From: Lepidurus packardi
Taxonomy: Eukaryota > Arthropoda > Branchiopoda > Notostraca > Triopsidae
Length of the DNA: 64,000 nt
Reading direction: 5' to 3'
Assembly: GCA_023053545.1 (NCBI GenBank)
Contig: JAKZAN010000105.1
Coordinates: 1-64,000, forward strand
Both the position numbers and the translations under genes were made by a program. The first letter of the stretch is position 1; each line of letters starts with the position of its first letter. Shown here one piece after another: positions 1 through 64,000 of the stretch. The notes below the pieces were generated by a model. The model did no database searches. It worked only from the letters and a program-made list of their open reading frames with translations, and was not told the origin of the DNA.

Positions 1-206
1 CCAACCCCAACCCCAACCCCAACCCCAACCCCAACCCCAACCCCAACCCCAACCCCAACCCCAACCCCAACCCCAACCCCAACCCCAACCCCAACCCCAA
101 CCCCAACCCCAACCCCAACCCCAACCCCAACCCCAACCCCAACCCCAACCCCAACCCCAACCCCAACCCCAACCCCAACCCCAACCCCAACCCCCAACCC
201 CAAACC
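1..206. repeat. Macronuclear telomere, C4A2 repeats (C-rich strand)
   Basis: Roughly 34 tandem CCCCAA units run from the first base. They are uniform to about position 190, then one unit carries an extra C and the last units drift before unique sequence starts. C4A2 is the telomere repeat of oligohymenophorean ciliates; spirotrichs use C4A4 and heterotrichs other repeats. Because the C-rich strand starts at its 5' end here, this is a true left chromosome terminus. Confidence 0.98.
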
Positions 207-687
207 TAGTTTTGGCCGAGAGAGGACCTGCTGCTTGCACTATTCTATGCTTACTCTGGAACACAGGGTTGTCTATACTCTTACATCCAGAAAATTGTAG
301 AATGCATCTGAACTTAGAGAGCAAATCTAAGATATTGTGGCGATAATGATAGTTTGTGGATGTGAACTCCAATCGATCTGTGTTGTAAGGTACTGAATCC
401 CTGATTATTAGGGACTCTGCTGTCGTGTTGTGCTTACTAGTGGGATCTGCAGTGACATTGATTGGTTTCCTAAGTATGTTCAGGGGCCATAAGAAATATG
501 CATCTGCTCTTATAAAATATTGGAGTCGTTTTGACAACTATTCGTGAGTCAGGCCAGCATTGTAAATCTAGAATCTATTTATGCGAATTGTCTCATTTCC
601 GGGTTAGAAATAATTGATCCACCATTTCAAAGATACATTCCTCAATATCAATACCACTTTGCCAAAACTAAATTGTAAACATCCTTC
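207..687. other. Subtelomeric spacer
   Basis: About 480 bases separate the telomere from the first gene. I see no open frame of note, no tandem repeat and no RNA gene. The stretch probably holds only the 5' flank of the leucine-rich-repeat gene. The shortness fits compact ciliate macronuclear chromosomes. Confidence 0.6.
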
Positions 688-1918
688 ATGATAGCGAACC
701 ACTCCTACCTTCAGGACACTGTCCACATAAATGACAGGCTCATCCTCAGGCTCAGAAATCTCCCCTCGTGGAAGTTTTCTACCATTGCTTCACAACTGCA
801 ATCTAAAAAAGGAGATTTAGCAAGATACTTCAATAGTAAAAAAGTTGAATATTGGATAGTCTTTGTCCAAATCAATCATGACTACACGACCAAGTTTGAT
901 CTTTCCAAAAACGGTCTTAATTCCCTCGATCTGCTACGTCACCTGAAGATAATCATTCTTCAAGAACTCAATTTTTAAGGTAGACATTTTTAACCCTCTA
1001 ATCCTATGAAATGTAGGTAATCGCATAAGAGACGTAACTGGATTGGCTAGCGCGAACCTATCTAAGCTTTAGACTCTCAACCTAGGTAAGTCCTATTTCC
1101 CACACGCGTGCCTTTTCCTCCCTTCAGAACACAACCAGATCGAGAGCGTCGACTGCCTCAAGTCCTGCGCCCTCCCCGAACTCAGGTCCCTCCTCCTCGG
1201 TAACCCTCCTCGACCCACCCTCCTCGACTCACCCCTCTATCTCTCCTGTCTAGGCAACAACCGCATCGCCCGTCTCGACTGTCTCAAGTCTGCCGCAATG
1301 CCTCGACTGCAAGTCCTCACCGCATGTACCCCACCACTCCCCAATACCACCGTCCCTTGCCACTTGTCTACAGCCAACAACCAGCTCACGGACATCCGTT
1401 TCCTTGCCGTCGTGCAGTGGCCCAGACTCTCCCAGCTCAAACTAGGTAGTGCCTCTCCCCTTACTCTACCTTACTCCCTTCAGACGGCAACAACATCAGC
1501 CAACTGGGACCCTTGGCCCGCAGCCACTTCCCCTTGCTGACCTTGCTCTCCCTCTGTAACTCCCTTACTCTCAATATCCCTAATGTTGTCCACCATCCAT
1601 AAAGAGCGCAACGAGCAACTACACGACTGGCGCAGTCTCCTGAAACTGTGGTTTGAAAAAAGACCTATCCTCAAACTAGATTATAAGAGAAGGATGAGGA
1701 GCCATGAGAAAGCAGTGTGTGTTAGATTCGGATCAGGATACAAATAGGTCCTTGGTTGGTATGACTACGATGATAGTGATGACTATAATCCCAGACGGTG
1801 GGGCGAGTCGAACTATGACTAAGACTTTGATCTTTACAACTATGAGAACCACTACGACAACTACAAGTATAACTATTATGACTATGAATATGGAGGGCAC
1901 CACCCAACAGATTACTGA
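688..1918 (+). CDS. Leucine-rich repeat protein, one repeat per exon
   Basis: Predicted model: exons 688-979, 1017-1085, 1128-1199, 1254-1325, 1374-1445, 1484-1555 and 1605-1918, giving about 320 residues and ending in TGA. The joined protein shows the LRR pattern LxxLxLxxNxI repeatedly, for example LQELNFEGNRI, LETLNLEHNQI, LRSLLLGNNRI and LSQLKLDGNNI. The five internal exons are 69, 72, 72, 72 and 72 nt, all bounded by phase-1 introns of 37-54 nt, so each exon is exactly one 23-24 residue repeat. The C-terminal ~75 residues are extremely rich in Asp, Tyr and Asn. LRR proteins of this 22-24 residue class usually serve as binding scaffolds; in ciliates many are axonemal or SDS22-like, but no specific orthologue is recognised. 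The in-frame TAA in ELNFEGN supports Glu. Confidence 0.85.
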
Positions 1919-2325
1919 TGACAATTTTGCTCTTGTGGTAAGGTCAGAGCTGATTACTTCGTTTGTAAAAGTAGAAATGTATGCTTATGAATGATTTTAA
2001 TTATGAATTAAAGTATTGCTCTGCTATATATAGAAGATACGCCTGATATCTTAGGATTGTAGTTGATTGCCTTCTATTTAAAGAGTTTGTCTTTATCAGC
2101 TTCATTTAATCCCTAATGATGCTATTGCTATGAACAACCGCTTACTGTTTTAGTTACATCACCGGCTGATCTGCGCAAACCCTTTAATTTAATAATGGCT
2201 GGACCTCCCAACGATCAAAGGATTAGCCGCCACAAACTTTATGCCAGACTGTTACTAACTTCTATCTATAAAAAGTCTTTAATATATACTTTACTTGTCA
2301 TGATAAAAGCAGCAGTTCGCCTCTT
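1919..2325. other. Convergent intergenic region
   Basis: This region lies between two genes that face each other. A plus-strand frame at 2195-2389 enters the next gene antisense and has no recognisable features. Nothing else is seen. Confidence 0.4.
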
Positions 2326-2688
2326 TCACAGATCACTGCTGCTCTGGATCTGCCTAATAGCAGTCAGGATATCCCCGTTCTTATACTGATTGCCAATATC
2401 AATGCTCTCTCTTAGTTGTACCACCCTTATCATCTATCTTTTTATATTGGTTTCCTCCACCTTTTCTCGCCTTTGGTCTGCATCTTCGATCTGCATCTGT
2501 TGGGATGTGGGCAGGTTCTCGACCGTCATGGCGTACGGAGTTGTCTGAGTGATTACTGGGGGATCGGGACTGCGCAGACACTTGTTGTAGATGCAGAGCA
2601 AGATAAGTGCGGCCAAAGTGACGGCAGTGACGGAGACTAAAATGACAATGATAAGGCGATTGGCTTGTTCGGGATTGCTGAAGTCCAT
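2326..2688 (-). CDS. Small single-pass membrane protein, unknown function
   Basis: The frame starts at an ATG at 2688 and ends at TGA 2326-2328, giving 120 residues without an intron. After about 11 polar residues there is one strong hydrophobic segment (RLIIVILVSVTAVTLAALILL), followed by a long charged cytosolic-type tail rich in Gln, Glu and Arg. The short extracellular N-terminus, a Cys just after the membrane span and the basic residues beyond it suggest a type III single-pass topology. One in-frame TAG is read as Glu. I recognise no family. A competing plus-strand frame overlaps its 3' end but lacks such features. Confidence 0.55.
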
Positions 2689-2746
2689 TTAATAGTGCTA
2701 ACTAACCAATATAACAACATATTATCTTCACTTCTTTAGGTATTGA

Positions 2747-4569
2747 TCATACATACTGATATTCCCTCGCTTTCTCATCGGATTCCCTCACAAACCTAAT
2801 AAATGCTTCCACGATGTTGATTGGCTTCTCCTCCTTGATTTGCATGATCGCTGAGTTCACACTAGGCATCACTAAGTCCAGCAGGTACTGCTTCAGATTC
2901 ACTCGAGAATCATAACCGGGGTTCTCAACAAACGACACCGAAGGAGCTGCCTCATCCACTTGCGCAATATAGGTCTTCGTCCGTGCACTCTACTCTTCTG
3001 CTTTTTCTCCTTCCTTCGCTAAGTTGGCCAGCGACTCTTTAAGCTCCTCTTCACTCAGCACCCTTCCCTATGTGAGCAGCGATGAATACTCTTTGGTCCC
3101 GTATACAATCTCCTGATCACTGTTTTTGGCTGTTTCAAACACAATTTTGAGGTTTACTTCTCCCGTAAAGTTGCTGATAGCAATTATATAGCCGTATATG
3201 TTGCCGACTAACAGTTTCTCACAGATTCTCTTCGTTAACTCCGCAGAATAGGGCACTTGACGTACCTTTTCTTCAGATGAACCTCCTTTACTCTTTTGTT
3301 TGTTTTTCTGGGCTTAAGCGGCTTGATCAAGCTGGACCTGTTTTTATGTCTGCAGCATAGCCGAAAGATCGGGGTCGTTTTCTGGGAAAGCTTCTATATC
3401 TTCAATCTGCTTCAGAAGAGTTTGGTGGTTTATGAGCTTAAAGCTGAGCTTGGAAACCATTTCCTGTATGCACTTAGATCGTTCCTCTGGGGTTCCTTCA
3501 GCAATAAGTATCCTCAAGGGTTCAACATCATAGTTTTTTCTGACTTCAGCCATGATCATTTTCCTTTTAGCGACTATACCTTCCTTGCAGACCCAGATGA
3601 TATCATCAAGCTCCTTGCTCCTCTTTATCCTGAGGTTGAATGTCCATATCTCTTCAAATGGGTTAAAACAAGATGGTTCTTGATGGATGTGTGTGGTCCC
3701 CAGTTCCTCTGCGATAGTCTTCACAAGAGTCAACTGTGTCTCCTTAGAATCATCGACAGCTATATAGTAGGGCAGAGGTGCTGGAGACTTAAGGACTTTG
3801 TCAATGATACTGATTAAATCATCGATATGCAGCATGGGGAGAGTGTTGTTCCCCTAACCATAGCAGACGAGGGGTTGTTTCTTGGAATACACACGATCGA
3901 ACTGCCATTCGAATTAGTGGTAACGTCTTCCATATAGCATACCGTAGCAGATGATAGATTTGATTAAAAAGGTTGATGGAGAAACAGTGGAGTCCATTAT
4001 TTCCCCCAGGAATAAGTTCTACAGTTCGAAGCTGTAAGTGGATTTGTGATGTGGCAGTCTGCTTTTCACTGATTTCTCTTCGTACTCAAAACTACTATTT
4101 TCCAAGGGTTATGTCTACAAGTATGCGTTAGAATGTTATGTAAGAAGACGATAAAGAGTACGAGGCGTTTGATGGTTTCTTCAACGGACTCTTTGGTATG
4201 GTGGGAAGACCCATTCACATATTTCTGGAGAAAAGGGGTGTTGACCCAGGTACAAAAGTTGGAAAGTGCGATGACCCTTTTCTGGACCGTCAAGGCTGTG
4301 CAGTTGTTGAGGTACACGATCAATGGTTCCGATTCTGGCGGGCACTTAATCAGGTCCAGAATGATTATATCGCAGCCCATGGCTGTTTTGATGATGGAGT
4401 TCATGATGGAAGAGTCATTCTGTTTAAAAAAGCCTGAGAATTTGGGATCTTGGGAAGAGACAGTGCCGAAGAACTGATTGCAGCCGTGGACTTTCTGGTG
4501 GTCGTCGCGGAGGAGTTCGACGATGGCTTGGCAGACATCGGAGTCTATGTTGGAGATAAAGATCTTCAT
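2747..4569 (-). CDS. AK7-like ciliary protein with degenerate adenylate kinase domain and Dpy-30 motif
   Basis: Exons 4569-4162 and 4114-2747, joined by a 47-nt intron, give 591 residues ending in TGA. The architecture matches adenylate kinase 7 (CFAP75). The N-terminal NAD-binding-like domain starts MKIFISNIDSD and contains FGTVSS and CDIIILDL. It is followed by ICYGMLYG and YGEGNNTLPMLHIDDL, then a kinase-like region, then a C-terminal Dpy-30 motif (LKQYLLDLVMPSVNSAI). AK7 proteins usually carry a P-loop of the GPPxxGKS type after a segment like 'LRILI'; here that position reads LRILIAEGTPEERS, so the phosphate-binding Gly-Lys-Ser is missing and catalysis is doubtful. AK7 works in motile cilia and Dpy-30 motifs dock to radial-spoke or similar anchoring helices. 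The gene is divergent from the dynein gene (182-base gap). It is shorter than animal AK7 (about 720 residues). Confidence 0.85.
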
Positions 4570-4751
4570 GGGGTCACTGGTTAATGGGTATTCGATGTTC
4601 TAAATCAGTTTTAAATGATTTACAAAACCGAATATTCGCCCTTGAGAGTAATCCAGCGACAAAAGTATCCGTAACTCGCCGGAGTATCACCTCTATATCA
4701 TTTAAGTCTTTCCCAACAAACTGACCTTTTCCACGAGGTTCCATAAATCAA

Positions 4752-7700
4752 ATGAGCTTCCCTCGTCGGCTTCAACGAAGTCTTTCCGACAACCTCCTCT
4801 TGCGCTTCAAACCTACCCAACTCAAATAACTCGCACAGAAGCAAGAGCCAAGCATCCTTTCGCGCAGCTCCTCCACAAAAAGCCTCGTACGCAGGAAGTC
4901 AAACAGCCTTTGCAAACTTGATCCCATCCAAAGGTAGTCCAAATCTCTGGATCCGGTGGCTACACAACCTTTGGGTCGAAACATGGAGATCAGATCACGG
5001 TACTTTCTTCTTTCATAACTCTATACATTGCGAGCCATTCTAAGTGTGTTAACCATGTCAGGAAGTATCTAAAACTCGAAAAAGACGTCTCTCCAAAGCT
5101 GGGATTCCTTGAGCCTGCACGCAAACTCGTTGAGTTAATCTGTTTACTCAAGGACCATGAACCGGGCACCTTCTACTACATCGAGCTGGATCAAAAATAT
5201 AATTATCGCCTGGTTAACGCCCCTTCGAGGACAGAGCACAAGTTAGTCGAGGGTGTATGTAGTGTCTCTGCGAAAGGCCTTATGCGTCTCGAGGATGGCG
5301 CCTTATAGTTAATCGGCCCTGAAAAGCTAAAAATAAAAATCAGCATCTGCTAGAAGCTTGAGCATAACCCGTTCTTCAAATCCTTTCTGAAAACGAAGAT
5401 TTTTCGGAAGTGGAAGAAGAACATCAATATTAAAGCATTCCTTAAAGGCAGACATAGCATATAACGATCTCTCGACCTGTTAGAGCCAAACATGAGGTAG
5501 GCCATTATGAAGTGTGAACTCATTCTGTCCGAGTTCAGATAAATGAGGATCATAAAGACCCTGAACTTTGAACCCATCCCTGTAAGCAAGTATGCAGAGT
5601 ATCTAAATTGGTGTAGTCGTGAGGCACAAGAGTTCTTCCGTAATGGACCTTACAACTAAATCCCCCGCATAGCCATGGAGCCTATCAAGAAAAAACTGAT
5701 AGTAGCGGAAAGATAGTACCGCATGCAAAACAACCCTTATTCGAAAGGGTATATTGATTTTGCAGACAGCTATGATATGAGGCTGACCTACAAAAGCATT
5801 GAGAAATTCATCAGAAAGTCATATTTCATGTCGTGCCACAGCAAGATATCTTTCGTGTATAGCTGTTTGGATGAGATTCTACAGAAAATCAGCACTTCCT
5901 TAAAACTGTACCTTGCAAAAGACAAGCAACCAGTGCTGAAGTACCTGGAAAAGTGTTCTTAAACTATCCCACAATAGGACTTCGTTGTGACATCGTACCA
6001 CCACAGGCAGATCGAGATGATAGTGTGCGAGATCGTTCTCGAAAACAAGTAGGCAGTCTCCAAAGCTTCCAACACAGAAATCTATAACATTTTCATGGGC
6101 TTTTTGAACGAACTCATCAAAAGGCTAGAGTTCAGGACCGAGGACCATTTATACTTGACTGCTGGTGAGTACAAACTACTCGAAAATCTCAAAGACAAAT
6201 CGGATACCTATAACCTGAGTTTCGCACTTAATCATCAGTCTAAATATTCAGAAGCTAAAGCTGCACTCAACAGCCTGCTAAGTGAGCACTTCGAGGAGCT
6301 GAAACTATTGCTAGCCTTGTATAATAAGATCATGGCTGAGTTCTTTGGGTTCATCGACAGCCAACTCCAGTACTCTTTCTCAAAACGCCTGGAATTCATC
6401 AGGAACCTCAAGAAGAAGATCGACAAGAGCATATTCGATGTCAACATTGGACTACTAAATGTAAGGACCAGTGGTTTAACCCAACAACTACTGCGCATCT
6501 TGGAAGACATTAATTCACAAATTCTGATGCACATCCCCAAGACTTTCCACAAGAAGCAATCTATGCTGCTCGACACCATCAACAGCTACTCTTCGATGAT
6601 CCGAGGAGTGTCTACGAATAGCCTCCGTGGCTTCGTCTAGTGCTACAAACATATTGAGGAGTATGAAAATCTAAAAGATGAGCGCATCTTTAGAATCCAG
6701 CACGAACTCAAGTAGCTGCTCGCACTCATGCCCGATAACCAGCGGCAACAGAAATCCAAAATGATAGAACTCTATGTACAGCTCGAAACACAAATCAGCC
6801 AGTTCAACCTCAAGATCAAGCTCTTCAACGATAAGATAGAAGAAGTAATCGAAGGTCTCGCAAGACAGTCCGAGTCGATAGCCACTCTTATCACCCAAAA
6901 GCTCAAGAGGATTGAACAAAACATGCATGACAACATTGAATTACCGTTTAAAGCTCTACTGGCGACTCTGTGGGCCCAAATGGATCTGCTAAAAGAACTT
7001 GAAGGTGAAATCGAGGATGTCAGCGTCATTGAACAGCTGTCTACCAACACAAACACCTTATCAGAGTTCCCTTTGGCAAAAATTATCCATTATGAGCTTG
7101 AAAATCTGATACACTTGCTGCTTTCACACGCGACCTTCAGCTAGAAGGTTCGAGAAATCGAGACTTGCCCTTATCGATTAGTGGATATTAGTCACTTCAT
7201 TAATAGCTGCAAAGACATGAACTACCAGCTGAGGGTGAAATCGAAGCCATTACACCAGTTCTAGAAACTAATCAATAAACTTCTCGACTATTTCCAGCAC
7301 TACCAGTTAGTGTTTAAGACTATAACCAACCTCCAAAAACTGGCTGAAATCGATCTAATCCACCTCGCAGAGATGGGACTTGAAAGCCCCTCACTTATTG
7401 ACGAGTGCATATCTAAACATAAGAGTATCAAGTTCCTCATCGACAATGACATCCAGAATCACTACGATATCTCAGCCGAGCTTGTGAAGAGAAAAGAAAA
7501 GCAAAACAACCTCGAAGCTTTACTGAGTCAGCTGGATATAGAATGGGCTTCACTCCAGTTCTTTACGACACCCAAAGACGATCAATTCTTTCTGAGCAAT
7601 CTTGACACTCTGACTGAGGTATTGTCGCAACTTTAAGCACACTTGTGTTCGGTTATCAATTCAAAACATATCGGATCTCTTTATGATCGCCTTGACAAAA

Positions 7701-10700
7701 ACTACAAAATGATCAGCTATAGCCTCGAGACCATCTAAAGAGTCAACAAAATCCAGAAAGAGTTCTCCCAGGCTTATACGCTTATCATGCATGCTTAGTA
7801 AATTAATCAGTTCAGTAAGGATTCGAAGGTCTTCAACCAGGCTCTACTCCAATGGAGAAAGGTTACCGATAAGTTAGGCACTTGCAAAGTTTAGCGCATT
7901 GCCAAAGACAGCCCTAACCGTTCCTTCTATAAGGCCCTTGATAAGGTAGAAGAAGCTGTTTCGAGTCTACGATAATATCTAGACCAAGTAACATACAAAA
8001 AGAGAGAATAGTTCCCAAAGCTTTTTTTCCTCGGCAAAGAAGAACTGATCAAAGTCTTTGAGTCGAAACATCGTTTCTTTACCATGTTCTACAAATCAGT
8101 GTCAATGATCTAGATTGAGACTGATAGTCTACTTATCGAGACACATTATGGAGAGTTTCTGCGTGTGACTTTGGAAGAAGAGACCAAGGTAGACAAAGAT
8201 AACTATGTTGCCAGACTCGACAACGCTCTTATGGCTACTATCAAAGAGTAGTTGCTCGAGTACTTAGCGGATTCGACGCCTGAAGAGGATTTAGTGTTTA
8301 GGATGATGAAAGACCGTGTTCTGACCCAGATTATCCTGACGGTCGATTTTATCGAGTCCTGTCGCAGGCTAGAAAAGGCAATGTCACAGTATAGATCTGA
8401 TGGAGAGTTGAATAACGAATACGTCAAGAAGAACGTTGACTATATCTAGATGCTTGTACATCATCTGAGGAGCGACTCCGATTGGAAACACTACGAAATT
8501 ACCACTGTCTAAACCCTAGCTCTTGAGCGCATTTATATCAGATAGAGATACTTGGCACTTGAGAATGGAAATAAGGAGTATGAGTTTGCGATGATCGCGG
8601 GGGCTGACACTGACTGCTACCTAGCCGCCGGACCTTTTCGAATCAATATGGATTACAATCTCGTGGATACTCAACATTTTCTGTAACCCTATCCTAGTTT
8701 CCAGAGAAGCTACTATCATATTCTGATGACAGCTTCTCAGTTCCATACTCAGCATGGAGGCCTCTTGGGATATTCTTCCGAACAACTCAGCAAAACAATC
8801 TGTTCTCTCACGATGCGCATCTACTTCGAGCTGAGACTAGGCGAAACAACCAACTATTTGCATAGTCTCATCGGGGCATGCAACACAAAGGTATGGTGTA
8901 TCTACCACTCCCTAACTGGATCCAGAAGTACTGATAAGCTATTTTAAACAATCCTCAAGATTAAGGATAACTTGCCATTAAGGAAGGTTCGTTTTGAGGG
9001 TCTAAACTCCAGCTATAAGATTGACCATCCCCCAGTTCTATTTCTGGTTGAGCCACAGAAGACTATCAATGGTATTTCTTGGGCTATGACTCCACCTGAA
9101 CTCTCCGACGAAGTGAAAAGCTATTTTAGAACTGTGTACTACCGGCACCCAAGCATCCATCAGATACTAGAACTCCAGCTGACAATGTACGAAATCAATG
9201 ACAAGTAGTTGGCATCATCCTGTAGCCTAATTCTTGAGGCTGTTCAGGCTGAGATCGGTTTAAAGAATCACGTGAATCTTTTCACCCCAGCGACTCTGAA
9301 GAAAATCGTTGAGGTGTTCGCCAATAAGTTCAACAAGCATAAAACCAACAAAAAGCACTTTTTGGAGGCTGTAAAAAAGGTGGTATCTTTTACGAATTTG
9401 TATGACTAGGAGTTCAGGCAGATCTAGAAAGTATTGGGCCCATCAGAAGAAATCACCCTAGCCTATAAAGGTATAAACCAAAGGTACGAAGATGCTTTTA
9501 AACAGATATGTCCCACCAATGGGTCTCTCTTGAACAAGTTCAAATAATTTTACCAGGCCGTCAAAATAAGCAACAGTGTTTTTCTGGTGGGTCCAGCCTT
9601 AGCTGGCAAATCCCTGGTTTGGAAGTCCTACAAGAAGATACTCAATGAAAGGTAGGAAAAGTCCCAGAAACAGATTCTCACCTACGAACTCAATCTAAAG
9701 GCATTCACTCATAAAGAGCTACTTATGGGGGAAAACACTGAAGCCGGGGAGACGTGCGGGCTCCTTTCAAAATTCATCAATAATAGCATCGACCACACGA
9801 TTCCCTGTGAATGTCTGCTCATCTTCGAAGGATACTTCCTACCAATCACCCAACCTTATATTAACGGTCTTTTTTCGAGAGAAGCCCGATTCGTTCAGTC
9901 AGTAAGCGGAATCAAAACCCCCATTAATAGCGAGACAAAGTGTATTTATGTGATGGAATCTCTGGCGGATGTTCCTCCTTCTATCGTTCTAGACTCTCGG
10001 AAAGTGGTCTTCTAGGAGAGTCTGATCCCTGTCAAGGATTTCTACAACGAGTAATGCGATTTGACGATCTCTGAATTCGTCCCAAGCAAGTATAACGCTC
10101 ATATGAAGGACGAGTGTGACAAGAAGTACTAGAGGTTTGATAAGTTTTTCAGTAGCTATCTTCCGAGCCTAAGCTTGCTCTGCAACGTTTCTGCCAAAAC
10201 TGTGATCCATGATACCTTTCAGCTTCTGAGGTCTCTGCTGCCCCCAAAGTAGTCCAACGAAAAGCTAACAGTATTTGTGTTCATATCGCTCTTCCGTAAA
10301 GGACTGTTCTATTCATTTGCGACTGTTCTTAATTGTGTGGCAGTGGGCGACCAAAGGAAACAAATCGAGAAGATCGTCAAGGACGAAATATTCAAGAAGG
10401 AGGTTTTTAGTCGATAATTTTTGTTTGACTGCATTTTCTAGTGCAAAGACAGAAAAGAGGGTGATATCATGGTGCCTGACCTCCTAGATAACCCTCAGTC
10501 GTATTCGTAGGCTCTCTACGTGGAGACACGCGAGACCATCGTCCACCACCACATACTATCTTCGTTGCTGGCCTCCAAATACAGCTTAGTGGTGCTTGGA
10601 AACGCGGGTTCCGGACTCACGTCATTCTTGACCAACTAGCTTCAGAGACATGATGTGTTCAAGAAGAACTTGAAGATGAATAGGAGTATTCTTGCCAATG

Positions 10701-13700
10701 ACTTGGGAAAGATCTTCAATGAAATGGTAAACCATAGGACTTAAAAACACACTATTTCAAACGCTATTTGGAATACTTTGGGGAAATCAGTATCTTGCAC
10801 AGCCCAAGACATCATTATCTATGTCTAAGACCTATATTTGGCAGAAAGTCCCAGCAGCACCAAAGAGTACTTGAAGAGCACGGCAGCCAAAGGGGGGTAC
10901 ATCAATGTGCAGACCGGGGTCTTCAATGAACTCACCAACTTCCGGTTCATACTGGAGAAATGTCCTGAGAGAGATGCTCCGATCAGCTATCACAAGTCGC
11001 TGTTCTACTACAAGTATGAAGTGAGCAACGACTACTTTGAGTCCATATTCACTGTCATGCTCAGAAAGACGCTAGTTTCTGTTTATTAGTGGGATCCAGT
11101 CACACCTGAAAACGAGAAGAAAATAAAAAGCCTGAGCAGCGCCATCATGTACATTTTACGCATCGTTTCCGAGAAGTACAAGATGACTCCTTCGAAGCCC
11201 TTTTGTCGGATCAGATTCCAAGAGTGCAAGGGCGCACTGAGTGCCTTACTGCTGGCCAGCAAATCGATGAAGTTCGAAAGCAGGAAGGAGGTGGATACTT
11301 TTTTGTTCCATCAGCTGGCGTACAAGCTGGGAGACAAGCTGCAGAACAAGAATGAGTGGTAAGATGTGATTTTTATGGTCGAAAATAAAGCCAAGGAGTT
11401 CGAAATCAAGATGAACATTCGAAAAGAGTGCTATTTCTATGGAAACTATGTGACCAAACAGACATTCGATGAGTTGGAAGTCAACTTCATAAACAAGATC
11501 AAACAGAGCTTCGGCAACTCCCGCAAGGTCTAACTGAAGCAAGAGACTCTCGGCTTCCTCTATTCCATCAGCCGCTGTCTCTTTAACACCGAGAATATCA
11601 TTCTGGTTAACTCGAGCAGTCTCGACTGCCTCTCCCTTTCCGACATCTTCAAGCTCTACGACCAGGATATCTTCTACGTCCCTGAAAACATGAATCGTGA
11701 ACGATTTGTGGAAACCATCCGCACTATATTAGTTGACACCCAGGAAATAGCTTATCTAGTCATGCACATCAGTTAGGCACAGCAAGTGCACCATATCTTC
11801 AATACTCTTAACAGCTTCTTGTGTCCTTTCTTCAAAACCATCACCGAAATCGACGAAGACCAGGAAAAGACTCTAAAGCTCTTCAGCGTCAAAATCCGCT
11901 TCGCATTTGTAATACATGACAGCCTGGAAAGCTTTAAAATACTGAGTGAATTCAGGGCAGTGACCAACTCATGTCACATTATACAGCTGAGGGATTTGTC
12001 TCCAGAATCAATGAAGAAGATTATCCAGGCTCAGGTGGACAAAAAACCCTTGAGGGTTACACAAGCAAGAGACCCCAGTATGCCTAGGCGCGAATCCATT
12101 GCAACTTCGGTTTTCCAGTTTCAGCTTGTAAGCCAGCACCTGAAGGAGATTGAGTACGAACAAGGTATACTAAATGGTCAGTAGCCTAAAAGAGACGATC
12201 CGCAGACATTCTTGAAGGGCCTGCAGAAGGATCTATACCATTACTACGACCTGCTTTCAAGGTTGTAGATCAGCAATAAAGAAATCAAGACTTATCTTCT
12301 GAAATCGGGACGATTCTACGCATTCCTGGAGTGCTATAAAAGAATCTACGAAGAGAAACAGAATTTGATCATGTTCAACAAGACAATCATGGAGTCTTCC
12401 AAAGAGAAGATAGTCGAAATCTTCGAGACCATCAAAGCAGTCAAGGATCGCTACATCCTTGTCTCCAGGAGCATCCGCTTGGTACAGGCATAGATTTCCA
12501 CCGTTAAAGCCAGCATCGAAAAATGCCAGTAATCCTTTATTCATTTATGCGTCGTCTCGGCTTTTAGTAAGTAGTATGCACTGTAGGTCGAGCTGTTCTA
12601 AAAGGAAAGAAGGGAGCGTGAAGACCTTATAGAACTCATCGAGGCTAAGAAACGCTAGATTGACAACAGAATTAGGATGGCTAAAGAGACTCGTGAGTAC
12701 AGCCAGCAGTGTTTTACTAGCATCAGTCGTTCGGTATAGTTCAAACACAATAACCTATATTATGTGAATGATAGGACGTGTCTGAACTGAAATCGGAGTT
12801 TTTTAACAACTACTCAGTTCTGAAGGACTTCTACGACTCGATGTGCCTGCTGCTGAATGAGGTGCCAGATATGAATGCAGCCAAGAAGGTGCTGTTCGAC
12901 ATCAACTTCAAGGCGAGGCTCAAGGATGTGCGACTCAGCAAGACAGACGACAATGTGTTAAAGACTATTCAGCTAAAATTGGAACAGAATTCAGAAGATA
13001 TTTAGAAGCTCTCCTCGATCAAGAGCCTCAACGACTGGATAAAATTCGGTGTCGATTCGGAAATCGTAAAAGCTTACTCCAACCTATTCTTTCCTCATGC
13101 CAACGAACTGTTTAGAGAAAACGAAGGCTGAAGTCTGACGTCGACAAGATTGAAGCATAAATGGCCGAAATCAACAACAGGATAGACACACTCAACACTA
13201 AACAAGAAAGTGAGTCAATCATCTAGTACAAGTTCCTTCAGGAGACCCACGCAAAGCTTGACACCAATATCAGGAATCTCATTGAAGAAAAAAAGAAGTC
13301 TGAAGAAAATATGAGGTACTATGAAAAACTGGAGCAGTTCAACCCTCTCAGAACTGACTGGCTCCTTAAGCATGAAGAACTCAAAATCCAGTAAGAAACA
13401 CTGGTCTTCCGGTCCATTAGTACGGCTTTTTCGATCGCAGTCGAAGGAGTGCTCAGGCCGAATGAAATCAAAAGTTTCAGGAATCTCATTAATAGTTAGT
13501 ATAAGAAAACAAGCATGAACAAACCCGAACCCTATAAAGTAGACTCCTTCTTAGAGGAGCTTATAAAGGAAGAATTCAAGTTCACTCTGCCTGACAGTCC
13601 TGTTGCTGAGAGAATTTCCATGATCCAGTACGCCCTCAGTCGAGTCAACCGCAATATCCTTCTCCTGAGCACCCCATTTGAGATCATGACAGCCTTCTAT

Positions 13701-16334
13701 AATAGCACGCGAGTCTGCTTTGCGTATGCGTATGAGGGGTTCGATGGTGATGCCTTCGACGAGCTGATCAAAAGAGCAGTGTAAGAGGCGAAAATCTGTA
13801 TAGTATTCGTTGATAAACACCCACCACGAAGCCTCATCAAATTCCTGGAACAATAGTTCGAATATAAGGGTGAGAAGAAGTTCTGTCGGTTCGGCGCGAA
13901 CTAGGTGGAGATTCGACCAGACTTTCGTCTAGTACTCGTCAAAAAAGACTTATCACGTTACGAAGGGTGGATGGCAAATCTCATCGTCATGGAGCTCAGC
14001 TTTCAGGAATCTGACTTAAGCAGCTATTTCACGGACGGACTGTTGCGGAAATGTGCCAATTTCGACCCAGCAGGACATCTGAGCAGAATCGAAATCCTGA
14101 ATCAGGAAGGGAGGGATAAGCTGTTGACAGTATTGAATGAACTGGCCAAGGTTCCCTCTTTTTAGGATCTCGAAGATGAGTACCTTTAGGAGTTACTAGA
14201 GTTCGTCAAAGCCAGAGAAGTCATAAAGTGTAAACTCCAAGTCGAGACAGACGCCATCAATAAGATGTACGTGTGTTCCAAGGAATATATCGCCCTCTCT
14301 CACAAGCTGGCATAACTCTTTAGAACTTATCTGAATCTCATCGGTATCAACCCTGAGCATGAAATCACCTTCGACCATTTCCTGAGCACCATTATGGACA
14401 TCATTGGTACTGCGACTTCCTTTAATGTTGACGAGGTTATCAAGGCAATCTCTCACAGGCTGTCTGAGTGTTTGGACATTTACACTTCGAATCTATTCGC
14501 GACTGCCCTGTACTTGAGGATGGATCTACTTGTGGAAAATAAAGTGACTTGGCAAGAGATGGAGAACATCCTTTATTAAGAACAACCTTTGGAGTTGATG
14601 GAGGCATTCTTACCAGGACCAAAGCTTGAAAGAGTGCAAGAGCAGTTTAAACTGCTCCCTCACCGAAGAGTGGAATTCTAGAACTTCATCGCATACCTCC
14701 TCAAAGCTGATATTTAGGAATAGGAGAAGATCCTGATCGAGATCAATCGGCAGAAGCTGACCTTCGGAGAAATGACTCTGCTGAAGAAGTATCTGACTCC
14801 GACCATTCTGGACAATGAAGTCGCCCCCAACATAAACCGATACCGCGACTATACCAGGACGGATCAGATGTTGGAGTCACCTGGCCGTCTATTTATCAGC
14901 TTTACTGATTCGTTCTTCTGGAAACAATATCTCAACGCTGACTCGGTTCTCCCTGGCATCCAGTCTATATTTTCTTCTAAAGTGTAGAACAGGCAGTTCC
15001 TCAGCTCAATCCAGGCCAAGTATATCCTCATTTTCAACGATATGGAGAGCATTTCCCACTTGCTGGCTCTCATTCCTAAGAGAATCGACCTTACTCAGAA
15101 AAGAGTGGTGCTAGTTCTCAACCGCCACGACCGCACACACCGTTCACGCAGAGTCTCTCTCAGTGCCTTCCCTAAGATTAGCTTCTAAAAGATTCTTCTA
15201 AAGTTCGAGTATGTCCTCAAATTCATCATCGATAACACTATCCCAGAAAACTCCATCCTCCTGGGCCTCAAAAGATCATCTTCGATAGCGAGCTACTAAG
15301 AAAACTCCAGCGCCGCTCGCAGCAACGATAACCTTTCTCGGAGAGAAAACTATGACGACAAAGGTCAAGTGGGGAAAGAGATCGCGACCAAAATTCTGAA
15401 TATAGTACACAGTAGGGCTCAAAGACAAAACAAATCCAAAAGGTCTGCCCGACCTCTTATAGCTAAGCCTAACTTCTTTGAATAGATCCTAACCCTCCAT
15501 AAAGTCGTGAGATCCCGGGTCCAATGGGATTGCATCGACCCTATCATCGTAGCCACTCTTCTGCCCAAACTGACCGACCGAAACTAGATTGAGTTCTGCC
15601 AATTTTTGTTTGCAGAGCCTAAACGGAGTTCCCATATTTTGAGGGTTCCAAGCAGATCGCCTATCGAGCTGAGAAACTATGCTTATGGAGCTTACTGCGT
15701 GTTCAGGTTCTGCAACCACACAATAGAGAACATAGACAACCCTAACTTGACAAAGCAGCAACTTTTATAAAAAATTCTGGCGAACTTCGATGTAAACAAG
15801 AACTTTACCCAGCGAAAAATGCCTACAGATTCCAAGCTCCGAACTTTCTTTTTGGATAATCTACAGACTTACAAAGACCTAGCAGTCCAGTAGATCGACA
15901 TCATTAAGAAGTGCATCGACATCGAGAGGGGGAAACTGCCTTTTAATGTTCGCAACTAGAGGCTGATCGACGCCTTCGATATCCAAAGAAGCACAGCTCG
16001 GCTTTCCTGTTACCTTGGGCGCTACAGATATTACCAATCTGAAGTCGAGAAGAAGTCGACTGCCACAATCGATATGGACAAAAATCATGACTTGCTTTAT
16101 CTGCTAAAGACGGTGTTCAATAAAGGAGCATTCAACTTCGATAGCAATGGTCGTGACCTGATGCTGCAGAAGAATGGGGTGGGGATCGGGTTGAGCTAGA
16201 CTGACAATGTGAGCATCGTGGATGGTGCCAACTACGTGAGTATTCCTCTGCGGACAGACCTGGACACGATTATCGTCAAGATGCCGATAACCCAGATTCC
16301 AGCTATCGACAACTTTACGGAACTGCTCTTCTGA
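4752..16334 (+). CDS. Giant divergent dynein heavy chain, probably ATPase-deficient
   Basis: Exons 4752-4999, 5035-12733, 12775-13065 and 13116-16334 join in one frame to about 3,818 residues, ending in TGA. Order of parts: Ser/Arg-rich start, long helical tail and linker (to residue ~1260), six-module AAA ring, coiled-coil stalk with microtubule-binding domain (genomic ~12250-13400), AAA5-AAA6 and a C-terminal domain. Dynein-like landmarks include the AAA1 entry segment EYEFAMIAGADTDCYLAAG and the AAA2 entry FLVGPALAGKSLVW. The AAA1 Walker A position reads GGLLGYSSEQLSK and its Walker B position WCIYHSLTGSR, so both motifs are lost. AAA3 reads GNAGSGLTS (Lys replaced by Leu) and AAA4 reads VNSSSLDCLSL. 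Only AAA2 keeps GxxxxGKS. The tail is some 600 residues shorter than in usual axonemal chains. The three introns (35, 41 and 50 nt) were placed by frame and splice signals; the start is the first ATG in frame. This is a dynein-family protein, but hydrolysis-driven motility is unlikely; vertebrate DNHD1 is a precedent for a divergent family member. Confidence 0.85.
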
Positions 16335-16390
16335 TCACTTAACTTAATGCTTATTAGTAATGCCGTGTCTGTATACTTTATCGATAATCA

Positions 16391-17901
16391 TCATGGTATT
16401 TTTAAACTATCCCACGATCCGGTCTTTTGATTCCCTATGATTTCTGTATTTCTATCGTTCGCCTCGAAGAAGTCGAACCGGAGCTTCAGCGAAGCAGGCT
16501 ATTCTGACTCTAAATACAATCCATCTATCTCCTGCTCCACCTCAGCATCTAGGAATAGATGCTGGTTCGAGACAATGACCCCTTATTCTGGCTGCTAAAC
16601 CATCGACTTTGTGTTCTTGCGTTCTATCAACCACTTCTCAGAAGACAATTCAGAGAAATCCATTATGGGGTTTCCAGACTAGTTTACGAGTTCGATCCCT
16701 TACTTGTCTAGAAAATTGTAGATTTGCTCGTAAAATGCCTTGAGGACTGCTGCAGGGTTGGGAGACACAGCTTTAGCCTTGACCAGTTCTTGTAGAATCT
16801 GCTCTTGAGAGTAGTTCTACCAAAGGTAACTCAGAAGAGTGGTGAGTCGGTGGGACTCGGAGTCTTCGGAGTTACTCGTAAGTTCTCTAATGATCGCTTA
16901 AATCTTACTAGAAATAGGAATCTAGAGAATGAAAAGACATCATGATTACGTCAACGGTGGACCCATAGCAGAGGACATACTCGGCGGTATTGTCGACAGT
17001 GACGTTAATAATGTCTACACTCAAGTCCATAGTCTCTTATCTGATACAGGCATGGAAAATGCAGTTACCTTTCGAGCAGTTCAAGGATGTTCTTGTTCAT
17101 GCGGGTCACGTCGTCCAGCTTGAAGCAGTGCGGCAGGATCAGCATCACATTCGGGCACCGCAGGAACGCTTAGATAAATACGCTGAAGACTGAAGCATAG
17201 GTTTCATGGAAGTCTGAGAAGGCGAACAGTTGGCTCAGATCCAGAATTATGACATCATTCTCTCTATCCAATATATTGCGCAGGTACTTCGGGGAGGCTC
17301 TGAAGAAGCTGAGGCCCCCTAGGCTACAGGGCTAGTTGTTCATTTCTTAGTTGATGATGTGGAAGTGCACTTTGGACGGGTTGGCAGCGATGATCGAGAG
17401 ATACTGCTCCTCCAGCATCTTGGCATTGCGAAGCACAAAGTAACCCTTTAAGTGATTATCTGCAATTCGACTCATTATTTTCCTGAGCAAGAACATCTCT
17501 GCCTCCCGTGTGGTCTCGAACTGATTGTTAAAGATGGTTTCCTTCAGAAAGAAACAAAGATTTTTGTCTACTGAATTCTTGATGAACACAGCGCGTACGA
17601 AAGGTATACTACACTCCTATGCAGACCTCGACAGCTCTCTAGGGCTAAAGCTGTGGTACGAGTCGATCTTCTTGCGAGTCCGGAGCGGACTGCCGAGGAC
17701 TGGACTGCTGAGTAGGGTATTTATAGGACACGGTTTATGTTCGATAGGAGTTTTGAAAAGAGGCGTCTATGGGATAGGAGATGGGTTCGTAGTTGAGGGT
17801 TGGGAGTGGTTGGGGTTGGGGGAAAGAGGTTCTTGGAGAGGAGAGGGCTAAGGGCGAAGACAGCAGAAGAGGCAAGTATAGAGAAAGTTATTTCTCGTCA
17901 T
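16391..17901 (-). CDS. Unknown 484-residue protein, possible AK7-type Rossmann domain
   Basis: Exons 17901-17069, 17040-16950 and 16921-16391 give 484 residues ending in TGA. Both introns are exactly 28 nt and restore one frame through otherwise conflicting reading frames. The first ~90 residues are Pro/Ser/Thr-rich and look disordered. A folded region follows, starting VRAVFIKNSVDKNLCFFLKE, then DVIILDLSQLF and NVMLILPHCFKLDDV, then EYVLCYGSTVD; the order resembles the NAD-binding-like half of AK7 proteins (compare IFISNIDSD, CDIIILDL and ICYGMLYG in the gene at 2747-4569). The C-terminal third is acidic and helical. It converges on the dynein gene with a 56-base gap. The family assignment is weak; the gene itself is well supported by frame, composition and clean termini. 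Confidence 0.65.
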
Positions 17902-18021
17902 GATTGGAAGAGAGGTGCTGGCTTATATTGATAAAAATATTACAAGATCAAGTTTAAAATAAAAGGACGTTTCGTGCACGTCCCAGAGCTGTTTAAAAAC
18001 ATTACATAAAAACAACCTGTG

Positions 18022-19887
18022 TCACGAGGAACCTGCTCCTCCCTCTACTTCTGTACCATCATTCTATTTCCCTCCTGCTTCCTATTTATCTTCTGAGGTT
18101 CCCTCTTTACCTTCAGAGTTGTCTCCGCCCGCCCTCACACTCGACTATACACTCTATCCTGTCTCATTTGGCTTAACATCTTGTCCATTTTAGGTACTCA
18201 CGACATTCTTTGATTGTTGAACCTCGTCCAACTTTCCAATCAGAGTGTCATAAAAATCCCCGTCTTCGTCTTCCTCTGCATGAGGGTTGAGGCTCTTATC
18301 GCCTCTAAAGTAGTCGTCCTTAGGCCCAGCAGCTTCTTGGAAAGCCTCCACAAAGCTATCCAAGTCAATGCCGAAACCATCCTTCAGTGTAACAATTGAG
18401 CTTTCTAAGGGCATTTATTTATTGGCATAGTATGAGTTATACTGGATGTAGCCTGTAACGTAGTCAATAAACTAGGCTTATTGTTCTGCTACCTGCTTTG
18501 GCCTGAAGAGTTCTTCACAGAGACAAACTATCTTGTTGGTTGCGTCCCCCCCATCATCTCTGTTATCCAATATGGTTTCAAAGGTGTAGATGATGTTTTC
18601 TCCCGGGCATGTCGAGGAAGATTCGTCCAGAACAAAGAGAGTAACAGGGTGGACGAAATCCTTATGATCATAGATATGGCACAAGATTGGGCCATGCGAA
18701 TTGCATAGCAACTCTTCAGGTTTCTTGGCTATTATAATGACTCTAAGCAGGTACTCGAGCGAAGCCTGAGACTCTTTGGCCTGGACACAGTTGATATGAT
18801 TGACGTACGGAGGACTAACGTATAATTTCTTTGCCGTGATCAGCCCCTCGGGTGCCAAATTACTCTTCACTTTGAGCTTGTCTCCTTCAACTTCCACACC
18901 TTCGATGGTTATCTTAGGGTGCAGGATAAAGATAGTTCCAAAAATAGATCCGATCCTACTGTAAGCTTGAGGAATATCTCCGATGCCGTTGTCTACGTAA
19001 AGGTAGGGTGTTTCGCCATACACTCCACATGATTTGACGAACTTCCCGAACTTCTCGATCATGCTCCTCACAGTGTAGTCTTTTTGCAAGAAGACTGGAA
19101 TCGGATCTGTGATTTTTCGCTGGTAGTTGCAAATGACATAGGCGATGAGAGACACAAGCTTTATGTTGTTGGCGCATAGCTTCTGCAAAAATGGCAGACA
19201 AAATTTATCCAGGTTCTCGCGGAACTCTGTCTCTAGAGACTTATCCAGAGGGACGTCTTTGTCTAATTCGCTGGTGGAATTAGCGTCTGATTCGATGTTG
19301 TTATGAGCATAGTAGAGCTTCATTAGAGTATGCAGGGCCTTCAGTAGATTTTTCTTCTCGAGCATGCCTAGAACTTTGGTGTCAAAGATCATACCCTTGG
19401 TTAGTGGAACTACTTCGAGCTTACCCTTGACATAGAATAGGAGCTTATTGACGATCCTGAAATCCATATATTTGTCCATTTCGGCTTGCTTAAGGAGCTC
19501 ACACGTGATACTGGAACCATAAAAGAACCTGGGTTGGATGTCGATGCTGAAGTTACGCAGTTTTTGGTTACCCTTGCGATACTCAAAGTTCTGTTCATTC
19601 AGTGCACGGAATTTCTAAGGGGTAACTATCCTGTAAGGAAGGCAGCAAGGACCTTAGGGGTCATTCACGGTAGTCGAGAACTCATGGAACTATTTAAAGG
19701 ATACGGTTTTGAGTCCGGAACCATAGGTCTTCTGGATGTCAAGAACGAGACCACGCTGTTTGTTGATTTTGGAGAGGTGAGCTGCCAGCATGCACTCAGG
19801 CAGTCCAGTGCCGAGGACGAGATAGTCATAGTCGTACTGGTCTGGCTCGAGGGTGAAGGGGAGTTGCGTGTAGTAGGGATCTTGCAT
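18022..19887 (-). CDS. Rab escort protein / GDI superfamily
   Basis: A single open frame of 621 residues runs from ATG at 19887 to TGA 18022-18024. The N-terminal dinucleotide-fold signature YDYLVLGTGLPECMLAAHLS is typical of Rab GDP-dissociation inhibitors and Rab escort proteins. It is followed by a segment reading FSIDIQPRFFYG and MDKYMDFRIVNKLLFYVKGK, then SRIGSIFGTIFILHP and a divergent C-terminal half. The length and the long acidic Ser/Gly/Glu tail favour Rab escort protein over GDI (about 450 residues). Rab escort protein presents new Rab GTPases to geranylgeranyl transferase II in the cytosol. TAA/TAG codons are read as Glu, for example in the TPEKFRALNEQ region. It has no intron and a divergent promoter shared with the YAK1 gene (221 bases). 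Confidence 0.85.
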
Positions 19888-20108
19888 AGGGGGTGGATTG
19901 GCGGGAGCTAGAGGTGTTATAAAACTATCCTGCCGGGTTGTGTAATTTAAATAACATATCTGTCTGATTCGTACGGGAGGTAGGGATGGGAGGCTACGGT
20001 TTATACGATACAGCCAGTATAGGGATGTGGGTGTTTTTAACTATACGTGCATTTAACTCCAAGCACCCACCTCTTCCGCCAGCACCAATATACGTTTATT
20101 ATCGAGCT

Positions 20109-21744
<1,636 letters not shown>

Positions 21745-22007
21745 GCATCCATATAGGGTTTGAGGCTGATGAAGATTGAGATAGATAATCATAGTGGCTT
21801 ATACTGTATAAATAGTAATCTGAGTTACTCGATAAAGTGCCGAGTTTTATGTGGACAGCGAGACAGAGGCTGGTTTGGTCCCGACTATTCATTTGGAATA
21901 TGACGGAAACCTCTATCTCTTATTTCGGGCAAAGCCTAGACAATACATGCATTATTATAAACTTGCAATTATCTCATACCCTTATCTTATCCAAACGCCC
22001 ACTCCTT

Positions 22008-23093
22008 ATGTCCGAGCGTCCTGTCGAAGCCAAGATCGAGGACTTCACTTGTTCTGAGTGCAAGAAGAAGTTCCAGAACCATACAACCTACTACACCCAC
22101 ATGAAGACCCACGAAAACAAAGCAGACCTCGACAGTGTTCCCAAGGTCCCCAAGGTAGAGCATCAGCGGAAGATCGTAAAGACCAACAGCGAGTAACAGC
22201 TTCCCTAGGAAGAATCCGCTTAGAAGAGCAAGCCGAAAGTATAAAGACACAAAGTGATGAGTTTTTGTTAGGATGCTTAAAAAAAGGGGGCTCCCAAAAC
22301 ACAGATGAAGAATAAAGGATTCGAGCAATACCAGCAGGACTTAGAAGACAAGATCTACAGTTTCCTGGGCGAGCTCGGATAGAAAAATGTAGACCTCAAT
22401 CGCGAGTCGGACAATGTAACAACACCCATTTCTCATGCCTACGACGCCTACAGAGCCAAGAAGACTCCGACCGCATGATGGGCCAGGCCAACTACCTTGA
22501 GAACAATGTTGTTCGCACTCCCTTCGAAAATGAGTTCGACGTCAAAAAGTAGATCCCCGACATCGGCCAAGAAAGTGCGAGTCTTTGCAGTATCCTGAAA
22601 TCGGAGACACTGATTCTCCACTAGAAGCTGGCTGCTGAGCGTGAGCAATGGTAAGTCTCATAAGATGCGATTAGCTTTAATGTGTAGGGAATTCCGAGAC
22701 CCGATCGAAATGGATAAGAGTGAAGACGCGGAGTTCAGCCTCGTGAACGTGACGAGCGTCCTCAATAACTACAAAAAGAAGAATCTGGTTTTACTTCATC
22801 CTGAGTTCTCGGTGTTCTTGTTGTGGCTGGCCAAGATCTGCAAAACTGCTTCGTGGAAGGAATTCTACTTCGTGATAGCGTACACCCTCAGCTAGTTTGA
22901 CAAGCATCTGAAGGCAAACAAGGCCGAAAAGAACCAGCTGAATTGGAAGCAGTTCAGTACTGATTTCGGGGGCAAGGTCGAGGCCCAGACACCCGAACTA
23001 CTGGAGCAAAAAACCCAAATCATGGACAAAACAGACCTTACAACCTTCCTAAAACTGTACTTCAAGTGGGTGATGTATTTTGATGTATTCTGA
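22008..23093 (+). CDS. Protein with one C2H2 zinc finger, unknown function
   Basis: Exons 22008-22415, 22454-22650 and 22688-23093 give 336 residues ending in TGA. Near the N-terminus there is a single classical finger, CSECKKKFQNHTTYYTHMKTH (C-x2-C-x12-H-x3-H). A basic linker follows with several in-frame TAA/TAG codons read as Glu, then a segment starting KGFEQYQQDLEDKIYSFLGELG and a compact C-terminal domain rich in Leu, Phe and Trp. Introns are 38 and 37 nt. An in-frame upstream ATG at 21837 exists, but it would add residues lacking any family sign, so 22008 is preferred. One finger alone rarely gives sequence-specific DNA binding; an RNA-binding or protein-contact role is equally possible. 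The gene is tandem downstream of the YAK1 gene. Confidence 0.7.
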
Positions 23094-23479
23094 TGAGTAG
23101 CGTGGATTCGGTGGCTGTGCTAGTTTTCAAGTGCAGAGTGCAAATATGAGGAGCATGTTAGTAGAAACACGATGGCTGTGCCAAAAATAGCAGAAGAGGG
23201 CAAAAGGATGGAATACTCCTTTAAGTTAAGGGCATAATGCATTAAGAGTATGGGTATGCTTAGATCTTGGGTTTGAATTGGAGAATTGATATTGGGGCAG
23301 CTTTCTATATGTTACATATCAGAGAAAAAGAAACCACGCAAAGCACGGGGTTCACAATGGAGCAAGGATCTTCTATCCAAGCTCCCGACGTCCGACATCC
23401 TCGTCCCTTTTTCAAAACTAATATCTTTTTGTTCCATATGCTCGCCACACCCTCGTCCATAACTTGCTCATCCTCTCCT
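23094..23479. other. Convergent intergenic region
   Basis: This stretch lies between the ends of two convergent genes. A plus-strand frame from 23267 runs antisense into the next gene and shows no family features. No repeat or RNA gene is visible. Confidence 0.4.
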
Positions 23480-23911
23480 TCAGATGTTCTACAGCAGTCC
23501 TCTCTCGCTGCTACTCGCAGTAGAGGAAGGACTGCTTACTCCGTCACCGTCAATCGATCTCGAAGGCACGCAAATAGTGGTTTTCTGTTCGCCGAACTTT
23601 GCAGCCACAATTGTTTCCAAACTGGTCGGGCGGGAAGCCGAGAAATCGGGAAGAGGAGTGCAGACGGGGTCATTTATGGCGTAAGAGGCCTCGAGTTCGA
23701 TTTCCTTACGGTTCATTTTGAAGACAACAGTGATGACGACGAGGGTGAGTGCGAGCAGAATGAGGAGGATTTCGATAATGACGTAGAGTGATTGCTGGAG
23801 GCCGCACTCCTGGTAGGATCCGCAGTAGGCAGCAGCGTTGGGGACGGGGATGCAGCAGGTGTTGCAGGCCAGGGGCGCGCAGAAGTCGAAGTTGTTGGTA
23901 ATACTCTGCAT
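23480..23911 (-). CDS. Small Cys-rich single-pass membrane protein
   Basis: ATG at 23911 to TGA 23480-23482 gives 143 residues without an intron. The first ~40 residues contain seven cysteines (motif CNTCCIP and later CGSYQECG), suggesting a disulfide-bonded luminal or extracellular domain, although no cleavable signal peptide is evident. One hydrophobic span of about 24 residues follows (LYVIIEILLILLALTLVVIT), then a Ser/Thr/Pro-rich cytosolic-type tail. The layout (small Cys cluster, one span, polar tail) resembles the small membrane protein at 2326-2688 in general form only. Family not recognised. Confidence 0.6.
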
Positions 23912-24401
23912 GGTGCGTGTTGAGGAGTCGATATTAGTGACTTATTGTTTTATGTCTGGATGTTGTGTTTTTATTCGAATGCTTTGTTCAAAGAGCCTAC
24001 TAACAAGGAGTTTTATTTTCCAAAACTCCAACCCGACACGCACGTTACTCTCTTAATGACCAACCCCAACCCCAGCCGCCCTCTTTCCGCCCCATCTTCC
24101 CAACACCCTTGGCTCTGCAAAACGCACACGTTCGCCTACCCTCTGTCTGGCATGTGGTATGAACAACTAATGGATACTGAACTGGCTGGAGAGCGTTGGT
24201 TTTGAGAACAGCCCCAATGAATTGTTGGGAGACTGGCTATTATAAGGGAGGGTGGTTATTGGCGAGACAATTTTTTAGTTGAGAGAAATATTTGAGAAAG
24301 TGGAAGGATCGCAGGATAGAGGCGAGACGGCAGCAGGATAATAATAATTTATTAAATTATTAAATATTCGCACAGCAATATACACCACACCACCCTCCAC
24401 C
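23912..24401. other. Divergent intergenic region
   Basis: About 490 bases separate two divergently transcribed genes and probably hold both promoters. The last 80 bases before the right-hand ATG are very A/T-rich. A plus-strand frame at 23945-24205 has no recognisable features. Confidence 0.45.
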
Positions 24402-25327
24402 ATGGCCTCTGAAAAACCCACAAGTAACTGCCCCCCCTTCATTTCCCAGAACTTGTCGATTGGACCAACCTCAGCAGCGACGAAGACGAGGAGCCCGCAG
24501 ACCAGCCTGCTCCCGCGCCCGCCACCGCCACCGCCAGACCCAGCCCCACCACTTCTACCCCTTCCTAAACCGCTCCTCAACAACCCCGTACCCAGAAAAA
24601 ACCGTCTTCTTCTGGAGAGTCCAACATCATTCCCTACAGAGAAGCGTCTAGACGCACTGGTCCTACGTACCCTGACGCTCATCGTGTGAAAGGCGGCTTC
24701 AAACCTGAAGAGGCCAAGAAAAAGGCTACCAATATCAAGGCTGCTGTACTCTCTGTTGCTTATGTTTTTTTCTTTTGGTGCTTAGAGAAATCCTTTTGAT
24801 ATCGGTGCCGGCTCAGACGACGAAGAAGAACAGACCACACAGCCCCAGGCGCCAACCGAATAGCAAAACACATAATAACCCCAGAAGGAAGAAACCCCTG
24901 CTGCTCAGTCCCTAATCGTCGAATTCCAGTCTAAGAAGAAATCTAAACCCGTGAAGCCCAAAGAGGAAGACGATTTCGATGCACTCGTTCAAGAAATTGA
25001 GCAAGCTGGTACCAAGAAACCTCAACCTGCTGGCGAGGGAAAGAAAAAGAAGAAGGCCAAGGAAGAACCTGCAAAGAACAACGAACAGCCTGCCAAAACC
25101 GTAGAAAGAGCTGTCGAACCTGCTCAACCCGCCCAGCCGGAATAGATGTAACTATCCTATATGTAATAAGGCGTAGTATTTCGATTGAGGAGTTGAGGAA
25201 GCTCAAGGCAAAGGAGGCAGCAAAAGCTAAAGAGGCAAAGAAGAAGCCAGACCTAGGTGCTGCCCAAAGGGAAATCGAGCAGCGCGCCAAAAAGACCAAG
25301 GCCAAGAAGGAAGAAATAGACCTGTGA
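24402..25327 (+). CDS. Low-complexity Lys/Glu/Pro/Ala-rich protein
   Basis: Exons 24402-24423, 24450-24745, 24786-25147 and 25177-25327 give 276 residues ending in TGA. The protein starts MASEKPTKLVDWTNLSSDED, continues into a Pro/Ala/Thr-rich stretch, a basic block, a short NPFDIGAGSDDEEE segment, a Lys-rich block and a C-terminal helix beginning ISIEELRKLKAKEAAKAKEA. Introns are 26, 40 and 29 nt; each restores the frame and all follow GT-AG. The mix of acidic start, NPFD segment and basic helices is reminiscent of ribosome- or mRNA-associated factors such as the Stm1/SERBP1 group, but this is a compositional impression rather than a match. In-frame TAA/TAG codons are clustered in the acidic parts, as expected for Glu. 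Confidence 0.65.
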
Positions 25328-25431
25328 GATGGGCAAGCATTGTGTATTCCTCTATTTAAAATGTGATCAGGATTTACAAACTTAGACTTGGAAAAATGGA
25401 ACACTTCTATATTAGGATTGCTACTCTGTAT

Positions 25432-26608
25432 TCAGCAGATTCGGCTCAAACTCCGATCCAGGATCACGGCGCCGGCCAGCGTCCCTGTTCTCTTCGAGAT
25501 CACCTTCTTCTCGGTCACTTCGCCGATCTTCTCCCCCAATAAATACCCTGCCGCGTCGATCGTGAAGTACCCCAGCTCCACATCGTTGTTGCCCTTGTGG
25601 TACCGCAGGAAGACATAGATTTCAGCATGTTTCCTGATGGATCTCTTCCTGAATCTGAACCCGAAGATGTGCGCCGCAAACCGACTCACTGGGATGAACT
25701 AAGAAGCTACAATGTTTCCTCCGATGTTCACTTCCAGCGACATTTCCGAGTAGGGGTCTTCTGACAGTTTCTGTTTGTGGAGCTCGAAATCCCTTATCTT
25801 GATCTTGAGTAAATGCCTGCCCTCACCGTTGAGGACCGGCACCAGACTGATGGGACTGCTATCCTGAAATTATCGGAGTTCTGGAAAACATGCTAATTGA
25901 GAAGTTACTTTTCATGCGAAGAGAAGATGGGCTCGTCATGGGTTTAGCAAAAGCACTCTTGGTCGATTTCGAAAACTTCTAGCTTTACCTGAATCCATCG
26001 TTTTCCTTGTCCTTCTCCTAGGCTTGGTCGGTTGGCTCTGGCTCCTCCTTCGTGTCTTATTAGGGTTCATGCTGAGCTTCCTCAGAAATATCACCCGATT
26101 TCTCACTGATTTTAGGGAAATCGGCTGTGCTGGTTTTGCTCCACTTCTGAACGTTGATACACACCTTCACTAAAGGGTACTCCTTGGCACTCTGGTGGTT
26201 GCGATACAGTTATTTCAATCTCTAAGATCTCCTTTTTTCGATGCTGCGATTTATCTAGGCTACCTCACCACAGCCCAAGGAAGGTATATTGTTGGAGGCA
26301 CTGCACGGCAGTCCATTATTGTCTACATGCATGGTTTTATGTTTCTTATGGCCTAAGGACAAGAGTCTCAAGGGTTTGTCGGGGCTGTTGACGATGGGAG
26401 AGCGGCGGGGGTTCTGAAGACATTTCATGAGGCGTGAGTTTTCGATTTCTAATTGGCGGGTGAGGATTGAGGAGGAGGAGTGATTATTCTTGAGAAAATG
26501 AGAGTCTTTGCGGTCGAGGTGTGGGGGTTTGCGGTGCATGATGGAGGAAAGATTGTCGAGGTGTTGGAAGTACTTCTGGTTCTCCTCCCACTCCTTGTAT
26601 TTCTTCAT
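25432..26608 (-). CDS. CFAP97/Hemingway-like candidate with C-terminal beta-rich domain
   Basis: Exons 26608-25909 and 25880-25432 (28-nt intron) give 382 residues ending in TGA. The N-terminal third contains MKKYKEWEENQKYFQHLDNL and later LEIENSRLMKCLQN, which recalls the KIAA1430/CFAP97 (Hemingway) motif of ciliary proteins where a helix of the form ENxRLLxRL follows basic residues. The middle is charged and disordered with several Glu codons spelled TAA/TAG. The last ~150 residues are beta-rich (for example ISLVPVLNGEGRHLLKIKIRD, IYVFLRYHKGNNDVELGYFT) and could be a C2-type fold. Both assignments are tentative. The 3' ends of this gene and the Lys/Glu-rich gene converge with a 104-base gap. 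Confidence 0.55.
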
Positions 26609-26924
26609 GGGTTGGCTCTGCGTAGAACAATATTGAGTGATAAATTCTATTACGAAATAATAGGAGTTCTATAATGTCTAGGGTCCGGGTAGACTCAATA
26701 TAAAGGTTTAGTTGTTGTCTGGGCTGCGTCCATCGAACACTAGCCACAAACCGATCCAATAGCCAGTACCCATCTACTCTCACTATCTATTGGTCGTTTA
26801 ATCACACCCAAATACTACTCATGCCTCAATCGGACTACTCATAGCAAATACTTTATCGTGATCCCTTTGCCCATATTATACACTCTATTAGCTAAGAGGA
26901 GTTGCTATTTCCACCTGCCGATCT
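26609..26924. other. Divergent intergenic region
   Basis: About 316 bases separate the divergent starts at 26608 and 26925. No feature beyond probable promoters is seen. An alternative ATG at 26821 opens a frame that hits TGA at the next gene's start. Confidence 0.45.
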
Positions 26925-28674
26925 ATGAACTCCGAATCCTGGAGTCCCCGCACTCCTGTCCTCGAAACTCTTCTTGCTCTCCAAGACCTTACCCAGCACA
27001 AACAATCATCACTGCTCCACAAATATTACTCCTTCGCGAGAATCGTCCGCATCCTCTCGCAGACTTCCCAAAATACCCAAAAGCCATAATCACTCTTCCC
27101 TGCCCTGACCTAGCTGTTCGATGGGCCCTAATCCTTCCTAAACATATGCACACCCCTCACTGCCCTGTTCGAATCGACTTCTTTGGCTTCCATCTTCGAC
27201 TCTACATTGTGGGGTCTGGACTTGAGCCAAATAGACTACAAACGTGCGAGCAGGTTCTTCGCCTTGTTCAACTGCTGGATAGTCTTCTACGAGGATTTTG
27301 TTTCGCAGCCGGATAACTACGACAGGTGCCTGATGCTGCTACGTGACTTCATCACTGGGAATACCTGTTCGTTTTACGATCGAGTTGTCTTCATCGAAGA
27401 GACTTATGACGATATCCGGTCTGCCCTCAAATACAAATACTTCTGGGAGGACCAGAACCCCAACATCGCTCTCCAATACGAAGAGGCTGAACTCTACGAG
27501 GCTCCTTCTTACTAGTCATTCTAAGCTTTGCTTGAAATCATGAACAATCTCGTGTTCCGCAAACACCTACTCTACTAAGGATAGTGCTACTAGGATCCTC
27601 TGCTGCTATCCATCACCAGATCTACTTCCGGCTGTCTAAAGTATGAGCACTTCGTCTTTAGGTCGCTGCTTTACTTGTACTCGAATGATAAACTGGTCCA
27701 GGCGAGACCCAAATAACTATGTCGACTATCATTATCGTTTGCTCTGCTGTCAACCCACGATGACTTCACCCTCAGCATCATTGGCAAGGCTTTGGAACAG
27801 ATACCGAAGATGGTCAGGTACGCACACCTGCACGACTTTCAGGAGGTTTATAGTGTCCTGGAATGGAGCAACAGGGACGAACTCATCGAATAACTTGAGA
27901 AAATGCAGGATTTCCGAGAACTGATTCTAAAGAAAGTCGATAAAACCTTCTCCGAAAGAGAAGATATGACTTACAGATACACCTCGCTCAATGTCCCTCG
28001 AGGCAGCTCTCATAAAATCTACTTCGAGGTAACTAAGTCGAGAAGCCTCCTGTTCTTCGAATTCTTGGTTGATACTGACATCAATATTTCAGTGTCTTTT
28101 GAAGGCAATTTGAGGCCTGCCCGTCAATTTAATGAAGGGCTTCCCGATTCCATACAACAGCAGCTATCAGAAAAATCCCTCCCTTGCCAATACTTTTCCG
28201 AGGTCAGACAGAAAAGCAGATCCTACCAGCTGGAGATTAACGATTGTGGACTGCATAGTATCGAGTTCGATAATAGCTACAGTTGGATCAACTCCAAAGA
28301 TCTCAAGTACAGCCTTACTGTGTATAGACCGGTGCAAGGATAGAATCATAGCTTCAACGGAATGACATTCAGCCAGCTGGAGTACACACGGTGGGTCGGA
28401 TTCTCGGGAGTGGCAATCTGTAAGGAGGAAGAAGAGTTCGGAGACATTTGGGAAGACTACCTGCCTACAGAGATGGACATGATTGTGATGGGAAGCAAGG
28501 TGTTCGTGGGAGGGAGAAATCAAACATGTAGAGAGTGTGGAGTGGGCGAAGTTCCAGAAAACACCTATAAAGAACGTGCTAATCGGAGGCAAGAAGGAAC
28601 AGTACGACGAGCTGATACTAAAGTTGCGAGAACTCAACCCCGATGTCTGCATCACCTACAAAAAGAGTCTCTGA
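26925..28674 (+). CDS. GOLD-domain protein, unknown function
   Basis: Exons 26925-28499 and 28534-28674 give about 571 residues ending in TGA. The region around genomic 28000-28340 fits the GOLD beta-sandwich: it begins with a Gly-Ser-Ser-His element before a beta strand (RGSSHKIYFEVTKSRSLLFF) and ends with IEFDNSYSWINSKDLKYSLTV, matching the FDNTYSFFxSKxVSYxV signature of TMED/SEC14-like and ACBD3-type GOLD domains. The N-terminal ~350 residues are helical and unassigned. GOLD domains act in Golgi and secretory-pathway cargo or membrane interactions. The 34-nt intron near the 3' end was inferred because the downstream frame (KFQKTPIKNVLIGGKKEQYD) differs from the upstream one; its acceptor is uncertain. 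No transmembrane helix follows, so it is not a p24 protein. Confidence 0.7.
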
Positions 28675-28739
28675 TCTCTGAACTCCCCAGCATACTTATT
28701 TAATAGGATTTAACACAAGTAATATACAGTCATTTATCA

Positions 28740-30190
28740 TCAATGTGGAAGGGGCTGCATCTCGATGCTCGGTTCTCGCAGATACTTAGCCCACACATCG
28801 AACTGCTTCCCCCAAGTAGGGGGTACAGACTGGGGGCCAGCAGTTGGGGCACGCAATGGGGTTGGGGTCCACCCAATGGGGTAGCCCTTGAGGTTGGGGG
28901 TTGCCCACTTGGGGTAGGCAGATGGGGTTGGGGCTGGACCCACAGTTGGGGTTCGAGTTAGCATAAAAAACTGGGTTGGGTTGAGGATGCCGTTGATGTT
29001 GTCGATAACTTTCAGAATGCCAGCGATCGTTATTTGGACTGAGTCAATGAGGTTGGACAGGACGAATATCCAGAAACAGCTGTTGAAGGATACTAATGAG
29101 GCTTCCTCGTTCTCAGAGAGGAAGAAGGTAGACGCTTCGGCTTATAGACGGCTACCAAGAAGTTGACGATCAGAGAGAAAATGAGACGTGCCTGGATTCC
29201 CGACTTGACTTTTGAGCGTGCTGCGATATACTCTTTCTTTATTATCAACTCGGATATCTGTGTCAACAGGCCCTGTTTGTAGCCCAAAAAGATAAGGAAC
29301 AGGATTTGAGTCCAGTTCACATAGCTCACGTGTGCAGACAACTCGGCTTTACTCAGTCGATAGCCCAGCAGCGAGAAGATCAGGAACATGAATGCTTCCA
29401 GGTATGAGGTCAGGCCGATGATTTTGAAGTACTCAATGTGGCGACTCCAGTTCGTCAGGCACTGCATGTTCCACTCGATCCAGCTCTTCTTCGCCACCCC
29501 ACGAGCATAGATATAGATGACTGCAGCACAAAGGATGTCGGTGAAGTTTTTAGACCAAGCCGCGCCCATGCCTTTCTGGGGCATCCGATCAATCAGAATT
29601 TCACTAATGTAATAGTGGAAGAAGATGGCGCAGAAGAGGATAAGCATAGGAGGGATACGCAGGTACTGGGACTGCAGGTAGACGCGGGTAGTATCGAAGA
29701 AAGTGAAGGAGTAGATGGAAGGCACGAGCTGGAACAGGTATTGGCTGGTCGTCACCAGGATTTCCGAAGAAGCCATCTCCTTGTAGAAGAAGAGGATCTT
29801 GTTGCTGACGTAGAGCAGAGGAGTTATTACGATGATGCAGACGATGAAATTGACGACCAGGGCTCTCTGATAGTAGATGCCGATGATGCGGAATTTATTA
29901 TACATGTTGGCTTTGGCGATCTCGCAGGCGAGGCCGATGTTCAGACTGCTGATCAGGAGGTAGCCCACGATGTTTGAAAATATGGTGCCAAGACCCATGC
30001 CGAACAGTTCATTTTCAGAACGCTTGTTATGGTACACGTTGATCAGGATGAGGATGGTGTTGATCAGCATGCAAATAGTGGTCGGGAACACTTCCAGGAG
30101 CAAGGGAGTGTTGAGGGCGCCTTCGAAGGAATTCAGCTTGATGGGAATAGAGCCGGTGGAGGCTCCTTCCTTTTCGGAAGTGGACTTCAT
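28740..30190 (-). CDS. MATE-family multidrug/organic cation exporter
   Basis: Exons 30190-29156 and 29111-28740 (44-nt intron) give 468 residues ending in TGA. There are about eleven to twelve hydrophobic segments over the first ~390 residues. MATE-like landmarks include LNTPLLLEVFPTT near the start and IGLACEIAKANMYNKFRIIG followed by YYQRA, corresponding to the GxxTLxxQxxGAxxYxxxGxYxQR signature, and the symmetrical second half. MATE proteins export drugs and organic cations in exchange for H+ or Na+. The C-terminal ~70 residues form a cytosolic tail of Pro/Thr/Trp-rich repeats (TPTVGPAPTP, IGWTPTPLRAPTAGP) encoded by telomere-like DNA. The tail lies in the same frame and ends in TGA, so it is part of the gene. 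A convergent neighbour ends 65 bases away. Confidence 0.85.
28795..28985 (-). repeat. Irregular telomere-like G4T2/C4A2 repeat inside a coding region
   Basis: On the plus strand this stretch repeats GGGGTTGGGG and related G-runs at least a dozen times with unrelated bases in between. On the coding (minus) strand it reads CCCCAACCCC-type units and translates as Pro-Thr/Asn-Pro-Trp repeats at the end of the MATE protein. It resembles but is not a perfect telomere array and has strong G-quadruplex potential. Confidence 0.8.
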
Positions 30191-30368
30191 GCTATGAACA
30201 GGAAGTAAGTGAGGGTAGGGATTGGCGTTCTTATAAGCATTACGACTTAAGAGCAGGCTATTCGAATCGAATTCGTTATAAAAAAGAAGATCGTGTCACT
30301 TTCCAAGCCCATACCTCTTCTCATTATGGCCAGACCTAAGCTTTTGAATGGTATTTAGAAAGTAAGTT

Positions 30369-30786
30369 TCAGATAGAATCATCATCTTCGGGTTCCACGA
30401 TGCCCACATCCTGGCAAAGTTCCCGCAGCTTCTTGTCGATCTGCAGAGAGTTCTGTACGACCCGCAGCTGCGTCCGCATTCACCTCATCCACCTGGTCTT
30501 TCAGGAACAGCGACTGTTGTTCAAAGGCTTAGCAGTTCTTCTCGAATTCCGCTCGGAGTGTTTGGCGGGCCACCAAGAATAGCTAGCGGGTTTCTTTGAA
30601 AGGGTCCTGCAGGATGTAGTCGTGGACTGCCAATGCCTCCTTGAGCTATTCGAGCTGGGTGTGGTGTTCAACCACCATTTTGCGCATCTCTTCGGTATTC
30701 TCCTGCGTAGATTGATTATGAAGGGTGGGTACTGTGATGGCAGTGAGTTGCTATTTGACGGTCGGCTCTCGAGCTAGAGTGGACAT
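30369..30786 (-). CDS. Small coiled-coil protein
   Basis: Exons 30786-30493 and 30467-30369 (25-nt intron, phase 0) give 130 residues ending in TGA. Without the intron the frame continues into an unlikely Arg/Gly/Ala-rich end; with it the C-terminus becomes LRVVQNSLQIDKKLRELCQDVGIVEPEDDDSI, a natural amphipathic helix and acidic tail. The whole protein is predicted helical with heptad-like Leu/Phe spacing. Four in-frame TAA/TAG codons lie within Glu-rich helices. No family is recognised; size and layout would fit a small complex subunit. Confidence 0.65.
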
Positions 30787-31335
30787 GTGGCAGACGGGTT
30801 GGAATATGGATGGATAGAAAAGGTGTAGAATTCAAGCAAGCTTGGAGGTCTGATGAAATTATAGAATCGATTATAGCCCTCCAATAGACCTGATGGAAAC
30901 TTTGATTGCTGCCTATGTTCCAGGAAAGCTACTGCCTCTCTAGGATGCAGTGATCCCGTGGATGTGAAGCCTAGGGAAGGCTGCCCAAAATGGGCGGGTG
31001 TAATAATGATGGTGGGTAGTGGAGTGATAGATGGATAGTGGATAAGTATAGTGGTGGAGTGGTGTATCAGCCCTATCATTGTGTGCGTCCATGAGGTTGT
31101 GTCGTCACTTTCTATAAAATTTACATCATTGAACCACTTCCACCTTTTCTTGTCTTGGCTTTGAGTATTTGTGTATTTTATTATTATTGATCTGGATGCC
31201 AGTTTGGTTCCTTTTATAGCTCGCCCTTATCAACAACTATCCTATACTTGATAGCTCCACCAAATCATCGGCCCCCATTAAAAAATAGTTGTTAACTCCA
31301 CACAATACAGTTCAATTACAATGACTATGCTACCC
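30787..31335. other. Intergenic region
   Basis: About 550 bases lie between the start of the small coiled-coil gene and the end of the next minus-strand gene. A minus frame at 30774-31079 has low-complexity His/Ile/Thr/Pro composition and overlaps the coiled-coil start, so I do not call it. The right half is A/T-rich. Nothing else is seen. Confidence 0.4.
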
Positions 31336-32097
31336 TCAGCAATCCACAGACTGCTCCGATGATTGGGTGCTTAACACCTGATCAAACTCCCAACTCTACC
31401 CTTTTAACACCTCCCTCCATTTGGGTTCTTCATATCTTTTCCTCCACCCCATTATCTCAGCATGGTATGCCTCTTCATATGATTTGCTAAACTCTTTCTT
31501 CACCCTCACGAAATACTCATGCAGCTACTGGAGGTTTCTTTGGATGAACCCTGCTGATTTACTGTCTTGGTCCTCGAAGGCTGCCACTTCCTCGATGCAC
31601 CACCCTTTGAATACCATAGTCAAACAGTCGACTGCCTGCGCCTAGCATCGCCTAATGTACTTGCTTTCTACGTCCAGAACCTATATGTAATCCTGGGCTG
31701 GAGCAATCTTGTTCCTTATTCTTTGTAACAATTGCGGGGGCACTGTGGAATTCTATAGATCATCAATAAAGTGTGGGTTTCGTAGGATGACTTCAATAGA
31801 GTTGTGTTCTTGGGCTATAGACTATAATTGGTTGAGCTGCAACAACTCGTACATCAGCATCCATTTCTCTGTCGAGGTCATCTGGAGCTATCCATGGATC
31901 TTGGATGCTAGTTGTGAGTAAAGCCCCTTAATCTGCTTATGCTTGAGGGTCAGCCTACATAGGTACAGGGCCAGATTGTAGAGGATATGTTGCTTCTGGG
32001 CAGCAATCTTGGAGGATTTTAAAGGAGTAGATTCCTTTAGGGAGGAGAAGTCGTGAACGGGGAAGCAGTGGACAAACTCTATGGAGTCGACATTCAT
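31336..32097 (-). CDS. Unknown helical protein
   Basis: ATG at 32097 to TGA 31336-31338 gives 253 residues without an intron. About ten in-frame TAA/TAG codons interrupt the standard-code frame and are read as Glu. The protein is rich in Leu, Gln, Glu and Lys and appears all-helical, with Trp residues near the C-terminus (MGWRKRYEEPKWREVLKG). There is no signal peptide or membrane span. Family not recognised; the neighbour upstream is a TEX9-like coiled-coil gene on the same strand, 80 bases away. Confidence 0.6.
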
Positions 32098-32177
32098 GAT
32101 ATTGTAGCTGGTATTATAGTGCGAAAATGGTATGGCTCGTTAAAGCAGGGACTGTTTTAACATATAGAATATAAGCT

Positions 32178-33096
32178 TCATTGCATGCGGTCTGCCTTGT
32201 CTACGGCCTGCAGAAACTCCTATTGGGTAAAGTTCAAGTTCCGCGCAGTTTGAATGTGGACATTCTGCTTCCTAATGAGTGCGATGTAGTTCGCCAACTT
32301 CCTGAATGCCTTGACGAGTTCGGCTTTTTGTCTTTCTAGTCGCTTCTGGTTGATGCGCTGCTTCTCATTCATCTTTTTCAGAGCCTCCAACTCCATGTTG
32401 TTTTGCTGGCTATTCTACTTGAGCTGCTCCTTGATCCGCTGAAGTTCCTCGGACGCTGCGGTTATCTTGTTGGTCAGGGAGTTGGACTCGTTTTAGAGTT
32501 GCTTGCGTTCTCCTTCCGATATTTTAAGGTTCTGAGAGGTAAGTGAGAGAAGAAGGTACCTTGTCTAGCGTGGCTAGTTTAGATTTGTGGACTTCGTAGT
32601 CTTTGTTGAGAAGTGCGACTTTTTCGCGCAGCTCATCACTCTTGTCAGTGAGCTTAGCGATTTCTGCGATCCACTTTCTGGACTCTTCGGAAATCTTCTT
32701 GCCTTTGCTTTCTAGTTCCCTTACTGCTTCTTCCTTGATCTCGAGGATTCCTTCGGCCTGTCCGATGTTGTTCTATAATGCAGTAAGCTTCTGTTTCTGT
32801 TCTGCCATAATTTTGAGGTTCTGGGCACTCCGTTCCTTGAGTTCCTTCAATCTGTTCTGGCTCCGCTCGGCCTGGATGCGGTTGACTGCTTCTATTTCAC
32901 TGATTATGTCCTGTTTGTGGTTGGGGTGTTCTTCGGGCTCCTAAGGCATGTCCTGGAAGTCGGGATCGGCGTCTAAGTACTCCTGCTCGTCGATGTGAAT
33001 GTCGTTGAGTTCCTGCTCGAGTTGCTTCTTGCGTGCCTCGAGCTGGGCATTGCGTGCTCTGAGTTCTTCTTCCCTGTGGGCGATGGACTTGCTCAT
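32178..33096 (-). CDS. Coiled-coil protein, TEX9-like
   Basis: Exons 33096-32560 and 32531-32178 (28-nt intron, phase 0) give 296 residues ending in TGA. The protein begins MSKSIAHREEELRARNAQLE, then forms a nearly continuous coiled coil with Lys/Glu/Gln heptads to the end, closing with NLNFTQEEFLQAVDKADRMQ. A start with EEEL/RxxNAxLE and an end of the form FTxEEFLxAxD recalls testis-expressed protein 9, a centriolar-satellite/ciliary coiled-coil protein. I infer this from remembered motifs, without alignment. Other long coiled-coil proteins could share the pattern. Confidence 0.6.
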
Positions 33097-33247
33097 GGTG
33101 GTTATGGAGTGGCGGGGGTGGTTATGTTTTTGAATTGGTATTTGAAGGCGTGAATTACGGATGAGAGGTAGGCTAAGAATATTAAGAATCTTGCGACTTG
33201 ACACCCAGTAGTACAACATCTAATTGTGCCTCCAACCAAAACTATCC

Positions 33248-36200
33248 ATGGCTCATTTCGAAAGTAAACTCCCTTTACGACTTCTCTTCCCTTTTCCTTC
33301 TCCCAGATGATCTTTTCAACCTCGATGAGCTCAAAACAGAAATCAGGGCTCCTAAGTCTAAACCCTACGAAGAACCCTCATTTCTCTACGAAATCTTCCA
33401 GTCCCACACTCCTCTCCTCCACGCATTCCACCAGATGGATCACTCCTTCAAACTCTCTTTCTACAACCTATACCGCTCCATCAATACCGACTCCCGACAT
33501 AACCACTACTTACAGCAACAATACCAAGGACACTGGCGCTAGATCCAGGCCAAGGTCATGGAGATGGCTAACAGCAATACAAACAAAACCCACACTCCGA
33601 CCCCGCTGAACCCACTGCAACCCCACAACATGTACTTCAGGAATAATCAGACCAACCACCACGTTTCTGACGATGAATAATTTGATAATTATGAAGTGGC
33701 TCCCGTGGCGACCAGTGCAACCCAAGACACTTTAAACAACATAAGTTTCCCTATGAATGCTGTCCCAACTAACAATCCTTTTCCTGTGCCTGGTACGAAT
33801 CTACTCAGCTCGAATGCACAAACGCCAATAGTACCTCTGGTTTATCTACCACCACTCTAGGATGAAGATGACGAATTTGACGAGTTTGAGACGTACCAAG
33901 AGGCAAAGCCTGCCCCTCTGAGACGTGAAGCAATTTTCGATCTCAAGATTGAAGGAGAGGAAGAAACTACTAACCGCATAGCTCCTGTCTAGCAGCTGAT
34001 GAAGCAAGCGTTCGTTCCTACGCCTGTTGTGTCGTCGCCTATTCGGTTCAGCCTACAACGAAAGGAGCCTGAGAAGAAGGAGGTGGGTATCTAATAATTA
34101 GTGTCATTCGATCTCCAATAGTTACTGACTCGGAAAGAAGCTGCACAAGTTGTTGCTCCTACGAGTGCATTATCCTTTGAATCTATTATGCAGCAGGGTG
34201 CCCCACCCCATTCTTCTCGGAATACTGCAGCCCCACAGCAGAACTTAAATGCTTTCAGTCTGATGCAGCCAACGGCAGCCGATGAAGACTTATTCGATGA
34301 CATCCCTATTCAGAGCACCCACAACCATTAAAAAGTAGATATTTTTGATCTGGACAACCTCTTAGATACGCCAAATCCTGTCCCTGAGCCAGAACAACCA
34401 AGACCTCTCCTCGATCTTCTGACTCTAAATACCCCTAATTCTGCCTAGAGCATAGCTTTCTCCCAGAACCTAGCCCACAATCTATTGGACAACCCCGAAC
34501 TGTTAGCCAATACTAAACTGCCATAACCGACTCTCTAAAGCAACCAAGATGACGATGAGTTCTAAGAGGCAGAGATAGTCTCAGAAAATGCTGCAGAGAG
34601 TGTCCATCGACCCCCAGAACTAAACATCTTCAACATCGAATATTCAGAAACAGCCACCCATAATAGTCGCATCCAGACCCAGGCCTAATCCTTTTCTTCG
34701 AGGGACAGCTCGCTTGGCCTGCCTGTTCGATCACAGGAAGGGCTCAGTCAAACAGCATCGCTGTTCGAAGTCGACTTTAGCATCACTACTTCTTCGACCC
34801 AGGAAAACTCGATACTGCAGTATGTGGATCTCCCCATCCATCGTGCAAGCTCGCTCAACGATCTTAACTAATCAATTAACAATGCAGACTTGTTTTTCCC
34901 TGATCATCAGCTGGATAGAGCAGCAAGTATGAAGGCGTTCGGCAAAAAGCCTGCAATCCATGAGGAGAATTTTGAACAGAATCTCATATTCCAATCAGAG
35001 AAGATCGGAAATCAAAATTTGATCCAAGAAGATGACGACTAAGAGTTTGAAGAGGCTGTTGTGGAGTGTAGGGAAGAAGCTAGCGATACCGGGCATGATA
35101 CTGGCCTCATGGAACCCCCAGAAGATCTCAGCCCAACGAAGTCATTGCCTGTGGGAATACATCTAGAGTTCCAGCCTGACCACAAAGGATTCCTGCAGCC
35201 AAAGTACTCTCCTCGGGACGAAGCATTCGATACGGGGCTAACCCCATTACCTGTGAAACTCGCAGCTGATTATTTTTCTGCCTTTGATGACATCGAAGTG
35301 GCTGCGCCTGTCTCGGCAACCCTGGCACCTCTGCTGACATTAGACCTGCTCTACACTCAAACTGTCAACTAAAACACGATTAACCAGCAAGCAAAAGAAA
35401 TGCATTCAGGCTAAATCGATCATTTTATGGCTTCGGACTCTGGTATAACAAGCTTCCAACTCAATTTTCCCGCATAGGAGACTTCGACTACCCAACCAAT
35501 ACATGTGGTAGGCAGCCAACCCCCAGCACAAGATGATGAAGATGAGTTCGAATAACAAGTTATCGTCACTTAAGAAGTCTCTTCACATCCCACCTCAAAT
35601 ATCTAGACTCCGGACAAACTCCCTGAATCAACATACCACACAGAAACTGAAAATCCATTCGATCTGGGTCCTCCTATACATTCTGACAGGCTCAAACTCG
35701 AGATTGTATCTAGCCCTTCTGACTTCCAGCAGACTTCTGTTCCCCAGGCTCCTCCAATCTAAGAAGACGACGATTTTGACGAGTTTGTCGAGACCTCGGT
35801 AGTTGAATAAAATAATCGGTATGTGGAGGCATCGCTAGACCACTCACAAGGAATGAACATGAACAATATGACTGAGATGGACGGGCATAGATATCATGAT
35901 GAATGTGTGGAAGACTCACCGCGTCCCAGAAGTTCCCGTTCTAATCCTAAAAACACAATTAAACCTTGCCCTGCGGTCTCTTCCCACGTGCCGCTACTTC
36001 CTATTCCTCCTTAGCTGGCAGTCTAGACAAACGAAGTATGGAGAAAACTGTATCACTCCAACAAGCATGAACTAAATCCCAGCTTCTATACCAATATCAA
36101 GATTGAGTTAGGCCTGCTCGAACTTGTACAACTGATTCCCATCATTGAGGGTGAATATGAGAAGGTCAAGCAGATTACCTAGCTCTCCTAGACTCATACA

Positions 36201-37038
36201 CAGGCTGTCGAGTTGGACGAAGAAGAGGAAGTTAATTCCATCGTAAAACAGATCCAGTCTAAAATCCTCAACCTCAACAGAGACGCAACCCAGAAAATAG
36301 CTCGGCTCTGCCTTGAGAGGAACGGTCGCAGTCTGACTGCTGACCTATATGTGTTCATATCGATGTCTCGACCCAACTACCAGCAGCTCCTGAACAGGAT
36401 AGTCAAGACTATCAAGAGTCCAGAACGCCGATTCTAAGCCGTATGCCAATTAGGAATAATGTCAATACTGTATGCTGATGCTTACTAAGCCAAGATCCAA
36501 GCCTACAAACGAGTCATAGACATCGTGATCAGCCAAGGACAAAGCTGGAGGGAGTAGCTACAACAGAATACTTCTGTAAACTTATCGAGCTAAGATGTGC
36601 AGACATACTTGGAGAGAGAAGCTGGCGAGGAAGCGAGGATGCGGAACAACTATACAGTAGCATGCAAAGTATATGAGATTGTGAAGCTGTACGAGGGTCA
36701 GAGCAATGTGAAGTTCAAACTAAACAAAGTAAAAAATGACCTCAACACTATCTACACGGAACTCAATTGTCGCTTGGGGATGTCTCTGACTCTACTCCCA
36801 TAAGTAAGATCCTTCACTTTATGAGCATTATTTAATCGTATAGGACAACCTGAATAAAATCATTCTCAAAGAGTTCTTCGACGTCTACCTCGCCTGTATG
36901 ACCCGCAGCCAGATTCCCGCCAAATCCGAACTCAGGACATGCCTCATCTGTCTCGAAAACCGGGAACCCCTCAATACCATACCCGATGGTGCCTCCATAC
37001 ATGCGGAGTGTCTCTCCATCTTCCAAGCCATTCGTTGA
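33248..37038 (+). CDS. Gamma-synergin-like AP-1 accessory protein
   Basis: Exons 33248-33263, 33307-36803 and 36844-37038 give 1,235 residues ending in TGA. A short folded N-terminal part is followed by a very long disordered middle that carries at least six acidic-aromatic motifs of the form DDDEFDEFE (around genomic 33862, 34545, 35030, 35284, 35532 and 35765). Such D/E-D-F-x-D/E-F motifs bind the ear domain of AP-1 gamma and GGA adaptors, and gamma-synergin carries several. The C-terminal ~300 residues are helical and end with a Cys pair, CLICLENREPLN, plus a conserved-looking His-x2-Cys (HAEC), as in the C-terminal domain of synergin gamma. The likely role is clathrin coat recruitment at trans-Golgi or endosomes. 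TAA/TAG often spell Glu inside the acidic motifs. Confidence 0.75.
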
Positions 37039-37150
37039 TACTTCATCCTAATATGCCTGTCTATACCTAGCTTAAACCCTGAGTATGGCTACATAGCTAT
37101 ATAAACATAGGGGAACAATTTTAAATAAGGTTGGAAGGTGTCGAGTAGGA

Positions 37151-37806
37151 TCACTTTCTCCTCTGCTCGATCTTCTTGCTGTAGAACTCAAGTTCCTTGC
37201 CTTCGAGGATGTAGCCGTCGGCTCTCCCGGATTGGCCAGGTCTGGAGCTGATGGAGGCCAAGATTCTCTGTTGGCTGAACTGATCCTCGATACGGGTATC
37301 AACATGGCGGTCCTTCTGGCGGGCGGCCTGGGTGGCGAGCACGTGCTTGGACTTCTTGGTTTATTATTTGGGAGCCTCAGCAGCCTTCTTGGTCTTTTTG
37401 CCTAAAAGCTTAGAAAAGGGATCGTACCGACTCCGATTTCGACTCCGTAGTGGGTCTGGTACCATGCCTTGAAGGGAGTGGCATCGATCTGCACGATGCA
37501 GTTCTTCACCAGGGTCTTGGTTCTCACCAGCTCGTTGTTAGAGGCGTTGTAGAGCACGTCCAGGATTCTGGTCTTCTTGGCGATGCCTTCGGAGGCCCAG
37601 TTGAAGTTGCCTTCTCTGAGTCTGAGGGCACGGTACTTGTAGTTACCGCCGCGGACACGGACGGGTCTGATTCTGGGCTTGTCGCTGGTGGCGAGCTTGG
37701 TGTTGGCGACGGGCCTGGCCTTTTCGAAGGCTCTCTTCTTCTGGTGGACGGGCATTCTGCCTCCGGTGAGTCTCCTCTTGTGCTTGGAATCTCTGCTGAT
37801 ACCCAT
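37151..37806 (-). CDS. RPS8: 40S ribosomal protein eS8
   Basis: Exons 37806-37428 and 37401-37151 (26-nt intron) give 209 residues ending in TGA, the usual eS8 length. The match is unmistakable: [17 protein letters not shown], then [19 protein letters not shown], then [20 protein letters not shown], and near the end [20 protein letters not shown]. eS8 is a small-subunit protein near the foot of the 40S particle. Two consecutive TAA codons in the Lys-rich middle read as Glu-Glu. A large protein gene ends convergently 112 bases away, and a PKA gene lies divergently on the other side. Confidence 0.98.
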
Positions 37807-38191
37807 GTGAAGATTGTAAGGTGATAGTTTAAGCCTAGGATTATTTAATAATTATTATTTTCCGAATATTTATCATTAAATACGGTCGCGATTGTTGACA
37901 ACCCACGGCATACGCTACCCATCATTTAGCCTCGGTTTGCCTCAGTAGCCACCAACCCTACACAGATTCTCCGCTCTCCTCCAGACTTATGAACCCCATC
38001 CCCATTCCCTCTGCCCAATCTCCTTCCGTATCTGCGGTGTCTGCCTTCGTTCGTGCTCCCAGACCTGTATAGACTTCGGGTGCCATATTGCGATTTCAGA
38101 TAAGCCTCTGCTCGCTGGAGATTATAACGTTCTTGTTATTTTTCTGGGAAATTTAAGAATTCTATTTTTTTCTTCTCAACAGCACCCTTCC
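37807..38191. other. Divergent intergenic region, possible extra PKA exon
   Basis: About 385 bases separate the ribosomal protein start and the kinase ATG. A frame beginning ATG at 37989 (MNPIPIPSAQSPSVSAVSAF) could be joined to the kinase through a long intron ending CTCAACAG just before 38182, which would extend the kinase N-terminus. I left it out because the intron would be far longer than its neighbours. Confidence 0.35.
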
Positions 38192-39210
38192 ATGCAAAAG
38201 ATCCCCATAAAAAAATTCAACCTATCGGACTTTCAGGTCACCTCCACCCTCGGAACAGGTACTTCCCCTTCGTAGGCATTTAGGTTCCTTCGGCCGTGTC
38301 AAACTTGCTCGCGACAAGAATACCAACAAGTTCTACGCGCTCAAGATGCTCAAGAAGGTCTAGATCGTCTAGTCTAAGCAGGCTGATCACGTTCTGAACG
38401 AGGTGCAGATCCTCAGCTCCATCTAACACCCTTTCATCGTATATTCCCTCATTTTGACATTCTCAGGTGAACATGGAGGGTTTCAACCAAGATTCTCGCT
38501 ACCTCTATCTCTTGCTGGAGTTCGTGTCAGGTGGCGAACTTTTCTCCTACCTTCGGAATGTGGGCAAACTCGCTACTGAGCACGCTGCTCTCTATGCAGC
38601 CCAGGTTACCCTCGTCTTCGAGTACCTCCACAACAAAAGCATCATCTACCGCGACCTCAAGCCAGAAAATCTCCTGATTTCTGACAATGGCTACCTAAAA
38701 GTGACGGACTTCGGGTTCGCCAAGATAGTTGAGAATCGCACATTCACTCTGTGTGGCACTCCCTAATACCTAGCCCCTGAAATCCTGCTTAACACGGGCC
38801 ACGGCAAACCAGTCGACTGGTGGACTCTCGGGGTATTAATCTATGAAATGAACGCCGGCATCGACCCTTTTTCTGACGACGATCCTATGAACATCTACCA
38901 GAACATTCTGCAAGGCAGACTTATGTTCTCCAACAACTTCGACCCTGAAGCAAGGTCACTAGTCAAGCATCTTCTTATCAATGACCTGTCGAAGCGTTAT
39001 GGTAACCTCAAAGGAGGCTCTAGAGATATCAAGTAGCACCCATGGATGGCCAAGATTAATTGGAAGGAGTTGCTAGAAAAGAACAGCAAAGTGTACTACA
39101 GACCAGTTGTGAAGAAAGCAGGAGACGTGTCGAACTTCGAGAAGTACGAGGAGGAGGATGTACTGGCTCCCGCGCTCAAACCGATAGAAGACCCGTTCCT
39201 GGGCTGGTGA
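38192..39210 (+). CDS. cAMP-dependent protein kinase catalytic subunit (AGC kinase)
   Basis: Exons 38192-38258, 38284-38438 and 38467-39210 give 321 residues ending in TGA. Motifs in order: glycine loop GTGSFGRV, catalytic Lys in YALKMLKK, YRDLKPEN, DFGFAK, activation segment RTFTLCGTPEYLAPE with the phosphorylatable Thr, PVDWWTLGVLIYEM, and an AGC C-tail with NFEKYEEED. The Glu in CGTPE is TAA, the cleanest single proof of the Glu reading in the window; the Glu codons in SSIEHPFIV and IKEHPWM are also TAA/TAG. It ends DPFLGW, so the usual FxxF tail is missing. Introns are 25 and 28 nt. Together with the calcium-channel gene beside it this may reflect signalling that controls cilia. Confidence 0.95.
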
Positions 39211-39272
39211 AGTACTGGTTTTGAGGAGGTTGGACGGGTCTGGCTTCAACTATATCTTCATACATTTATACA

Positions 39273-42200
39273 TCACTTCAGAATCTGTTTGCTGAGTCCT
39301 CGTTGCTGTACTGCCTACGATGATTTCTTAATTAGCCCGATGTAGTTGTTCGAGTTGCTCTGGTTCTTGCTGCGGACTTCCCGTACAAGCTACAGCATCT
39401 GGTTCATCTTGGCCTAGAGCCCGTCGCCCTCGTCTGAGTTTTGGAGAGGGAACCAGGCGATGTCTTCCTCGTGCATCTTGGTGTGAATCTCATACTACAC
39501 GCCAGAGTAGTCGGTGGCGTCTTTGCCCTCTAGACAGTAGATATAGTAGAGGTAGTTCCAGAGATTGTGACGGTGTATATGCTCTGTGAAGGTGTCGTTT
39601 TCCTTCTCGATCTAGGGATTCATAATGATTCAGAATATTGGAGAAAAATGGTTACCTCGGCTTTTTCTTTTGCGCATATAAAGCACTTGGTCTTTTTGTC
39701 CTAGTTGATCACGTTGTTGTTTTCCCTGAGGCTTTGGAAACTGTCCACCATCACACCTCCCACCAAGTTCCCGAATAACATCTCCATGAACACGATGTAG
39801 ATCAGATCGAACACAAACCTGTACGGCTAGAACTCATCCATCTCGTCTCCGATAGCACCCGATGTGTAAAGAGTCTTTACACACTCGAACAGACCACTGC
39901 ACACATCGTTGGGGCTGTCATCCGGGTATATGCTGGGCGCGTAAATCGGGAAAGAAAGAATGTTGAACACGAATATGAACACAGTACCGAGTCCTGATAG
40001 CACGAAGAGCTGTTGGAAGTTCATTGTAATCGACTTGAATACATTCCCGAGCAGATTGATCTGGAGGAAGATGTCGAAGAGATGGATGGTGAAGTACTGG
40101 GGGCCAAGCACATTCCCCGCGATTGACGCCATCAAGAAAAGGAACATCGAAAGGAACTCTCCTTCCTGCATGAAGAGGCAATATACTAGGTAGCCAACTT
40201 ACATAACCAATTTCTTAACCATCTTGAAGCCCTAGAGTATCCTTCCTCTTATGGTATTCGGTGGGACAATTTGATCTGTTTCTTCTAGGTCGACCACCTC
40301 GCCTTGTGATTCCTGCTGTTTGAGCTTAGCGAGTTTCCCGCGTAAAGTGCCCCAGACAGTCAGGTAGACGCAAGTCATGAACAATTGAAGCAAACACAAA
40401 GTCCTGACAATGACTGCTTCTGTCATCGAATGGTAGATGAACTCAATGGTAGCCTCTTCTTCCTCAGAGTTGTGCTCGGCGTACATGGTTACGAGCATCA
40501 GAGCCATGATCACACACGAGATCAGAATGGAAGTTATTCTCAGGCTCTGGCATCTATTCGAGGTTATTTCTAAAGGTATGCTGCGGCCCAGGATATCGAC
40601 CCGATTAAACTTAAGCTCATAGTTCCAATCTATCTACTTGAAGATTTCATCCTTGTAGCCCAAAAGACCGATCAACTTATCGCGCATCGTGTCTCGAGGC
40701 ACTTCCATCATTATACGGTCTCTGGTTTCGCCTGCCAAGTAGTTGAAAATCGGATGGTGAGGGAAGTAGATGTTCTGTAGATTCCTCTTGCCGCCGTTCT
40801 ATGTGGACACCTCAATATGCAGCAATAATTTGCGGTGTATGTCAAGGAATGCTTCCATGTGTGGGTACTCTGCCTTTCCGGAGTCCTCAAAGCCAGCGAT
40901 AAAGTTAAGAGCATTGCGCGATGCATTGAGAGCTTCCTTATTTATGTTATCCTTGTCTGCGACTGCTTCAGCCTGCTTAATCTGCTGGTAATCTCTGATT
41001 TTTTCGAGAATGACGAAGATGTCGAGGATATTCACAGTGATCTCTTCGAATGTCTTGTGCTGCGTGCCTTCCTCTTCCAGCATACTGTGCAAGTGCTGAT
41101 CATCCAGTTCTGGCAAAGTGAGATTGAGTTAGTGGTTCGTATTATACCCTTTCATTTGTTCCTTAAGGTTCCTCTTCACAATCATCCAAAGGAATTTCGG
41201 CTCACATTTAGCGATGAACTCAGAAAAAATACGATCGTCGTTGCCCTCAAGGTTGCTCAAAGCGAGCTGGATGCTTTTTTTGTAGATCTCAAAGAGTGCA
41301 TCGATAGTGGCCGTGTCAAACTCCTATTCTTAGTCTCTCTCCGGGAACAGGCTGGCCATGTAGCAGAGGTCTTAGAAGTAGCTGGATTTAGTGAGAGCAA
41401 TCTGGTTGTCGAGGCAGGGGATCTGTGTAGTCTAGTTGATGAAGTCGAGGAGGGCGATGGGGATGCTGCTAATTCTGCTGCTCATGATCTTGAAAAACTT
41501 GCGGAGAAGTAGGGTGGCTGTCTCGATGAAGTTGATAGTATTGGTTTTTTTGGAGCCGTCCTCGTTGGTCTGTACGAGCAGGAAGTTCTTCATGGGCACG
41601 TTGTTGTTCTCGCAGAAGAGTTGCAAGAACCTCGCACTCCTACACAGTGCATTTTCATGGTTTTGTTTGATTTTGTTCTCGACCTTGTCCTCCACATTGT
41701 ACACGTGCTTTCTCTCCAGGGTGTTCTCCATCTCGTTGTAGTAGTCGAAATTGTCCTCAGTAATATAATTGAACTCTTTCGCATGCGCACCTGCACTCGA
41801 AGACCTCACCATGTTGATGTCGTAGATGAAGTTGCCGATCTTTCTGATCAGCCCGTTCATGTTCACCAGCATCTTGTTCTCAGTGTCTTTTCGCAGGGTC
41901 TCCAACAAGCTATTCTGACAATCCTTATTACCCCCGAATAGGAACACGATTCCTAACAGCAACACTTCATTGAAGACATCCAGCCGGTTCTCGATATTCT
42001 ACTGCAAATCCTTTATTATAGCTTCAATGAAGTCAGCTCCTCCGCATTTCGCGATCTGTTTCTGCCGATCCTAAAGCTTCTTCTTAGCTTCCTCGTCGTC
42101 GCCAATGTATGAGACATCCCACTTGTCGACTGGCAGTTTGTACTCCTGTCGACTCTCCAGTGCTTACGAGATATAGCACCTGGTTATTTTGATGATGACT

Positions 42201-45200
42201 ATCTTGTAGGAGTCGTCGATGTCTTTGGGGTTGTTGATGACCATCTTGAACATGTTGGAGATCACGTTGTCCAGAGACACGATTGCCTGGTCGTAGCCCG
42301 TCAGTTTGAAGTGGCTGCTCACATACTCTTCGTAGTACTTCTTGCTGATCTCGTCGAACTCTGTAAAATAGTTGACGAACCGGCAGAACTCTTCGTCGAT
42401 ACACTTCTGGAAAAGAGGCGAGTAGGTCAAAAGGTGCTTGATCTGCTGGAGTTTCTTGTTGAACTCGAGATTCTCTTCGTTTTCATTCAGGGTTGGCTTC
42501 ACCAACAAGTTGAAGTGTCGCGACAAGGAAGTCATCACCTGAGGCTCCATCTCACCGCTCATTTCCAGGACATTATCAGTTTCGAGGATTTTGCGGTCCG
42601 TCCTGATTGCCATGGTTGTGTTGAGGCCGGACCTGTTGCCTGAGGCGCGCTGCTCTGCGAGTTTGCCGCTGAAGATCATATCGATGAATCTGCTTTTCCT
42701 GGCCTCTACAGTTTGGTCCTCGGTGTTGTTCTTTCGGTTTTAGAACTCCTGCTTGATCCGCTCCCTGCGTTTCTTACGATTCAGAATGTAGATGAACTCG
42801 TAGAGGTTCCTGAAGAATGATTTGGAGTAGTCATAACCTCGCTTCCCGTTCTCTCCCTCGTTACTCTCCTCAGGCAAGTCGTCCTCTAAGACTTACTTGC
42901 CACAGGTACTCTCCAAGTACTCGAGTTCGAAGCTCATCAACACCGGTGTGATCAGATTTTTGATGCAGTTCAGGAGGGAGCCCGGCATCTTTTTGGGCTT
43001 GATGTATCTCTTGTTGATGATGTAACCCAGACTCTTGCAGATGTCGATTAAGTAGTCCCGCACAGGACTTTCGGCTGACTTCTATTTCTTGAGCTGTTTG
43101 AGGAGCAGGTTCACGAAAGACTACTTTTCCAGCATGGACAGCAGGGATAGGATGATTTCGAACAAGGCAAGGTAAGTATGGGAGCCTGCATAAGTGAACC
43201 TGAAAGAGTTGGTGACTGTCATGTGCTCATGCGAGTAATTCACATAGATATTCACTAACTACTACAGTTCTCCTGCAATGATCCTGAACTGGTGGAAGAT
43301 AAACTGTTCCGACAAAAAAAGATTTTATTCATCAGGCATGTAGTACAGCCTGTTCAGGTAAGACCGGACTGCCCTGCGAGTCTGCCAGTGGTTCGGCTCC
43401 TGCAGACAGTCGATCAGGTACGAACTCGTGTGGATATTCGAGAACTTACCAATGTTGATCAAGTTTTTGGACTCGATCACTGCAGATAGGATTTCGAAGA
43501 TAGTAGCGTGATAGGTTTATTGGGGACCCATCCTGAAGTCGAGGTCGTGCAGTTTCTTGTTGACGCCAAGAGACTTTGTGGGCAGCAAGTCAGCTCGTTT
43601 CTTCTGGATCTTGTCTGCAGCGAACTTCTGGTTACGATCGTGGCCCTTATCATTCAAAAGAATCAGTCCCCGCAGACACATGAGGACTCTGCCTTTTTCA
43701 TAGTTGTTGATTGGGATAGAAGCAGCAGCCTCGATAACCTTTTACATGATGAGCTCACTGAGACTTTCATCATTGACCAGCAGCTTATTATTCAGACAAA
43801 TTTAATAGACGAATGTCGAGGCACCCACGCCAAGGGTGAGGTGGGGTAAAACCAGCGGGACATACTGCATAAGGTATTGCTTATTTTCGAGGTTGTTCCA
43901 GACCAGCAAAGTTAGGTATTGGTAGATTGCACAGAGCAGCCATTTATGCTCTTCGTTATCTTTTGTAAAATGGATCCCTGCAGTCGCACGAATATAGACA
44001 AATATTGGCTCGTGCACCTACTGCACGAAGGAGACACTCTGGATTAGCTTATCGTTGTTATCTCTTTCAGTATGGGGCCTGTAGCACAGCAAGTCTTATT
44101 CTGAAACAGCCATGAGAGCCTCAATGTTCTTAAGGTTAATAGCCTGTTTCTGGAGACGCCCCAAGTACATAATGTCTTGGATGAGGCCCGATCTTTTGGT
44201 CTCATCTCTGATGTTCTGATCATAGGGTTTCCAGAGGTAAGTTTCGTAGTGCTCGCAGACTGTCTTTGTAGAGGATACGATTTCAGGATCTATGAGCATG
44301 CTGAACTTTTGCCTGATATTCCTGATCTTGTGGGTGATTTCAAAAAGGGTACCCTTGGAGCAGAGGATGATGTTCTTGAAGTTATGGATGAGATCTTCGC
44401 GTTGTCCGAAGATACGGCGGATCATCATCATTGATGAGTTAAGCATTTTATCGTTCTGGTGCTGGGTGAGTTCCAGCAGGGAGAGCATCACGAACTTGAA
44501 GTTGCAGATTTTGTCGAAGAGATATCGTTTCGATACAGGCTGTCCGGGCTCCACGGGAGTCAGCTCCTTCAGTTTGTTCAGCCAGATCCGTTCCAACAGC
44601 ATGATCTCGGGGCTGGCTGCCTTTCTCTTTCGGATGCCCAGCATGTTGAGGATGTCGATCTCCTTCTCGATGTTCTGGAAGTACTACTTGCCCATGTCGT
44701 TGCGCTGGGCTTCCTGGTCAGACAGCTGATAAGGGAATGGATCATCTTGGTTGTATCGTTCGAAGTTTTCGGTGGCGTCATAGAGTCCCTTGAAGAATAG
44801 GCACAGGTTGCTGACTCGGATGTTATTCTCCATCTCTACCATGTACTCGAAGATTTAGGCGGCAATCTTCTTGCACTCGATGATGAGAGTCATTTCGGGA
44901 GTATTCGGCTGCACCAGTTCTTTGTTTCGCGCCACGATGTTCTTCAGTTCCTGCTTATCGGGTATGTTGCCGGGGTCAGGCACTCCGTTGGTCATTATGA
45001 AGTTCTCATCCAGCTTGATAATCTTCATGAACAGCGGGGGGACCAGCTCGTGGAACTGGCTCACACTTTTCCAAAGGCCCAGCGTCACAGTCACCTTCAG
45101 CAGGTTGAGGGTAGTATGGAGTGCACGCATCTCGGCCACATCCTTGGGGTTTTGGACCGATTTGACTAGGAACTCGAGGATCCTATTCAAAATCATCCCC

Positions 45201-47842
45201 AGATATTTCTTCTCCTCCTCTTCCTTCTCTCCTTCGAAGATGCGGGAGGTATGGGGGATGTCCTCATGGGGTTCTAAGTCCCCCCAGTATTTGGTTTTGG
45301 AGATGCGTCTGATCGGAGTGAACTTATTGATGTCGATGTAAACGTGATGGGCGATCCTGATAAATGGTTCATATACATTCCCGTAGGCAGGAGGGATCCC
45401 GAGATCCAGATATTTCTTATTTTCCTGCGATATCTCAGCATGTAGCTGATTTATCTTAGTGTCCGAGAGCACCACGAGTACATTTTTTAGGCTCAGCCAC
45501 TGGCTCACTAGTTCTATTGACTCATTATTTCTGCCCATGCATACATCCGCCATCAGATTTACATACTCTAAGAAATAGTTCCACAGCTTGGCTGAGTTCT
45601 TGAAGAAATTGCCAATAGTCACGTACTCGCTGCCAGCATAGCAGATCTGAATTTCGCAGGCCTGCCCGAGTGTAGACACCTACGAGACCTAGTCCTGGTC
45701 GGCAGCAATGCCTGCCTTGTAGTTCATGCGGAATTTGAACCTGAAGTTGTTGGTCTCGTCGGAAAAGAAATAGTTGATGACATGCTTCTGATTGTGCTTA
45801 AGGATCTGCCCAGAACATTTGATGAATGTGGACATGAGTCTAAGGTATTTGATTTTGGGCTCATCCTCCTTCGCTTCATTTTTGAACATCATCACCAGGT
45901 CTTTGATTTTGGTCTCATTGATCGTGGCTTCGATCGAGACGGAGTTGTTGTCCAGGATCCCGACCAGACACTCCTGCACACAGGACCGGTTGATTTTGTA
46001 GCTGTGCTGCATGATGATCTCCACCCATCGACTGATGTAGATCCTGTTGTCTTAGTAGGAAATCGCCATCTTCTCTAGCAGTCGATAAGCGTCCGTGAAG
46101 ATTTCGATCATTTTGTTTTTCTGGGCTCGGTAGTCAGCAGATTCGGAGCCAATGTAGCCATAATGCACGCCCAAGAAGTAGATGGCCTCCAGTGTCAGTT
46201 GGGCCAGGCCTACCTCCACCATAATTCGCTGGACCTTCTGTTCTGGTCTTTTGCCGGCGGTATTGATGTCGGAGTGGTCACAGCGGTAGATGTGCCCAGT
46301 GAGTGACTTGAAGGTGTAGATGATCTGGTCGAGGATTGACTCGTTGCATCTATACATGAGTTCGTCGTAGTACGCCTGGTGATATGTTTTGGTTTCGGGA
46401 TTTTCCAGGTCCTTTTTAGTGAAGGGGTGCAGTTACTGCAGGATTTAGCAGAATTTGCTGATAGCCTCCAGCGAAGACAGCACAAACAATACGTCCTGCA
46501 AGTCTTCCTTCGAAGGCTTGATGATCGTGAAACTGTCCTCAATCATTTCTTGCACCAGCTCAAGTGAGTAGAGCTGTGTCTTCTTTTAGTAGACCTTCAC
46601 GATATAGCTGTTAGGCTCCTCCTTTTTAATCAAAGAACCCCTGTCCAGTTTTCCATCATCTGCAAACAGGTTGACCAGACACCTGTTATACACGCCCTAA
46701 GCTTCTCCTTACTCCGAGCTTTGTGGTGACACGATCACGCGCTCTCCTTCCTAACCCTGATAGAGCCCTTTTTCACGAGAATAGAGTAGAAATTTTCCAC
46801 TGGTTAGACTACGCAGATAATAAATTTTGGATTCCTCAGAGTCTGGGCCGTTCGAAGTCATGGGGATTATTTCCCAAAGAGCATCGTAGAAGGAGTTTTA
46901 GTAGCCTTCCAATGTTTACTTAAGGAAGACCTATTGGGAAGATAGAGATGCAGTTATGACGCCTTTATGATCCTTTTTCGTATGTTCTAGATACACAATA
47001 TCATGAGGCTTGATAAGATCTGCCGAACTCAGACTCTGATACCCTTCGTGTAGCATAAACTTCCACAGACATTTGGACTTGTTCTGGTTCACAACTTCTA
47101 ACCTCTTCAGGTTGGACCGTTTGATGAGGGGGAGGGACTTCAGACAATCGTAAGCAGGATCGTCGGGTATTTAGAGAGGGTCGTTATATTTAATATCCAG
47201 GAAAATTCCCTGATCAGCCTCCACGTTATTCTCCTGCTATGCCTCAGGAGGGCTCTCTTTGTAGTTCTAATTGAAGTTGGTGTAGCAGTCCGTGAAGATA
47301 TGGTAGATTTGCAGGGGGTCGTCTAGGTACACTTTGTCGCCCTCGCGTTCATAGCTGCGATGAGATCGAATCTTGAACCCCAAGTAACTAGAGAACTGGT
47401 TTGTTAAATTGATTTTGAACGAGCCCTATCCAGACTCAGCAGCGTGGAGAGTGCCCTGCAAGTAGCACCCGGTGTCGACATGCCGAAACACGACGGGTGC
47501 TCCGTAGAGGACTTCGGTTCCTGCTCGTGCTTCGAAATTATTATAGAATGTGGCCTTTTCGCTGGCTGCTCGGGACTTGATAGCCTCGATTTCTTTTGTC
47601 GTGAGATTGTCTTTGAGGAGTTAGTTATGGATATGGAAGCTGGTCTTGGGCATGACCTGGAAGAGAGTCTCCCGGTACATATTGACTTCCTCGAAATCGG
47701 TGTATTTGACGAAATAGAGATTGGGGTCTGTGAAGCCCTTGGAAAGAAGGACGCCGTTCTGAGCACCGTGTCTGTGTGTGCGCTGGATGCCATGGATGCG
47801 GACAATGTCGCCGTACTTTAGAGTGCGAACTTCCTGAGCCAT
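39273..47842 (-). CDS. Inositol trisphosphate receptor / ryanodine receptor family calcium release channel
   Basis: Exons 47842-40208, 40165-39656 and 39611-39273 (introns 42 and 44 nt) give 2,827 residues ending in TGA, close to the usual ~2,700 of IP3 receptors. The N-terminus starts MAQEVRTLKYGDIVRIHG, the suppressor/ligand-binding beta-trefoil, followed by MIR-type beta repeats (for example KIYYLRSLTSGKFLLYS) and long helical RIH/solenoid domains. The C-terminus holds several membrane spans and a pore loop reading LYTSGAIGDEMDEF, matching the (G)GxIGDE filter. It is followed by FGNLVGGVMVDSF and the zinc-binding linker CFICAKEKAEIEKENDTF with EHIHRHNLWNYL, a hallmark of the family. The channel releases calcium from internal stores; ciliates have several for exocytosis, contraction and the contractile vacuole. 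Confidence 0.93.
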
Positions 47843-48173
47843 GATATATGTGTTTACTTATTAAATGGTTGAAGGTATCCAAGAATACAGGTTTGGATGA
47901 TAGCGGTTTTACATAAACTAAGTCACATCCTTGTGCTAGAACGATCTTCCAAATCGGCTGGGACCAGACACACTTTGGAAAAGTGGCTGGGAGGGATTCT
48001 TAGCAGCAGCCTTAAAAGAGGAGACCAGCGACGGCGAAGAACAGTCAGTGTTCGATTGCGGACGAAGATTAAACGTATAAAGTTTGAAGCAGAGCGCAAA
48101 AATTAAGGGTCGGGCGACATCGTGATGTCATAGATGATAGGTTTATAATCCCAATCTCTCTGCTTAATCACTC
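47843..48173. other. Divergent intergenic region
   Basis: About 330 bases lie between the calcium channel start and the acyl-CoA-binding protein start and probably hold both promoters. A plus frame at 47897-48106 is basic and low-complexity and I do not call it. Confidence 0.45.
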
Positions 48174-48504
48174 ATGGAAAAATAGCCCATCGACGAACTC
48201 TTCAAAAAGGCCCTCAACTACATCAAGAACCAGCCTCCCAATGGTAAGACCTCCTTTCTTCATTCCCTGCTCAGAGTCAAAGCTCGATAATGAAACCAAA
48301 CTTCAATTCTACGCTCTCTTCAAGCAGATATCAGAGGGCCAGAATAAGACCAAACAACCAAGCAAACTGAAGGTGGTTGATCGTTACAAATGGGATGCGT
48401 GGAAGAAGCTAGGATCGATGAGCAAATAGAATGCGATGAAGTAGTACGTCGGTCTGCTGCAGAAGGCAGACCCGGCATGGAACAAAGCAAAGCCCAAACT
48501 CTGA
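48174..48504 (+). CDS. Acyl-CoA-binding protein
   Basis: Exons 48174-48243 and 48275-48504 (31-nt intron) give 99 residues ending in TGA, a normal stand-alone ACBP length. The four-helix signature is clear: FKKALNYIKNQPPNESKLDN, then LQFYALFKQISEGQN, then DRYKWDAWKKLGSMSKENAM with the ligand-contact Lys/Tyr/Trp residues, then EYVGLLQKADPAW. ACBP carries medium- and long-chain acyl-CoA in the cytosol. TAG in KENAMKE is read as Glu at positions that are Glu or Asp in many relatives. This model also shows the typical GT-AG intron with a pyrimidine-rich end. Confidence 0.95.
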
Positions 48505-49051
48505 GTACATATTGTAGATAATAAAGGAAAGATGTTAAGAATAAAGGAAGGGTGGGTATTATTAGAAATAGGTAAGATTGGGGATGGGAAATAGGTTGTG
48601 GAGGAAGCAGAAAGTAGGGATAGTGGGTGTTAAGTGGTGATTATATATGGAGTGCGTCGAGTTAGCAGTCACACTCAATTTAATATACAGTCCACTGAAT
48701 TCAATTCGAAGTCACGGCCACGTACTAATTCTAAAATGACAGTGGTTTTTAAACAAATCACTCATCATCCCCCTAATTTCTGCCATCCACTCCCAACCAC
48801 TCTTTAATTAACCTTTCCTAACCCATTCAGCCCCATCAACCCCGCTAAGCCCACAAAACCCCCAAACTGGCCCAAAGGGTCCGCCCATAATCAGGTCGGG
48901 ACTTCAACACTGCAGAGATAGGGATTGGAAGGGTGGGCTATAAGCGTGAGAAGGTGGGTGGCTTATAATAGAGATTCATCAAAAAATGCAGGACAATCAG
49001 GAAACAAAATTTAAACCCTACACGCCCAATTAATTAAACGACCTTTAACAA
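48505..49051. other. Intergenic region upstream of SNF2 gene
   Basis: About 550 bases, A/T-rich in parts, contain no long frame in either strand that looks coding. I see no tRNA-like fold or repeat. It probably carries the 3' end of the ACBP transcript and the SNF2 promoter. Confidence 0.45.
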
Positions 49052-52000
49052 ATGGAAGGGCACCGCCAAATTACGAAATTACTCCATCCCCATATCGATC
49101 TTCCCAACCCCCAAGCCCCCACCGGAGTCCCCGCCTCGTCCGACTCACAAAGCTCCGCCTGTCACCTCGCCCCTCCTCATCTTCAACTCCTCCGCACCCA
49201 GCTGCTCGCCTATAAGTACCTTATCCGCAACATGGTGCCGCCCCCCGCCTCCTTCCCTCACCTGCCCGACAGTTTGTGGGTCCCTTTACAGGATCGGCTC
49301 GCTGCAGATGCAGGTATCCTTCCTTGATCATTATTATAACTAATTTCTCTTATATTATGCCTCAACACCGCAGTCAAACACTACCGATAGAAGATCGACA
49401 AAGAGTCAGAACTCAAGGTCATGATCAAGTCGAAGTACGGTGGCAAGCGAGATGATGTTCTCGAAGACAAAGTCGCTGCCGAACAAGCCAAGTACTTCAT
49501 CGACCGCCGAAAAATAGAACTTGAACACATCCTAGATAAACCATAGCATCTCTCGGAGAAGGACAAAGTTAGACTGAGGCTGGAGCTTAAGTACCTCAGC
49601 ATCAAAGACGTCTACACAAAAATCAAGGATAAAATTTTAGACAGCCTTCCATGTTCGCGTACCGCTCCGCTAGAGTTAGGTCTTCTCGACAGGGGATATT
49701 TCCGCAGAGAAAAACCCCACAAAATCCGATAGGGAGGGATGCGGAGCGAGAAACTAGAGTCGCAGATGAAGACTGACCATTAAAAGAAAAAGAAGGCAAA
49801 GCAGAAAGAGTTTATGAGGGCTCTCGTGGCCCATCACGTAGACTTCCTGGAGTACCATAAAAAAAAGCTCAAAGCTTGCAAGAAAAAGTCAATTCAGGCT
49901 AAAGCAGCTATTGAAACGTTGGCCAAAAAGGAGGCTGAGGCTGAGTTGATTAGGCTTGAGATGCTCCGCAAGAATGATGTATAGGGGTATCTGAAAACAG
50001 TCGCGAATACGAAGAACCAGAAGATCCAGGAATTATTGGAACAGACCAACAACTTCCTGAAGGAACTCGGCGCCAAAATATTGGTGCAAAAGGGATAGCT
50101 GCCCGATGAAAATCAGGACATATAACTCAAAGAGACAGCCAAAGATTCAAACTCTTATGTCGAGGCAAATAAGGTCTACTACAACTTGACTCACGCCGTC
50201 AAGGAAGAAGTCGTTAAACAGCCTTCCATGCTCATCGGCGGTGTCCTCAAGCAGTACCAAGTCGTCGGACTCCAATGGCTCGTGTCTCTCTACAACAACA
50301 ACCTAAACGGCATCCTCGCCGACGAAATGGGTCTGGGCAAGACCATCCAAACCATCAGTCTTTTCAGCTACCTTATTGAGTGCAAGAAGAATTACGGCCC
50401 TTTCCTGATTGTGGTACCTCTAACTACGATGCCCAATTGGATCCTCTAGTTTGAAAAATGGGCTCCGGCTATTAAGAAGATTGTCTATAAAGGGTCACAG
50501 CCAGCCCGCAACTAACTAGCAAAACAACTGAAAACTATAAAGTGGAACGTCCTGATCACTACTTACTAGTTCATCTTGAAGGACAGACTTAAACTCAACA
50601 AATTCGACTGGAGGTACATCGTGGTCGATGAAGGGCATAGGATGAAGAATACCAAGTCTAAGTTTTCGATAATCCTCAGCCAGTACAACAGCACTCACCG
50701 TTTACTTCTCACGGGCACGCCTCTCCAAAACAGTTTGGCTTAACTTTGGGCATTATTGAATTTCCTGCTACCCAAGGTGTTCAACAACTGCGATGACTTC
50801 GAAAAATGGTTCTCTCTGCCTATCCTCAAAGGACCAGGTGCGGAAGCTGTTGTGGCACTCACCGAAGAAGAAAAACTCTTGATTATCAACAGACTTCATC
50901 AGGTACTTCGGCCATTCCTGCTGAGGAGAGTCAAGAAATAGGTCGAGTCGGAACTACCAGATAAACGATAAAGGATTATGAAGGTGGAGCTATCGTCCTG
51001 GCAGAAGATCATGTACAGGAATATCGAGAACAAGGGGATGCTATAGATGGAGCCGAATTCCAAAATCAGTACGAAGGCTATGATGAACCTGATGATGCAG
51101 CTACGCAAGTGTTGCAATCATCCTTACCTCTTCCTCAACAGCTACGAGGATCTGGTCTATACGGACTACATCTTCAGGGCCTCAGGTAAGTTTGAGCTAC
51201 TCGATCGAATCATTCCCAAGCTTCTTAGATTCCGCCACAGAATCCTCATCTTCTCGCAAATGACAAACCTCATGGATATTCTTCAGTTCTACTTCTACTA
51301 CAGAGGCATTAGACATCTCAGACTTGACGGAGGCACCAAGGCTGATGACCGAGGCGAGAGGATGAGGCTATTCAACATGAAGGACTCCGAGTATGACGTA
51401 TTTCTGTTGAGCACAAGGGCAGGAGGACTTGGTCTGAATTTGCAGACTGCAGACACTGTCATTATCTTCGACTCGGACTGGAACCCACAGATGGACAAGC
51501 AGGCAGAAGACAGAGCCCACAGAATCGGGCAGAAGCAGGAGGTGCTAGTGCTGAGACTAGTGACAAACACCAGGATTTAGTAGCAGATCCTGGAGAGAGC
51601 CGCCTTCAAAATGACATTGGACCAGATCATTATTCAAGGTGGAATGTACAATCTCAAGAGTAGTGACTAGGAGCGGAGACAAAAGTTGGAAAGCACACTC
51701 AAAAACAACCCTGATAAGGAAGAGGAGGAGGATGATATTCTGGGCGACGAAATGATTAATGAGTACATCGCCAGAGGTGAGGCAGAGCTGGAAGCCTTCA
51801 CCCAAATGGACAACGAACGGTACGCGGAGGACAAAAGGCTAGGGAAGTACAAGAAGCTGCACGACCCGTCATTCGATCCAACTCGCGGAAACTATAGGCT
51901 GTTGGATATGGACGAGATCCCGGACTGGCTGACAGAAACGGTACTCACTATTTGTTATTGGATATTTGGAGGGTATAGAATAAGAACGAGGAGGAGACGA

Positions 52001-52098
52001 AAGAGCTGGGGCGTACGCGTCAGAGGAAGGTGGTGAACTACAGCGACGAGACCTACCTGGACAACGATTACGAAGAGGGGGAGGCATTCATGTGCTGA
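49052..52098 (+). CDS. SWI/SNF-type chromatin remodelling ATPase (BRG1/STH1/SNF2 subfamily)
   Basis: Exons 49052-49313, 49374-51940 and 51979-52098 (introns 60 and 38 nt) give 982 residues ending in TGA. The long basic helical N-terminal part resembles QLQ/HSA regions. The ATPase core has [28 protein letters not shown] (Walker A), DEGHRMKN (Walker B), [17 protein letters not shown], then [26 protein letters not shown] and [12 protein letters not shown]. Glu codons TAA and TAG fall at the invariant Glu of A-ELWALLNF and in [11 protein letters not shown], and two consecutive TAG codons give TNTRIEEQILERA. The C-terminal piece [12 protein letters not shown] matches the SnAC-type tail (RKRKEVxYSD). 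No bromodomain follows, so it is shorter than animal BRG1. It remodels nucleosomes in the nucleus. Confidence 0.95.
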
Positions 52099-52323
52099 CG
52101 GATTTATAGTTAGGTGATATTTAAGATTAGACTGAGTTTAGAGTGTTGGGTGGTAGATGGAACACATAGGGAGAAAGGACGTGATTCGAAAGTAGATAAG
52201 CTCAGACATATTTTGAAAAACAGTTATACGGGAGCAGGCACCCAGCCAGCACATGCACTCCCACATCGGTATCCCACCTATTATCTATATACTATACTCT
52301 AACACAATACTCCTCCCACATTC

Positions 52324-53298
52324 ATGGAAATAGAAGCCCAGCACCCTCCCGAGGCACTCCTCAACCCCTCCTACTCCCTCTCCGACCTCCAGGTCGACAC
52401 CCTCTTCTTCCGCGTCTACTAAGACATTCGCGACTGGACCAACATCATCATCGTGTACAATCTCATCAAGTTCGTGGCTCTTACTATCTTCTCTGCTGTC
52501 TACTACTCTTCCCACTCCTTTGATGACTTCTTCGATGGCATCATAGCTGCGCAGGTCGCCTCTCTCTTCATTTTCTGCGCACGAGTGTCCCTGCGTTCAG
52601 CCATACTTAACATAAGCAACGTCATCAGCATCGCATAAACCCTTGGACACGCCACGCATATGCCAGCCCAATCTAATTAGTCAGTAGCATTGAGCAGCCC
52701 TAAGAATGTTGCGTCCCTGGTGTCGCCCATCTTCGACTTTTCGATGGGCGACCAGAATCCCACTGAAGAAGCTCAAAGGGTAATGATACGGCAACTGACT
52801 CCCATCGTCCGCAACTGCTTCTTCTAGTACGAGCGGGCTGCCAAGACGTTTCAGGCCACCGGGAATGCAGCTTCCATGGCCACCCTACTGTTCTTCATGA
52901 TCGGACTCGGCATCTACCAGAGCACTCCCTAACTCCGAACATTCATCATCATTTTCATCGTGTTTGAGGGAATCGCGCAGATCGAATTCCTCCTTTACGG
53001 GCTGTTGTGCGCACTAACGCCCCTCATTTGTCTTGGGATGTGCATCTATATCGTGGTTAAGCGTCCGAAGTCAGCCAAGCAATACTCGGAATCTCTTGCG
53101 CCTGTGAAGTATCACCCCAATATGTAACTGCAGGGGGATCCGGAGTGCACGATCTGCTACCAGAACTACGCGCTGGACGACAACATCGTGGCGCTGGGGT
53201 GTCCGCAGAAACACACTTTCCACGAGTTCTGCATCAAGAACTGGTTCAAAGTGGGGTCGACGTGTCCTCTGTGCAGACACAACTTCTCTGACTATTGA
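52324..53298 (+). CDS. Multi-pass membrane RING-H2 protein, probable E3 ubiquitin ligase
   Basis: ATG at 52324 to TGA 53296-53298 gives 324 residues without an intron. Four to five hydrophobic segments fill the first ~250 residues (for example FVALTIFSAVYY, MATLLFFMIGLGIY and the long FIIIFIVFEGIAQIEFLLYG region). The C-terminus carries a RING-H2 domain: CTICYQNYALDD, then GCPQKHTFHEFCIKNWF, then CPLC, the C3H2C3 pattern. Proteins of this shape ubiquitinate membrane proteins in the ER or endosomes, like TMEM129/RNF-type ligases. The exact orthologue is not clear. It sits tandem after the SNF2 gene. Confidence 0.85.
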
Positions 53299-53622
53299 AA
53301 CTAAGGGTCAGGGGAGTAGGGACAACACCGAGCGTACAATTGACCTTGAGTATTACTCGTCCACCTATCTATATTATTTGCATAATCAACTATACTTCTC
53401 ATGTTAGATATTATGGATGCATTGTTATTAGTTCATATTGACTGATTCGTAATTCTGACACTCTCTCATTTTGCTTAGTTCGGCACGATTCAGAGTCTCT
53501 TCCATAGCATATCAGCACACATCAAGTTAAATTAAGTGAACTCTTCATTGCCCTTTTGCCTCGCCAGGCCTTAGCTCCACGACCGTCTATCTGCTCATCT
53601 GTGGGTATCCATAACTAAAAAA
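53299..53622. other. Convergent intergenic region
   Basis: About 320 bases between two convergent genes are A/T-rich in the first half. No frame, repeat or RNA gene is recognisable. Confidence 0.45.
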
Positions 53623-53781
53623 TCAACCGAATAGCGTGACTTACTAGACAAGTGTCGCCAAGGCAACGAGTCCTGTTGCTGGAAACAGGAGTCTGGAAGG
53701 CTTGAACTTCGTGAGGTTTTTGTTGCGTGCGGCCCGTAGAGGGTCTCGTTCGTTGAAGAAAGTGTAGTCAGACCACTTCAT
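53623..53781 (-). CDS. Very small membrane-anchored protein
   Basis: ATG at 53781 to TGA 53623-53625 gives 52 residues starting MKWSDYTFFNERDPLRAARN, with a basic middle and one hydrophobic stretch near the C-terminus (LFPATGLVALATLV). The earlier in-frame starts would overlap the 3' end of the FHA gene, so I prefer 53781. The size, positively charged region and single span are like accessory subunits of mitochondrial respiratory complexes, but no family is recognised. The frame is short, so a non-coding alternative remains possible. Confidence 0.4.
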
Positions 53782-53857
53782 GGCTATGCTATATTTACAT
53801 ATTATAGCAGAACAAATCGTGAAACCAAGAATAAAAGTAGTATGATGCACGCAGAAT

Positions 53858-55081
53858 TCATTGAAAAACGCCACATAGGCCTTGTAGCTTCTTCATGAAA
53901 GCACTGTTCTCCACCCGTTCCACCCGTACCACTGTGTTCCCGCACTGGTACTCTGCCTTCTCCCTCCGCAGTCCTTCATGATTCTTTGGCGTCAGCTGTA
54001 CCAACGTTCCGAACTTAGACTCCAAGTCTTCAACATAGTACCTTCCGCTTTCTTCCTCCAACACGATCCTGCAATGGTTGCGAGAAGTGGTCAGTTCACT
54101 TAAATTCACATCGCATGTGGACCCTCTGCCTATCACAAACTCATCCTTGGCCTCGAAACTTAGCATGTAGATCTCATCAGGCTCCTCCTACAGTTCCAGA
54201 ATGCAGTATTTTTCGAGGGGCAGCATTCGGCTTTCGGACTCTGCTGAGAATACGATGGCCATCAAGTAGTTGAACTCGAAGTAGCAGCCACAAACTTCGC
54301 ATTTGCTGCCCTTCTTGCTTAACATGAACATGTGCTTTGACTTCAGCACTGAACGCTTTATCCGAGGTCCGATCCATTTACGTAAGCACTAGAAGTGAAT
54401 GTGTTTGGAAGTTCCCGAACAACCGCACACGCTGATGATCGGGTTCAGACTGTTCGTACTCTGCGAAAGGCAGAATCGGCATGCAGGTATGCTGTCCCTC
54501 GCCTATTCGGGTATATACATGGAGTCGAGGGACACTTTGAGATTGGGGTCTCTTGCGGGTTCGTGGTGCGTGGTGGAAACAGTGAGGTCACTATAGTGGC
54601 GACTCGTAGGCGAGATCTTCCTGCCGAGCTTGAGAACTTTGATATGCTTTTTGCCAATTTTGAGAAGTGCCCCGGAAGTGAGCATGCATCTATTTTTGAG
54701 TTTTAGGTCTGTGGGCACTACCCAATAGACCGGACAGGGCGGTTGTTATTATTTTTTCGCAGCTGGGGAGGAAGTTTCTCGTAAATCGTAACTATCTGCA
54801 GCAACCCAAAAAGCGAGGGTCGAGTAAGCAAAATGTTTGGTACCTTACCGAAATTAGATATGCATCAGGGGGGTCCAGACGGACTTCGGGGACTCCCAGT
54901 CAAAGGAATTCAGGTTCCCAAATAGTTTGGGCTCATGCGTATTTTTATTTAAGGCAAGAACGCAGTTTTTCTTGACCGAACAGGTGAAGGTTAAGATGGA
55001 TTGGGGGTCTTCGCGGTCGTAGAGTTGGAGGTGCGGCTGCTTGACCCAGGTGCTGACAGCCAGGTTGAGTTTGAAGTCCAT
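53858..55081 (-). CDS. RING-CH (MARCH-type) plus FHA domain protein
   Basis: ATG at 55081 to TGA 53858-53860 gives up to 407 residues in one frame. An N-terminal domain of unknown type is followed by a RING-CH zinc finger: CRFCLSQSTN, CGCSGTSKHIHFECLRKW and later CEVCGCYF, the C4HC3 pattern of membrane-associated RING-CH E3 ligases. The C-terminal ~100 residues form an FHA domain with FVIGRGSTCDVNL (Gly-Arg-Gly contacts), TTSRNHCRI (Ser-Arg-x-His) and YYVEDLESKFGTLV. FHA binds phosphothreonine, RING-CH recruits E2, so this could be a phosphorylation-guided ubiquitin ligase. No membrane span is seen, unlike animal MARCH proteins. A possible frame-neutral intron lies near 54790-54845 (a GTAAG donor and a TGCAGATAG acceptor), so the exact length is uncertain. 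Confidence 0.75.
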
Positions 55082-55261
55082 GGGTTGTGGAGTGGTAAGC
55101 AAAGGACAGCTTAGTAAATTTATAGGCAATACTCTAGTCTGGACTGTAAAGTCAGTCCTTTAAGTCTAATATCTGATACCGATAGTTTTGTTCCACGGAT
55201 GTGATCAATTCTGAGCCTACTCCATAAAGTGGCTAAAATATAAATTACAGACTTCGTGCTT

Positions 55262-56085
55262 TCAAGCATGATGCCCTTCGAGTGTTCGCTCTTGTCTGAT
55301 CACATTTACGGAACACTAGTTGCACGACCTCAGGATTCTCCCCAGCTCGTCTTTTATGTCCCTTCGAGCCCTCTACAGTTGGTTACGCAGGTTCTCCTCA
55401 TACTTCTGTCGCATCATTAACATGCTTGTCTTGAGTCTCCGGATTTATTCTTCCTTGGCTAACAGCTCTTGATTGTTCACCACTGGGGCAGGCGGAGGAG
55501 GAGGCGGCACAACCATTATCTTCATCCTGAACTCATTGATCTCTCTGGTGAGACTGTCGCGTTCTTGGTTAAAACTAAGACGCTCTTCAGTGATTTGGCT
55601 TCTGAGGCGCTGGATTTCTTGGGAGAGTCGGTTGTTCTGAGAGGTTAAGAGAGGGAGTTACTTCTTCTTCCTTGAGACGATGCATATTTTCGAATTGAGA
55701 GATGGAGTCTTTTAGTCGCCTGATCTCCTTCTCGTAGTTTTCAGTGAGCGACGATATCTGCATCTGGATGTTGACCTTTTTGTCCTCCTTGAGTTTGTTA
55801 TTCTCGTCTGTGAGCAGCGCCACTTGTCTTTCCAGCTATTGGATGCGTATTTTGTATTGGGCAGTGTCTTATTTGGGCCTGACTTCGAGTCTGAGACTTT
55901 CGACCTCGGCGAGGAGGCTCTGGTTTCGGGAGTAGATTTGATTATAGTTTTGCTGGAAGGTGATGAAGGAGAATGGTGTTTACCCAGAAGTAGTAGAGTT
56001 GTGGGCACTTGGTCTGCAGGTGGGAGAGTACTTCGTTGGTGTTGCTGCAGTCGATCCTGCAGCGATGTGAGCTCATGTCTTGCAT
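55262..56085 (-). CDS. Coiled-coil protein with proline-rich hinge
   Basis: Exons 56085-55984, 55952-55662 and 55636-55262 (introns 31 and 25 nt, both phase 0) give 255 residues ending in TGA. The short N-terminal part contains four Cys and two His (CRIDCSNTNEVLSHLQTKCP), possibly a small zinc-binding start, then a long coiled coil rich in Leu/Glu/Asn. A hinge VVPPPPPAP interrupts it at about residue 175, and a second coiled coil follows with a Cys-containing end. A longer start at 56154 is in frame but adds a basic stretch. The pattern resembles cytoskeletal or centriolar coiled-coil proteins; none is recognised. Confidence 0.65.
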
Positions 56086-56203
56086 CCCGATGCGTACTTT
56101 TAATACGTTAAATGATTTAAAATGTTTGAATGCCTTTTTATGAAAAAAGGGCATGCACGTTTTGATAGAATCTCTTCCTTAACATATTGCAATACCCTCA
56201 ACG

Positions 56204-59200
56204 TCATTCTCCCTAGACTTTGTTAGCCTGGTCGGGTGTGGTCTCCCGCGCGTTGCCCCCTCCTTTTTGCTTGGGTTTGGGTTTCGGCGATTTCGTCACC
56301 ACCGTGTAATCCTCGTTCAGCTTTTGCTTCAGCTCTATCAGTCATATGAAATACGTCAAAACACAACTTTACCTTATTTCTTGCTGATGCTCCTCTTGTT
56401 CTTCTCTTCCAACACCTCCCTGAACCTCTTTTCCAGGAGATTCCTGTCGTTGGGCAGCTTCAAATATGCTATCAGTCCTCTCAGGGTATTCTCATCAGCT
56501 AAGTTTGTCAAAATTTAGGAGTAAGCAGAAAGAGTCTCGTACCTTTGGACAAGTCACCGTAATGGTCGATCAGCTTTGAAGTATGGGGGTCTTCCTTCAG
56601 CAACGATCGTATATCAACTTCTTTGGCTTATTCGAACTAGTTTTTCTCTTCTCCCTTCAGGATTTCGTTGACCTCTTGGCCAGAAACTGCACCGTCCTTA
56701 ATTTTGCTGGCTATCTTGTTGAAGATGCTCTTGTGTTTGAGGGAGGCTCTGAGCAAACACTGGCAGAACTCTCTGTAGTCCAGGCCCACATGGTAATCTT
56801 TGGAGAAGTGTTTGTCTCTTGTGAGACTCTTGAAGATGAGTGCGAGTTCCTTGCCGTCCAGAATGGCAGGAGTAAGTCTGAAACCTAGATTAAAGAAGTA
56901 CCAGCTCTCGAAGATGACTTAGTTGTTAGCTTTCTTCTCGGTCAGGCTCACGTAAGTAGATTTGATTAGGAACTAAAACAAGGCTTTGAGGATACTCTCG
57001 TTCTGGGCCAGGGCTGCCTGCACCCCTGGGGAATTATACAGTTCGTTGATCTGCTCGTTGACTTTGAGTCGTTCCTGCTTGATTTTCTCGTCCTCTTCAT
57101 GGATTTTCTGCTTCAATTTTTTCATCATCTCGTCCTTATGCTTGCGGTCTTCTTCCTCCTTCTTCTTGCGCTATTCCTCGGTTGTCGCTTTGGTCTTGAG
57201 CTCCGTCTGCAGCTTTTCAATCTGCTTGGAGTTGAACTCGTTAAACTTCTTCTTGGCCTCTTCCTTGGTCTGCTTCTCCTTGTCACGTTGTTCTTCTTCC
57301 TTCTTCTTTTTCTCTTCTTCCTCATCCTTTTTCTTGTTCTACAGCTTCGACTTCTGTTCGGACAAGTACCTTTCCTTCTATCCCTTGACCTTCTTCAGCT
57401 TCTCCTCCTCTTTACGCTTCTTCTCCTCCTTCTCTTCCCTGGTCTCCTCCTCCTCTTTCTTCTTCTTTTCCTCGAGTTGTTTCTTCATCTCATCCAGTTC
57501 CTTCTTCCTCTCGAGTCTCTTCTTCTCGCGTTCCTCGTCGGCCTTCCTCTCCTCTTCGGTCTGCCTCTGCTTCTGCTTGAGTATGTCGTTTACAATTTTA
57601 GTCTCTACAGGATGATGTTAGGATTAGGGATTTACTGTCAATGTTATCTCTGCCGTTCTCGATGGCGGTGAGGATGTCGTCGACCACGTAGGCGACCTGT
57701 TCGCCTAACAGCTTATCCTTATAAGACAGGTAGGATATTCCCAGCTTCATCCCGAAACTCAGTGTCTTCTTCTCCATCCTAAATTCCCATAATTCCAATA
57801 TAGGATAGCTAGATTGATTTCTGTTACATTTTCTCGATTTGCGGGACTGGCTTTTTGTCAGGCTGTGATGCTGTCAGAGCGCGAAGCTTATTTTCAGGCA
57901 ACAGGGTGGTTTTATCACTCTTCTCCAGCAATTTCGACTGCACATTCACGAAAACGTTGGGTCTCGCCTTGCATTTTGTAGTTCTCGTCGAAATTAGCTC
58001 AAGAACATGGAAGTTCAGCGCGTTAAACATAATGTCATCCATGATCTCGATGCACTCGCAGTAGGATTGCTTGATACCCATAAAATTGGCAGTCTTCACG
58101 GTCGGCTAGAAACCCATGTTCTTTTCCGTGACCTTCTTGTACCCTTCTGGCAGAATCATGTTCGGGTCCAGATCTAGCTTACGGTTGAACTCCTTAATGA
58201 CTTCGGATTAGTTGAAATAGGCTGTATCGGGGTCGTCGAACAAGGCAGTGTTTTCACCCTTCTACTCGACAACAGATCGCAAGTACTTGAAGAAAGACTC
58301 CAAGATCTGCGCAGGCATCAAATTCTTCAATTCCTTTTTCTCGGAAATCACTTTGTTATCCGTCTTGATAGTGACTGTGTGAGGTCGGCAGTAAACCGTG
58401 AGTGCGAACTGCACCAAGTATTGCTGGAACCCATTGAAGTCCAGCTCTATGGTCTCTCTCTTCTTCAGTACTTTCATATTTAGCTACCTGATCAGAGCCT
58501 GGTTCTCATTGAGGTCGGTCAGGAAGAACAGTTTGTAGTCTTTAAGCAGTTTGATCGTCTCGATGGCAGAAATGGTTTAGCAACGCTGCATTTGCTGGTC
58601 GAAGTTGACTGCGTTCTTTGTTGTGAATCCAGTAGTCGTGTACTTGAGGAACAACTGCCTGATAACTTTGTGGTACTTCTTGAGGATGACTTCGATGAAC
58701 TCCATATCTCTGGGCTCCATGAGGTCCATGTCGATCACTTCTACTTCTTTGGCATCCTTTTTGGCTTCGAGCCTCTTCTCCCAGTAGCCATCCTCCATGA
58801 GCTGTGCCTCGCCGCCGAAACCCCTCATGAACTTAATCTTCTCCATCTCTTTCTTGACCTGCAGCTTCTTCTTTTCTTCCTCCAATACCTTCAGCTCTGA
58901 TTCTTTTTATTGGCGTTTCTTTTTTTCCTGGACAGAGTCGTGCAGAGACTAGAGATGCTTCATAACACTATCTGGGGCTGTCACTCGAGTTGGTATCCGC
59001 GACTTCACCGACTACCTCAGCGCTTGGGAATCGTTCATAACCTTGACGGACTCACTTGCCCTTTTCTCTTTGTTAGTGGTATTCTGTGTTTCTTCGATTT
59101 CCTTCTGGTTTCCATACATGCCGATGAGCTGGTTGATGCCGCGGTGTCCCTGCTTGTTGAACTGCTTGACCTGCAGACTCGTAGCCACGATGTAGTTTTT

Positions 59201-61220
59201 GAGCCTGTCGTTGATTTCTTGTTTGCCCAGAAGGATTATCTTTCGAATCAACTCGATAATCATATTCCTCATTTGGGCTCCGATGATCTCACTTTCAGCT
59301 TAGTTGGACAGCATCTTCGCAGCCGGCCCTCTTCGATTGCTTGACTGTATCGCTCCCCTCTCCACCGGCTTCTTGTTCTTCTCAGAAGCATAGAAAACAG
59401 ACAGCAACGACTTCACCACTCTCGCCACAAAGTCCACAACCTCCACCCCATATCTCTGCACGATCTTCAGAATCACTGTGGGACAGAGGGTATTGGCGAT
59501 ACTCTCTTGCATGTATCTGAGTGCCACTTCGCCCAAGCTGATCGCATTTCTCACGTCCAAACCTTGAGCATTAACCACAGCAGTCATGAAGGCGTAGTCG
59601 AATATTTGGAGACCACCTTCGATTTTGGAGTAGCTCTAAATGAGGTAATTGAGGGGAATGCTGGGGAATCTGCGACAGGTGTCCAGGAAATTCTCGAGCA
59701 GGAACATCCGAAAGTCTTAGTTGTGTAGGACTTGGGTGAGGATGTTGGCAATCAGGTTGTACACTAGTTTGGCGGAAGGATTCTTGTTATCGGCCAGAGA
59801 CACAAGCAGGTTGAACAGTTCAGTGGTCATACTATAGAACTCACCTGCCGGTCTTCCTTTCCACTCTCGTTTCAAACAGTTGATCAGTCTTCCATAAACT
59901 TCGTCATCGTTCTCAACCAGCTCAGGCATCGCGAGCCAGATCTGAGAAATGAACCTGAGAGAGGAGAGTCTCTGAGTTATCTTTTCAGATTCGATTGTGT
60001 CCAGCCCCTGCAGCGCTAAGTCAATCCACTCACTCAGCACTCCTGTTGCTTCCAGGATGTCTCTGATTTCCGACTCTGCGAAACATTTAAGAAGTGCTGA
60101 ACTGGTGGAGAGCAGATCGCTGACCTCCTGAAATTGAGCCTTATAGTGTTTGGTTATGAACTCTGCGAAGTCGTCGCTAGCTATCTTGATAATCAGGTTG
60201 CCGAACTCTGAACCCAGCTTCGGATGCCTTTTGACTCCCAGAATTACCGTTAATAACCCTTTGCCCTAGCCGATGAACCAATCATAGACATCCAGACTCC
60301 CGAAGACATCCATCGTGAGGAGAGCTACCTATTCACTTTTGCTGACAAATCCAGGCTTGATAGCGTAGAGGCTAAATGACTCGCTCTTCTTATCTTCTCT
60401 AATGAGACTCTTAAGCTTAGGTAGATGAGCTTTGAGACTTTGGTAGAACTTAATTATAGGTGCGAAGTCATTCTTGAGTCCTTTGGCTATAACATGTGCT
60501 AAGTATTTATTCTGGTTGGTGAAGAGTCCCAACACTTCGGTGGGCGGCAGGTTCAGCGATTGGCACAGAAGTAGCAGCAGGAACTCAAGGGAAGTGTCGG
60601 CTGTGTTGGGGTTCTTCTTAGTATCGAATTTCGTGATGTCAATAGAGTCGTTTTTCTGCTGCTGGACGGGTTGTTATTTGGTGGTTTTGTCGAGAGCTTT
60701 GGACGGATTCTTTTTGATGGCTGAAGGTTGCTGGGCTCCAGCTGCAGGGATCGCAACAGCTGAGGAGTCAATAGAATACTTTTAGGAGAGTTGCTTCATG
60801 ACTTCGACGATCATCTCATTGTCTCCAGCTACTATGAGGTCTTTGATTTGGGGATCGAAATCCATCCGGAGTGCAGGAAAGGATGCCCTGTGTGTTGCCA
60901 ATGTCACAATGAATTAGGAAAATACCAAATATTATTCCAGTTTTGAGCTTTGAGGGCGGGGGTGCTGCCGTCCTTGACTCCCTCGATAGCTGCTGGAATT
61001 GTTTAATTATGGGACTTGAGCACAAGTCTGATGGTTTTGGCGACGAGGAAGCCGTTCTCGGTCTGGACTGAGTGGGTCGGCGAGAGTTACACTTTGTTCT
61101 TGTCGATGGATTTGCCTGGGACGGAGTTTGGAGGTGTTAGGGGGTGGGTTTACCTTCATTAGGAATGGCTTTGAGCGCGACCAGCCATTTATAGACTGAG
61201 TCAGTAAGGTGGACAACCAT
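56204..61220 (-). CDS. Large CH-domain protein with helical-repeat, EF-hand-like and charged coiled-coil regions
   Basis: Exons 61220-61154, 61115-60926, 60887-57828, 57778-57636, 57604-56543, 56498-56373 and 56334-56204 give 1,592 residues ending in TGA, with introns of 38, 38, 49, 31, 44 and 38 nt. The start MVVHLTDSVYKWLVALKAIP and the later NWNNIWASFPALRMDFDPQIKDL fit a CH-type (SPEF1/CLAMP-like) microtubule-binding domain. A helical-repeat region of about 450 residues (LFNLLVSLADNKNP and similar) follows, then a region with an EF-hand-like shape, a Lys/Glu-rich charged coiled coil of some 200 residues, a second such region (LDYREFCQCLLRASLKHKSI) and a basic tail. The exon junction at 57828/57778 joins what could be read as two genes; a frame-restoring GT-AG intron and no stop between them favour a single gene. 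I infer an axonemal/basal-body protein. Confidence 0.65.
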
Positions 61221-61319
61221 GGAGTGGGGTGTTAGTTGCGATAGGCCAAGTATTATAATTATATCCGGTGTCAGGATGAATTAGCAATATCCCATCCCAT
61301 AGTACAATTGTGTAAAACA

Positions 61320-64000
61320 TCAGGGTTCCTGGCATTCCTGCTGCCAGGACTCCACTTCTTCCAGCAACTAGTGCATTCTCTTCAGCAGCTCGAATACCCG
61401 TGCAGACGAGTGCACCTCTCCGCTGTTCTTCAGTCTCATCTATGAAAATGCTTGTTCCAGACTCTTCGTCCCTCCTCTCAGCTTCTCCAGGTAGAACGTG
61501 TACATCTCCCGACCCTTCAGCTCCACAAACATAGATATAACCAATAATGATGCTTACCTCCACCAGGTCCCTGTGCAACCGGCTGTTCTCATCCTTCCAA
61601 TGCCTCAGTTCGTATGCGAACTCCCCCAACTTTTGATCGTATCGGTTGATTTGCTGTAGATATAGGTTTTTCTCTTGGTCTTTATCTCTTTCTTGCCTTT
61701 GGACCAGTTCGTTAAGCGTTTCTATTTCCTCTCTCAAGGTTTTGTTTTCCGTCTCCAGCTTTTACTTTGCCTGTGATGCCTATTCGGAAGTGAGCTACCT
61801 CCTGGAAAACCTCTTGGGAAGCTCCTGCGAGACCACCGATTCTTCCATCCGCATAATGATATTGTCCGTCTTTTTCCCTCCTGCTGATGTTGTCTCTGCA
61901 CTCTTAGCTAAGTGTGAGATGGTCTCCCCAGCAATTGTCAGATGCTGCTCTAGTGATAGAATCGTATTCATGTGTCTTTCATTCTGTTTTCTTAGTTCTA
62001 GTATCTCTGTCTCCAGATCAGAGCATTTCCTCTCCAGCCGGAGCCCTGTCTATGTATTGTCTATGCCGATTGAAAATTTGTCTAATCTGTGGAATTATTG
62101 TTGCCTGGGTTGTGACTTAGAGGTCTCGTAACGGGCGAGCTCGGTTGCAAGACTATAGTTGATTTATGTCAGCTACATGATGCTCTTCTCGAGTTCATGA
62201 TTCTTGAGGGTATAGAAATCCAGCTTTTGATTCAGCAGTCCAAGTTCCTTCATCGACTCATGGCCCTATGCCCTTTGGGATTCGATCATCTGCACATTGA
62301 CCCGTAGATATGCTTCTTGATTGAGAATGTTGCTGCTTTTCTGGTACCAGTGTTTAGTGTTGCCGTGCTTAGCTCTGAGGGTTTCTGAGGTCTCTTGGGA
62401 CTCCAGCAATGCCTGCTGAGTCTGCATCAGGCAACACTCAAAACTATCCTTTTCTCTCTGCAGGGTTAGGATCTATTCGGTTTGGCTGAGTATTCTTTGA
62501 TTCAAAACACTTTGTTCCTGCTCGATCTGTCTTATCAGCTCTTCATATCGCTTCTTCATCTATCTATATTCTTTCCGTTCTGGTTCCTACTTGGTTGGCT
62601 GGGCTTTCGCTGCATCGAGATTGAATCGCCCCCCACTCGGAGGACTCTTTGACCTGCCTTCTAACACACTCGATTTAAAGTTCTGCAACTCCTGTTTTAG
62701 CTCAGCCAGCCTTCTCTATAGTTCACTGTTCCTAAACTCAAGCTGACCCACGTGGACCTTGTAATTCTCCATTGCAGTCTCTTGGGAGTTCTCCAAATCC
62801 ATATTTTTTGCCCGTAGTTCGTCCCTTAGCTTTTGAAGCTCAGCAATTGTCGCTTCCTTGATAGCAAGGGATTGCTTGAACTTTGAAATTTCGAAGTCCT
62901 TCTGTGCGAGTAGTGAGGTTGAGGGAGAGCGGGCGAGGGCTTGGGAGAGGAGGAGTGCCCCGGTAGTGTTGGGCTGGCTGGCAGAACTGGCCAGAAGTTT
63001 TTAGCGGGGACGATTGAGCCTATCCTGCATTTCTGCTTTCTCCTCATGCAGCCTCTGAATCTCCTCATTCTTGTGGTTAATGATTTCTTTGTACCTCTCG
63101 AGTTGGAAAGCAGAGTTTTTGATTTATAGTTCGATATGGTCTGCAGCTTTCTCGCCCCCCGTCTTCAACCGGTACAGCTCCACTGCTTTTTCCTGGATGT
63201 CCTTTCGCGCACGATCTAGCTCTCCTTCCAACCGCACTAGCTCTTTCTCGTATAGCTGCTGCCTGTGCTCGTAATGGTGCTGCTGTTGCTGTAGCTGGGC
63301 ATGTGCGTACGACGCAAACTCTGCATGACCTCTGTTCAGCGTTGCGTACTCCAGCTCAGCTTCCAGCTTGGATACGCGGGATAGGAGAGCACTGTTCTCC
63401 TACTAGTAGTGTCGATTGGCAGCGGTCAGTTTATAGATCTGGTGTTCGAGGTGTTGAATGGTGGTCTGCTCGTTCTCCATCTCGTGCATCAGTTTCTTGA
63501 TCTCCTTGTCATATCGCCTATTCATTTCAACCAATTCCTGGTTTTCCTGCCTCATTGCTTCCATGTACTCCTCATACTTGTCCCGGATCATGGTTTCTTG
63601 CTGTGCTACCTGCAGCCCCAAGTTCTGGATATGTTATTGGTATTGGTGCAGGAGTTCAGGGGCTGACAAGTGGTCATTGTGAACAAGCACGCTGCTGGCA
63701 TGCTCTTCCAGATGCTCATCCTGGGAACCCTGGGCATCCTCCTCCATGACAATGATGTCGCTACTGACTCGTTTGTGATGGGGATGTTCGTGCTAAGCAA
63801 GCATGTGCTCTGTACTTTCATAGGCATGATTGGAAGCCTGCAGAGCAAAGCTATTCTGATGATTAATTTGATTTTGACTTTGGGTGACTCCTCTCTTCAG
63901 ACTCTGATCATGTAGGGCTAGATTGGTTTTGGGGTGTGCTTGGGAGCCATTGTACATGTTATTTGGTGTGCTGCTTCCTTCGTTCAATCTGGCCGCTGCA
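61320..64000 (-). CDS. Long coiled-coil protein, 5' end beyond the window
   Basis: The frame is open from the right edge down to 61558, then after a 37-nt intron (61521-61557) continues to TGA 61320-61322. About 880 residues are visible. The beginning (from the edge) is Asn/Gln/His-rich, then a nearly continuous coiled coil with Gln/Glu/Leu heptads follows, with over 20 in-frame TAA/TAG codons read as Glu. Segments such as LEYATLNRGHAEFASYAHAQ and ERYKEIINHKNEEIQRLHEE show regular seven-residue spacing; one internal Ser/Pro-rich gap (RSKSPPSGGRF) divides the rod. The end is amphipathic, closing with ESWQQECQEP. Such proteins are usual in basal bodies, centriolar rods or cortical fibres. It precedes the CH-domain gene on the same strand with a 99-base gap. 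Confidence 0.7.

Follow-up and report, generated by a model that had tools for sequence, protein, structure and literature searches.

The window, as we call the whole stretch of 64,000 nucleotides analysed here, starts at a chromosome end with a (CCCCAA)n telomere (1..203, forward strand). About 4.5 kb from the telomere lies C94, a gene for a diverged dynein heavy chain (other C-numbers denote paralogues of the same ciliate). Divergent from it, on the reverse strand, is a gene resembling adenylate kinase 7 (AK7), with one predicted intron (2747..4569); its predicted ATG at 4569 is 182 bp from the dynein ATG, and its frame at 2750-4180 matches the PDB AK7 chains 9d2f_D (E=1.3e-10) and 9fqr_Xc (3.3e-10). 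C94 runs from an ATG at 4752 to a TGA ending at 16334, the limits already assigned to it in an earlier note, and is one intact gene of four exons with a product of 3,809 aa. The continuous frame of more than 11 kb that the note had described, however, did not hold: the reading frame is broken near 5000, 12734 and 13066, and GT-AG introns of 62, 41 and 50 nt bring it back.

In the resulting gene model, all on the forward strand, exon 1 (4752..4999) supplies the start ATG and a basic N-terminal tail, and it is the best, though not the sole possible, start because the exon-2 frame contains no ATG, GTG or TTG before 5282. Intron 1 (5000..5061, GTACTT..TGTCAG) is predicted from frame restoration, with many alternatives. 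Exon 2 (5062..12733, placed by the gene model and Pfam) encodes the tail, the linker, AAA1-AAA4 and stalk helix CC1. It is followed by the predicted intron 2 (12734..12774, GTATAG..GATAG, phase 0, one of several options) and by exon 3 (12775..13065), 97 codons with phase 0 on both sides, to which profile and alignment assign the microtubule-binding domain (MTBD). Intron 3 (13066..13115, GTAAAA..GTTTAG, phase 0) is again predicted from frame restoration, and exon 4 (13116..16334) holds, by profile, stalk helix CC2 (91 residues), AAA5, an unrecognised C-terminal region and the TGA stop. These introns were picked by hand among several listed GT-AG options; an automatic gene finder picked a different, 125-nt intron that splits C94 in two, and the hand-chosen model was used. 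The GTA..TAG pattern of introns 2 and 3 is seen repeatedly, at 44-62 nt, in predictions for the ciliate's remaining genes; the list of these contains many further introns of different length that are probably spurious. Intron 1 departs from the pattern with its CAG end, and intron 2 (41 nt) falls slightly below the recurring size.

We considered a pseudogene broken by frameshifts, the other 14 heavy chains each being open over 11.5-13.9 kb, and reject it because GT-AG introns of the type predicted elsewhere in the ciliate restore the frame; sequencing errors are, on the same grounds, an unlikely cause of the breaks. The first proposal, that C94 is no pseudogene, is supported by the stop codons: its 3,809 codons are free of premature stops, composition would predict 62.7 TGA in the frame, and the one seen is the stop itself. 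Codon usage agrees with that of normal dyneins (r=0.91). No close second copy or allele appeared when 5282-12733 (two weak partial paralogue matches) and 13161-16331 (itself only) were used as queries. TAA and TAG are read as Glu: 29 conserved columns comprise 22 E, 5 D, 1 Q and 1 K, which rules out Gln. This reading alters 81 residues of C94 and none of the P-loop readings, and, being a peritrich-type code, it supports the assignment of the DNA to a peritrich.

The identification of a full-size dynein, if a very diverged one, is also confirmed. With 5282-12733 as query (table 30), Pfam DHC_N2 matches the linker region at 1.5e-19 and 70.6 bits, against a cut-off of 31.9, and AAA_6 and AAA_7 follow at 4.2e-7 and 6e-7. 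We scored the modules of C94 against two profiles, one of the other 14 heavy chains, diverged paralogues included, and one of the ten normal paralogues alone. On the 14-chain profile the whole protein reaches 225 bits (20 shuffles, -89 to -9), and the linker (residues 800-1240, 7211..8533, forward strand; 78.1 bits, shuffles <=-4.9), AAA2, AAA3, the MTBD (residues 2636-2745; 20.5 bits, shuffles <=3.6) and AAA5 (26.1 bits, shuffles <=-1.2) are clear of the shuffles; the tail reaches 6.5 bits (shuffles <=3.0). AAA1 and AAA4 are located mainly by position, and AAA6 and the C-terminus are unrecognised on this profile, residues 3201-3809 having no match. The normal-paralogue profile gives 68 bits to the linker, 25 to AAA2 and 28 to AAA3, but -6 to the eroded AAA1 module (residues 1241-1500, 8534..9313, forward strand; Pfam AAA_6 positions 149-327), 1 to AAA4, 0 to the MTBD, 4 to AAA5 and -3 to the C-terminus. 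AAA1 outscores the linker in all ten normal ciliate paralogues; in C94 the order is reversed. We dropped the idea that constraint left AAA1 first, since other modules of C94 are also near zero against normal chains.

The predicted fold of AAA1-AAA4 matches dynein, whereas a C-terminal Dynein_C domain was found neither by Pfam nor by the paralogue profile; the model of that region is too weak to use (pLDDT 44), although its best 50 Foldseek rows are dyneins or doublet-microtubule entries. Midasin is absent from the 8 PDB sequence matches up to E=10 (query 5282-12733), which are DNAH6, DHC2, IDAa or unnamed AAA+ ATPase chains, and from the best 50 of 979 Foldseek rows, all dynein or doublet-microtubule entries, although a missing entry in lists of this kind does not exclude it. 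The closest relatives of solved structure are in the DNAH6 group (PDB 8j07_g5, E=2.9e-12; 8glv_Fm, 1.4e-11, named merely 'AAA+ ATPase domain-containing protein'; 9fqr_Xz, 2.9e-11), heavy chains that we take to be of the single-headed inner-arm type. The N-terminus matches DNAH6 residues 266-321 weakly (12 bits, i-Evalue 0.16). Unlike that group, C94 has lost its AAA1 catalytic elements, has an altered stalk length and has an unrecognised AAA6 and C-terminus.

The losses are plainest at the nucleotide sites, where alignment, at spacings that agree with the paralogues, confirms the quoted motifs and the loss of the Walker A of AAA1, AAA3 and AAA4. On the forward strand, the AAA1 Walker A position (8753..8794) reads HGGLLGYSSEQLSK, with no P-loop in place of the normal GPAGTGKT, and WCIYHSLTG replaces WxCFDEFNR at Walker B (8894..8920). 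The dynein motor has further catalytic elements in its two sensors (I and II) and in the arginine finger of AAA2. The sensor I position (9080..9115) has MTPPE for MNPGY; the sensor II position (9266..9304) has LFTPATLKK for YGMRAVK, with the Arg lost; and DVPPSIVLDSR stands for ASPATVSRCG (9968..10000) where AAA2 presents the arginine that is presumably the finger serving the AAA1 site. Thus none of these motor features, from the AAA1 Walker motifs to the finger, was found in C94. A true Walker motif elsewhere in AAA1 is ruled out, because the sole G....GK[STC] of the 3,809 residues is GPALAGKS in AAA2 (residues 1593-1600, 9590..9613), the only kept site, as originally claimed. Its G1593 and K1599 are invariant in alignment A1, which comprises 14 sequences, C220 being left out; the AAA2 Walker B position (9815..9838) reads LLIFEGYF. 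AAA3 has GNAGSGLTS at Walker A (10598..10624), Lys being changed to Leu, and IIIYVEDLYL at Walker B (10811..10840), where the acidic pair is present with TAR read as Glu, while AAA4 has VNSSSLDCLSL (11606..11638) and no P-loop. The conserved AAA3 arginine facing AAA2, whose role we infer, is lost in C94, and the AAA2 loop is shortened in C193 and C297; both observations speak against AAA2 as a structural pin.

On the 14-chain profile the MTBD lies between AAA4 and AAA5, as in the dynein family; it is short, at 84 residues, as is that of the paralogue C112 (87), a trait in common with the DNAH6 group. CC1 (12284..12733, forward strand, by alignment) extends 13 residues beyond the 130 of most paralogues, so that CC1/CC2 measure 143/91 given the chosen introns, against 130/94 in 12 of 15 chains; stalk lengths are altered in C94, C297 and C226. 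The stalk lying off the usual 130/94 and the weak tail match to DNAH6 both weigh against the reading of C94 that we favour below. The earlier claim that ring order, stalk and MTBD are kept therefore stands for the modules that exceed their shuffles, but not for AAA1 and AAA4, placed by position, for the unrecognised AAA6 and C-terminus, or for the length of the stalk. Because AAA4, the MTBD, AAA5 and the C-terminus are near zero against normal chains, erosion extends beyond AAA1 and microtubule binding is uncertain.

C94 has company. We found 16 heavy-chain genes in the ciliate, 15 of them aligned, and the AAA1 catalytic Glu is missing in 4 of the 15, C297, C193 and C226 besides C94. The sixteenth, C120 (2,832 aa), has no P-loop, and its linker is its one clearly recognised part. 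None of the four is a close copy of C94: C193 and C226 keep the AAA1 Walker A and C297 keeps GPPNSGKS at AAA3, unlike C94, the most diverged of the 15 (13-16% motor identity to its own paralogues, longest branch). The tree groups C325b, C226, C193, C94 and C297 at 100, but inner nodes of 31-60 and likely long-branch attraction keep us from claiming a single origin.

Overall, the predicted protein strongly supports the view that C94 is a dynein unable to be a motor. The earlier description of a microtubule-binding, non-motor dynein is supported in its second half, since all AAA1 catalytic elements inspected are gone, sensors and arginine finger included; a microtubule-binding cross-linker is something we infer. 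We believe, by a modest balance of probability, that C94 is an intact, diverged heavy chain, most likely axonemal and no longer a motor. It may fold as a ring aided by nucleotide bound, but not hydrolysed, at AAA2; its tail may dock on the doublet, like single-headed inner-arm dyneins; and its stalk tip may touch microtubules without a nucleotide-driven release cycle. Such a ring, so docked and with uncycled tip contact, would serve passively, as a cross-bridge, a spacer or a source of drag, or alternatively would fill an inner-arm site that an active motor might otherwise take. With AAA6 and the C-terminus unrecognised, the latter also poorly modelled, a closed ring is uncertain. More tentatively, and with confidence somewhat short of even, we suggest that peritrichs may possess a small group of dyneins that are not motors (at least 5 of the 16 genes found), in which catalysis, mainly at AAA1, would be dismantled and AAA2 kept as a structural pin, serving as passive elements of cilia; C94 would be a full-length form with the most complete P-loop loss.

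Other readings of the same data are less probable. C94 might be a redundant paralogue decaying under relaxed constraint with its frame still unbroken, as its extreme divergence and the several modules besides AAA1 near zero against normal chains would suggest; the animal heavy-chain gene DNHD1, an 'orphan' or 'ghost', has been described as perhaps a pseudogene in the making (PMC8754002). We consider this unlikely, though it is the strongest of the alternatives: so deep a divergence with an open frame and near-normal codon usage suits a recently dead gene poorly, and the linker, AAA2 and AAA3 still score well against normal chains. Less probable again is a scaffold whose function resides in the tail and linker, for docking or assembly, with a vestigial ring, stalk and tip that bind nothing. 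The linker is indeed the top-scoring part of C94 and the only clear part of C120, and stalk lengths have changed in three chains, but AAA2, AAA3, the MTBD and AAA5 above their shuffles would be odd in a useless ring and stalk, and the tail itself scores little. We regard as very improbable an ATP-gated latch, in which AAA2 would be the one working nucleotide switch and ATP binding would change shape without stepping. The invariant Gly and Lys of the sole remaining P-loop fit such a switch; IFEGYF at Walker B and the lost facing arginine do not, nor does the assignment of the principal ATPase of ordinary dyneins to AAA1 and of regulatory roles to AAA2-4 (PMC7215579).

A literature search on inactive or non-motor dynein returned no paper, and one on peritrich dynein heavy chains, judged by titles, nothing relevant. 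PMC3341644 counts 19 heavy chains in Ichthyophthirius and 25 in Tetrahymena, in passages that do not take up dynein P-loops; PMC12411067, on peritrich genomes, does not mention dynein, and PMC9916431, on DNHD1, contains none of five motor terms. DNHD1, as described in PMC8754002, resembles C94 in being a dynein-related gene apart from the motor heavy chains; unlike DNHD1, C94 belongs to a genome with at least four further heavy chains whose AAA1 site is degenerate or missing.

Being a motor is taken as part of what a dynein is. A single genome whose heavy chains grade from normal to catalytically empty offers a natural experiment, one that may separate the parts of the ring needed for folding (perhaps AAA2) from those needed for work (AAA1 and a constant stalk length). 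Inert dyneins as spacers or brakes in cilia become testable now, and DNHD1, a puzzling animal gene, gains a possible parallel.

Overall, we believe that the ciliate dynein heavy chain encoded at window positions 4752-16334 on the plus strand (hereafter C94) has almost certainly lost its motor site, and the feature is both real and unusual. Alignment to its paralogues bears out the earlier note's reading that the AAA1, AAA3 and AAA4 nucleotide sites are gone, and that GPALAGKS at AAA2, whose Gly and Lys are invariant in a 14-sequence alignment, is the only P-loop left. The AAA1 Walker A reads HGGLLGYSSEQLSK and the Walker B WCIYHSLTG; sensor I carries MTPPE in place of MNPGY, the sensor II arginine is lost, and the AAA2 arginine finger reads PPSIVLD in place of SPATVSR, residues whose roles we take to be those described in dynein structural work. 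The Walker A positions of AAA3 and AAA4 hold GNAGSGLTS and VNSSSLDCLSL, and the AAA3 Walker B acidic pair (VED) is present if TAA/TAG is read as Glu. Confidence in the alignment is high for AAA2 and AAA3 but middling around the gap in the AAA1 Walker A, where posterior digits run from 4 to 9. The four sites, at residues 1314, 1593, 1929 and 2265, are spaced much like those of the normal chain on contig C266 (1594, 1875, 2220 and about 2574).

At conserved columns of ten normal heavy chains, TAA/TAG falls on Glu in 22 of 29 cases (Asp 5, Gln 1, Lys 1) and CAA/CAG mostly on Gln (149 of 204), and the ciliate code is therefore NCBI table 30, the peritrich code, with both TAA and TAG as Glu. Under this code, the predicted exons at 4752-4999, 5062-12733, 12775-13065 and 13116-16334 yield a product of 3,809 aa. 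The continuous frame claimed earlier thus fails in detail, at three predicted introns of 62, 41 and 50 nt (picked by hand; the automatic gene finder picked otherwise), while the gene itself is unbroken. In the chosen model the microtubule-binding domain (MTBD) occupies its own exon, 12775-13065, of 97 codons with phase-0 introns on either side. Skipping this exon would preserve the frame and give a dynein lacking the MTBD. Among the remaining 14 heavy chains, frames run open for 11.5-13.9 kb without a break like the introns flanking this exon.

C94 appears, from sequence comparison, to belong to a family of diverged chains and not to be a lone oddity. Fifteen heavy chains were collected on small contigs by an AAA_6 search, and C120 by DHC_N2; counts of this kind are lower bounds. 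The AAA1 catalytic Glu is absent in four of the 15 aligned chains: C94, C297 (which also lacks the AAA1 Walker A), C193 (GEEGSGKT, FDSF) and C226 (GEVSCGKT, FENL). C297, a second full-length chain, lacks both Walker motifs (A and B) of AAA1 and keeps GPPNSGKS at AAA3. C120 (57500-77300) is a dynein relative whose 2,832-aa frame includes a linker that can be recognised but lacks any P-loop; because the gene finder placed two introns in this frame, the exact protein is uncertain. By eye, the AAA2 and AAA3 positions of C120 read GETSSKS and GGALSFRR. The AAA2 P-loop is one residue shorter in C193 (GERSSKS), C297 (GPHSQKT) and, by eye, C120 (GETSSKS), possibly a shared derived trait. The best PDB match of the N-terminal parts of C297, C193, C226 and C325b is in each case 8glv_Fm, with the first DNAH6 chain ranked third, second, fourth and ninth, respectively. 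The diverged chains cluster in the heavy-chain tree, a grouping made unreliable by long branches.

An AK7-like gene (2747-4569, minus strand; PDB AK7 match, 1.3e-10) is transcribed divergently from the dynein, with 182 bp separating the two predicted ATGs. What may be its kinase P-loop reads, by eye, AEGTPEERSK, so this gene may also be degenerate. Because an AK7 chain is present in 9fqr, '96-nm repeat of axonemal doublet microtubules from bovine sperm', this pairing hints at cilia, suggestively only. The window also contains a GDP-dissociation-inhibitor homologue (18025-20157, minus strand; Pfam GDI, 7.3e-25) of 711 codons, diverged by eye. A (CCCCAA)n telomere opens the window, placing the dynein gene ~4.5 kb from the chromosome end. 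CCCCAA repeats also cap both ends of C73 and C74 in the part listed. The assembly (344 contigs, 108.6 Mb), in which the window is contig 94, looks like a mixture of two eukaryotes: these capped contigs stand against the large contigs C1-C6, e.g. C4, which carry dynein fragments split as by introns and look as if they come from a different organism.

Erosion is uneven. When each chain is scored on a profile built from the ten normal chains, the query omitted, AAA1 has a higher score than the linker in all ten normal chains and in C325b (11 of 11), and a lower one in all four of C226, C193, C297 and C94; AAA1 is the highest of AAA1-AAA5 in 10/10 normal chains and at the bottom in C94. There the linker (68 bits), AAA2 (25) and AAA3 (28) persist, and AAA4 (1), the MTBD (0), AAA5 (4) and the C-terminus with AAA6 (-3) are as faint as AAA1 (-6). 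In 12 of 15 chains the two stalk helices are 130 and 94 residues long; C297 has 124/89, C226 has 128/88 and C94, depending on the intron model, has 143/91. Rivals to the passive-element reading given below are a tail-and-linker scaffold, an AAA2-gated latch built on the surviving P-loop, and slow decay. The frame holds one TGA, the stop, against 62.7 expected (112 and 124 in the other two forward frames), and codon usage correlates at 0.91 with that of the normal chains; C94 was thus kept as coding sequence through long divergence, which speaks for the past and not for present expression or selection. A known parallel is DNHD1, termed in PMC8754002 a 'ghost gene' that may be turning into a pseudogene; judged from titles in the open-access literature, inactive ciliate dyneins are the subject of no paper that our searches turned up.

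In an ordinary dynein, as outlined in PMC7215579, ATP at AAA1 closes the ring, the stalk helices shift and the tip leaves the microtubule. With the AAA1 site and the AAA3 and AAA4 P-loops gone and the stalk altered, this motor cycle should fail in C94, which would be left with the tip, the tail, the linker and a ring that nucleotide bound at AAA2 may hold together. C94 likely retains a non-motor function; we propose a cross-bridge role, and its most economical use would be as a passive or fixed element in an inner-arm-like place.
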